Positions 1-35,425 of a stretch of 35,425 nucleotides of DNA are shown one piece after another. Under the pieces are notes generated by a model. The model was not told the DNA's origin. It did not search any database and was given only the letters and a program-made list of their open reading frames with translations. The stretch lies in the IMG/VR virus record IMGVR_UViG_3300013285_000038, positions 1 through 35,425 of that record; one strand, 5' to 3'. The position numbers were made by a program, and so were the translations under genes. Within the stretch, counting starts at the first letter, position 1. The number at the start of each line of letters is the position of its first letter. The DNA comes from a virus.

Positions 1-20
1 GTATCGAAATCTTCTTTCAT
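1..20 (-). CDS. 5' end of a gene cut by the window edge
   Basis: An ATG at 20 overlaps the stop of the upstream membrane peptide (ATGA) and opens a frame reading MKEDFD up to the edge. Only the first six codons are visible, so no function can be given. The overlap fits the tight operon style of the neighbours. Confidence 0.5.
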
Positions 21-163
21 CGTTTTGCCCATAAAAATTTTAAGGTAATGCCGTTAATGAAACCCTGCTTGAAAGCACTGTCCGGCGCCCACAACACGAA
101 TCCAAAAATAACGCCCTGCACAATGCCCAGCACATACATGGCGATTAACCATAAGTCGTTCAT
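17..163 (-). CDS. small membrane protein, 48 aa
   Basis: The start ATG at 163 overlaps the stop of the preceding gene (GAATGA). The protein begins MNDLWLIAMYVLGIVQG and holds one clear hydrophobic segment at about residues 4-26, followed by a short polar tail ending in a basic LWAKR. It lies directly downstream of an 82-aa protein ending in FGVEE. The same two-gene arrangement, a FGVEE protein then a small membrane protein, recurs at 20110-20501. Function unknown; probably an inner-membrane peptide. Confidence 0.6.
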   Translation of the reverse strand: MNDLWLIAMYVLGIVQGVIFGFVLWAPDSAFKQGFINGITLKFLWAKR

Positions 164-408
164 TCTTCAACTCCAAAATGTTCTTTAATCTCGTCCCTAA
201 TCTCTTTCAACGCATCATAGGTCCATTCACACGCCATTTCGCCTGCGGCACTATTACCAACTGGAATACGATATGTTTCAATCTTGTCAATACATTCCGC
301 CACAATCAACTCGGCGAACTTTTCCATGCCCGCTGCACTAATCCATCTTCCGCTCACATCAGTATATGCGCCTGCATTGACAGCTAACTCTTTGAATTTA
401 TTCTTCAT
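160..408 (-). CDS. small conserved phage protein, FGVEE family
   Basis: This is an 82-aa acidic protein. I prefer the ATG at 408 over the one at 420 because the resulting N-terminus (MKNKFKELAVNAGAY) lines up with that of the 75-aa protein at 20274-20501 (MNKRIKEIADDCGLY). Both share a central FAE-(L/M)I-x2-EC element and an identical FGVEE C-terminus, so they are paralogues. The gene overlaps both neighbours. The family is common in large phages, but I know no function for it. Confidence 0.65.
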   Translation of the reverse strand: MKNKFKELAVNAGAYTDVSGRWISAAGMEKFAELIVAECIDKIETYRIPVGNSAAGEMACEWTYDALKEIRDEIKEHFGVEE

Positions 409-679
409 TCTGAGTTTCATATGTTACTTCGTATCCACCTTTGCGCTCAGTCCACCAGTCATCCTCATCTATCCAATCAAAGTCTAGATCCACATTATTC
501 TCTTGTGCATCAGATAGGATAATATCAAAATCAATAATACCACTTTCGAGGTCATCTAATTTTTGTACGATTTCATCAGTATCCAAATCAGGATAAATCT
601 CGGTCATCAATGCTACATCCACGTGGATGGAGAATCGTTTTTCAACACTATGCCATTCACTTTTTACAATCGTTACCAT
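398..679 (-). CDS. small acidic phage protein, 93 aa
   Basis: The protein has a hydrophilic, strongly acidic second half (VDLDFDWIDEDDWW) and no membrane segment. Its 3' end overlaps the start region of the FGVEE gene. The ATG at 679 follows an AAGAGTAAT stretch that can serve as a weak ribosome-binding site. I do not recognise a domain. Its negative charge resembles small phage inhibitors or DNA mimics, but that is only a composition remark. Confidence 0.55.
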   Translation of the reverse strand: MVTIVKSEWHSVEKRFSIHVDVALMTEIYPDLDTDEIVQKLDDLESGIIDFDIILSDAQENNVDLDFDWIDEDDWWTERKGGYEVTYETQNEE

Positions 680-689
680 AATATTACTC

Positions 690-935
690 TTAAAATTCTA
701 CTAACTTTTTAATGTCTTTGGGCTTGACTACGATATATTGATGAATCACCCCTTCAAACTTGATAGGAAGATACAAGTGAATAGTAACTCTAGGTCCTTC
801 AACTTCGCTTACCACTGAATCATTACCGACGGTGCCTGCGAATGGAATCTTGTTCCATTTTCCAAATACTCGGTCACCTAGATTGTACTTACCCATGTAC
901 CGATGCTTTGCAAAATAATCTGCTAAACTAGCCAT
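690..935 (-). CDS. small basic phage protein, 81 aa
   Basis: The start at 935 (MASLADYFAKHRYMG) is chosen because GGAGAAAATA precedes it and the ATG overlaps the upstream stop (TAATG). A longer frame to 1013 would run into the neighbouring gene. The sequence NLGDRVFGKWNKIPFAGTVG followed by beta-rich segments resembles a small SH3/KOW-like barrel that phages use in accessory proteins, but I cannot assign a role. Confidence 0.6.
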   Translation of the reverse strand: MASLADYFAKHRYMGKYNLGDRVFGKWNKIPFAGTVGNDSVVSEVEGPRVTIHLYLPIKFEGVIHQYIVVKPKDIKKLVEF

Positions 936-1129
936 TATTTTCTCCAAATTACTTTCATGTTGCAAAAACGTGCTACAGGTGGAATCCATAGCGGTAAACT
1001 TAGTATAACACAATATGCAAATTGCACATACTCAAATGGTACAAATTTGTAAAGAAAAATATTCGTTAGGCCTACGATCCAGTAAGCAATACTGACATAC
1101 ACCAACCACCATCCTGGGGTAATTTTCAT
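935..1129 (-). CDS. small two-helix membrane protein, 64 aa
   Basis: Starting at 1129 (MKITPGWWLVYVSIAYWIVG) it has two hydrophobic segments, about residues 7-25 and 32-52, and a basic C-terminus. The upstream extension of this frame is only a shadow of the Ser-rich gene. Stop and next start overlap as TAATG. It sits between a membrane-anchored Ser-rich protein and cytoplasmic small proteins, one of a membrane-gene cluster that includes the SPFH protein. Confidence 0.55.
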   Translation of the reverse strand: MKITPGWWLVYVSIAYWIVGLTNIFLYKFVPFEYVQFAYCVILSLPLWIPPVARFCNMKVIWRK

Positions 1130-1133
1130 TTTG

Positions 1134-1598
1134 TTAATCCGATGAACTAGAATAACTTGAGCTAGAACTGTAGCTGCTATCACTGCTGGAGTTAGAATAG
1201 CTTGGGTCACTTGAGCTAGAACTGTAGCTACTACGTTCTGATTCAGAAGCACTATATGACTGTGCAATTTCTGCGGGCGTTTCGGAAGTCGGACTATTCA
1301 ATTCATTTTGAAAAAACATCACCGGCAGCAAAGTAGCAGGATCAATTAATGTTCTATGTTCGGCTAATAGAACATCGGGATTGCGAGGATTGAAACGATT
1401 GTGAGTATAGTTCGGATGAGTACGCAATACTGCACGTGCAGCTTCTTCGATACGTTCACGGCGCGCGCGCCGCTGCAACATTTCTTGCACTGCTGTATTA
1501 GATTTAGCAGACAACCGATGCATCTCCATCACGTGAGCCTTGGTAATCTTCACCCGATATAAATATGCAATAGCCAGGCATGCTACTACAAACACCAC
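1134..1598 (-). CDS. membrane-anchored protein with Ser/Tyr-rich tail
   Basis: This 154-aa frame opens with GTG at 1598, since no ATG is available before an in-frame stop. Residues 1-14 (MVFVVACLAIAYLY) form a membrane anchor. A basic coiled-coil-like stretch with RRARRERIEEAAR follows, then a linker, then about 40 residues made almost only of Ser and Tyr (SSYSSSSSD-type repeats). A perfect 21-bp direct repeat lies in the tail region. It is probably an envelope-anchored protein with a flexible tail; function unknown. It lies downstream of the SPFH gene. Confidence 0.55.
   Translation of the reverse strand: MVFVVACLAIAYLYRVKITKAHVMEMHRLSAKSNTAVQEMLQRRARRERIEEAARAVLRTHPNYTHNRFNPRNPDVLLAEHRTLIDPATLLPVMFFQNELNSPTSETPAEIAQSYSASESERSSYSSSSSDPSYSNSSSDSSYSSSSSYSSSSD
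1155..1229. repeat. 21-bp perfect direct repeat in the Ser-rich tail
   Basis: The unit at 1155-1175 recurs exactly at 1209-1229, both beginning ACTTGAGCTAGAACTG. It encodes part of the SSYSSSSSD repeats and offers a route for tail length change by slippage or recombination. Confidence 0.85.
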
Positions 1599-1625
1599 AA
1601 CAACAATTCCATTTTACCTACTCAA

Positions 1626-2477
1626 TTACTTGTTAATATTTACAAATGGTACAGTGCTGCCGCCAAGCATTGTTGCCGGCAACTTACCATCCCACTTACC
1701 AATTGCTTGCAGTTGAACATAGTTCTGACCGCCATTACTTTGGATAGCTTGTGCTTGAATTTGAATAGCTTCTGCTTCACCCTTGGCTTGTGCTACACGA
1801 CTTTTAGCTTCAACTTCAATACGGCGCAAGTCTTGTTCCGCTTTAGCAGTTTGTTGCACGGAGATCACCTTCGCTTCAATTGCACGTTGATACTCTGGAC
1901 TGAATCCAAAGTTAACCAAACTGATATTGCTTACGGTGATGTTGAACGGAGCCATCTTAGTAACCAAGTGAGCAAGGATTTCTTGACTAACAAGGTCTCG
2001 TTTAGTAATTAGTTCTTCACTAGTAAAGTGACCAGTCACACTTTTGAATGCTTCATTGATACCAGGGCCAAGCACCTTTTCGTCAACATTCAGTCCAAAC
2101 TCTTTATAGATGTGTGCAACATTCTTTGCATCAAGTCGAAAGTTGACTACGATATCGGTATGCACGACCTGCAAGTCTTTGGTACCTGCGCTTGCACCTT
2201 TAAGCTCTGCCTTCTGCAATCGAACATCAACATCTTTAATTGCACTAATTGGATTCACGAAGTGAACACCTTCAGTCAACGGGACGGGATTAACTTCGCC
2301 TAGTGTAACTTGTACTCCAGTATGACCTGCACTAATAACAGTGAAGGTTGAGAACACTAGTGCAGCAAGAAAGAATGTGCTGCCTGCAATAATACCGAGT
2401 GTAGTTTTTTGCAGTAGCATACTAATGCCCACTGCAATAATAATACCAAACATCAAACCAATTAGAATTAAAAACAT
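1626..2477 (-). CDS. SPFH/prohibitin-like membrane protein
   Basis: The 283-aa protein has two N-terminal hydrophobic segments (about 2-22 and 28-50), then an SPFH/band-7 domain beginning GHTGVQVTLGEV and running to about residue 190. A charged Ala/Glu/Gln-rich coiled coil follows (QTAKAEQDLRRIEVEAK, then QAKGEAEAIQIQAQAIQ) as in prohibitins. Bacterial relatives form membrane ring scaffolds that regulate FtsH-type proteases. Phage copies are known in large myophages and may shield host membranes or proteases, with exact function unsettled. SD AGGAG and a weak sigma70 promoter lie just upstream. Confidence 0.88.
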   Translation of the reverse strand: MFLILIGLMFGIIIAVGISMLLQKTTLGIIAGSTFFLAALVFSTFTVISAGHTGVQVTLGEVNPVPLTEGVHFVNPISAIKDVDVRLQKAELKGASAGTKDLQVVHTDIVVNFRLDAKNVAHIYKEFGLNVDEKVLGPGINEAFKSVTGHFTSEELITKRDLVSQEILAHLVTKMAPFNITVSNISLVNFGFSPEYQRAIEAKVISVQQTAKAEQDLRRIEVEAKSRVAQAKGEAEAIQIQAQAIQSNGGQNYVQLQAIGKWDGKLPATMLGGSTVPFVNINK

Positions 2478-2496
2478 AAAACTCCTATAAAAACAG

Positions 2497-2526
2497 ATTA
2501 TACACTAAAAAATTATTTGTCGTCAC
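2497..2526 (-). promoter_or_regulatory. probable sigma70-type promoter for the SPFH gene
   Basis: On the minus strand GTGACG, an 18-bp spacer and TATAAT can be read, followed by TATAGGAGTTTT and the ATG at 2477. The -35 match is 4 of 6. It overlaps the 3' end of the ligase gene. Confidence 0.5.
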
Positions 2527-3859
2527 GAAAACGGACAAAGCGAGGGAATCGTAGTGAATACGTTCCGTCTTGGTTCTGCGTGATTACGTCACACATGACC
2601 TCAGCAGTGCGACCAATAACGATAGCAGAGTCAGTCCAATAACTGTCTCGGTCACCATCACTAAACCCACTGCCAACATTGACGGTAATTTCTTTTCCGT
2701 CGTCCACTCCGGAGCAGACCAGTGCTCCAAGTCGACCTTCATTACGTCCAGTACCTTCTTCAACACCAATGACCTCCAAGTCTACTGTAATCACTGGCTT
2801 CCATTTCATCCAGTCTGTGCTACGTTTGCAGACATAAGGGGCATCCATGTTCTTAATCATAATGCCTTCGAACCCTGCGTTAACGTTGTCTTTAGCATAA
2901 CGTTCAAGTTGATCCTTACCTGCTGCGGTGTCAAGATCAACCATGATGTGTGGTAGCAATTCAACGTTGGGCATAGCGTCAACGACAGGACGAATAGCAT
3001 CAAGTAGTGCAATACGCTTTTTTAGTTGAGCATTCCAGTGACCTCGACGGAAGTCGGCTAGAGGAATAATGTCAAAGATATTGAGTACTGAATCCTCAGC
3101 TTGAACATCACTCTTACGCCGTGCTTGTCGCATAAGTTCTTGGAATGTATTACCAATCACTTCTCCGTCAAGCACAAACCCTTCGATTAAACTACGACCT
3201 TGATCTACGCCGTGACAAGCATGAACTAGCTTGTTAAAATTATCATGGATTTGATTTTCAATGTGAGTAAAGTTTTCAAACACTTTGCCGTTACGACTGA
3301 AACATATCACTGTAAGTCCGCTATCGCTAGGGATAACAGTGAACAATGCACGAACACCATCCAGCTTAGGTTCAAGACGTTTGTTGCCCTTCATTTCGGG
3401 GCGACCTTCGCTGTTAGTTGCTAGTTGGCAACCAAAGACTGGAATTTCATATTCAGTCTTTTTACAGATTTTGTTGAGTGTGGTGCTAGAGATACCTGCA
3501 CGAAGGTCTCTGCGCAATACTGCGGCACAGAACGTGTTCCATTCATCACTATCAAAACGCTCTGCCATTTCTTGAATAGCATCACGTGCAGCATGACCAG
3601 TTAATTCGCGCTCACGCAATGAGTCAAGTAACTCGGAGAATTCATCCCATGGATTTTCCGCATCAATGATACCAACTGTGTCAGGAATCTTTTTGATACC
3701 AAATGTCACGTAGGGGTTGTAGCAAGACTTAGCAAGATTCAGAAATTGAATTGCATTGGTGCTACCTAGCGTAGCGGCCTCTAGTGCTTGCAGCACTACA
3801 TCTTCTTTATGAAGGCGGCTATCTGATTCGTTAAGTTTGTTGATCCAACCTGCTGACAT
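2513..3859 (-). CDS. ATP-dependent DNA ligase, T4 gp30-like
   Basis: This 448-aa protein seals nicks using ATP. Motif I is EPKLDGVRAL with the adenylated Lys at about residue 165. Later motifs are FSRNGK (III), LDGEVIG (IIIa/IV region), FEGIMIKN (IV) and WMKWKP (V), in the right order. The N-terminal 150 residues match the alpha-helical DNA-binding domain of T4-type ligases, and the C-terminus is an OB-fold. Length is near T4 gp30 (487 aa). It has its own strong promoter and stands between small-gene clusters. Expected role: Okazaki fragment joining and repair in phage replication. Confidence 0.95.
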   Translation of the reverse strand: MSAGWINKLNESDSRLHKEDVVLQALEAATLGSTNAIQFLNLAKSCYNPYVTFGIKKIPDTVGIIDAENPWDEFSELLDSLRERELTGHAARDAIQEMAERFDSDEWNTFCAAVLRRDLRAGISSTTLNKICKKTEYEIPVFGCQLATNSEGRPEMKGNKRLEPKLDGVRALFTVIPSDSGLTVICFSRNGKVFENFTHIENQIHDNFNKLVHACHGVDQGRSLIEGFVLDGEVIGNTFQELMRQARRKSDVQAEDSVLNIFDIIPLADFRRGHWNAQLKKRIALLDAIRPVVDAMPNVELLPHIMVDLDTAAGKDQLERYAKDNVNAGFEGIMIKNMDAPYVCKRSTDWMKWKPVITVDLEVIGVEEGTGRNEGRLGALVCSGVDDGKEITVNVGSGFSDGDRDSYWTDSAIVIGRTAEVMCDVITQNQDGTYSLRFPRFVRFRDDK

Positions 3860-3888
3860 TTTTACTCCGTTATCTGATTTAAGCTACA

Positions 3889-3917
3889 AGTATAACACAA
3901 ATCCGATTTATTGTCAA
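3889..3917 (-). promoter_or_regulatory. sigma70-type promoter for DNA ligase
   Basis: TTGACA, a 17-bp spacer and TATACT on the minus strand, 30 bp upstream of the ligase ATG. The -35 box touches the stop of the upstream gene at 3914. Confidence 0.85.
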
Positions 3918-4285
3918 GTCCTGTTGCCCTGCAGTGTTTCCCAAATATAGTTCTTTTCAAGATTAGTGACGTACTCGGTGCGGATATTATTTTTGTCAGT
4001 ACTCCAGTCATGCACATTGTCATAACTACCCCAGCAGCCTTCGGGTAGACTGGTCATAATGAATCTGCCGATAGCCCACATCATTTGACGATTAGCGGTG
4101 TCAGCCGAGTTCACTGCACGAAACAAGTCACCAGCAAGCATTGCAGTCAGAAACCCACCGGGCTTCCAACCGCGAATCAAATATCCAGTGATTGCTTCCT
4201 GAGTGTGAACTGGAATTACCATTCCCATGAAACCCAATTCACTGGTATCAAAATCAACCATCTTGTCTAGTACCAAGGTATTCAT
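3914..4285 (-). CDS. conserved phage protein of unknown function, 123 aa
   Basis: The start at 4285 (MNTLVLDKMVDFDTSELG) follows the upstream stop by one base and a GTTGGTAAT stretch. The longer upstream frame would overlap the MGLDMY gene and is rejected. The core reads RGWKPGGFLTAMLAGDLF then ADTANRQMMWAIGRFIM, a pattern I have seen in uncharacterised phage proteins. It looks like a small helical cytoplasmic protein without membrane segments. Confidence 0.7.
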   Translation of the reverse strand: MNTLVLDKMVDFDTSELGFMGMVIPVHTQEAITGYLIRGWKPGGFLTAMLAGDLFRAVNSADTANRQMMWAIGRFIMTSLPEGCWGSYDNVHDWSTDKNNIRTEYVTNLEKNYIWETLQGNRT

Positions 4286-4286
4286 A

Positions 4287-4712
4287 TTACCAACTTGAAT
4301 TGTAAAATACTTTGAAGCCCAGGAAGATTTCCGCTTTTGCACTGACGATGAAAGCGAGGTCCTTAAAGGAGCTGTCATCATAACTCTTGCCAAAGAAGAA
4401 TCCTTCAGTGTGAGGAAGTTGTTTGTGTGTGATGGCTCGTTCAAGATTTTCAAGGTCTGTCCAAGTCAGTTCAAGTTCGACACCATTGAAGTCAGCATCA
4501 GTATTACCGGTGCCGGGCATTCCCTTCTCTGTCCACAACTGTTCCATGTAACCATGCAAATCAGGGTGCTTGCGCCAGTAAGCAATCTCGCGCGGCTCGG
4601 AGATATTAGGATTAGTGTAGTGTCTCAGCTTTTCATCCCACTCAGCGGTTTCGTAATATTCACTACGTTGATTGGCTTTGTTAGCCACGTAAGCGTACAT
4701 ATCAAGACCCAT
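4287..4712 (-). CDS. MGLDMYA-family phage protein
   Basis: This 141-aa protein starts MGLDMYAYVANKANQR and contains EIAYWRKHPDLHGYME, the signature of a widespread phage and prophage family. The family is sometimes mislabelled phosphoglycerate kinase; nothing here resembles that enzyme. Its role is unknown. It follows a 30-aa membrane peptide, with TGATATG joining the two. Confidence 0.75.
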   Translation of the reverse strand: MGLDMYAYVANKANQRSEYYETAEWDEKLRHYTNPNISEPREIAYWRKHPDLHGYMEQLWTEKGMPGTGNTDADFNGVELELTWTDLENLERAITHKQLPHTEGFFFGKSYDDSSFKDLAFIVSAKAEIFLGFKVFYNSSW

Positions 4713-4713
4713 A

Positions 4714-4806
4714 TCAATAACCCCCTAAAATTAAAATAATTGCTAACAATACAGCAAGCCCGAATTGTCCTGCGAAAATCAAACAGATAACCGCGATCCA
4801 GGCCAT
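4714..4806 (-). CDS. 30-aa single-span membrane peptide
   Basis: The ATG at 4806 overlaps the stop of the 42-aa gene (TAATG). The product is almost entirely hydrophobic (MAWIAVICLIFAGQFG and on to LILGGY). Position and overlap support translation; function unknown. Confidence 0.45.
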   Translation of the reverse strand: MAWIAVICLIFAGQFGLAVLLAIILILGGY

Positions 4807-4934
4807 TACTTGGCTTGGTCTTGTACGATGGTTTTAGTTTGCTCTACTGTCTTGTCCAGCATTCGGGCGATACCACCGAAGCCTACAGTAGCGAGAATGA
4901 TACCAAACACTGTACCTAGCAAAAAGTTTTTCAT
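4806..4934 (-). CDS. 42-aa membrane-anchored small protein
   Basis: It starts MKNFLLGTVFGIILATVG at 4934 behind a good AGAGGT ribosome-binding site. One N-terminal hydrophobic span is followed by a polar amphipathic tail (ARMLDKTVEQTK). Similar tiny proteins occur in many marine and freshwater T4-like phages. Function unknown. Confidence 0.6.
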   Translation of the reverse strand: MKNFLLGTVFGIILATVGFGGIARMLDKTVEQTKTIVQDQAK

Positions 4935-4943
4935 GCTAACCTC

Positions 4944-5048
4944 TTATTTTTGAGTATGAATCAATCCGGTCTTCGTATAAGTGATGGTTCCACCGGTCGA
5001 AGATTTTGTTGGTTTTGCAAGCTGAACTGTTTGGATAGATTTAGTCAT
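4944..5048 (-). CDS. possible 34-aa peptide
   Basis: A frame starting MTKSIQTVQLAKPTKSS, polar and Thr/Lys-rich, with a stop 10 bases before the next start. No clear Shine-Dalgarno is seen; the gene is inferred mainly because it fills the gap in the operon. Confidence 0.35.
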   Translation of the reverse strand: MTKSIQTVQLAKPTKSSTGGTITYTKTGLIHTQK

Positions 5049-5106
5049 TGAGATTTTCTAGTGAATGTGATAAGTTATGAAAAGCGGGGAGAGAGGAGTC
5101 AGTTAA

Positions 5107-5280
5107 TTAATAAATTTCCTTGAGAATCTGAAATTTCTCAGATGGATATTTTTCTTTGAATTCCTCTGACTTCACGAATTCGTTGAATGCCTTAGCATCA
5201 AAGAAAACCTTGCGAAACACGCTTGACAGTGAACCTTTTGGGGTGACTGTCAGATAGACCGATTTTGCTTTGCCTGCCAT
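5107..5280 (-). CDS. 57-aa phage protein
   Basis: The product starts MAGKAKSVYLTVTPKGS, is basic at the N-terminus, and carries an FDAKAFNEFVKSEEFKEKYP helix. A CAAGGA ribosome-binding site precedes the ATG, and a consensus promoter lies 31-59 bp upstream. Unknown function; probably an early gene. Confidence 0.65.
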   Translation of the reverse strand: MAGKAKSVYLTVTPKGSLSSVFRKVFFDAKAFNEFVKSEEFKEKYPSEKFQILKEIY

Positions 5281-5310
5281 GATGTATTCCTTGTTACTGT
5301 TTAAGATTCT

Positions 5311-5339
5311 ATTATATCACCGAAACCATTTAATGTCAA
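5311..5339 (-). promoter_or_regulatory. consensus sigma70 promoter
   Basis: TTGACA, 17-bp spacer, TATAAT on the minus strand. The spacer begins TTAAATGGTTTCGG, almost the same as in the two promoters at 5598 and 5867. Confidence 0.9.
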
Positions 5340-5566
5340 CCTACAACGACTACTCGCAGAAAGGATTCGTCAAACATACCAGCACCCTGAACCACTGTGC
5401 GGAACTCTTTGTTGAACTTTTCGTTGGGCAATGCTTTGCCGTCAAACACTTGTTTGATTGTCACGCAAGTAATGAAGTCGCCTTCTACCTTTGTCACGGT
5501 ACCAACCATGTAGCAGTTCAAGTTGCCGGGGAAGTCAAACGATTTGATGATAGTTCCGATTTGCAT
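5336..5566 (-). CDS. 76-aa phage protein, promoter-duplicate pair member 1
   Basis: The start at 5566 (MQIGTIIKSFDFPGNLN) follows AAGGAACACAA. The longer frame would translate the promoter and is rejected. The protein looks like a small beta-barrel (GTVTKVEGDFITCVTI, a KOW/SH3-like rhythm). It stands alone behind its own promoter whose sequence is repeated before the next gene. Unknown function. Confidence 0.65.
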   Translation of the reverse strand: MQIGTIIKSFDFPGNLNCYMVGTVTKVEGDFITCVTIKQVFDGKALPNEKFNKEFRTVVQGAGMFDESFLRVVVVG

Positions 5567-5597
5567 TTGTGTTCCTTGTTTTTCAGTGTATGTGTAC

Positions 5598-5626
5598 ATT
5601 ATATACCCAAATCCATTTAATGTCAA
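5598..5626 (-). promoter_or_regulatory. consensus sigma70 promoter, duplicated leader copy 1
   Basis: TTGACA, 17 bp, TATAAT on the minus strand. From the -35 box to the ribosome-binding site this roughly 55-bp unit is nearly identical to that at 5867-5895 and its leader, differing at one base in the spacer. Confidence 0.92.
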
Positions 5627-5835
5627 ATTTTGGATACTTGCATCATGATCAGGTTGCTGTGAGTTGCGCACAGACGAACCGAGTAAGGACGACCAAATTT
5701 GTTGATAACTTCAATGTCAATCCAAGGAACAGTCTCATATTGAGCATTTTCGCTCAGAACCACATTCTTAATAGAACCATTCAGCAAGCCTGCAGCAGAA
5801 AACCATTCTACTTTGTCGTTGATATTGAGTTTCAT
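5623..5835 (-). CDS. 70-aa phage protein, promoter-duplicate pair member 2
   Basis: It starts at 5835 (MKLNINDKVEWFSAAG) behind AAGGAACTAAT. The sequence has the same small-barrel feel as its neighbour (NDKVEWFSAAGLLNGSIKNV). Promoter and leader are a repeat of those of the 76-aa gene, although the proteins show little clear similarity. Function unknown. Confidence 0.65.
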   Translation of the reverse strand: MKLNINDKVEWFSAAGLLNGSIKNVVLSENAQYETVPWIDIEVINKFGRPYSVRLCATHSNLIMMQVSKI

Positions 5836-5866
5836 ATTAGTTCCTTGTTTTTCAGTGTATGTGTAC

Positions 5867-5895
5867 ATTATATACCCAAAACCATTTAATGTCAA
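5867..5895 (-). promoter_or_regulatory. consensus sigma70 promoter, duplicated leader copy 2
   Basis: TTGACA, 17 bp, TATAAT on the minus strand, with the leader ACACTGAAAAACAAGGAAC shared with the promoter at 5598-5626. Confidence 0.92.
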
Positions 5896-5904
5896 CCGTA
5901 GGAA

Positions 5905-5922
5905 AGCCCCGATTAAGGGGCT
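5905..5922 (-). terminator. hairpin terminator after the 89-aa gene
   Basis: AGCCCC and GGGGCT pair around a 6-base loop. On the minus strand the stem is followed by TTTCC, and on the plus strand by AATGTTTTT. It lies between the stop at 5930 and the next promoter, so it probably insulates two transcription units. Confidence 0.55.
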
Positions 5923-5929
5923 AATGTTT

Positions 5930-6199
5930 TTACTTGCGAGTTGTCTGGTTTACGAAACCATACATCTTTTCCGCAGTCTCGATAATTTTATCTAGCCCCG
6001 GAAACACGGGCATGCCGATAGTTGTTACTAGTTGTCCGGTTGCTTCATCCCGCTTTGCTGTCAGTTCCCATCCTGCAAACTTTGATGAATATTCTTGCTG
6101 AAGCATATCCTTAGCCATTGCCAGGACATCAGCACGAATTTCGTAACCGTTTTTGTTAAACTTAATTTCTGGTAGTTTTGGTGTCTCGAATTGTGACAT
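5930..6199 (-). CDS. 89-aa phage protein
   Basis: A soluble protein starting MSQFETPKLPEIKFNKNGYE with a helical centre (VLAMAKDMLQQEYSSKFAGW). It has its own promoter (6218-6246), a TAGGAGACA ribosome-binding site and a terminator, so it is a monocistronic early-type gene. The pattern resembles small conserved proteins of T4-like phages. No function known to me. Confidence 0.7.
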   Translation of the reverse strand: MSQFETPKLPEIKFNKNGYEIRADVLAMAKDMLQQEYSSKFAGWELTAKRDEATGQLVTTIGMPVFPGLDKIIETAEKMYGFVNQTTRK

Positions 6200-6217
6200 G
6201 AGTGTCTCCTATATGTT

Positions 6218-6246
6218 ATTCTATATCTATTTTAAGATATTGTCAA
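6218..6246 (-). promoter_or_regulatory. sigma70-type promoter
   Basis: TTGACA, 17 bp, TAGAAT on the minus strand, 19 bp upstream of the ATG at 6199. It overlaps the 3' end of the acetyltransferase gene. Confidence 0.8.
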
Positions 6247-6805
6247 GTGTTTGTTGAGTAAAGATCCAGGGCAATCGGTTTCTCTTGCCCATGTAATCTA
6301 GTGCTGCAAAATTGCTGTCTATACCTTCATTAATGAAAGTATCAAGTTCAGGTGCATCCAGTTCTATATTAGCTTCTGTCTCACCGTGTTCAGAATGGAA
6401 ATGAATTCCATGCTTAGTACAAAGATGCCTGATAGCCCGATTGTGACTCAGACATACCATACACCCTGTTAGAATAGAGTGAGTGCGGCACCACTGAATA
6501 CATCGTTTCATCAATGCATCTCCCATACCTTTTCCCTGATGTTCTTTCAGAACAGAAAAAGCTAGCTCCATGCCATCAGAAGTAGCAACATGCCCTAATG
6601 CAATAAACTCTAAACTATCATTTTCGATACAGAACAAAATGTGATGGGTGTGATCTTTCACAAAACCATCACATAATTGGTCCAGTACTTCATCGGTGAC
6701 AGTAAAGCCAAAGCGTAAGTACTTGCTATCCGCATCAAGCTCCTTCAAGTGGGTACGGTATTTTTCGTACTCATCGTACAGTACTCTCCGTACTATATAG
6801 GGCAT
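6227..6805 (-). CDS. GNAT-family N-acetyltransferase
   Basis: The 192-aa protein carries the acetyl-CoA loop signature LKEHQGKGMGDALMKRCIQW (Q/RxxGxG/A) at about residues 85-104, preceded by a beta strand ending in LAFSV and followed by MVCLSHNRAIRHLCTKHG, the usual last motif. It would transfer an acetyl group from acetyl-CoA to an unknown amine, perhaps a host protein. It follows several tiny genes in an operon, and its stop lies over the next promoter. Phage GNATs are common; substrates are mostly unknown. Confidence 0.85.
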   Translation of the reverse strand: MPYIVRRVLYDEYEKYRTHLKELDADSKYLRFGFTVTDEVLDQLCDGFVKDHTHHILFCIENDSLEFIALGHVATSDGMELAFSVLKEHQGKGMGDALMKRCIQWCRTHSILTGCMVCLSHNRAIRHLCTKHGIHFHSEHGETEANIELDAPELDTFINEGIDSNFAALDYMGKRNRLPWIFTQQTLDNILK

Positions 6806-6807
6806 GA

Positions 6808-6930
6808 CTACTTAGACAACATTATTTTGCGGGCGGCAGCATAGTCACCGGTACGGGCTACGCGCATGCCGGCACGTACACGTCCGGCGGTCTCTAATAA
6901 TGAGTTAATAATTTTAAGAATAGTTTTCAT
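6808..6930 (-). CDS. 40-aa basic peptide
   Basis: Its ATG at 6930 overlaps the previous stop (ATGA). It starts MKTILKIINSLLETAGRV and ends with ARTGDYAAARKIMLSK, giving an amphipathic, strongly basic product. The acetyltransferase start lies a few bases after its stop. Supported by overlap and coding-like composition only. Confidence 0.5.
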   Translation of the reverse strand: MKTILKIINSLLETAGRVRAGMRVARTGDYAAARKIMLSK

Positions 6931-7028
6931 TGTGCTATCACCAAGTAAATAATCATGGCTGCAACAGCCCATGGGGCTAGTGTTTGCCCGAGTTCTCCAG
7001 ATTCGATCTTTTTAATTAAATCTGACAT
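6927..7028 (-). CDS. 33-aa membrane peptide
   Basis: It starts MSDLIKKIESGELGQTL at 7028 and ends in a hydrophobic segment (APWAVAAMIIYLVIAQ). GAGGTAGCTAAT precedes the start. Overlaps the next gene by ATGA. Confidence 0.5.
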   Translation of the reverse strand: MSDLIKKIESGELGQTLAPWAVAAMIIYLVIAQ

Positions 7029-7029
7029 A

Positions 7030-7224
7030 TTAGCTACCTCTACCCCAATGGAATGGACGTAGTCCATTCTGCTCGTACTCACGGGTCAGCCGGTCTATAT
7101 CATCCGCGTTTTGCGGATTATTAGAGACAATATATGCTTCTAGTCTGGCCCCGTGCGTTAGTGGTTTCTCAAAGCTAGTGAACAGTTCAGTAAAAAAGTT
7201 ACTGACTGCATTCAGAGCAGCCAT
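7030..7224 (-). CDS. 64-aa small protein
   Basis: It reads MAALNAVSNFFTELFTSFEK, then LEAYIVSNNPQNADDIDRLT and a C-terminal basic patch. The NPQ-x-x-D-x-x-x-LTREYE helix resembles small uncharacterised proteobacterial proteins (the DUF3563 type comes to mind, with low certainty). It sits between the phasin-like gene and membrane peptides, with starts two or three bases after the previous stop. Confidence 0.55.
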   Translation of the reverse strand: MAALNAVSNFFTELFTSFEKPLTHGARLEAYIVSNNPQNADDIDRLTREYEQNGLRPFHWGRGS

Positions 7225-7226
7225 GA

Positions 7227-7520
7227 TTAAACTGCCTTCTTAGCTTTAGCTTTAGTAGTTTTGAAAAGGTCAGTAGCCGGTACTAAGGTTTTGACTTGTT
7301 CAGTAACATCATCATAGAATGACTTGCTGGTAAAAATCATACCTAAGGACATCATGCTTTGCATTCCTGCGTCTGCTGCTGCTTTGGTGTATTTACGTTG
7401 CGCTTCAACGAAACCGTTGAGCGTGTTTTTGATACCGTCGTGTTGTACGGTCTGGTCGACAAATTTCAATTTGAAATCCGAAACGCCGTCGATAAAGGCG
7501 TATGATGCTGCGTTAAACAT
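7227..7520 (-). CDS. phasin-like protein
   Basis: The 97-aa helical protein contains LNGFVEAQRKYTKAAADAGM, the pattern of phasins (amphipathic proteins coating polyhydroxyalkanoate granules), and ends in a Lys/Ala-rich tail (KTTKAKAKKAV) also seen in phasins. A TTAGGAGATTAAT ribosome-binding site precedes the ATG. A CATAAATA late-type box lies about 60 bp upstream. If it is a phasin, the phage may act on host storage granules or use the protein as a general coat. Resemblance is by motif and composition only. Confidence 0.45.
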   Translation of the reverse strand: MFNAASYAFIDGVSDFKLKFVDQTVQHDGIKNTLNGFVEAQRKYTKAAADAGMQSMMSLGMIFTSKSFYDDVTEQVKTLVPATDLFKTTKAKAKKAV

Positions 7521-7579
7521 ATTAATCTCCTAAGTGTGTGTGTTTAATTTGAGTTTTTGAATAGAACTCTAACTACATG

Positions 7580-7587
7580 TATTTATG
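7580..7587 (-). promoter_or_regulatory. possible late-type promoter box (CATAAATA)
   Basis: CATAAATA on the minus strand is one base from the T4 late consensus TATAAATA. It sits about 60 bp before the phasin-like gene, in an 89-bp non-coding gap (7521-7609). Confidence 0.4.
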
Positions 7588-7609
7588 CCATGAATCAGCA
7601 TATAATATA

Positions 7610-7840
7610 TTACTTTTTAGCTTTTTTAGCTTTAAGCTCTCGTGCTTCGCGGTCACGATCAACCTTCTTTTTTGCTAGCTTCATAGGTGGAGCGGTAGTC
7701 GCTGATGGCGCTGCCGAGGTTTTAGCTGGCTGGGCTGCGAAAACAGAAGTTGCAAAGTAAACCTCTATTAGTATTCCTAGCAGTATTCCTACAGCAAGTA
7801 CAGCAATAAATTTGACGATAAATGTGATGATTGATTCCAT
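7610..7840 (-). CDS. membrane-anchored protein with basic tail
   Basis: This 76-aa product has a hydrophobic segment at about residues 5-32 (ITFIVKFIAVLAVGILLGIL) ending in ATSVFAAQ, which could also be a signal-peptide cleavage site. A Thr/Ala/Pro linker follows, then a highly basic tail (KKKVDRDREARELKAKKAKK). An anchored protein binding nucleic acid or acidic phospholipid is possible. Function unknown. Confidence 0.6.
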   Translation of the reverse strand: MESIITFIVKFIAVLAVGILLGILIEVYFATSVFAAQPAKTSAAPSATTAPPMKLAKKKVDRDREARELKAKKAKK

Positions 7841-7855
7841 GATTTCCTCTTTATA

Positions 7856-8254
7856 TTATCTTGCTTTTAGAGACTTTAAGTAGCTGTCTATATTCCCATA
7901 TAAGCTAACCATCATAGCAATCTTACTATCGTAGAGCCGAATATGAGGTCTATTCTTTTTTCCTTCATTCTTTGTTACTCCTAAGAAATAAGGGCATTTG
8001 ATTTTTCTGCTCAGAGAAAGGATGTAATTATGATAACTACCTTCTATGGGACTTGTGAAGTCATATTGATAGAACTCAATTTCTGCCAGACGAAACGCCA
8101 TGTCGCCCATCTCCGTCAGCCTTAAACTATCGCCTCGCACACCAGTCTGCCACCATTTCTTCATTACATCTTCTAGTGGCCAGTCAGCCCATGTAACAGG
8201 AAGCTGACTCACTACAGCCTTAGTAATCAATTCCTTGACGGATGGTTTAGTCAT
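7856..8254 (-). CDS. conserved phage protein, 132 aa
   Basis: I place the start at 8254 (MTKPSVKELITKAVVSQ), overlapping the upstream stop; an ATG at 8275 is the alternative. The pattern WW-x-TGVRGDSLRLTEMGD, then LSRKIKCPYFLGV and YDSKIAMMVSLYG is shared by a widely conserved but uncharacterised family of T4-like phages (recognised from memory). It may have a winged-helix-like N-terminus (LRLTEMGDMAFRLAEIE). No enzymatic motif is visible. Confidence 0.7.
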   Translation of the reverse strand: MTKPSVKELITKAVVSQLPVTWADWPLEDVMKKWWQTGVRGDSLRLTEMGDMAFRLAEIEFYQYDFTSPIEGSYHNYILSLSRKIKCPYFLGVTKNEGKKNRPHIRLYDSKIAMMVSLYGNIDSYLKSLKAR

Positions 8255-8540
8255 CCGGATAAACTTTAGTGCCATTTGTTAAAAACACAACACTAAATTT
8301 ATCAGTTTTGAATTGTGCATTCAGCTTACGACACAGGTTTCTTGCATGACCGGGATTACTAAAACTAGTCTTCTTATATTTGGGTACAGCTTCACTATCC
8401 AAGTAGTGCTGACTTTTCAAGTTGATAGGGCAGTCGTCATAAAACACGGCCCATATTCCAGCAGCTTCTACGATCTGGTCGCATTTGTACGTAGTCTTGT
8501 CTACTATCTCTAGTACGATTTTTGGTTGTGTTCTGCTCAT
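8247..8540 (-). CDS. conserved small phage protein, 97 aa
   Basis: A soluble protein starting MSRTQPKIVLEIVDKTTYKC whose C-terminal half holds FSNPGHARNLCRKLNAQFKT, a pattern I associate with small hypothetical proteins of cyanophage-like T4 relatives. Overlaps the next gene. Function unknown. Confidence 0.65.
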   Translation of the reverse strand: MSRTQPKIVLEIVDKTTYKCDQIVEAAGIWAVFYDDCPINLKSQHYLDSEAVPKYKKTSFSNPGHARNLCRKLNAQFKTDKFSVVFLTNGTKVYPDD

Positions 8541-8544
8541 TAGA

Positions 8545-8733
8545 TTACCATTTTCCGCCCGTCAGCACAACTTGAATTGTTTCTGGTTCGGCTTTATGTT
8601 CGTGTTGGTCCAATAAGATTTTCATAATCTCATCACGTAGTTCTTTGGCATCATTCAACGTTAGCATTACTTCACGCGACTGCCTACCTTCACTAACTGC
8701 TATCTTATCAATAAACTTTTTTATATTGCTCAT
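8545..8733 (-). CDS. small helical phage protein, 62 aa
   Basis: The product starts MSNIKKFIDKIAVSEGRQSR and has a helix LTLNDAKELRDEIMKILLDQ, reminiscent of phage proteins with a short coiled coil. Its ATG overlaps the preceding stop (ATGA), and no Shine-Dalgarno is seen, consistent with translational coupling. CATAAATA ends four bases before the ATG but is itself coding sequence of the preceding gene. Confidence 0.65.
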   Translation of the reverse strand: MSNIKKFIDKIAVSEGRQSREVMLTLNDAKELRDEIMKILLDQHEHKAEPETIQVVLTGGKW

Positions 8734-9185
8734 GCACTATTTATGCTACTATTTGCCTCTTTCTCGGTCTTAAAAGGACCAATATAGTCATAACGCTGCA
8801 CAAATATGTACTTCGGGCAAAAAACTACAGCGAACTCAGCACCTTGTTTTACTGCGAACCAACCGGCCGCGAAGTAACACTTACTCTTGGGAGAAGTTGT
8901 ATATAGGTGCAAACGCTTGCGAACATCCAATACACTGTTATAGATATTGTTCCTGTTTGTAGGGAATACTGCAAAGGGAGGTTCAGTAGTTTTTGACTTT
9001 TCAATCTTAGTGAATTCGATATTCTTTGTCTTTTGAATTGCCCGTGTAGTGTCGTAGTGTTCAATGTTGTTTCCGATTTTTACATCGAATCCATTGCCCT
9101 CTGCGACTACATTACCGACTTTTTTCCCGCCATCAGTTACTACCCAGTACTGATTCTTGATGATAGGTTTAGCTACTAAGTTCAT
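8730..9185 (-). CDS. conserved phage protein, 151 aa
   Basis: It starts MNLVAKPIIKNQYWVVTDGG and alternates short beta strands (KVGNVVAEGNGFDVKIGNN), with a C-terminal CYFAAGWFAVKQGAEFAVVF segment. The family seems widespread in T4-like phages but uncharacterised. The start overlaps the upstream stop region and follows AAAGGATCACA. Confidence 0.65.
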   Translation of the reverse strand: MNLVAKPIIKNQYWVVTDGGKKVGNVVAEGNGFDVKIGNNIEHYDTTRAIQKTKNIEFTKIEKSKTTEPPFAVFPTNRNNIYNSVLDVRKRLHLYTTSPKSKCYFAAGWFAVKQGAEFAVVFCPKYIFVQRYDYIGPFKTEKEANSSINSA

Positions 9186-9636
9186 TGTGATCCTTTGTTA
9201 ATTCGCACAGGAACATAAAATGTTCGTATGCTTTTCGTACACTAGGTATGGAGAGTAATTTCTCTGCTTCTTCTTGCATTGCTTTGACGCCAGCTTCGGC
9301 ACAATCACGCACACACAATCCGTTGAGGCTGGCCAGATCGTCTCCCAATTCTTCCGCTAATTTCTTCCATGCCGTCTGCTGCCCGGGCGTAATAGGAGTC
9401 CTAGTAGGCCGTAGTTCACTAGCTTTGCTGATTGCTCGACAAACTGCATCCTCGGCCACACGGCCAGCAGCAATCATTGCAGCATAGTTGGGATCAATAT
9501 TGAACCTGCGGCTGGTGCCTCCGGGATAACACATAATAAGATGACTACCCTTGGGAAAACTGTCCATCCAGGTGTTGTCGTATTCTGCTACAGGCTTGTA
9601 CCTGCGTCCAACTTTTTCGTAGTAGATTTTGTTCAT
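9169..9636 (-). CDS. conserved phage protein with YPGG...RTPITPGQ motif
   Basis: A 155-aa protein whose centre reads CYPGGTSRRFNIDPNYAAMI then RPTRTPITPGQQTAWKKLAE. It is an Ala/Glu-rich helical protein of a family I recall from T4-like phages, without known function. ATGA-type overlap with the 70-aa gene upstream; its 3' end overlaps the next gene by 17 bp. Confidence 0.65.
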   Translation of the reverse strand: MNKIYYEKVGRRYKPVAEYDNTWMDSFPKGSHLIMCYPGGTSRRFNIDPNYAAMIAAGRVAEDAVCRAISKASELRPTRTPITPGQQTAWKKLAEELGDDLASLNGLCVRDCAEAGVKAMQEEAEKLLSIPSVRKAYEHFMFLCELTKDHNELSS

Positions 9637-9845
9637 AGTTGAAATTTCTTCAGATATTCTTTTACGCTAGTAGTGTTTTCTAGTGAGTAGTTAGGCACTT
9701 CGGGCTTTTCCTGCTCAAAGTTGATATCTTCCAGACCATACGTTTCAACGTACAGGTCGATCATGGTGTCGATCAGCATACCCAACTGCTCTTGATTAAG
9801 AGTACGAACAAGACTGCTAATATCAAACTGAATATTTTTACTCAT
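9633..9845 (-). CDS. small acidic protein, 70 aa
   Basis: It starts MSKNIQFDISSLVRTLNQEQ two bases after the exonuclease stop, with GAGGTAATTTGAT as ribosome-binding site. Helical N-terminus (LGMLIDTMIDLYVETYG) and acidic tail. Co-transcribed with the exonuclease. Unknown function. Confidence 0.6.
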   Translation of the reverse strand: MSKNIQFDISSLVRTLNQEQLGMLIDTMIDLYVETYGLEDINFEQEKPEVPNYSLENTTSVKEYLKKFQL

Positions 9846-9846
9846 A

Positions 9847-10863
9847 TCAAATTACCTCTTTGTTAAGCAATGAACCAGTGTAGGGACTGTTGAGCCATTT
9901 GGAGTAGACCTCGGCTTGATCAACAATCTTGGGTAAATTGTACCGACCGGCAAACTTCATCAGGTGAATTCCCACCTGTGATGTGTTTCTAGGTTGTAAT
10001 GATTCAATAATACATTTATCGAACGCATCTTTCAAATCTTGGGGCTGCGCGGACAGGTCGATGAGTGTGCGGTTTCTTTCATAATCATCACGCACACGAT
10101 GTTCAACTTCATTGTGGTCGATCCAGCGAGACAACATCAGCGTATTCCACGAAAATCCCTGCCGGTGTCTGTCGTTATATGCTTCTTTGATACCAACTTT
10201 GTTTTTGCTACCTACTTCCCTCACGCCCGGATATGCCGAAAAAATATTATCGCTAGAATCTCCCCGGATGCACTTAAAAAATAAAATATACTCAGGGTCT
10301 TCCAACAGCTTAGGTTCTTTAGTTTTCTTGTCTAGTACGGGCTTGCCCGTCTCTTTGAAGTATCCCTGTAGAGTTGCAAGCTCACCTAGGACTCCGTTAT
10401 ATTTTTTTACTTTTTCGGTAATTAATTGATCGTAATCAGTATCCGTGCTGATGATAAAATGTTCGTCGTCGGGATGCAAGTGAATGAAACGTGCAATCAT
10501 GTCATCAGCCTCGGCTTGCGGGTGCCTGAGGACACTTACGTTAGTTTTCTCTCGAATATACGTGCAAAACTTTTCATACGTATCCCAAAATAATTCAGAT
10601 TCGGCTTTGTCAGCCTCAGTAACTGATTGTGCATCAACCACGCGGTTCTTTTTATACGGAGCGTATATGTCCTTACGGAAGCTGCGGCCTTCAAGACAGA
10701 ATACCGCGTGATCAATTCCATACCGACGGACCGCTTGATTGACACTTGCAAATGTAATGTGCAAGGCTTGTGCTACCTTTTCCTCCGCATCAGTGCCGCG
10801 CGAGGCAACGTGACGGGCGCGGAAAAAAGTGTTGGCAGTATCGATGAGGGCGTATGTTGTCAT
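9847..10863 (-). CDS. 5'-3' exonuclease of the FEN/T4 RNase H family
   Basis: This 338-aa enzyme has the metal-binding acidic residues of flap nucleases: D8 in ALIDTANTFF, the EADDM cluster at 118-122, D141/D143 in STDTDYD, and IRGDSSDNI as the helical-arch or H3TH entry. It would remove RNA primers and 5' flaps, acting with the ligase and DNA polymerase found in this window. Length is close to T4 RNase H (305 aa). The ATG lies only six bases after a perfect -10 box, suggesting a leaderless transcript. Confidence 0.9.
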   Translation of the reverse strand: MTTYALIDTANTFFRARHVASRGTDAEEKVAQALHITFASVNQAVRRYGIDHAVFCLEGRSFRKDIYAPYKKNRVVDAQSVTEADKAESELFWDTYEKFCTYIREKTNVSVLRHPQAEADDMIARFIHLHPDDEHFIISTDTDYDQLITEKVKKYNGVLGELATLQGYFKETGKPVLDKKTKEPKLLEDPEYILFFKCIRGDSSDNIFSAYPGVREVGSKNKVGIKEAYNDRHRQGFSWNTLMLSRWIDHNEVEHRVRDDYERNRTLIDLSAQPQDLKDAFDKCIIESLQPRNTSQVGIHLMKFAGRYNLPKIVDQAEVYSKWLNSPYTGSLLNKEVI

Positions 10864-10869
10864 GTATTT

Positions 10870-10898
10870 ATTATATACTACTATTTAGAAAATGTCAA
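10870..10898 (-). promoter_or_regulatory. perfect consensus sigma70 promoter for the exonuclease
   Basis: TTGACA, 17 bp, TATAAT on the minus strand. The -10 box ends six bases before the exonuclease ATG, so transcription would start at or next to the ATG. The -35 box overlaps the end of the helicase gene. Confidence 0.92.
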
Positions 10899-12703
10899 GT
10901 CTTCTTTTTACCGAAAGCGTAGGTGTTCAAAAAATCACGCTGTCGTTGTGTCTTAAGCATATGTACGTTCGGGCAAACAGTTGCATGATTAGATGGGTCA
11001 TTGTTGTAACGGTTACCATCAATGTGATCTACTTGTAGAGTGGTTTTCCAATCTTCAATAAAGTCACCTAATGTGCTGGAGTCGTCCCCGTACTGCTCAA
11101 TATAACCCTTCACTGCTTGTTCAAAGCAAACACCCTTGCAGGCTTCGCAATGATCTTTGCGAAAAAGTTGGTTTAGCTGACCGTTGTCGAATGCGAGCCG
11201 CAAGCCAGACAATAACTTTTTTGGATCTTTCTGCCCGAATACTCCCTTCAAAATGTAGTCAATACCATCTACCATGTCAAACGTATCTGCTGTATAAAAC
11301 TCTTCAACTAATTTCATCAATTCAGTATCTTGTGGCAAGATAGCAAACGATGTGGACATTAGTGAATAGTAAGAACAAATCAACGATTTCACATTGTCTG
11401 ATTCTTTCAGCTTACGAATGAATTCAATGCCCATTGCATGATCACGGAAGAAAGGCAAACGACAAGTACGTGCAACAAACTGAGTGTAGCTATTGTGAAT
11501 AACTTTCTGTGCGGGCACTTTGCAAACAACTGCGGTAATCAAACGAGGGATGTTAATCCCCATTTTACCTGAATCTACAACTACCATCACAAGAGGGCGA
11601 TTCAGATACGCAGGGCTATTAGCCAATTTAATGCCATCGCTCATGCGCTTGATAGTCACACCGTCAAAGTGTTTTTCTTTAGATGTAGATACGAACAACA
11701 CACCATCAATGCGCTTTACAAACGCTTTGATATCTTTCATAACTTCGTCAATCGGAATACCGTTAACTGCGTTATTGCGACCGAGACTTAGAATAATGCC
11801 GGGCATCATCTTAGGCATCTTGTCAGTCATAGAGTCCCAGACACTTTGTGGAATCAACAATTGTTGATTTCGCACTTCATTTACTTGCCATGCAAATGTT
11901 TTGTATGCAGCGTGAAGTGTTTCATAAAGGTCCTCACGGTTACCGTGATAGTCAAAAAAGGTGAATGCGTTAGCTTCTTTGAATTTAGGCATTGTAGGCA
12001 ACTGCAAGTACATGTCAGCACCAACTAGTGTTTTCATGCGCTGACTTTGTGTGGGTGTTGCTGTCAAGTGAATGATAACAGTGCCAACATTCATCATAGC
12101 AGTTTGCATGTCAAACCATTTTGGTTCCCAGTTGTTATTATTAGTGCCCTGATCTTCTTTAGTAGTAGATGCGTCAGGGACACCCAAGCCACGGTGCGCT
12201 TCGTCATTGAAAATCAAATCAGGCAGCATCAGTTCAAAGTCATCGGGATTTAGTGGATCAAAATCTTCGTACAAGCCATACATGAATTGAGTAGTCATGA
12301 AAAAGTAACGAATGTCACCCGGCAAGTCAATGTCATTTTCCAATGCATATTTCAATTGCTTGCTGTCATACACTTTTACGAGATTCTTACCCATGTAAGT
12401 ACCATCGTACTTCATCATGCTGTCCAATGGCTCATCCACACATTCCTGAGAAGGTGCAGCAAAGAAAACGTTTTTGATTTTTTTGAACTTTTGTGCAACA
12501 ATGGTTGCAGTGTAATTAGTGATAGTAAAACTTTTACCACTACCAGTAGGAGCCTGAACAACAATAGCCTTTTTAGCTGATGATTTCAGGACCTTCTCAA
12601 TTGCGTCAACTACGTTGTCAACGAGGTATTCTTGCTGCAATGGTTCAATGTCAGGAACAAAAATTGAATCGATTGCGGCTGCTACAGTAAGACGTTTCTG
12701 CAT
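10895..12703 (-). CDS. SF2 helicase fused to an HNH nuclease domain
   Basis: Residues 1-480 form a superfamily 2 ATPase: Walker A APTGSGKS (51-58), DEAH box (167-170), motif III LTATPT (213-218) and motif VI QFVARTCRLP. The C-terminal part has a CEAC pair and then an HNH core, VDHIDGNRYNND with H560, then N572 and H581 (CPNVH). DEAH helicases of this kind resemble type III restriction Res subunits and T4 UvsW. The HNH domain suggests that unwinding or fork remodelling is coupled to cutting. It has its own promoter and stands beside exonuclease, nuclease and UV-repair genes. Confidence 0.88.
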   Translation of the reverse strand: MQKRLTVAAAIDSIFVPDIEPLQQEYLVDNVVDAIEKVLKSSAKKAIVVQAPTGSGKSFTITNYTATIVAQKFKKIKNVFFAAPSQECVDEPLDSMMKYDGTYMGKNLVKVYDSKQLKYALENDIDLPGDIRYFFMTTQFMYGLYEDFDPLNPDDFELMLPDLIFNDEAHRGLGVPDASTTKEDQGTNNNNWEPKWFDMQTAMMNVGTVIIHLTATPTQSQRMKTLVGADMYLQLPTMPKFKEANAFTFFDYHGNREDLYETLHAAYKTFAWQVNEVRNQQLLIPQSVWDSMTDKMPKMMPGIILSLGRNNAVNGIPIDEVMKDIKAFVKRIDGVLFVSTSKEKHFDGVTIKRMSDGIKLANSPAYLNRPLVMVVVDSGKMGINIPRLITAVVCKVPAQKVIHNSYTQFVARTCRLPFFRDHAMGIEFIRKLKESDNVKSLICSYYSLMSTSFAILPQDTELMKLVEEFYTADTFDMVDGIDYILKGVFGQKDPKKLLSGLRLAFDNGQLNQLFRKDHCEACKGVCFEQAVKGYIEQYGDDSSTLGDFIEDWKTTLQVDHIDGNRYNNDPSNHATVCPNVHMLKTQRQRDFLNTYAFGKKKT

Positions 12704-12736
12704 ATAATTGATCTCATTTATCTGTAAGAAGCCTCT

Positions 12737-12765
12737 ATTATAGCACTAAATCCATTTACCGTCAA
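12737..12765 (-). promoter_or_regulatory. sigma70-type promoter for helicase-HNH gene
   Basis: TTGACG, 17 bp, TATAAT on the minus strand, 34 bp upstream of the ATG at 12703. The spacer contains GTAAATGGATTTAG, like the spacers of the promoters near 5300-5900. The gap 12704-12827 holds nothing else that I can support. Confidence 0.88.
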
Positions 12766-12827
12766 CCTTTTATGCAATAACGAAAAGGTCACTGTGCATA
12801 ATTTTTGTGGAAGGATCGTATGCAACC

Positions 12828-13397
12828 CTACATCCATTTTTTCTTTCTATTTTCTGTTTTGACCATCAACTTCGCATAAAATGAAACTGCTTCTTTTCCT
12901 AGACGGTCAATCCATTCAGCTTTAGTCAAAGAAGTTTTCGGAGATTCAAAAAATGTAACCATGTTCTTAATTTGCAACTGGCCTACACCTAAATTTTGAA
13001 TGCTAAGATGATCCCAGTTTAACTCATATACATCCATCACTACAATATCTATAATTTTTTTCTCGATACTATCGTATTTGACAAAATTATAAATAAGAGG
13101 CTTATCCAAAGTTTTCAATCTATCTATGCTAATCAAATTAGGCATTTTGAATTTTAGTGCCGTATCACTAGTTTTATGGTCAATGTAGCAATTGTTTACT
13201 GTTATATCCTCAATACTTCTGCGACTGGAAGCAGGCACTACCTCAGTGAATGCCTCTGTCAGAATAATATTACATTGTAGTTCTAGCTTGTCTGCAATCC
13301 CGCGCTGTTGTAATTGACTAGACTCGGGAAAAGTTAACTTGGCAGCAAGACATTTTTGTATTGAGATTTTAAGTGCATCGGGCGTCAATTTTAGCAT
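12828..13397 (-). CDS. HincII-like PD-(D/E)XK restriction endonuclease-like protein
   Basis: The protein (189 aa from ATG 13397; a TTG at 13427 with GAGGT is an alternative start) has a PD-(D/E)XK core: D64 in SIEDI and D73-H-K75 in CYIDHKTSD. After it comes MPNLISIDRL, which parallels HincII, where DVKT is followed by APNIIS and AYKL. A C-terminal GVGQLQIKN and then TKAEWIDRLGKEAV matches the HincII MQIQF...TREEWAK segment. This alignment is from memory, not a search. HincII (258 aa) cuts GTYRAC; this protein is shorter at the N-terminus. No methyltransferase is present in the window. Possible role: cutting host DNA or rival phages. Confidence 0.6.
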   Translation of the reverse strand: MLKLTPDALKISIQKCLAAKLTFPESSQLQQRGIADKLELQCNIILTEAFTEVVPASSRRSIEDITVNNCYIDHKTSDTALKFKMPNLISIDRLKTLDKPLIYNFVKYDSIEKKIIDIVVMDVYELNWDHLSIQNLGVGQLQIKNMVTFFESPKTSLTKAEWIDRLGKEAVSFYAKLMVKTENRKKKWM

Positions 13398-13423
13398 GAT
13401 AATTACTCTGATAAGTTGTGTAG

Positions 13424-13882
13424 TCAACTTACCTCAGAACGTCCGTTTCCTATGTCTTTTGAGGTCATCTTGCGCAAGTCTCGATTCTCGGGATCCGCTT
13501 GTGCTTGTTCATAGACTTCTAAGGCCACGTTCCTGCAGACATTTTGAAACCATCGATCTATAATGTCTGACTCTTTGTCGTTCTCTTTCATCTGGTAGCC
13601 AACTCGACTGAGATTCAAAATGAACTTGGAATTCCAATCTAGCTCAAACGAACCTGCATTGATGTTGTCTGGGTCGACTTCCATGCTGAGAATGTTGACG
13701 TAGGGTTCATCGTTCGCAGTAGCTATTTCCTTAGCAGTAAGGACCTTTTCAACCTTTTCCTCTTTAGGTTTGCGGGCCTTGGCTGGCTTCTTTATCTTTG
13801 CAGGTTCAACTACCGGAACAATAATTGGTTCAATTACTGGTTCGGGCTTTTTAGAGAATAGGTTTTTTAGTTTGTGTAGCAT
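13424..13882 (-). CDS. conserved phage protein with Lys/Pro-rich N-terminus, 152 aa
   Basis: Residues 1-60 are a flexible Pro/Lys/Glu-rich arm (PAKIKKPAKARKPKEEK). The C-terminal domain reads ILSMEVDPDNINAGSFELDW then DIIDRWFQNVCRNVALE and ends GNGRSEVS. I recall this domain from T4-like cyanophage hypothetical proteins. It overlaps UvsE by 32 bp and touches the HincII-like gene, so the three are co-translated. Function unknown; the basic arm suggests nucleic-acid or protein binding. Confidence 0.7.
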   Translation of the reverse strand: MLHKLKNLFSKKPEPVIEPIIVPVVEPAKIKKPAKARKPKEEKVEKVLTAKEIATANDEPYVNILSMEVDPDNINAGSFELDWNSKFILNLSRVGYQMKENDKESDIIDRWFQNVCRNVALEVYEQAQADPENRDLRKMTSKDIGNGRSEVS

Positions 13883-14885
13883 TAGTATATGTATCGTAAA
13901 GTTTGAAGCTGGCTAAGTTTTTGCCCTTAGCCTCACACATGATATCAAAGTTATCATAGAATGTCAGCGCCCAGTCGTTCACTGCATCATTCCAGAAGTA
14001 ATCGCTGTGCGCCCGTAGTTTCTGTTTGTTGTGTCCTGCTGCAATCAGCGCACCATGATCGGGTAAGATAGATCGGGCATGGCCGATGAGTACATCTTCG
14101 CGGCTAACACTGTAATGCAAAGTAGGGCGAACACCACGCCAACTATCGATAACACGTTGTACAAGCGGATCAGTAGGGGAAATGTATTCTCCCTCACGAA
14201 TCCAAGTGTGGTGAATGTCCATGACCGTAGGTACGAGGTCAGATAATGATAAGCAGTCAGATAGTCCATGTGTGTATTCTTCGTTCTCAAGTGTAAGTGT
14301 GTTGCGAGCCTCAGGTGATAGGCGATTGTATACATCACGAATGCCCTGTGGACCCTTACGACCACTAATGTGTACATTGATTTTCATATCTTGAAACTGT
14401 TTTCCATAGCCCATCCAACGAGCCATATCAGCGTGATATTCGAATTCTCTAATGCTATTAGTGACTACCTCATCTCGGTCACTTGCTAGTACAACAAACT
14501 GGTCAGGGTGAAAACTCAAACGAACATCGTTCTGTCGAGCAGTCTCGCCGATGGGAGCAAACCAACGCGCAAGGTTAGATTGTACATCGCTGTCTTTCCA
14601 AAAGTCTTGCCATTCCGGATGCGTGTAAAAACTAAGCATATCGCTAGTCAACCGAACCATACGTAGTTCAGGTGCAAGTGATGCAACTTTCTTAACTAGG
14701 TTATGAGTATGCAGCAGGTTGCGTTTTGCAACGTCCATGACTTTTTCTTCTGCTACAGCCTTAGTTTGGCGCCGGGCCCATGCAAGGGTAGTTCCACCCG
14801 TGTTTAGCTCGGGTATGCTAGCGACCTCACCTTTACTGTTAATTTCAGAAAATTTGCAGGCAAAGCCGATACGCTTGATTGTCAT
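13851..14885 (-). CDS. uvsE: UV damage endonuclease, UvsE/UvdE family
   Basis: The 344-aa protein is full length for the family and holds the TIM-barrel metal ligands in order: RLSFHPDQFVVL, KINVHISGRKG, LTLENEE, VMDIHHTWI and HYSVSR. UvdE enzymes nick 5' of cyclobutane dimers and 6-4 photoproducts, using Mn2+ and a modified lysine. The gene starts MTIKRIGFACKF at 14885, behind its own promoter. In a surface-water phage it would serve light-damage repair together with the ligase and polymerase. Downstream genes overlap it. Confidence 0.93.
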   Translation of the reverse strand: MTIKRIGFACKFSEINSKGEVASIPELNTGGTTLAWARRQTKAVAEEKVMDVAKRNLLHTHNLVKKVASLAPELRMVRLTSDMLSFYTHPEWQDFWKDSDVQSNLARWFAPIGETARQNDVRLSFHPDQFVVLASDRDEVVTNSIREFEYHADMARWMGYGKQFQDMKINVHISGRKGPQGIRDVYNRLSPEARNTLTLENEEYTHGLSDCLSLSDLVPTVMDIHHTWIREGEYISPTDPLVQRVIDSWRGVRPTLHYSVSREDVLIGHARSILPDHGALIAAGHNKQKLRAHSDYFWNDAVNDWALTFYDNFDIMCEAKGKNLASFKLYDTYTNATQTKKPIL

Positions 14886-14913
14886 AGGTTATCCATAAGA
14901 TTGAGTAATACGT

Positions 14914-14943
14914 ATCTTAACACAATAATCATTACTTGTCAAC
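14914..14943 (-). promoter_or_regulatory. sigma70-type promoter for uvsE
   Basis: TTGACA, 18 bp, TAAGAT on the minus strand, 28 bp before the uvsE ATG. The -35 box lies in the last codons of the epimerase gene. Confidence 0.78.
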
Positions 14944-15759
14944 CTTTAACAATTCTGCCATAGTGTAAATATTTTTCATGTAGGGCGACACTTCTGCTAG
15001 CACAGAGGATGCGAGGTCACCTTTCCGTCTTGGCCCGATCTTTACCGTAAAGTCCACCTCATTGACCTTTTTGAACAGATCGACTATTTCGCTAACCGTA
15101 TGACCTACCCCGTGACCCAAACTCTCTACCCCGTTGCTTGGGTTTTCAATCGCAGTACGCAATGCATCACAAATTTCATTCACGTGAACGTAGTCGCGCA
15201 CACACGTACCATCACTGCAATCGTAATCATTACCGAAGATAGTGAACTCACCAGTCTCAGGTGCCTTCATTAAGTTGTGCATCAATCCATCAGGATTCGT
15301 AGGTGCAAACCCATCAATACCGATCACATTGTAGAATCGAAAGATAGTATACGCAGTAGGGTTGTGAACAGTACAGTACTCTCGAACCACATCTTCTGCT
15401 GCTCGTTTACTGATACCATATGCTGACTCGCAACCTACTGCTGCACCTGTACTAGCGAATATAAAGTTCTTTGTCTCTATCTTGTTAAGTACATTCATTG
15501 TACCATTCAAGTTAGTGATGTAGTAGCTTAGAGGCTTCAATTCACTTTCACCAACGTTTACAAGTGCAGCCAAGTGAATGATTGCATCGTACTCTTGATC
15601 CAAAGTGAACATTCTACGAATGTCAATCGTGTGCTGAGTTGTTACCTCAACTTGATTGGGTACTATATCAAGCCCATGAACTTCATACTCATCTTTCAGC
15701 ATCTTGGAAAGATGCGAGCCGATGTAGCCCGAGTTGCCTGTAATTAAAATCTTTTTCAT
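14932..15759 (-). CDS. NAD-dependent sugar epimerase/dehydratase (GalE-like)
   Basis: This 275-aa short-chain dehydrogenase begins with the NAD-binding motif ITGNSGYIGSHL (GxxGxxG). It keeps AALVNVGESE, the catalytic SAYGISKRAAE (YxxxK) and the GalE-typical CVRDYVHVNEICDAL and GVGHTVSEI segments. It is shorter than GalE (about 338 aa), with the loss near the C-terminus. It would interconvert or oxidise a nucleotide sugar, most likely UDP-glucose/galactose type. Its start overlaps the glycosyltransferase stop (ATGA), so sugar supply and transfer are coupled in the queD-queE operon. Confidence 0.88.
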   Translation of the reverse strand: MKKILITGNSGYIGSHLSKMLKDEYEVHGLDIVPNQVEVTTQHTIDIRRMFTLDQEYDAIIHLAALVNVGESELKPLSYYITNLNGTMNVLNKIETKNFIFASTGAAVGCESAYGISKRAAEDVVREYCTVHNPTAYTIFRFYNVIGIDGFAPTNPDGLMHNLMKAPETGEFTIFGNDYDCSDGTCVRDYVHVNEICDALRTAIENPSNGVESLGHGVGHTVSEIVDLFKKVNEVDFTVKIGPRRKGDLASSVLAEVSPYMKNIYTMAELLKVDK

Positions 15760-17102
15760 ACGAATTCAAACAAACCGGCAGTTGTTTCCTCTTGTGGTTC
15801 ATAGCTAGGATCTTTAGTCAAGTAGGTATCCGAATCTGTGTAGATGACACGGAATTTGTGCTTGTTAGTCAATACACTACGAATATCATCAATACAGATA
15901 ACACCTCGCCCGAGTGCTTCGATGAAGGAGCCAACAGTAGTAGTTGACTCGTTGCAAATCTTTGCTGTGCTACTATTTGATTTTTTACTTTCAAAATTAT
16001 TGAAACATTCATTCCATTTGTGAAATACGCTATCTTCTATTTGGCTAGCATGTACCAATGATATTCCATTACCGTACCAATCCTTTGCAGTCGAGAATCG
16101 GTCGTATGCACCTAGTACATCTTCTACCATTTCTTTTTTAGTAGTTTCAAAAAATAGTCTACCTTCAAAATTCTTGGTCCAGCGCTGACTCAGTAGACAA
16201 AATGTGGGCAATTGTATGATCTGTTCGTAGAAAGCCATACCGTAACTCTCTACATTGCTAGGATTGAATGCAACTCTGCAACTTGTAATGAAATTAACTT
16301 TTTCTTGACCAATGATGCTAACACCAATCTTATAATCAGTGATACCCATCTTCTTAAGGCGATCCTCAAACTTCTTAGCCCCATTTGCATTGGTCATGAT
16401 ACGAGCAGGAAGTTTAGTTTGTTCTATCAATTCTAGGTAAAGTTCAGGGTTCTTGCCCTCTTCCCACCTACCAATAAACAACACCCCTTCGCGAGGGATA
16501 TGATGTTCCTCTAACAACCCTCGTTCGGTGATAGGAATCGGAAGATGAGATGCATTGTCAAATTGCAACTGATTGAATTTACTTTGAGTTCCTAGATAAA
16601 TGTTGTTAGTGGTCAATTGCTGGCGCATCATTTCATTAACATTATGCAGGAAGGGATTCTTCGTATCTTTGAATATTTGACTTTCCAAATGAGTGTATGC
16701 GATTACTTGAATACAGTCTTCAAGACCCATAGTACTAGCAACTTGCACGGTTTCGTATGTATTACAAACAAATGCATCGTACAAATTTACTTCTAATGCC
16801 TCGACAATCGCATTACGAAAGTTTGCCATGCGTTCATAGCAAAAACTATCACCGTACATAAAGATACCTGAGTGAGTGGTGTACTTTAGGGACTCAAGTG
16901 GCGCTATGATGTTAGCACCTGCATCTTTTAGTGCAGTGATAAATTCAGTGTTAGCAGGCTCCTTGTCAGTGATGATATCAACTTTGATATCGTTCATGCT
17001 CATCAATTCAACAAAGCTCTTAGTAAACTGGCCTATGCCGCCGTGAGGAACTAATGTCTGATAGCTTACTAAAAAACCGATCCGTTTACTGTATGTCTTC
17101 AT
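15756..17102 (-). CDS. GT-B glycosyltransferase, GT4-like
   Basis: The 448-aa protein starts at 17102 (MKTYSKRIGFLVSYQ, ATGA overlap). The N-terminal donor/acceptor entry PHGGIGQFTKSFVELM is the glycine loop of GT-B enzymes. The C-terminal half has VLFIGRWEEGKNPELYLELI and NPSNVESYGMAFYEQI, the usual GT4 EX7E-like nucleotide-sugar site. The final 70 residues (after TAKICNEST) look like an added domain. Partner of the adjacent epimerase. Acceptor unknown: DNA base, virion protein or host envelope are all possible. It lies four genes below queD. Confidence 0.85.
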   Translation of the reverse strand: MKTYSKRIGFLVSYQTLVPHGGIGQFTKSFVELMSMNDIKVDIITDKEPANTEFITALKDAGANIIAPLESLKYTTHSGIFMYGDSFCYERMANFRNAIVEALEVNLYDAFVCNTYETVQVASTMGLEDCIQVIAYTHLESQIFKDTKNPFLHNVNEMMRQQLTTNNIYLGTQSKFNQLQFDNASHLPIPITERGLLEEHHIPREGVLFIGRWEEGKNPELYLELIEQTKLPARIMTNANGAKKFEDRLKKMGITDYKIGVSIIGQEKVNFITSCRVAFNPSNVESYGMAFYEQIIQLPTFCLLSQRWTKNFEGRLFFETTKKEMVEDVLGAYDRFSTAKDWYGNGISLVHASQIEDSVFHKWNECFNNFESKKSNSSTAKICNESTTTVGSFIEALGRGVICIDDIRSVLTNKHKFRVIYTDSDTYLTKDPSYEPQEETTAGLFEFV

Positions 17103-17332
17103 TGTTTTAATTTCCAAATAATATGTCTACGTGCGTCATGCCATCTTGTTTCAACCACGGGTGTGCCAGGACCATTCCACACTGCATTTAGTCTGTATGC
17201 GTACTTTAACCATATACGATTACCTGATAGATTGCATTGCTTGGGTAAGAAGACAAACTTCAATTCAGTAGTTAGATGCTGATTATGGTAAAAGTAGTCC
17301 GTGTCTTCCAGATAAGACCCCACACCCATCAT
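17099..17332 (-). CDS. small conserved phage protein, 77 aa
   Basis: It starts MMGVGSYLEDTDYFYHNQHL and ends ETRWHDARRHIIWKLKQ, a basic C-terminus rich in Trp and His. Both ends overlap neighbours (TGATG and ATGA), which places it firmly in the queE-glycosyltransferase operon. No function known. Confidence 0.65.
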   Translation of the reverse strand: MMGVGSYLEDTDYFYHNQHLTTELKFVFLPKQCNLSGNRIWLKYAYRLNAVWNGPGTPVVETRWHDARRHIIWKLKQ

Positions 17333-17610
17333 CAGTATCTCCTAGGACTCTTGTTGATGGGCACAACGTATGCCTTGTATGCTGCAATGAATTGTGCTTC
17401 TAGCTCACTATTTTGCAAGTTTCCTGCTGCATGTTCAGTGAAGCGAGGCATACTCATGTCAGCAGCCAATATTTCGAGGATGCCCACATCGAACTCAGGG
17501 AGTTTAACTTTACCAAGCTCAACCGTGATTCCATGGACGGTACCCCTGCCAGTCAGCGGTGACTTTAATACTGCACCCATGTCGTTATCTAAGATGCGAG
17601 TACTAATCAT
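17332..17610 (-). CDS. operon protein of unknown function, 92 aa
   Basis: The start at 17610 (MISTRILDNDMGAVLKSP) is chosen for its ATGA overlap with the queE stop. The sequence has short beta strands (GTVHGITVELGKVKLPEFDV) and no known motif. Its place directly after queE makes it a candidate accessory factor for the modification pathway; that is inference from position only. Confidence 0.6.
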   Translation of the reverse strand: MISTRILDNDMGAVLKSPLTGRGTVHGITVELGKVKLPEFDVGILEILAADMSMPRFTEHAAGNLQNSELEAQFIAAYKAYVVPINKSPRRY

Positions 17611-18452
17611 GTGCCCCATTCATTTTTGAAAAGAGGTACCTGGAGTCTATCACTATATCGCACTCCTGCGTTCATTGCCATGATAGCCACTGCTTTGCTA
17701 TTCAGTGTGTAAACACTTTCGACACCGCCAACTGGCATCAGATAAACATGACCTTTGAACCCAGCTTCACGAAACTGTGTTGCTGCAACCATTGCATCTG
17801 CAAAGTCACGCTCTGTAGCAATTACAAACTTCAAGTATGCTGTACCGACTTCTTCGTACTCGCATACAATTTCTGGACGAATTGCATCTTCCCACTTCTC
17901 ACCACTGCAAGGTAGTTTGGCACTTACGCTGAACGTAAGTTCTTTCCCTACTTCGCTATTCCACTTGGCCAAGTATGACTTAAACTCCGGGGTAAGTTTC
18001 TGAGTACCATTTGTTTCAAATGTAATCTCTTTCAATGCCTTCATCTTTGGATTGTTCAGCAAGTCTGGATAGGCACGTTGCCAACCCAATAGTGGTTCGC
18101 CACCTGTGATAACAAGATGCTCGTCACGCCATTCACCAAACGGAATGATTTCGGTGATACGATCGGCAATTGCTTCACTAGTAAGCATTGGGCTTAGATT
18201 CTTAAAATTAGGATGCCACGATGCATAACTATCACATCCAGTAGATACTAATGGCAAGTCTTCATATTTTGCAAACATGTGTGCAACTTGCGAAATCTCT
18301 TCCGCTTCTGTACTCATCTCACCCAGTGGCATACCAAAGCCCGAACAAGTAAAGTTGCACCCGAATGTACGAAGGAACACAGAAGGAACACCCATATACT
18401 TTCCCTCGCCCTGAATACTATAGAACAACTCACTAATTTTTAATTTACTCAT
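17607..18452 (-). CDS. queE: QueE, 7-carboxy-7-deazaguanine synthase (radical SAM)
   Basis: From the ATG at 18452 (TAATG overlap) the protein is 281 aa. It opens with ISELFYSIQGEGKYMGVPSV and RTFGCNFTC, the QueE signature, and has ITGGEPLL for SAM binding. QueE converts 6-carboxy-tetrahydropterin to 7-carboxy-7-deazaguanine. The iron-sulfur motif is odd: C32-x3-C36 is present, but the third position (39) is Phe, and the next candidate is C73 in TGCDSYASW, which resembles the CDSAFTW that normally follows at once. About 34 residues therefore seem inserted. A similar arrangement may be usual for phage QueE. Confidence 0.9.
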   Translation of the reverse strand: MSKLKISELFYSIQGEGKYMGVPSVFLRTFGCNFTCSGFGMPLGEMSTEAEEISQVAHMFAKYEDLPLVSTGCDSYASWHPNFKNLSPMLTSEAIADRITEIIPFGEWRDEHLVITGGEPLLGWQRAYPDLLNNPKMKALKEITFETNGTQKLTPEFKSYLAKWNSEVGKELTFSVSAKLPCSGEKWEDAIRPEIVCEYEEVGTAYLKFVIATERDFADAMVAATQFREAGFKGHVYLMPVGGVESVYTLNSKAVAIMAMNAGVRYSDRLQVPLFKNEWGT

Positions 18453-18616
18453 TATTGATTCCAGTGTTTGATTACGCCTGCCATGATAAAGCAGTTTGTT
18501 ATGATGTATGTTAACACAATGAAGGTGCGAATGCAAGCAATGCGGTCAGCTTCCCGATCCGTACTACCTGCTTTCTCCCCAAGTGCTTTGGCCCAGATAC
18601 GCCAAAGTTTACGCAA
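18452..18616 (-). CDS. small membrane protein between queD and queE
   Basis: The frame ends in TAATG shared with the queE start. I suggest the TTG at 18616, overlapping the queD stop, giving 54 aa. Longer starts within queD are possible. The C-terminal half is one hydrophobic span (TFIVLTYIITNCFIMAGVI). Coding is supported by exact fit between queD and queE; function unknown. Confidence 0.5.
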   Translation of the reverse strand: MRKLWRIWAKALGEKAGSTDREADRIACIRTFIVLTYIITNCFIMAGVIKHWNQ

Positions 18617-19112
18617 AAAGGTCTTCGTTCCAGCATCTGTGCCCTTCCCTAAACGCCATGTTGCTTTGTGTCTCACGCACTTCTACTTTATAGCACCAGA
18701 GACGTGCGGCTTCACCTTCACCCCACATTTCAGGAATGTAAACACCGTTGACATACTTATAAAGCATATCAGCTAGACTTTCACATCCTAAATTAGGGAG
18801 AATAGTTAGTTTCATGATGCCACGCTGTTCCGCCTCTTTATACCAGTCTAACTGCGGATCTGATTCGGCCACTAATGTAGTGTGATCAAATTGACTCTCT
18901 AATATTTGCTTTAGTTCTTTCAGACCACCGTAATCTGCGGCCCAGCGGCGTGCATCTAAATCGTTAGTTCCAAAATAGAACTTCATACTAAATGCATATC
19001 CGTGCAAAAATCGGCAATGGCTGTCTGCTTTATACTGTCGATAGGCACAGGGAAAAGCATCGTGATACTCTTTTGTACTTGTATACTTGTAACTGATTGG
19101 TTGGTTTGACAT
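18609..19112 (-). CDS. queD: QueD-like 6-pyruvoyl/6-carboxy-tetrahydropterin synthase
   Basis: The 167-aa protein makes 6-carboxy-tetrahydropterin from dihydroneopterin triphosphate. It keeps the catalytic Cys33 in DSHCRFLHGYAF, the Asp76-His77 pair in FDHTTLV, and the late Glu147 in VEVRETQS. Two of the three usual zinc histidines are changed: AAHR is AYR (Y24) and HGH is HGY (Y39). His32 next to the Cys may compensate. Its own perfect promoter and AGGAAAAATA ribosome-binding site make it the first gene of the queD-queE-glycosyltransferase-epimerase operon. Confidence 0.85.
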   Translation of the reverse strand: MSNQPISYKYTSTKEYHDAFPCAYRQYKADSHCRFLHGYAFSMKFYFGTNDLDARRWAADYGGLKELKQILESQFDHTTLVAESDPQLDWYKEAEQRGIMKLTILPNLGCESLADMLYKYVNGVYIPEMWGEGEAARLWCYKVEVRETQSNMAFREGHRCWNEDLFA

Positions 19113-19129
19113 TATTTTTCCTATGTTGT

Positions 19130-19158
19130 ATTATATCACAGGCAGCAGAATTTGTCAA
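19130..19158 (-). promoter_or_regulatory. perfect sigma70 promoter of the queD-queE operon
   Basis: TTGACA, 17 bp, TATAAT on the minus strand, 17 bp before the queD ATG with CATAGGAAAAATA between. Confidence 0.92.
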
Positions 19159-19192
19159 GCGGGATGAGCCTAAGACCGCTATTGAATTACCC

Positions 19193-19465
19193 TTAACGAT
19201 GTAGTGCTAAGAGCATTAGGTACTTATCATATGCCTCTTCTCTATCTTGAGTCATACAGGCATTAAATCGTTTATCCAAATCGACTAAACGTTCAAACCC
19301 ACTTCTAGAAATATCCATGTCGAACATTTCTTCTCTATGGGTATTATAGTATTGAGCAGAGGTATAATTATAATTATCCATGCGGCGCTTAAACGACTGG
19401 TCGCGAACTGTTTGAATATTACTGATACCGTAATTATGTGAAAATTCTTCGTAAACTCTTGACAT
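19193..19465 (-). CDS. unknown phage protein, 90 aa
   Basis: A polar, Tyr- and Asn-rich protein (RRMDNYNYTSAQYYNTHREE) with a helical C-terminus (REEAYDKYLMLLALHR). TAATG overlap with the nucleotidyltransferase stop and an AAAGGTAAAAT ribosome-binding site support it. No recognisable domain. Confidence 0.6.
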   Translation of the reverse strand: MSRVYEEFSHNYGISNIQTVRDQSFKRRMDNYNYTSAQYYNTHREEMFDMDISRSGFERLVDLDKRFNACMTQDREEAYDKYLMLLALHR

Positions 19466-19926
19466 TATTTTACCTTTGATTGTGCTTCTACTACTCGTTT
19501 TCTCAAGCTACTAGAGCTAAAAGAATGGTCACGCCCATTGAACACTAATTCAATGTTTCTTTTGGCACAGATATTTTTGCCCGTAAATTCTTTGTCTTTG
19601 TACTCTACACCCAAAATGCGAACATCAATCGGTAGTGTAAGCAGAATATCTTCAAGGTCCTTCTCCGTGTTGTAGACTACAATTTCATCTACGAAACGGA
19701 CAGCACTCAGACTAATCTGTCGCTCAACTATGCTTTGAATGGGTTCATTCTTTTCGGGACGATCCCATTGAGCATTGTTTTGTAGTGCAGCAATAAGATA
19801 ATCACAATGATTCTTAGCTTGGCTAAGCATGGCAATATGCCCGGCGTGAAGCAAATCGAACTGGGAAAAAGTGATTCCAATCTTTAATCCCTTGTCTTTG
19901 AGTTCTTTGATTTTATTGAATATCAT
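19465..19926 (-). CDS. cytidylyltransferase-fold nucleotidyltransferase
   Basis: From the ATG at 19926 the protein is 153 aa. It has the HxGH nucleotide-binding motif in FSQFDLLHAGHIAMLSQAK (27-30), the loop RPEKNEP, ERQISLSAVRFVDEIVVY, and a C-terminal FSSSSLRKR that stands for the ISSTxxR signature. These are the marks of TagD/RfaE-type enzymes, which join CTP or ATP to a phosphorylated sugar or alcohol. It may supply an activated sugar to the glycosyltransferases nearby. Substrate cannot be read from sequence. Confidence 0.85.
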   Translation of the reverse strand: MIFNKIKELKDKGLKIGITFSQFDLLHAGHIAMLSQAKNHCDYLIAALQNNAQWDRPEKNEPIQSIVERQISLSAVRFVDEIVVYNTEKDLEDILLTLPIDVRILGVEYKDKEFTGKNICAKRNIELVFNGRDHSFSSSSLRKRVVEAQSKVK

Positions 19927-20113
19927 TTTTAGCCTTGTTAATAGCATCTTCAGCTTCGATAGACCATTGTCGTTCTGCTATACTGAGGTGATGCAACCGA
20001 TCTGCACATTTTCGAATGTCATCGCTAAGTTGACCGTGACCTACTTCAGTTTCAACTGTGCGGGCTATTTCATGCAGTGCTACTACTGCGTCAACTAGTG
20101 CAAGATTCCTCAT
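19913..20113 (-). CDS. small conserved phage protein, 66 aa
   Basis: Helical protein with ARTVETEVGHGQLSDDIRKC and ADRLHHLSIAERQW. The LSDD-x-RKCADRL pattern recurs in T4-like phage hypothetical proteins (recalled, not searched). Its start overlaps the preceding membrane peptide (ATGA) and its end overlaps the nucleotidyltransferase start by 14 bp. Confidence 0.65.
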   Translation of the reverse strand: MRNLALVDAVVALHEIARTVETEVGHGQLSDDIRKCADRLHHLSIAERQWSIEAEDAINKAKNDIQ

Positions 20114-20277
20114 ACAACTTCCTCAACAATACCGAGCAGTTCGGCTATGATTAAGCAATAACCTGCTATTAGCAAGTTACCAGTAATTAGGAATAGACCA
20201 GCTATAATTCTAATTGCACTTTTTACCAGGCTGACATAGAAATGTTTCTTGCTCGGATCTTTAGGTTGTATGTTCAT
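20110..20277 (-). CDS. 55-aa membrane protein
   Basis: It starts MNIQPKDPSKKHFYVSLVKS and has a long hydrophobic segment (AIRIIAGLFLITGNLLIAGY then CLIIAELLGIV). Overlaps by ATGA on both sides. It directly follows a FGVEE protein, the same pair as at 17-408, though the two membrane peptides are not obviously similar in sequence. Confidence 0.6.
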   Translation of the reverse strand: MNIQPKDPSKKHFYVSLVKSAIRIIAGLFLITGNLLIAGYCLIIAELLGIVEEVV

Positions 20278-20501
20278 TCTTCAACTCCGAAATCTTGTCT
20301 AATCAAATTAGCACAATCAATTGCTAATGCACCCTCATAGGGCAATCCTGCACATTTTGCAGCAAGCTCCATGCAGATATTAGCGCATTCTTTCGCAATC
20401 ATCTCGGCAAAGAATTCTATCTCTTTATTAGTCACTGCTTTGTTATCGTATGCAATGTATAGGCCGCAGTCATCTGCGATTTCTTTAATTCGTTTGTTCA
20501 T
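20274..20501 (-). CDS. FGVEE-family phage protein, paralogue of 160-408
   Basis: The 75-aa protein starts MNKRIKEIADDCGLYIAYDN and shares FAEMIAKEC and the FGVEE end with the 82-aa protein at 160-408. The C-terminus is followed by an overlapping membrane-peptide gene. Function unknown; its multi-copy nature in one genome is the notable point. Confidence 0.65.
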   Translation of the reverse strand: MNKRIKEIADDCGLYIAYDNKAVTNKEIEFFAEMIAKECANICMELAAKCAGLPYEGALAIDCANLIRQDFGVEE

Positions 20502-20562
20502 TTTTTGCTTTCAATATGCTAAACAGAATAGGACAGTCCCATGGATTACCCTGAGCCATTGA

Positions 20563-20826
20563 CCAGATGCCGGCAAAGGTAAGACTGCTTGGAACAAAGG
20601 TCTTCCGGGTACATGGGTTGGTAAAACCCATAGTGAAGAAAGTAAACAAAAGATTTCCATAAGTAAAAAAGGTCAATCTGCTGGTGAAAAGAATCCAATG
20701 TTTGGCAAGAGTGCTGTTGCAGGACGAAAATGGTATAATGACGGTATCAAAACTTATTACCTATTCCCAAATGATCCGGCAACAGAAACTCTTATCGCTG
20801 GTCGGTTGAAGAAACCAATCGCATAA
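20563..20826 (+). pseudogene. remnant of a NUMOD3-bearing homing endonuclease
   Basis: On the plus strand an 87-codon open stretch with no start codon at its head (TGA at 20560-20562) reads GKGKTAWNKGLPGTWVGKTH and then SEESKQKISISKKGQ, a NUMOD3 DNA-binding repeat. It ends with GRKWYNDGIKTYYLFPNDP, the C-terminal segment typical of phage GIY-YIG/HNH homing enzymes (compare KKKKWMNNGINCAFVEPDD in the intact gene at 21477-22145). The nuclease domain is missing. Its last 35 bp lie antisense over the 3' end of folE. The rest of the folE-downstream gap (20502-20562) shows nothing else. Confidence 0.8.
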
Positions 20827-21475
20827 ACTCTGCACGGGCGGCTGGATCAGTTTTGAAACCACCGCCTAGTTTAGAAGTTATGGTAGATGCTGAGTTATCT
20901 TCCACGCCCCTTGAAGAAACACATAGGTGTGTAGCATCAACTACTACAGCAATATCATCCGTCTCCAAAATGAATTGCAAAGCATGAAAAATTTGTTCGG
21001 TGAGCCGTTCTTGAATTTGGGGCCGTCTACTAAAATATTCTACAATTCTAGGCATTTTACTTAACCCTAGTACTTTATTTTTAGGAACATACGCAATTGT
21101 TGCTTTTCCTACAATTGGTAAAATATGATGTTCGCACAAGGATTGAACTGTTATATTTCTCTCTACTACCATTTCGTCATATTTCATCTTATTATCGACA
21201 GTAGTGCATTTGGGGAATGCTTCGTAATCAAGGCCCCACATCGTTTCATTCACAAACATTTTTGCAACACGCTTTGGTGTTTCAATCAAACTATCATCAC
21301 TCAGGTCAAGCCCTAGTGTTTCCATGATAGCTTTGAAGTGACCTTCAATGATGTGAATCTTATCAGTACGGATAAGTTTGTTTGGCGTGGATGGAGTTTC
21401 TACTCCCATCTTAACTAGATGTTCGTGAACTCGTTGACCCAATTCTGGATCGCACTTGGTTTTATTATATGACAA
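20792..21475 (-). CDS. folE: GTP cyclohydrolase I
   Basis: This 227-aa enzyme converts GTP to dihydroneopterin triphosphate, the first step to 7-deazaguanines. The zinc site is C114 in QSLCEHHILP and C185 in ATHLCVSSRG, with H116/H117 and H183 in place. The frame starts with TTG at 21475 (MSYNKTKCDPELG), two bases from the stop of the GIY-YIG gene, behind AAAGGAAATATAAA. A second, ATG-started copy of the first seven codons lies at 22209, upstream of the homing gene. The 3' end overlaps a homing-endonuclease remnant on the opposite strand. Confidence 0.93.
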   Translation of the reverse strand: MSYNKTKCDPELGQRVHEHLVKMGVETPSTPNKLIRTDKIHIIEGHFKAIMETLGLDLSDDSLIETPKRVAKMFVNETMWGLDYEAFPKCTTVDNKMKYDEMVVERNITVQSLCEHHILPIVGKATIAYVPKNKVLGLSKMPRIVEYFSRRPQIQERLTEQIFHALQFILETDDIAVVVDATHLCVSSRGVEDNSASTITSKLGGGFKTDPAARAEFMRLVSSTDQR

Positions 21476-21476
21476 T

Positions 21477-22145
21477 TTATATTTCCTTTGAAAACTTATT
21501 TGAGCCTCTGCCCATATTGTATCCCCTTGCTATGTACAAGTCAATATCATCCGGTTCTACGAATGCACAATTAATCCCATTATTCATCCATTTTTTCTTC
21601 TTCATTGACAATGACATTTTTAATAGTTCTGCATCTGATTTCAATTTACCATACCTAGGTGCATTCTCGCCCACCCTACCAAAGTTCTTACCTTTTTTGC
21701 CCTTAGATATGTTAGCACAATGTTCCGAAGAGTTAGCGCCTCGCTGAACGCCGCGCGTCTGGGCCGCAATCTTTTCAGTATGTTCTTTAGTACGAGGTAC
21801 CGACTTCGGTTTCCTCATTTTCTGCTTGGTTTCTTCACTGAGTGTAAACCGAATAGTCGTACCGGGAATATTTCGGTTTATGAAATCAGTTCTTTGTAGG
21901 ACCTTCATCCTGCGTAATACTGTTATCTCCCACTTAATAGCTGCTAAGGGATCAATAAACACTTTACGAACCTCTGTTACAAAGCTATCTTTTCCAGATT
22001 CAGCAATCAACTGCTGAATATCCTTTGATGAGGTAAAGTACTTCACCCAAAGGTCTCCGGGGTGACAGCCTTTAGCAAAGCGGAGTCCATAGTAAACTCT
22101 GCCAGTCGGTATATGTTTTATGAGATAAGTGTATGGTTGGTGCAT
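21477..22145 (-). CDS. GIY-YIG homing endonuclease with NUMOD3 repeats, inserted at folE
   Basis: The 222-aa protein begins YTYLIKHIPTGRVYYGLR, a GIY-YIG variant (YLI...YYG). Then comes a catalytic-domain helix with WEITVLRRMKVL, NUMOD3-like repeats (RFTLSEETKQKMRK, PRTKEHTEKIAAQTRG) and a C-terminal WMNNGINCAFVEPDD segment. It would cut a DNA site in folE genes lacking the insert and copy itself there. A GATAAATA late-type promoter and AAGGATTATC ribosome-binding site precede it. Its stop is two bases before the folE TTG start. Confidence 0.88.
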   Translation of the reverse strand: MHQPYTYLIKHIPTGRVYYGLRFAKGCHPGDLWVKYFTSSKDIQQLIAESGKDSFVTEVRKVFIDPLAAIKWEITVLRRMKVLQRTDFINRNIPGTTIRFTLSEETKQKMRKPKSVPRTKEHTEKIAAQTRGVQRGANSSEHCANISKGKKGKNFGRVGENAPRYGKLKSDAELLKMSLSMKKKKWMNNGINCAFVEPDDIDLYIARGYNMGRGSNKFSKEI

Positions 22146-22209
22146 GATAATCCTTGTTCGTACAAGTATTTATCATTTTTTCGCTGTATTTTGTTTTATT
22201 GTAACTCAT
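22072..22209 (-). pseudogene. detached 5' end of folE upstream of the homing gene
   Basis: ATG at 22209 behind the strong AAGGAAGGTTATC site opens a 45-codon frame reading MSYNKTKYSEKM. The first seven residues equal the present folE N-terminus (MSYNKTKC), although several codons differ synonymously (AGT/TCA, TAC/TAT, ACA/ACC, AAA/AAG). After residue eight the frame runs into the homing-endonuclease promoter and gene. Best read as the original folE start, cut off by the insertion and perhaps still translated as a leader peptide. Confidence 0.7.
22167..22174 (-). promoter_or_regulatory. late-type promoter (GATAAATA) of the folE-linked GIY-YIG gene
   Basis: GATAAATA on the minus strand, 22 bp before the ATG at 22145. 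The 15-mer AAAAAATGATAAATA is identical to that before the plus-strand GIY-YIG gene at 30881. Confidence 0.6.
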
Positions 22210-22241
22210 GATAACCTTCCTTTGTGATGGTTTGTTTTTGA

Positions 22242-22280
22242 AATGTAAGCTACCGTTGTGTAGCTTACATTCTATTTATG
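22242..22280 (-). promoter_or_regulatory. 12-bp perfect hairpin next to a CATAAATA box
   Basis: Bases 22242-22253 (AATGTAAGCTAC) and 22260-22271 pair perfectly around a 6-base loop. On the minus strand CATAAATA (22273-22280) ends one base before the stem, so a transcript from it would begin in or at the hairpin. No U-run follows on the minus strand, so it is more likely a 5' stabilising leader than a terminator. The rest of the gap 22281-22341 holds only a start-less frame ending MKNLLGAKAEA, which I do not call. Confidence 0.55.
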
Positions 22281-22341
22281 CTTCAGCCTTCGCGCCCAGT
22301 AAATTCTTCATCATTACATACTGGTCATAGATTTTACAGAG

Positions 22342-22467
22342 TTATGTGTCTTCATTGAAGGCCCATTGAGTAACTGCTTCTATTTTTAACTCAGCCAACT
22401 GATGTTCATTTAAGGTAGGATATTTGGGTTTCGCTAATGATTCCCAAATTTCCCGTTGTGTTTTCAC
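22342..22467 (-). CDS. possible 41-aa protein, GTG start
   Basis: GTG at 22467 overlaps the Hc1-like stop region and follows CCAAGGCTTAAT. The peptide reads MKTQREIWESLAKPKYPTLN and ends AVTQWAFNEDT. The longer ATG frame through the Hc1-like gene is a shadow. Support is ribosome-binding site and position only. Confidence 0.4.
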   Translation of the reverse strand: MKTQREIWESLAKPKYPTLNEHQLAELKIEAVTQWAFNEDT

Positions 22468-22468
22468 A

Positions 22469-22657
22469 TTAAGCCTTGGCTTCTTTTCGTGCGTTCTTAG
22501 TCTCGGTAATTTCATTACGACGAGCCTTGACTGCCTTTGATAGCTCGCCCAATGCTTTGCGGGCACGAGTACCTGCTGCTGAGTTACCTGCTTCAAATTT
22601 TGCTGATTCAGCTTGGTATGCTGCGATTTGTGTTTCGATTTCTGTATGTGCGCTCAT
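22469..22657 (-). CDS. small histone H1 (Hc1)-like protein
   Basis: The 62-aa Ala/Lys/Arg-rich helical protein reads AYQAESAKFEAGNSAAGTRA then RKALGELSKAVKARRNEI. The KFEAGN-x-AAG-x-RARKAL pattern matches chlamydial Hc1-type and bacterial H1-like proteins. It could bind DNA and alter host nucleoid structure, or package phage DNA. It starts inside the last codons of the acidic protein. The family resemblance is from memory. Confidence 0.6.
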   Translation of the reverse strand: MSAHTEIETQIAAYQAESAKFEAGNSAAGTRARKALGELSKAVKARRNEITETKNARKEAKA

Positions 22658-23325
22658 TTTGTTTCCTTTTGTTGAGTTTCGGTTTCTGGATTATTTACAA
22701 GCCCTCGCCATTGCTTGATTCCCTCTGACAACTTGATACCATCTAATTGCCATTCTGTCCCTGTCCATTCCGCCATTTTGATTTGCGGAAACGGCCATGC
22801 TGTTACTCCACAGATCACACATTCGTATGTGCCAACTTGACCTGGATTAATACTTGCTTGATGCCACGGGGTGAATTTAGATTCGTCTTCGTCTTCGTCT
22901 TCGTCTTCCTCATCGGCAGAAGTGAATTCTTCACCAGTGTCAGTGTTAGTAAGTTTCAATGGACCTTGAAAGAAATACACCGTGTCATCATTGCTCCAAC
23001 CTAATTCTTCAAGGCCTTCGAAATGATTTTCATCCCATGCTTCTTCGATTGCTTCGCGGTCTTCATCTGACATATCTGCTGGCCATGTCCAATCAGCCCA
23101 GCAGCCATCGTCAAGCTCATCTAGTTCCCACTCGTACTCATCACCACCGAGTTCATATTCTTCATCATCGCCTGACAAGTCAATATCAGGTTTCTCATCA
23201 CTTTCGCAATAGAATTTACCCCAGCGATAACCTTCTTCGCGGATAATAGTTTTACCATCCTTGCACCAGTGCTGTCGCTCTAATGCACTTTTCTTATACT
23301 CGGTTGTTAGTTCCCATGTTGCCAT
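22654..23325 (-). CDS. highly acidic conserved phage protein
   Basis: A 223-aa protein with a very acidic first two-thirds (DIDLSGDDEEYELGGDEYEW, then an EDEDEDED run) and a CxxC in YECVICGVTAWPF. The segment with CWADWTWPADMSDEDREAIE is shared by hypothetical proteins of T4-like phages (recalled). The charge and aromatic content would suit a DNA-mimic or chaperone role, but no function is established. It is followed in the same transcript by the basic Hc1-like protein; an acidic-basic partnership is conceivable. A four-unit hexanucleotide repeat encodes the ED run. Confidence 0.7.
   Translation of the reverse strand: MATWELTTEYKKSALERQHWCKDGKTIIREEGYRWGKFYCESDEKPDIDLSGDDEEYELGGDEYEWELDELDDGCWADWTWPADMSDEDREAIEEAWDENHFEGLEELGWSNDDTVYFFQGPLKLTNTDTGEEFTSADEEDEDEDEDESKFTPWHQASINPGQVGTYECVICGVTAWPFPQIKMAEWTGTEWQLDGIKLSEGIKQWRGLVNNPETETQQKETK
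22883..22906. repeat. hexanucleotide repeat (TCGTCT)4
   Basis: Four exact tandem copies, encoding Glu-Asp pairs on the minus strand in the acidic protein. Slippage here would change tract length without a frameshift. Confidence 0.9.
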
Positions 23326-23335
23326 AACTTACTCC

Positions 23336-24523
23336 TTAATACTTTGTTTCATGTGTATGTTTACGATAATCAGTACTCATACGTAGCCACTGCTCGCCAT
23401 TGCCTTCGAGGATATCAACTACTCGACCTACTGTACCATCTGTCCAATTGCTAATCTTGCCCATCAACGGACTTGGCCTCTTCAATAACTTCTCTAGCTT
23501 GTCTAGTGCATCTTCTATAGACCAAGGGCTGTATAAACGTGTATGGTCATTTGAAAAAGTTTCAGGAAAACTACGGTAAGCAGGATACAGAACATTGCAT
23601 CCCAAAGCGTCAGCCTCGGATACGGTGTTTGATACCCAATCCTGTAATGCACAATTAAAAACCACACGACTATCGTTAACAATATTGTAATAATCATTCT
23701 TACCTAAGTCTTCGTAAATGTGCAATAGTCCTCGGGACTGCATACAACGAGTACGTTCCATGTAGCTGTCGTTATTGCTCTTTAGTGCAGCACCAGAGCA
23801 TACTGCAAACTCTACACCTGATTCGGGATGACGATTAAACCATTCTTCAATCAGATCCATATAGAAGTCAGGTTGCTTCTCCTGATCCCAACGTGCAGAA
23901 AACACAACACGATGTTTGCGTTCGCTGAATGGCTTGATAGATTCAACCCGTTCCTGTACTTCACTCTTGCCAAATGCTAGACCACTAATATTATAGATTG
24001 GAGCAGTCCAACCTGCAATCTTCATATGCATAACCATTTCTTCGTTTGTTGCCAGTACCGCACCACCCGAGATAGAAACAATCTCATTGACCATCTTCTC
24101 ATACAAGTCCATCCACTTGCCCATACCCCATACGTGTACAAAGTCATCTGGATCAATTGCTTGAGCAAGACAGCGTACATAAATTTTAGGACGCATTTCT
24201 GCAGGTACTTGATTGATAATGTATCCAAGACTTTCGAAGCCTGGCTGAAACATATCTTCAAAGTAAATAACATCTTCGCTAGTTACTTTACCTTGTTGCA
24301 TCATTTGCACAAGGTTCATAATCTGACTCATACCAAAGTAGCTTCGGCCGTGGGCATCAAGAACCTGACCTACGACAATCTTTTGGCTGTTGTCTAATGT
24401 AGTGCCGGGTACGTAAACTACATCAAGTCCACGTGCGTCGAATACGCGACGATTCCACTCTTCGAGTTGAAGAGTGTATCGAGCCTTGTAAGACTCTAAC
24501 CCCATGTAATATAGTTTACGCAT
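23336..24523 (-). CDS. second GT-B glycosyltransferase-like protein
   Basis: From ATG 24523 (MRKLYYMGLESYKARYTLQ) the protein is 395 aa. The C-terminal half has KHRVVFSARWDQEKQPDFYM, the GT4 donor-site strand, and a VSNTVSEADALGCNVLYPAY segment equivalent to the EX7E region. Phages of this type often carry such an enzyme in pairs. It differs from the enzyme at 15756 and has no epimerase next to it. Acceptor unknown. A start at 24568 would overlap the preceding gene and is less likely. Confidence 0.78.
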   Translation of the reverse strand: MRKLYYMGLESYKARYTLQLEEWNRRVFDARGLDVVYVPGTTLDNSQKIVVGQVLDAHGRSYFGMSQIMNLVQMMQQGKVTSEDVIYFEDMFQPGFESLGYIINQVPAEMRPKIYVRCLAQAIDPDDFVHVWGMGKWMDLYEKMVNEIVSISGGAVLATNEEMVMHMKIAGWTAPIYNISGLAFGKSEVQERVESIKPFSERKHRVVFSARWDQEKQPDFYMDLIEEWFNRHPESGVEFAVCSGAALKSNNDSYMERTRCMQSRGLLHIYEDLGKNDYYNIVNDSRVVFNCALQDWVSNTVSEADALGCNVLYPAYRSFPETFSNDHTRLYSPWSIEDALDKLEKLLKRPSPLMGKISNWTDGTVGRVVDILEGNGEQWLRMSTDYRKHTHETKY

Positions 24524-24528
24524 TTTAA

Positions 24529-24735
24529 TTATCGACGGATAGCGTCTTCCCATGAATCCTTCGGCCACTTACCAGCAAGTTGCTTGGTATGTTGACGATA
24601 CGCAAACGAGCGCATGTCATACAGGGTTGATTCATCGAACTTATACCCATAGTCCACGCAGAATTCCTTGTATTTCTCAAGGTCCTCAAAGAGTTGATAG
24701 ACACGTGGATTAGGTTGAAGATTAAGTTTTGCCAT
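24529..24735 (-). CDS. small phage protein, 68 aa
   Basis: Helical protein reading MAKLNLQPNPRVYQLFEDLE, then KEFCVDYGYKFDESTLYDMR and a basic C-terminus. AAGGAAACAAA precedes the start. It is five bases upstream of the glycosyltransferase start, so the two are co-transcribed. Similar proteins occur in T4-like phages; unknown role. Confidence 0.65.
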   Translation of the reverse strand: MAKLNLQPNPRVYQLFEDLEKYKEFCVDYGYKFDESTLYDMRSFAYRQHTKQLAGKWPKDSWEDAIRR

Positions 24736-24744
24736 TTTGTTTCC

Positions 24745-25194
24745 TTAGATAGCGAGGTTGTTAAGAGTTTTAGTTGTGTTATAAAATATAGTGCATCCAT
24801 TCTCTCCGTCTTCTGAGACTTCGATATGAATGTCACGCTCTGGATAACGATTAGCAATAACCTCATAGAGATCATCGCTGATTGTTTCACAGCTTTTGCT
24901 ATTCAGTTCAAGGATATTCTGAGAATATTGATTCTCAATCCATCGTTTGAACTGAATAAACTCAATGTCACGTTCGTTGTGCATTACTTGAATGCCTACT
25001 CGAAAGTGAAAAATATGTCGATGAGGTGTACCAAGAAAGCTCACATCGTATTCGTCCCCGGTGGCCAGCGACGGATCATGACCTGCTGCAGGATAGCAGT
25101 GAATACCTTCTTTTCGAAAGGTCACCCAAATCATTCGTTTGGATTCTTGTTTGATTCGTTGACGTTTCTCAGTCAGTACTTGTTCGATTTGCAT
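24745..25194 (-). CDS. conserved phage protein with HRHIFHFR motif, 149 aa
   Basis: I place the start at 25194 (MQIEQVLTEKRQR) because the -10 box at 25216-25221 lies beyond it. The core YDVSFLGTPHRHIFHFRVG followed by RDIEFIQFKRWIE and a C-terminal RDIHIEVSEDGENGCTIFY is a family I recall from T4-like phages. The His-rich strand could bind metal. Function unknown. Confidence 0.68.
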   Translation of the reverse strand: MQIEQVLTEKRQRIKQESKRMIWVTFRKEGIHCYPAAGHDPSLATGDEYDVSFLGTPHRHIFHFRVGIQVMHNERDIEFIQFKRWIENQYSQNILELNSKSCETISDDLYEVIANRYPERDIHIEVSEDGENGCTIFYNTTKTLNNLAI

Positions 25195-25215
25195 TGTTAA
25201 ATTCTCTCTTAAGTT

Positions 25216-25221
25216 ATTATA
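25216..25221 (-). promoter_or_regulatory. probable -10 box without clear -35
   Basis: TATAAT on the minus strand 22 bp before the ATG at 25194. The region 17 bp upstream (CAGCAC) is not a -35 match, so an activator or another sigma factor may be needed. Confidence 0.4.
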
Positions 25222-25269
25222 CACTACTTTTACTAGTTGTGCTGCCTGATTTGCCCGTATTCAGCAATA

Positions 25270-26832
25270 TCATTCACCCAATGCTTCGTTGATGGCATCA
25301 TCACTATCTTCGATTACTTCGTCAATTTCAATTTCAACTTCTTCACCGGATTCTTCTTCAAACAGTTGATTAAACATAGTCATCGCGTTAACAGCCTTTT
25401 TACCACTGAAACCTTGACTACCTGATTTCAATTGCATCCAGAACCCGTTGTATTCTTCGATCAAGGCTAAGCTCTTTGCTCGGTCCTTCAAGCTGAAAAT
25501 CTCATCGACTACTTCGCTGAACCGAATACGCTCAAATGTATCGTTCATCAGCATCTTTGGAATAACACCGGTGTCATATTGACGATTAGCTTCTTGCACT
25601 GCTGACATATGGGTAAACACATTGTGGCTCTGTAATAGAGTGTAGCTCAATGTATCCCAGCTGGTCTTAGTCTCTTTGCCATGCTGGCCGATAAAGCCTT
25701 GACCACGATAGCACAGGTCCTTAAGAACCAACATATCGGTTACGGGAGAGTCTGTAAACATCTTATGGATACCCTCAGCTAGCACAGCAGTACTGAACTT
25801 GCGAGTGTCAGTTGAATATGACTTTTTCTCCGCAGTCTTTTCCATACTATATGACCACTTCTTGTTGTGTTCAATGTTTGTATTGAAGTAAGCCAGACCC
25901 TTGGCTGCACTAAAGAATGGGCTTGCACAATCGAATGTGATTTGAAGTTTTGGGTTATGATACTTACGAACTGCACGTTGTACATCACTGAACAACACTG
26001 CGTACTCTAGAATACTTGTACCCAAACAATGAATCAGGTCATGCTTACCTTCTTCCAACAATCCGTCATGGATGATACCAACCAAGCGTTTTAGGAACAA
26101 GTGAATATCAATCTTATTCTGACCTCCCATAGCCCAACCATTGAAGTGATTGTCTGGGTACTGAGTTGGGTCACAATACTTCTTCATTTCTTCATACCAA
26201 TCATCAGACTGAGTATGGGTTCTACCTTGCAAGACATTTAGAAACTTACACTTACCCGAACGATTCTGAATGAAATATTCATTGTTGATATGGGTAGCAC
26301 TGATAGCTTCTTCGATAGTTTTGATACCATGTAATGAAACACCATTCTTATCCTTCATATGATAAGTGCTAAGAGACTGTGATGGGATATCAAGACACAT
26401 ACCATAATCCATGTATGCATCCATCCAGTTCAATACAGCTTTGCGCTTAATCATAGCTTTAGGACAAGCAGGATCTTTCCAGTCTGCGGGCCATTGACCT
26501 TTTAGAATCTGGAAGCCGCCTGAGTCACCCAACATGAATGTACCTTCTTCACGATCTCTAATAATTGATTCACTCGGATCGTTTATAGTTGTATCCAAGT
26601 TGGCGTGGCCAGCACTATACAAACCCCACTTGTAGTAATACAGTCCTTCTTTGCTGTTAAGAAAGTTTAACTTCTCAACATCACCGTTGAAACTTGCAGG
26701 AATACGTGCAGCATCAAAGTACTGCTCACCGCGGCGTTGCTTGCCCAAGCCAGAAATGTAAAAACTGCTGACTGCGGGTAAGAACAATGCCCACTCGGGA
26801 TTGTGGCTTGCTGATAGATTTACTTGTTCCAT
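25270..26832 (-). CDS. dpdA: TGT-superfamily transglycosylase, DpdA-like
   Basis: This 520-aa protein has the tRNA-guanine transglycosylase residues in order: D103 in GDSGGFQIL, D148 in CLDIP, Q202 in NVLQGRTH, the GG of NGWAMGG (235-237) and the nucleophile-type D301 in TFDCASPFF. No CxCx2C zinc cluster is seen. DpdA proteins are TGT relatives that exchange guanine for a 7-deazaguanine in DNA. With folE, queD and queE in the same window, that is the best call over tRNA TGT. The last 200 residues are extra and end in an acidic tail. It is the third gene of the sliding-clamp operon. Confidence 0.82.
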   Translation of the reverse strand: MEQVNLSASHNPEWALFLPAVSSFYISGLGKQRRGEQYFDAARIPASFNGDVEKLNFLNSKEGLYYYKWGLYSAGHANLDTTINDPSESIIRDREEGTFMLGDSGGFQILKGQWPADWKDPACPKAMIKRKAVLNWMDAYMDYGMCLDIPSQSLSTYHMKDKNGVSLHGIKTIEEAISATHINNEYFIQNRSGKCKFLNVLQGRTHTQSDDWYEEMKKYCDPTQYPDNHFNGWAMGGQNKIDIHLFLKRLVGIIHDGLLEEGKHDLIHCLGTSILEYAVLFSDVQRAVRKYHNPKLQITFDCASPFFSAAKGLAYFNTNIEHNKKWSYSMEKTAEKKSYSTDTRKFSTAVLAEGIHKMFTDSPVTDMLVLKDLCYRGQGFIGQHGKETKTSWDTLSYTLLQSHNVFTHMSAVQEANRQYDTGVIPKMLMNDTFERIRFSEVVDEIFSLKDRAKSLALIEEYNGFWMQLKSGSQGFSGKKAVNAMTMFNQLFEEESGEEVEIEIDEVIEDSDDAINEALGE

Positions 26833-27206
26833 TAAACTTTAACTTCGTCTTTCATTAGAATCTTAACCATATTGATTTGATTCTTGTATTTGTGCATTTC
26901 ATCCATCAGACTTTTGATAGTGGGATTAGTCTCTGCTAGCTTGAGATTCATTTGTTCTTCAAACATCTTTTGTTCAGCCCATTTGAGAATGCTAATAGCG
27001 TTACCAGTTAAATTAATAGTTGTGATGCCACCGCCGATAGGGTGCCAGCTGCCACCATCATACACTGTCAACGATTGGCTACTAGGGTCATATGATACCA
27101 TTCCTATCATAGGGGTATTACCTGAACCGTATGTACTATAGTGAGGGATTGCTCCCTTACTACTAGACACACTCAAATATTCCCCGCCATATGCGTAATC
27201 AATCAT
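26832..27206 (-). CDS. phage protein between clamp and dpdA, 124 aa
   Basis: The first half is Gly/Ser/Tyr-rich beta sequence (YDPSSQSLTVYDGGSWHPIG), similar in style to virion proteins. The second half is a helix-rich coil (ISILKWAEQKMFEEQMNLKL, KSLMDEMHKYKNQINMVKIL). Starts and stops overlap on both sides. Unknown function; the coil may mediate oligomerisation. Confidence 0.6.
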   Translation of the reverse strand: MIDYAYGGEYLSVSSSKGAIPHYSTYGSGNTPMIGMVSYDPSSQSLTVYDGGSWHPIGGGITTINLTGNAISILKWAEQKMFEEQMNLKLAETNPTIKSLMDEMHKYKNQINMVKILMKDEVKV

Positions 27207-27934
27207 TTTGTTTGAGCAGGGAGCAAGTAACGATATGTTGCCATACCACTGTTAACTACAATCTCGGCAGCACCTTGATCACTGATGCGGAATACTTTGT
27301 CACCCGGCAAGCTAAGAATATTAGCAACTACAGTGACGGGCCACTGAAACGATTTCGTCAACACACCAGTAACACCTGCATGGAAAACAAAGTTACCACT
27401 GTGAGTGCTTACGTCACCGAAGTAAATCTTCAGATCACCGTTCTCGGTCTTGGTAACGAATGTGTTTTCTTCACTGTTAGCCTGACTTTGTTTCTTCAAA
27501 CGCAAGATGCTTGCAACGCTAGGTTCGAACTCAACATTCCAACCAGTGCCTTTATAAACAACGTTCTTGACCTTTTCTTCAATGATGATCTTAGCCATCA
27601 AACGATAGTCATTCACAAAGTCGCCACTCTTGGTTGAAAAGTGAATCGTATCCGGAGTACTAACTCCATCACGATCCTTGCGAGTCAATGTAATGACTGC
27701 GGTCGAATCATATTCGTCAAAGCTAAGAATAGTTTTTAGCTTTGGCAAGTTAGGCATACCGAACACACCGATGAACTCGGGATGAGGATTAGTCAGTGAG
27801 CCTGTGATGATGACAGATTTATCTTCTGCAATAGCAGCGATATTTGTTTCTGTATCAGTACCAGTGATTTTAATTAAATCAATGTTGCCCAATCCAGCAG
27901 TATACTGGATGATGTTTTGTAGTGTATCTTTCAT
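27203..27934 (-). CDS. DNA polymerase sliding clamp, T4 gp45-like
   Basis: The 243-aa protein fits the length of T4 gp45 (228 aa) and its two-domain clamp rhythm. Segments include EFIGVFGMPNLPKLKTILSF in the first domain and GDKVFRISDQGAAEIVVNSG with a C-terminal TYRYLLPAQ in the second. It would form a trimeric ring that tethers DNA polymerase and, in T4, also activates late transcription. It lies immediately downstream of the polymerase gene, has its own promoter, and leads an operon whose third gene is the DpdA-like enzyme. Confidence 0.85.
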   Translation of the reverse strand: MKDTLQNIIQYTAGLGNIDLIKITGTDTETNIAAIAEDKSVIITGSLTNPHPEFIGVFGMPNLPKLKTILSFDEYDSTAVITLTRKDRDGVSTPDTIHFSTKSGDFVNDYRLMAKIIIEEKVKNVVYKGTGWNVEFEPSVASILRLKKQSQANSEENTFVTKTENGDLKIYFGDVSTHSGNFVFHAGVTGVLTKSFQWPVTVVANILSLPGDKVFRISDQGAAEIVVNSGMATYRYLLPAQTK

Positions 27935-27972
27935 TTTGTTTCCTTTAGAATATTTAAGAAGAAGTAATGTGT

Positions 27973-28001
27973 ATTGTATCGGGTTTTATTGCGAAAGTCA
28001 A
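27973..28001 (-). promoter_or_regulatory. sigma70-type promoter of the clamp-dpdA operon
   Basis: TTGACT, 17 bp, TACAAT on the minus strand, 39 bp before the clamp ATG. Confidence 0.7.
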
Positions 28002-28008
28002 ATCGAGT

Positions 28009-30726
28009 TTAACCGAACGAGAATAAGGTATCGAAGGTTGACTTAACATCAGTGTTGCTACGGATATCCCAATTCAATACACCTAACAGGTTATCGATCT
28101 TTTCATCGACCAATGTTTTTTCCATTTCGTTATCGTCAAATGGTAACTCGCAGAACCAAGCTGGCAATCGTAGTTCATCGACTGGGTAAGCAATTGATGT
28201 AAATCCTAATGGATTATCTTTCAACTTACAAATGACTACCTTCATACCATCTACAATCTTTTGACTGTATTGGTCGCTGTGAACTCTGCGCAAGTAATTA
28301 TAGTTCAATGCAGCGCGAACGTGTCCGGGCATACTTTCTCTACCTTTATTACTGTTAGCTTCTAGGTCACCGTAGTATGTAAGTCTGTTAACACCCTTAG
28401 GTGAACCTTTAGTCCAACTTTCCTGCGCAGCCAGCTTAAGTTTGAATGCTTTGATAACTTGAATCACTTCTTCACGTGGACGACCTTGTTGAATAACCAT
28501 AGTCAATACATTAAGTAAGAATTCTTGCACATACTTAGGAGTATCTGCACGTTTCAAGTCAAGACCCATAGCTTTGATATCGCCAGCACTACCGTCTTTG
28601 TCTTTGCGCTTACCCTCTTTATCAAAGATGTTAATTGCATAACGCTTTTTAACGATAAAGATGGCACGGTCACCGATTAGCTCTCGACCAGCTTTGATAA
28701 TTGCACCGTTCTTACGTGGGGCATGAAATGCTTTCTCCATGAATGCGGGGAAACTATCATTAGCTTGGTCAGCAATAGAGTCATACAGACTGATACAAGT
28801 TTCCTTAGACCATTCCATTGTTTTCGCAGCCACTTCGTTCTTGATGGCAGGCCATGCACTGAAATAACAGGAGTCTGTGTCACCATAGACAATTGATTCA
28901 CCTTCGTGTGTGTACTCGCCCATTATAGATTCATTGATATTACTCATCATATGACGAACAATCTGACGACCACTTAGTGTAACACTTTGACCAATACGCT
29001 TATCATAGAATCGGCAATGCTCATTCAACAATGCGCCGTAAGCAGAGTTAAGCAAAATCTTACGAACAAGCTGACGCTTATCGTAATAGTCATATTGGTC
29101 AGTACCATATGCTTCTTTAGCTTTCGCTTGCATTTCTTTACGTTCACTATACCAACGAGTTAGTAGTCCGGGAACGACACCCTCTTTCTCATACGAGAAG
29201 ATCGTGCCATTCGCACTTAACATCCAAGGCTTGTGACTATCAAAGACTAACTTCCAAACTTCAGCAGCACTCATTTCAACTGACCGACCATCTTCGTAGT
29301 CTAATGTCAGCATAGTGCCACGCTCTTGGTTCATAATTGAAGTATACTCAATAGCACCGAACATGTTTTCCCACAAGATAGCACCAGTAACATCATCGTC
29401 ACCGTCTTTGTATCTCTTTTTCTTACTTGCAAGTAATTTACCCTTGTCAAGCATATACTTGTCAGTTAGAGTTTGTCGTACCTGTCCGACAATACTTTCT
29501 CCTGCCATGTTGAGGGCTCGAATAACCGAGGGATAGAGCGAGTTAATGTCAACTGCACCAACCCATTCGTGCATACCCCTTTTGGGAGTAGCAACAAAGG
29601 CACCTGCCGCTTGCTGGACTTCATCTGCATCTTCATTCCTTCGTTTTTTATCTGGTACTACTAGCCCACGTTCGTGAGCCTCATTAAAGATTGCCATTTC
29701 AATCATAGCCACTGAACCCATGACTGTTGGAAGCAGTACAGTGTTTTCGTGTGCTAGTTGATTAGCTAGTTCTAGGAACTTAAGTTTTTTGTGAATCTTG
29801 AACACCAACATAGTATCTTGTCTGTTGTATTCAATGAACTTTTTGAAGTCTTTGTTATACAATTGATCAAGCGTACCTTCATACTGAGTCTTGTTTTCAC
29901 CTACTTCCATTTCACCAATCGCATCTAACTTGTAGCTGTGACGGGATTCATAGTTGTACTTCTTGTACAGTTGCAAATAGTCCAAGTGGACGCGGCCGAC
30001 CAAGTCGTAAGTCATTTCTTTCTTACCGAATCGTTCGTATTCTCTTGGCTTAGGCAATTGCCCCATCAAGCAGAACTTTCGTGTATCATTCTTAGACATA
30101 ACCCGTGTGACACGATTAACCATATAGGGAATATCGTATCCTTCTGAGTTCCAGCCAGTCAACACATCAGCATCTTCAATCAATTGAAAGAATACATCAA
30201 ACATTTCCTTCTCGTTATCGAAAAGCAAACAGTTATCAAACTCTGCAACAATCTCTTGTGCTGTTTCTTTACTCATGTGCTTGGGAGCAATGACCATAGT
30301 AACAAGTTGATCTAACCAATCTAAGTAACAACTGATAGCAGTTACCGGATTAAAAGGATCACTAGTAGGACTGAAACCTTTGACAGGATCAAAGTCTACT
30401 TCAATGTCGAAAAAGCAAGTATGAAGTTTGGGTGCTTCAGATTTGAGATAGTGTTCACTTAGGCAGCGAAATACAACAGGCACATCACTTTCAAACAATT
30501 TCTTATTTGAAAGGATACGTCTTTCCTTCTCAAACTCAGCACGCTTACGTGTAGTGAACCTACCCACTGGGTCACCGTAGATACTACGATGCTTACCTTT
30601 AGGATCACTGTAGTAGAGTACATAGTTAGCAGGATGTTCAACGTACTGACGCTTGCCATTCGTATCTCTTTCGACAACATAAATCTTGTCTTCATCGCGG
30701 CTATGGATAGCATCCACATAACTCAA
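28009..30726 (-). CDS. family B DNA polymerase, T4 gp43-like
   Basis: The 905-aa replicative polymerase keeps all proofreading and polymerising motifs: Exo I CFFDIEVDFD (about 105-114), Exo II TGWNSEGYDIPYMVNRV, Exo III YNRQDTMLV, motif A DINSLYPSVIR, motif B KILLNSAYGAL, motif C YGDTDSCYF and KKRYAINIF. The end LFSFG resembles the clamp-binding tail of T4 gp43 (LDFLFG). The start is TTG at 30726, behind AGGAGAATAAAAT. It is uninterrupted by introns or inteins. Partner of the adjacent clamp. Confidence 0.97.
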   Translation of the reverse strand: MSYVDAIHSRDEDKIYVVERDTNGKRQYVEHPANYVLYYSDPKGKHRSIYGDPVGRFTTRKRAEFEKERRILSNKKLFESDVPVVFRCLSEHYLKSEAPKLHTCFFDIEVDFDPVKGFSPTSDPFNPVTAISCYLDWLDQLVTMVIAPKHMSKETAQEIVAEFDNCLLFDNEKEMFDVFFQLIEDADVLTGWNSEGYDIPYMVNRVTRVMSKNDTRKFCLMGQLPKPREYERFGKKEMTYDLVGRVHLDYLQLYKKYNYESRHSYKLDAIGEMEVGENKTQYEGTLDQLYNKDFKKFIEYNRQDTMLVFKIHKKLKFLELANQLAHENTVLLPTVMGSVAMIEMAIFNEAHERGLVVPDKKRRNEDADEVQQAAGAFVATPKRGMHEWVGAVDINSLYPSVIRALNMAGESIVGQVRQTLTDKYMLDKGKLLASKKKRYKDGDDDVTGAILWENMFGAIEYTSIMNQERGTMLTLDYEDGRSVEMSAAEVWKLVFDSHKPWMLSANGTIFSYEKEGVVPGLLTRWYSERKEMQAKAKEAYGTDQYDYYDKRQLVRKILLNSAYGALLNEHCRFYDKRIGQSVTLSGRQIVRHMMSNINESIMGEYTHEGESIVYGDTDSCYFSAWPAIKNEVAAKTMEWSKETCISLYDSIADQANDSFPAFMEKAFHAPRKNGAIIKAGRELIGDRAIFIVKKRYAINIFDKEGKRKDKDGSAGDIKAMGLDLKRADTPKYVQEFLLNVLTMVIQQGRPREEVIQVIKAFKLKLAAQESWTKGSPKGVNRLTYYGDLEANSNKGRESMPGHVRAALNYNYLRRVHSDQYSQKIVDGMKVVICKLKDNPLGFTSIAYPVDELRLPAWFCELPFDDNEMEKTLVDEKIDNLLGVLNWDIRSNTDVKSTFDTLFSFG

Positions 30727-30755
30727 ATTTTATTCTCCTTATACATATTAAACAC

Positions 30756-30784
30756 ATTATACAATATTTTAATCAAACAGTAAA
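30756..30784 (-). promoter_or_regulatory. promoter for DNA polymerase
   Basis: TTTACT, 17 bp, TATAAT on the minus strand, 30 bp before the TTG start; the -35 matches 4 of 6. Confidence 0.6.
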
Positions 30785-30804
30785 CTTAAAAGGACATAAA
30801 AAAT

Positions 30805-30848
30805 GATAAATATAAGTGAGAGTCGCGGTACTGATAATACCCACTCTC
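30805..30848 (+). promoter_or_regulatory. late-type box and leader hairpin of a GIY-YIG gene
   Basis: GATAAATA at 30805-30812 is followed by a hairpin: GAGAGT (30818-30823) pairs with ACTCTC (30843-30848), and inside it GGTA (30827-30830) pairs with TACC (30838-30841). The ribosome-binding site AAAGGAAC lies further on, outside the stem. Confidence 0.55.
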
Positions 30849-30880
30849 TCTAGTGTTATATTCAAGAAAGGAACACCAGC

Positions 30881-31558
30881 ATGACTATTTATAAATTATA
30901 TGTGATGACTCACAATATAACTGGGTTAAAGTATCTCGGGTACACCACTAGAGACTTATCTAAATATTTTGGAAGCGGTATTTATTGGCAAAGACACCTA
31001 AAAATACACGGATTTAATATTTCGCGTGAACTGATACATGAATGCACCACCCTACAAGAACTAACTCATATCGGTAGACATTACAGTGACTTATGGAACG
31101 TAGTCCATGGGGTTAATGCATTGGGTAAGAAAATATGGGCCAATGCAAAGCCGGAAGAAGGAAGGGGTGGGGGTACATTTTTTACTCTACATAATCCTAT
31201 GAAAAATCCTGAAATAGTTGCAAAAAGATCCGGTGCCGTTCATCATATGAAAGATCCCAGTAGGCGTGAAGCGCAATCAAAAAGAATGACCAGGCCTGAC
31301 GCTGCATGGAATAATGATGCTGCAAAAATTAAAAAATGCGGAGATAATCATTATTTGAGAAAAGGTGCACCTAATAGTAATCCAGCATTTGATCATGCAG
31401 TATATCTATTTGAAAATATGTCCACTAAAGAAATCATGCAATCAACTGCATATGATTTTTGCATCAAGACTGGAGCTTCCAGAGGAAATGTTAGTCAATT
31501 GGTTAATCAGAAAAAATCTCCTAAATCAGTTAAGGGATGGAGATTAAAACCAATTTAG
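30881..31558 (+). CDS. GIY-YIG homing endonuclease (plus strand)
   Basis: The 225-aa protein starts YKLYVMTHNITGLKYLGYTT, the GIY-YIG variant (KLYV...YLGY), followed by KYFGSGIYWQRHLKIHGF as in T4 Seg proteins. It ends with ATYDF-like helix-turn sequence (DFCIKTGASRGNVSQLV) and KGWRL, a NUMOD-type DNA-binding end. It is the only intact plus-strand gene in the window, placed between DNA polymerase and the DsbA-like gene. Expected role: spread into unoccupied phage genomes by cutting nearby DNA, probably in the polymerase or DsbA-like region. Confidence 0.88.
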   Translation: MTIYKLYVMTHNITGLKYLGYTTRDLSKYFGSGIYWQRHLKIHGFNISRELIHECTTLQELTHIGRHYSDLWNVVHGVNALGKKIWANAKPEEGRGGGTFFTLHNPMKNPEIVAKRSGAVHHMKDPSRREAQSKRMTRPDAAWNNDAAKIKKCGDNHYLRKGAPNSNPAFDHAVYLFENMSTKEIMQSTAYDFCIKTGASRGNVSQLVNQKKSPKSVKGWRLKPI

Positions 31559-31562
31559 TATA

Positions 31563-31826
31563 TTACAAAGTTTTGCCAACCGCCTCAAGTATCGAGTTTA
31601 GTTCCTCATGATCTTTATTTGATTGGGTAAGGGCCGCCTTATGCGCCAGCCTAATTGCTTTTTTTAGAATGCCTGGTTTGACTTCAATTTCTTCCGCAAT
31701 CGCCTTGATAGTGTCAGTCAATCCGCCATTGAGAGTATCAATCTCGTGCATGACTGCCATACCTTCATTAATCAATTGGGTAAGTTTGATCTTTTGATCG
31801 CCGCTAAACATTTTTGCATCACTCAT
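31563..31826 (-). CDS. DsbA-like small dsDNA-binding protein
   Basis: The 87-aa protein is helical and matches T4 DsbA in size (89 aa) and plan. It reads DQKIKLTQLINEGMAVMHEI, then IKAIAEEIEVKPGILKKAIRL, and ends EELNSILEAVGKTL. T4 DsbA binds DNA near late promoters and influences late transcription. The call rests on length, the AEE-x-x-VKPG-x-L-x-KA segment and resemblance to cyanophage homologues recalled from memory. Its promoter and ribosome-binding site are nested in a hairpin (31832-31868). Confidence 0.5.
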   Translation of the reverse strand: MSDAKMFSGDQKIKLTQLINEGMAVMHEIDTLNGGLTDTIKAIAEEIEVKPGILKKAIRLAHKAALTQSNKDHEELNSILEAVGKTL

Positions 31827-31831
31827 AGGTT

Positions 31832-31868
31832 CTCCTGTTAAGTAGCTAGTATACTACTGTAACAGGAG
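31832..31868 (-). promoter_or_regulatory. hairpin that can hide the DsbA-like ribosome-binding site
   Basis: Arms 31832-31840 and 31860-31868 pair over 9 bp (CTCCTGTTA with TAACAGGAG), and an inner AGTAG/CTACT adds five more pairs. On the minus strand the 3' arm contains the AGGAG Shine-Dalgarno of the gene starting at 31826. Confidence 0.8.
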
Positions 31869-31876
31869 AAAGTCAA
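31848..31876 (-). promoter_or_regulatory. sigma70-type promoter nested in the hairpin
   Basis: TTGACT, 17 bp, TATACT on the minus strand. The expected start near 31841 lies after the 5' arm, so this promoter gives RNA without the hairpin. Confidence 0.75.
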
Positions 31877-31920
31877 TGCTTAACGGAATGTTTCTGGGTG
31901 AACTTTACCGTAAGTTGATG

Positions 31921-33597
31921 TTAGAATGTTATTGAACCGTTAGCTGTCCACTTATAGATTCGATAACCACCTGATACAGTGATAGCTGGACTACCAGTGG
32001 TCGCTGATGCTGCAGGTATAGTATCAGGATAGCGAAGAATTACTAGACCAGCAGTACCGGTATCTGCGTTCGAAGGGTTTCCTGTATGGCCGGCGCCGTA
32101 TGTCCCAGTTACGCCGCCACCCATATCAATCAATACTCCAAGACCACCTGTTCCTCGGCCGAGGTCGGCTCCACCGAAGTAACCAAAGTTGCCGATACCA
32201 CCGGCTCCGCCGCCGCCACCTTGGTTCCACCCAGCGCCGCCGCCCGATCCGCCCGAGTTACCATATGAGGTTGCATTTGCTATAGTTAGCTTGTTACTTA
32301 CGCCGCCTGCGCTTCCGGTGGTGCCGCCACCACCACCGGAACCTCCGGGACGACCCGGCTGGCCAGGACCACCACCGCCGCCGCCTCCATTCGCTTGTAT
32401 GGTATACGAGATACCAGTTGAGGTAATATAACTGGCTCCACCGTCGCCACCGCTAGTACTAACAGATGCATTGGCTCCGGTACCTGGCGCGCCGCCCGCG
32501 CCGACTACAACATTTATTAGTCTATTGGTAACCACTACATCGCCGCGAACTACGCCGCCGCCGCCGCCGCCACCGCCATAGCCGCCGCCAACAGGATTTC
32601 CGCCGGCGCCTGCTACTAATAAATATGCAACCGGTACTGATGCAATAATTGACCAGTTAATAGTTTGAGTAGATGTTTTTCCCGTGACAGCAGATGTTGC
32701 AGTGAGTAAAGTTGAGGCTGATGATATTGCAGTCGGGGTACCGGTTATCGAAGATCCACTAATACTTAAACCAGATGGTAGCGAATTCGCAGTGTATGTA
32801 ATTGACTTGCCGGCGGCGCTGATAGCTGTCAAAGACTGACTAAACGCAGATCCTATCATACTTGATAAAGTTGCGCCTGGAGCCGGTGACGACCAAGATA
32901 CTGTATCTGGATTCACGGTATAACTGAAATTACGATTAGTATCTTGATTCTCTCCGTCTTTCGCGTCAACTGCAAAGAAATATGAAGTTGTTCCGCTGAC
33001 TACTGAAACAGTACCTGAAATGAAACCGGTAGTAGAATTAAGTGTCACCCCAGTCGGTAGTGTTCCCGATGCGATTGAATATGTAATTGGACTATCACTT
33101 GTTGCAGCTACTGTGTTACTAACTGGTGTTGCTTCATATACTGTCGCTAGGATGCCGGCAGTAGTAGACCAAGTAGGAAAGCCTGAATACTGAATTCCAG
33201 GAACAAATGTTGCTCCCGCTCCGTCGGGATTAACGATTATCAATGTATAATTGCCGGCAGATTTTGCGGGAGCTATTATTGTAATCAGTGAGGAAGACAT
33301 TACGACTACTACACCGGCAAGCGACCCACCTATATATGCGGCAGCGCCAGCTACAAAGCCAGAACCATTCAATGATATGCTTTGACCACCAGCTGGGTCG
33401 GCCGCAGTATCATCATTTGGATAACTAATAGATGCGATTCTAGGAACAATAGCATTATTAGCAGTGATACTAGTACCAGCAATGTTTACATTACCACTAA
33501 GATAGACATTTCCATATCTGTTATTAGCTGACCCAAGATCGGGGTTAGTTGTCGGCGCTATTAGTGCCGCGTTTTTTATTGAGTTATAATTTGCCAT
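31921..33597 (-). CDS. tail adhesin/fibre protein with Ig-like repeats and Gly-rich tip
   Basis: The 558-aa protein starts with a short virion-attachment-like region (NPDLGSANNRYGNVYLSGNV). Then follow an IPT/TIG-like domain (SISLNGSGFVAGAAAYIGGS), two putative Ig/cadherin-like modules (GTLPTGVTLNSTTGFISGT and the similar LPSGLSISGSSITGTP), and from about residue 330 a Gly-rich C-terminal domain with many GGGGG runs ending in TAGLVILRYPD and a GGYRIYKWT strand. Such Gly-rich tips form sandwiches that bind host receptors in S16/T2-type adhesins. It ends the operon begun by the metallopeptidase-like gene. Confidence 0.85.
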   Translation of the reverse strand: MANYNSIKNAALIAPTTNPDLGSANNRYGNVYLSGNVNIAGTSITANNAIVPRIASISYPNDDTAADPAGGQSISLNGSGFVAGAAAYIGGSLAGVVVVMSSSLITIIAPAKSAGNYTLIIVNPDGAGATFVPGIQYSGFPTWSTTAGILATVYEATPVSNTVAATSDSPITYSIASGTLPTGVTLNSTTGFISGTVSVVSGTTSYFFAVDAKDGENQDTNRNFSYTVNPDTVSWSSPAPGATLSSMIGSAFSQSLTAISAAGKSITYTANSLPSGLSISGSSITGTPTAISSASTLLTATSAVTGKTSTQTINWSIIASVPVAYLLVAGAGGNPVGGGYGGGGGGGGVVRGDVVVTNRLINVVVGAGGAPGTGANASVSTSGGDGGASYITSTGISYTIQANGGGGGGGPGQPGRPGGSGGGGGTTGSAGGVSNKLTIANATSYGNSGGSGGGAGWNQGGGGGAGGIGNFGYFGGADLGRGTGGLGVLIDMGGGVTGTYGAGHTGNPSNADTGTAGLVILRYPDTIPAASATTGSPAITVSGGYRIYKWTANGSITF

Positions 33598-33610
33598 ATT
33601 TTCTTTCTTA

Positions 33611-34372
33611 TTATTGGAATATTTCCGGATGCTGTTTGCCGTATATCTTAATGTACTTACCTGCCATCATATCTGCCATCGCTTCGATGGGTGAACCGGG
33701 GTAACTATCATTAGGGCCAATCATATTTAATTGGTCTTGTCGTTCATGTACTAGTTCATGGAACAATGTGCGGAAGATATCTACTAGGTTACGGTTTTTG
33801 ATGTAAACCAAGATGTGACCATCGTCGGTATGCATACCAGTACGATGATTTAACTGTGCATCTTTGGTATCAGTGCTTAACTTGATCTTTGGGTAAGGTT
33901 TTTGAACGTTTAATGTTTTGATTGCCCATTGAACAAAGTCTCTAATCTTGTCCATGTTCTGTGAGTTATCAATTTCACCCTCAGAAACTGGTTGTTTGTT
34001 AGTTGATCTTTGGTATTCTTCTGGACTTTTGTAAACTTTAGCAGACGAATCACCTGATTTTGCTTGCTGACGTACTGCTGAGTAGTCTAATGCTGGTTTT
34101 TTTGTTGTAGGCTTCTGGGTAAGGAAACCTAGCATAGATTCATCAGTTGTTTCTTCTTCTAGCTCAGAATTATACTTCTTAATCCAATTGTCAGGGGAGT
34201 GACCATATTTACTGACAAACATGTCATGCAATTTTTCACCGTCTATGTCGTGGCGGCGACCTATTCGTTTCATTAGTATGTCAACGGAACTATAGTCTTG
34301 CTTTTTCAAGGAAGTGAGTTTGTGTGCTAGTTCGCTAGCAGCGGATTCGAAGATAAAATCAGTATAACGCAT
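33611..34372 (-). CDS. putative zinc metallopeptidase-like phage protein
   Basis: A 253-aa protein whose C-terminal third holds LFHELVHERQDQLN, an HExxH zinc motif followed by Gln, and then SPIEAMADMMAGKY with a possible third ligand Glu. The N-terminal half (YTDFIFESAASELAHKL) is helical and linker-like, as in phage virion accessory proteins that start with a short Y-x-DFIxE element. It might process virion or host proteins. Upstream is GATAAATA four bases before the ATG and no Shine-Dalgarno. Confidence 0.7.
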   Translation of the reverse strand: MRYTDFIFESAASELAHKLTSLKKQDYSSVDILMKRIGRRHDIDGEKLHDMFVSKYGHSPDNWIKKYNSELEEETTDESMLGFLTQKPTTKKPALDYSAVRQQAKSGDSSAKVYKSPEEYQRSTNKQPVSEGEIDNSQNMDKIRDFVQWAIKTLNVQKPYPKIKLSTDTKDAQLNHRTGMHTDDGHILVYIKNRNLVDIFRTLFHELVHERQDQLNMIGPNDSYPGSPIEAMADMMAGKYIKIYGKQHPEIFQ

Positions 34373-34376
34373 TGTA

Positions 34377-34384
34377 TATTTATC
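34377..34384 (-). promoter_or_regulatory. late-type box (GATAAATA) before the metallopeptidase-adhesin operon
   Basis: GATAAATA on the minus strand ends four bases before the ATG at 34372. A late start five bases on would make the message leaderless. Confidence 0.5.
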
Positions 34385-34463
34385 TGGTTAAAGAATTAGT
34401 GCTCACTTTCGAGGTATCAGGGCACGACTCCATATACTCCTCGGGCCAGCAGCCGGCCCACAT
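34380..34463 (-). CDS. possible 27-aa peptide
   Basis: A frame starting MWAGCWPEEYMESCPDTSKV after TACGGAAC. It fills the gap between the third homing gene and the late box. The composition (Trp, Cys, Glu-Glu) looks coding, and it might be a detached fragment of a larger protein. Weak support. Confidence 0.3.
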   Translation of the reverse strand: MWAGCWPEEYMESCPDTSKVSTNSLTR

Positions 34464-34482
34464 GTTCCGTAATTAAACGGTC

Positions 34483-35088
34483 CTAAGGTGTGTTCTTTAA
34501 GCTCTTTCTTAGTCTAGCTTCTTTTGATGATACTGCTACATACGTATGAGTACTCAACGGGCCCGTACGGTCCACCATAGTAAATATAGCTTTAGAAACT
34601 CGTAGGCTATTTCCTTCTAAATCCGTAACTGGAACTGTACCTATACTAGACTGACTAATCTTTTCTCGGCCAGCAGTTGTTAGTGGTTTTAGATTTTTTG
34701 TTTTATGTTCATTGATACGTTCAGGAGTCCAGTAACTCTTGTTCCACTCACTATGTCTTTTCTTGCGTGAGCTATCCCATATAGGCTTTGGCGGTTGACC
34801 ATGCAATGCTTTATTAGTTAGTATCCCGTTCGCTTCAATCCCCCGGCGACCGTAAATTAATATGTAATAATTTTCTCGATTATATGCAATAGCCTCATCT
34901 TCAATGTTGCTTTCCAACTCAATGATCTTAGGTTCAAGTCCTACTAGTTGTATTTCCTTAATTAAGTTGACTTTCTCTGAGGTTTCATCCTGTTCCCTGA
35001 GGTGGGAAAACTTTCTATTATTCTTTCCCTTACCTATATAAAAAGGGAGGTCTGTCCGAGGATCGATATAAGCATATATGTAATACAT
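34483..35088 (-). CDS. third GIY-YIG homing endonuclease
   Basis: The 201-aa protein begins YYIYAYIDPRTDLPFYIGKG, a textbook GIY-YIG opening (YIY...FYIGKG). It continues RKFSHLREQDETSEKVNLIK and ESNIEDEAIAYNRENYYI, with the catalytic Glu expected in the latter, and ends in a NUMOD-like DNA-binding region (TTAGREKISQSS, DLEGNSLRVSKAIF). GATAAATA lies four bases before its ATG. It sits beside the adhesin-metallopeptidase operon. Confidence 0.88.
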   Translation of the reverse strand: MYYIYAYIDPRTDLPFYIGKGKNNRKFSHLREQDETSEKVNLIKEIQLVGLEPKIIELESNIEDEAIAYNRENYYILIYGRRGIEANGILTNKALHGQPPKPIWDSSRKKRHSEWNKSYWTPERINEHKTKNLKPLTTAGREKISQSSIGTVPVTDLEGNSLRVSKAIFTMVDRTGPLSTHTYVAVSSKEARLRKSLKNTP

Positions 35089-35092
35089 ATTC

Positions 35093-35126
35093 TATTTATC
35101 ACTCTATCTTAAAAAGGTAGTGTGAT
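35093..35126 (-). promoter_or_regulatory. late-type box with upstream hairpin
   Basis: GATAAATA (35093-35100) ends four bases before the GIY-YIG ATG. Directly upstream on the same strand an imperfect hairpin (ATCAC...GTGAT outer arms, 35098-35126) overlaps the GAT of the box and could end transcripts from the preceding small gene. Confidence 0.45.
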
Positions 35127-35210
35127 CTATACAGGACTGTATGGATTACGAAATCTATCATATCCATCTTCGTCCGGCAATACCGGGTATTCATTGTTCT
35201 TTTCACTCAT
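35127..35210 (-). CDS. 27-aa peptide
   Basis: It starts MSEKNNEYPVLPDEDGYDRF, with the ATG overlapping the stop of the ParB-like gene and an AGGAGATGATA ribosome-binding site 7 bases away. Very short, but the signal is good. Confidence 0.45.
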   Translation of the reverse strand: MSEKNNEYPVLPDEDGYDRFRNPYSPV

Positions 35211-35425
35211 TATCATCTCCTGTTTCTTCTAGGTCAGCTAAGTCAACATAATTGATTGGTACACCCTTGATAGCAGCAGCTAATGCACGATGATTGCCAT
35301 CAATAATTCTATCACCTGAAAGAACAATAACTTTGCTTGATAGTGCAGGATCATCTACGTATGACTGTACTAATTCTTTTCTGTCATCATCTAACATATC
35401 CACTACCTCATCAATGTGTTCTGCA
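35203..35425 (-). CDS. ParB/sulfiredoxin-like domain protein, 5' end outside window
   Basis: The frame is open through the right edge, so the real start is outside. The visible part (about 73 codons) contains KVIVLSGDRIIDGNHRALAA, the ParB N-terminal domain box (GDRIIDGNHR), and ends acidic (DLADLEETGDDNE). Such domains bind DNA or hydrolyse CTP in ParB, and occur in phage nucleases and modification genes. Exact role unclear. Confidence 0.65.
   Translation of the reverse strand, partial: AEHIDEVVDMLDDDRKELVQSYVDDPALSSKVIVLSGDRIIDGNHRALAAAIKGVPINYVDLADLEETGDDNE

Follow-up and report, generated by a model that had tools for sequence, protein, structure and literature searches.

A phage homing gene inserted after codon 7 of folE appears to bring a replacement 5' end for the gene it interrupts

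A mobile GIY-YIG element has very probably inserted after codon 7 of a phage folE gene, bringing a replacement 5' end that, as read from the DNA, would remake FolE whole. The element lies on the minus strand of the window, by which we mean the whole stretch of 35,425 nucleotides analyzed (IMG/VR virus record IMGVR_UViG_3300013285_000038). Homing genes persist in important genes by splicing, as parts of introns or inteins, or they sit between genes. The arrangement described here points to another survival route, in which the element supplies the missing gene piece, as synthetic home-and-rescue drives do. Among the neighbors in the window, profile searches matched a PTPS (queD-like) gene, a DNA polymerase and, weakly, a radical-SAM (queE-like) gene, and we infer that the source is a T4-like phage producing 7-deazaguanine precursors. 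A megablast search of 24 kb against cultured phages gave no match.

Two folE starts flank a GIY-YIG gene

The minus strand reads, in order, native folE leader with its Shine-Dalgarno sequence, ATG 22209 and codons 1-7, a 43-nt leader, the GIY-YIG gene, one base, and folE. The features are as follows, in window positions.

22243..22270, minus strand: stem-loop AUGUAAGCUACacaacgGUAGCUUACAU in the native folE leader, by folding; similar in insert-free loci, for example L006
22215..22223, minus strand: native folE Shine-Dalgarno sequence AAAGGAAGG, identical in insert-free relatives
22189..22209, minus strand: stranded native folE codons 1-7, ATGAGTTACAATAAAACAAAA, encoding MSYNKTK; an exact match to native folE starts
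22072..22209, minus strand: dead-end upstream ORF of 45 codons, from the ORF list, out of frame with the homing gene, whose start it overlaps
22146..22188, minus strand: left end of the element, which is the homing gene leader; begins at the end of native folE sequence in five of five lineages
22144..22176, minus strand: predicted hairpin over the Shine-Dalgarno sequence (AAGGA, 22155-22151) and start codon of the homing gene
22167..22174, minus strand: predicted late-promoter-like sequence GATAAATA in the 5' arm of the hairpin, from the enrichment of NATAAATA upstream of homing genes
21477..22145, minus strand: GIY-YIG homing endonuclease gene, 222 amino acids, from PHROG 314 and a model compared with the I-TevI catalytic domain
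21484..21489, minus strand: AAAGGA in the last homing-gene codons, the putative Shine-Dalgarno sequence of the restarted folE; most elements in folE, ugd and uvsX have a counterpart
21455..21475, minus strand: element-borne replacement codons 1-7, TTGTCATATAATAAAACCAAG; identical in L082 despite a differing folE body, and matching no native start
20792..21475, minus strand: restarted folE, GTP cyclohydrolase I, 227 amino acids (Pfam GTP_cyclohydroI, E 7.5e-64)

The first-pass annotation, made from the letters alone, had described an ATG at 22209 with a strong ribosome-binding site that encodes MSYNKTK and then runs into the GIY-YIG gene. We confirmed this start, which is preceded by AAAGGAAGG at 22223-22215. 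The ORF that it opens reads MSYNKTKYSEKM... and ends after 45 codons, in a frame that differs from that of the homing gene. The same annotation had folE starting again at a TTG with the same residues in other synonymous codons, and indeed TTG 21475 lies one base past the homing-gene stop. When ATGAGTTACAATAAAACAAAA is compared with TTGTCATATAATAAAACCAAG, residues 2-7 are equal, 6 of 18 bases differ, and the start codon differs too. That FolE is kept intact also held at the level of a full-length ORF, because the family profile is covered in full by the downstream folE, read from the TTG.

A TTG opens the restarted gene in the window and L082, in L083 and in L299, and none of 55 distinct native starts uses it. 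Because TTG is a weaker start codon than ATG, FolE output may be reduced. With a gap of 1 nt and a Shine-Dalgarno sequence inside the last homing-gene codons, the layout fits translation of folE from messages that include the homing gene. For annotators, this means that the strong native upstream start is a dead end and that the true start of the target gene sits behind the homing gene.

Relatives with and without the insert define a single site

We took 80 folE loci from IMG/VR, 78 of which have no insert. All 78 have a single ATG start, and many have the common leader ...ccatcacaaaggaaggttatc. An insertion into folE predicts that such relatives begin MSYNKTK; 54 of the 78 do so exactly, and most of the rest have variants such as MSFNKQK. 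L006, on a 117-kb contig without the window's homing gene, matches the joined flanks of the window at 200 of 213 bases around the insertion site. Over the folE gene the match falls to ~78%, and the locus is therefore a mosaic.

The insertion always follows codon 7, in the window and in four further lineages with homing proteins 61-99% identical. Identity to the window's homing protein is 99% for L082, 77% for L083, 65% for L084, 61% for L299 (= L300 = L307) and 65% for the truncated L301. Each of these loci has the native leader and seven codons followed by the homing gene, and folE restarts wherever the insert-bearing contig extends far enough. One site is found in both states, occupied in five lineages and empty in 78 loci, and every element-bearing locus is a metagenome contig. 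Codons 2-7 of the upstream copy were the exact native allele in the loci compared (window, L082, L083 and L084); those of the downstream copy never were. Because the upstream copy ends at one codon with the homing gene next in five folE lineages, we conclude from these alignments that the duplicated start is not due to chance.

Identity between the window and L082 is ~99% from the leader as far as folE codon 8 (TGCGA) and drops to ~70% over the folE sequence beyond. From this comparison of sequences we conclude that the spare 5' end travels as part of the element. The earlier proposal of an insertion carrying its own folE 5' end is thereby borne out, with the insertion placed after codon 7 and the spare end co-travelling with the homing gene.

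Two other readings of the duplicated start can be weighed against these loci. If the upstream MSYNKTK were a matter of chance or an independent small gene, its strong ribosome-binding site would make sense, but in every locus compared both the seven residues and the leader in its entirety are exactly those of native folE starts, and there is no in-frame conservation between lineages beyond codon 7. We looked for an independent conserved gene, as the first-pass annotation had suggested, and instead found a peptide that differs between lineages past codon 7, in an ORF of lineage-dependent length (28-45 codons) that is mostly the homing gene read out of frame. The insert-free alleles rule this reading out, and we give it next to no probability. 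Because a homing gene within coding sequence usually signals an intron, the interruption seen here could be read as an intron, an intein or a bypassed segment, with the first exon joined to the second in RNA or protein. Against this, the downstream ORF is already complete, and joining would yield MSYNKTK twice; in addition, the frames of the homing gene and the upstream ORF differ in five of five lineages, and the left leader is wholly different between lineages. A search of 20500-22700 against Rfam found no intron family, on which ground we rejected a group I intron with a homing gene. Splicing or bypassing of any kind is thus very improbable, and insertion of an element with its own folE start is the reading we carry forward.

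The inserted gene has a GIY-YIG fold

The window GIY-YIG protein matched PHROG 314 (homing endonuclease) with E 7.6e-16. With Pfam SegE_GIY-YIG it scored slightly below the cut-off, and the L084 protein slightly above. Searching the PDB by sequence with the homing protein identified no relative, whereas a fold search did match: the AlphaFold model, with pLDDT ~80 in the N-terminal domain and low values in the remainder, superposed on the I-TevI catalytic domain with Z 8.7 over 86 residues (rmsd 2.5). The predicted catalytic residues R22 and E73 are invariant across ten relatives. The modeled fold, together with the invariant Arg and Glu, leads us to place the window gene among the GIY-YIG homing genes. 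The last ~40 residues (window 21477-21650, minus strand) are closest to those of L084, and the rest is closer to L083; target-recognition ends may have been swapped between elements.

The layout recurs in uvsX and a ugd-like gene

We found the same layout in uvsX, in five insertions (L376 = L114, L378, L379 = L382, L380 and L381). In these elements the native start runs to ...TTTGA (MTKPFD, MAKPFD or MAKAFD) and is followed by the homing gene; L381 starts with TTG, and its locus is truncated. The four loci that reach the restarted gene read MARPFDV, MKPFDV, MRPFDV or MANRPFDV. Between L378 and L379, the homing gene is 87% identical in nucleotides and the restarted-start stretch CCGTTTGATGTAACAAAATT is common to both, whereas the gene body (~68%) and the left flank (42%) are those of unrelated alleles. 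CCGTTTGATGTAACAAAATT occurred in none of 80 insert-free uvsX loci. In a UDP-glucose-dehydrogenase-like gene (ugd), the stranded piece is GFIGIG or GFVGIG with its start codon gone, followed by a restarted gene (MKKCKVGFIGIGKLG). Across folE, uvsX and ugd, the offset from the homing-gene stop to the new start is -19 to +3 nt, and the last homing-gene codons (AAG GAA or similar) provide a Shine-Dalgarno sequence in most elements of all three genes. In one ugd-like locus (L154:2426-2551), only a short 3' remnant of the homing gene separates the native leader from the restarted gene; this is likely the scar of element loss.

When 106 homing-gene loci were scanned for duplicated N-termini, against a null that was contaminated by same-target-family pairs and so gives P values that are too large, folE and ugd stood out. 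The peptide score missed uvsX, which was detected at the DNA level. Most related homing genes in the scan had no duplicated 5' end, and the design is therefore a subset, not the rule.

Other loci represented different designs. In two cultured phages, Vibrio phage phi-pp2 (L131:3641-4342) and phi-ST2 (L132:3641-4342), a homing gene overlaps the folE 3' end on the opposite strand. This gene is absent from KVP40, and the pair may represent the reverse situation, in which the 3' end is the part replaced. In Aeromonas phage PX29 (L296:1299-4288), terminase gene 17 (gp17) is annotated as a pair of ORFs that bear split-intein halves and a GIY-YIG domain. ACP17 gp6 is preceded by a GIY-YIG gene that overlaps it, yet a duplicated start was not detectable.

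The homing gene is predicted to start within a hairpin

The start of the homing gene is predicted to lie in a hairpin, AUGAUAA-AUA-CUUGU(loop)ACAAG-GA-UUAUCAU, in the window and L083, with energies of -9.6 and -9.3 kcal/mol, respectively, and none of 200 shuffles was as stable. L084 and L299 have hairpins of other sequences and like layout, L084 alone not being significant (14 of 200 shuffles). The layout is thus predicted in four lineages and is significant by itself in the window and L083. Overlapping the 5' arm is the motif NATAAATA. Of 48 related homing genes, a set that is not fully independent, 21 have it in the 60 nt before their start, compared with 0 of 48 at each of two control stretches. 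It scored highest among 21 permuted words upstream of homing genes. By distance to the next ATG it was indistinguishable from other AT-rich words, but position relative to homing-gene starts did separate it. When fragments beginning just past NATAAATA were folded, L299 still gave a weak predicted hairpin, and the other three of the four lineages gave none.

In I-TevI, segB and mobE, a hairpin holds the ribosome-binding site and a late promoter gives late transcripts without one arm (PMC2988022). The elements described here resemble them in the predicted placement of the ribosome-binding site in a hairpin with a late-promoter-like motif in its 5' arm; they differ in that the motif is NATAAATA and the hairpin sequences vary between lineages. 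By this analogy, we predict I-TevI-style late-promoter/hairpin control of the homing gene. NATAAATA also lies a few bases before an ATG at window 35100, 34384, 10872, 8745 and 7587 (minus strand), where late messages may be nearly leaderless.

A model for insertion, expression and origin

In our model, the left end of the element has the late-promoter-like sequence in a predicted hairpin that would mask the homing gene's own ribosome-binding site, and the right end has the Shine-Dalgarno sequence in the last homing-gene codons, the start codon and replacement codons 1-7. The native leader with its codons 1-7 is stranded by the insertion in an upstream ORF that leads nowhere, and whole FolE, the structure of which is seen in the ORF, would be expressed from the start that the element brings. 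If control resembles that of I-TevI, readthrough transcripts would give FolE but scarcely any endonuclease, whose ribosome-binding site would become accessible on late transcripts. Homing would cut insert-free folE around the leader and the opening codons, the element and its flanks would be copied in, and the insert would itself divide the cut site.

The upstream start might instead be retained as a regulatory upstream ORF, with ribosomes from the native site crossing the homing-gene start out of frame and repressing its translation. Consistent with this, the frame offset over the homing-gene start is the same in five of five folE lineages, though leader length varies by 12 nt. However, a TAG closes the upstream ORF after six codons in three of five uvsX elements, and the native start codon is gone in ugd elements. 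Because of these closed and startless cases, the upstream ORF is no general requirement, and we consider a regulatory role improbable.

Selection on the replacement codons, in line with the first-pass suggestion that the insertion perhaps destroys the cut site, is a further possibility, which we regard as doubtful. Recoding would make the element-bearing gene uncuttable and prevent loss by recombination between the copies. The two copies differ by 6, 3, 6 and 5 of 18 bases, compared with an average of 2.9 for random native pairs; the summed excess gives P 0.009 by locus and 0.03 by distinct allele, from four pairs and a pool of related alleles. In four of four complete lineages one copy has an AGY serine codon and the other a TCN codon, as large a change as synonymous codons allow, and the restarted start of uvsX likewise differs from native alleles. 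On the other hand, the differences fall inside natural allele variation, since random native pairs reach 7. Codons 3-7 are unchanged in L083, where 4 of 21 bases differ, and the spare copy of L083 is therefore close to sequences known to be invaded. Moreover, the insert by itself already parts both halves of any site that spans the insertion; if it divides the homing site in this way, immunity could arise without recoding. The copy-to-copy differences, only slightly larger than those between random native alleles, are suggestive. A simpler origin of the duplicated start would be one-sided repair. The replacement 5' end would most probably be the folE start of another phage, directly behind a homing gene. 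A recipient cut near codon 7 would be mended from a donor with the homing gene directly before folE; it would keep its own leader and codons 1-7 and acquire the start of the donor gene.

Discussion

The element works like a natural home-and-rescue cassette, judged by its layout: an endonuclease of the I-TevI/seg kind with a built-in rescue. A replacement for the interrupted part is present at the sequence level, as a complete ORF and a co-travelling 5' end. As in synthetic home-and-rescue drives (PMC7968924), a nuclease gene is inserted into a conserved gene and is accompanied by a recoded segment to preserve that gene's function; those drives are engineered, with cleavage resistance of the rescue designed, whereas this element is natural and known from its DNA. 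More tentatively, and with somewhat less than even confidence, we propose that such phage homing elements form a class aimed at the opening codons of important genes. Each would bring a ribosome-binding site, a start codon and a 5' end recoded to resist cleavage, and the class, evolved for at least three genes (folE, uvsX and ugd), would act as a natural home-and-rescue drive in place of an intron or intein.

Several known systems share part of this design. The T4 genes segA to segG (PMC2988022) are likewise GIY-YIG endonuclease genes without an intron, next to conserved genes in a T4-like phage, and segA targets uvsX (PMC2988022). Those genes are intergenic, whereas here the gene lies inside coding sequence after a few codons, with a replacement 5' end; a free-standing location of the seg type does not apply, as the insertion follows folE codon 7. 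In Aeh1 mobE/nrdA, T4 mobA/gene 60 and seg43 (PMC2988022), a homing gene also lies within conserved coding sequence. There two polypeptides result, whereas here one complete ORF is restored, and we rejected a split gene of the mobE/nrdA type because the downstream folE alone covers the full family profile. Fungal mitochondrial homing genes in atp6, cox2 and rps3 (PMC4019555) similarly displace one gene end and restore the gene with a related spare end. That end is C-terminal, whereas the phage element brings an N-terminal end with a start codon and ribosome-binding site. In the open-access literature we found no description of a phage homing gene with a spare 5' end. With the layout present in three genes, and with alleles both bearing and lacking the insert available in nature, both the avoidance of self-cutting and the origin of the element become directly testable.

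The window contains further endonuclease-like genes. One GIY-YIG-like gene at 34483-35088 (minus strand) matches PHROG 314 (homing endonuclease), and a second, at 30881-31558 (plus strand), was judged from its translation. At 10895-12703 (minus strand) lies a helicase-like ORF, the C-terminal part of which matches HNH endonuclease families.
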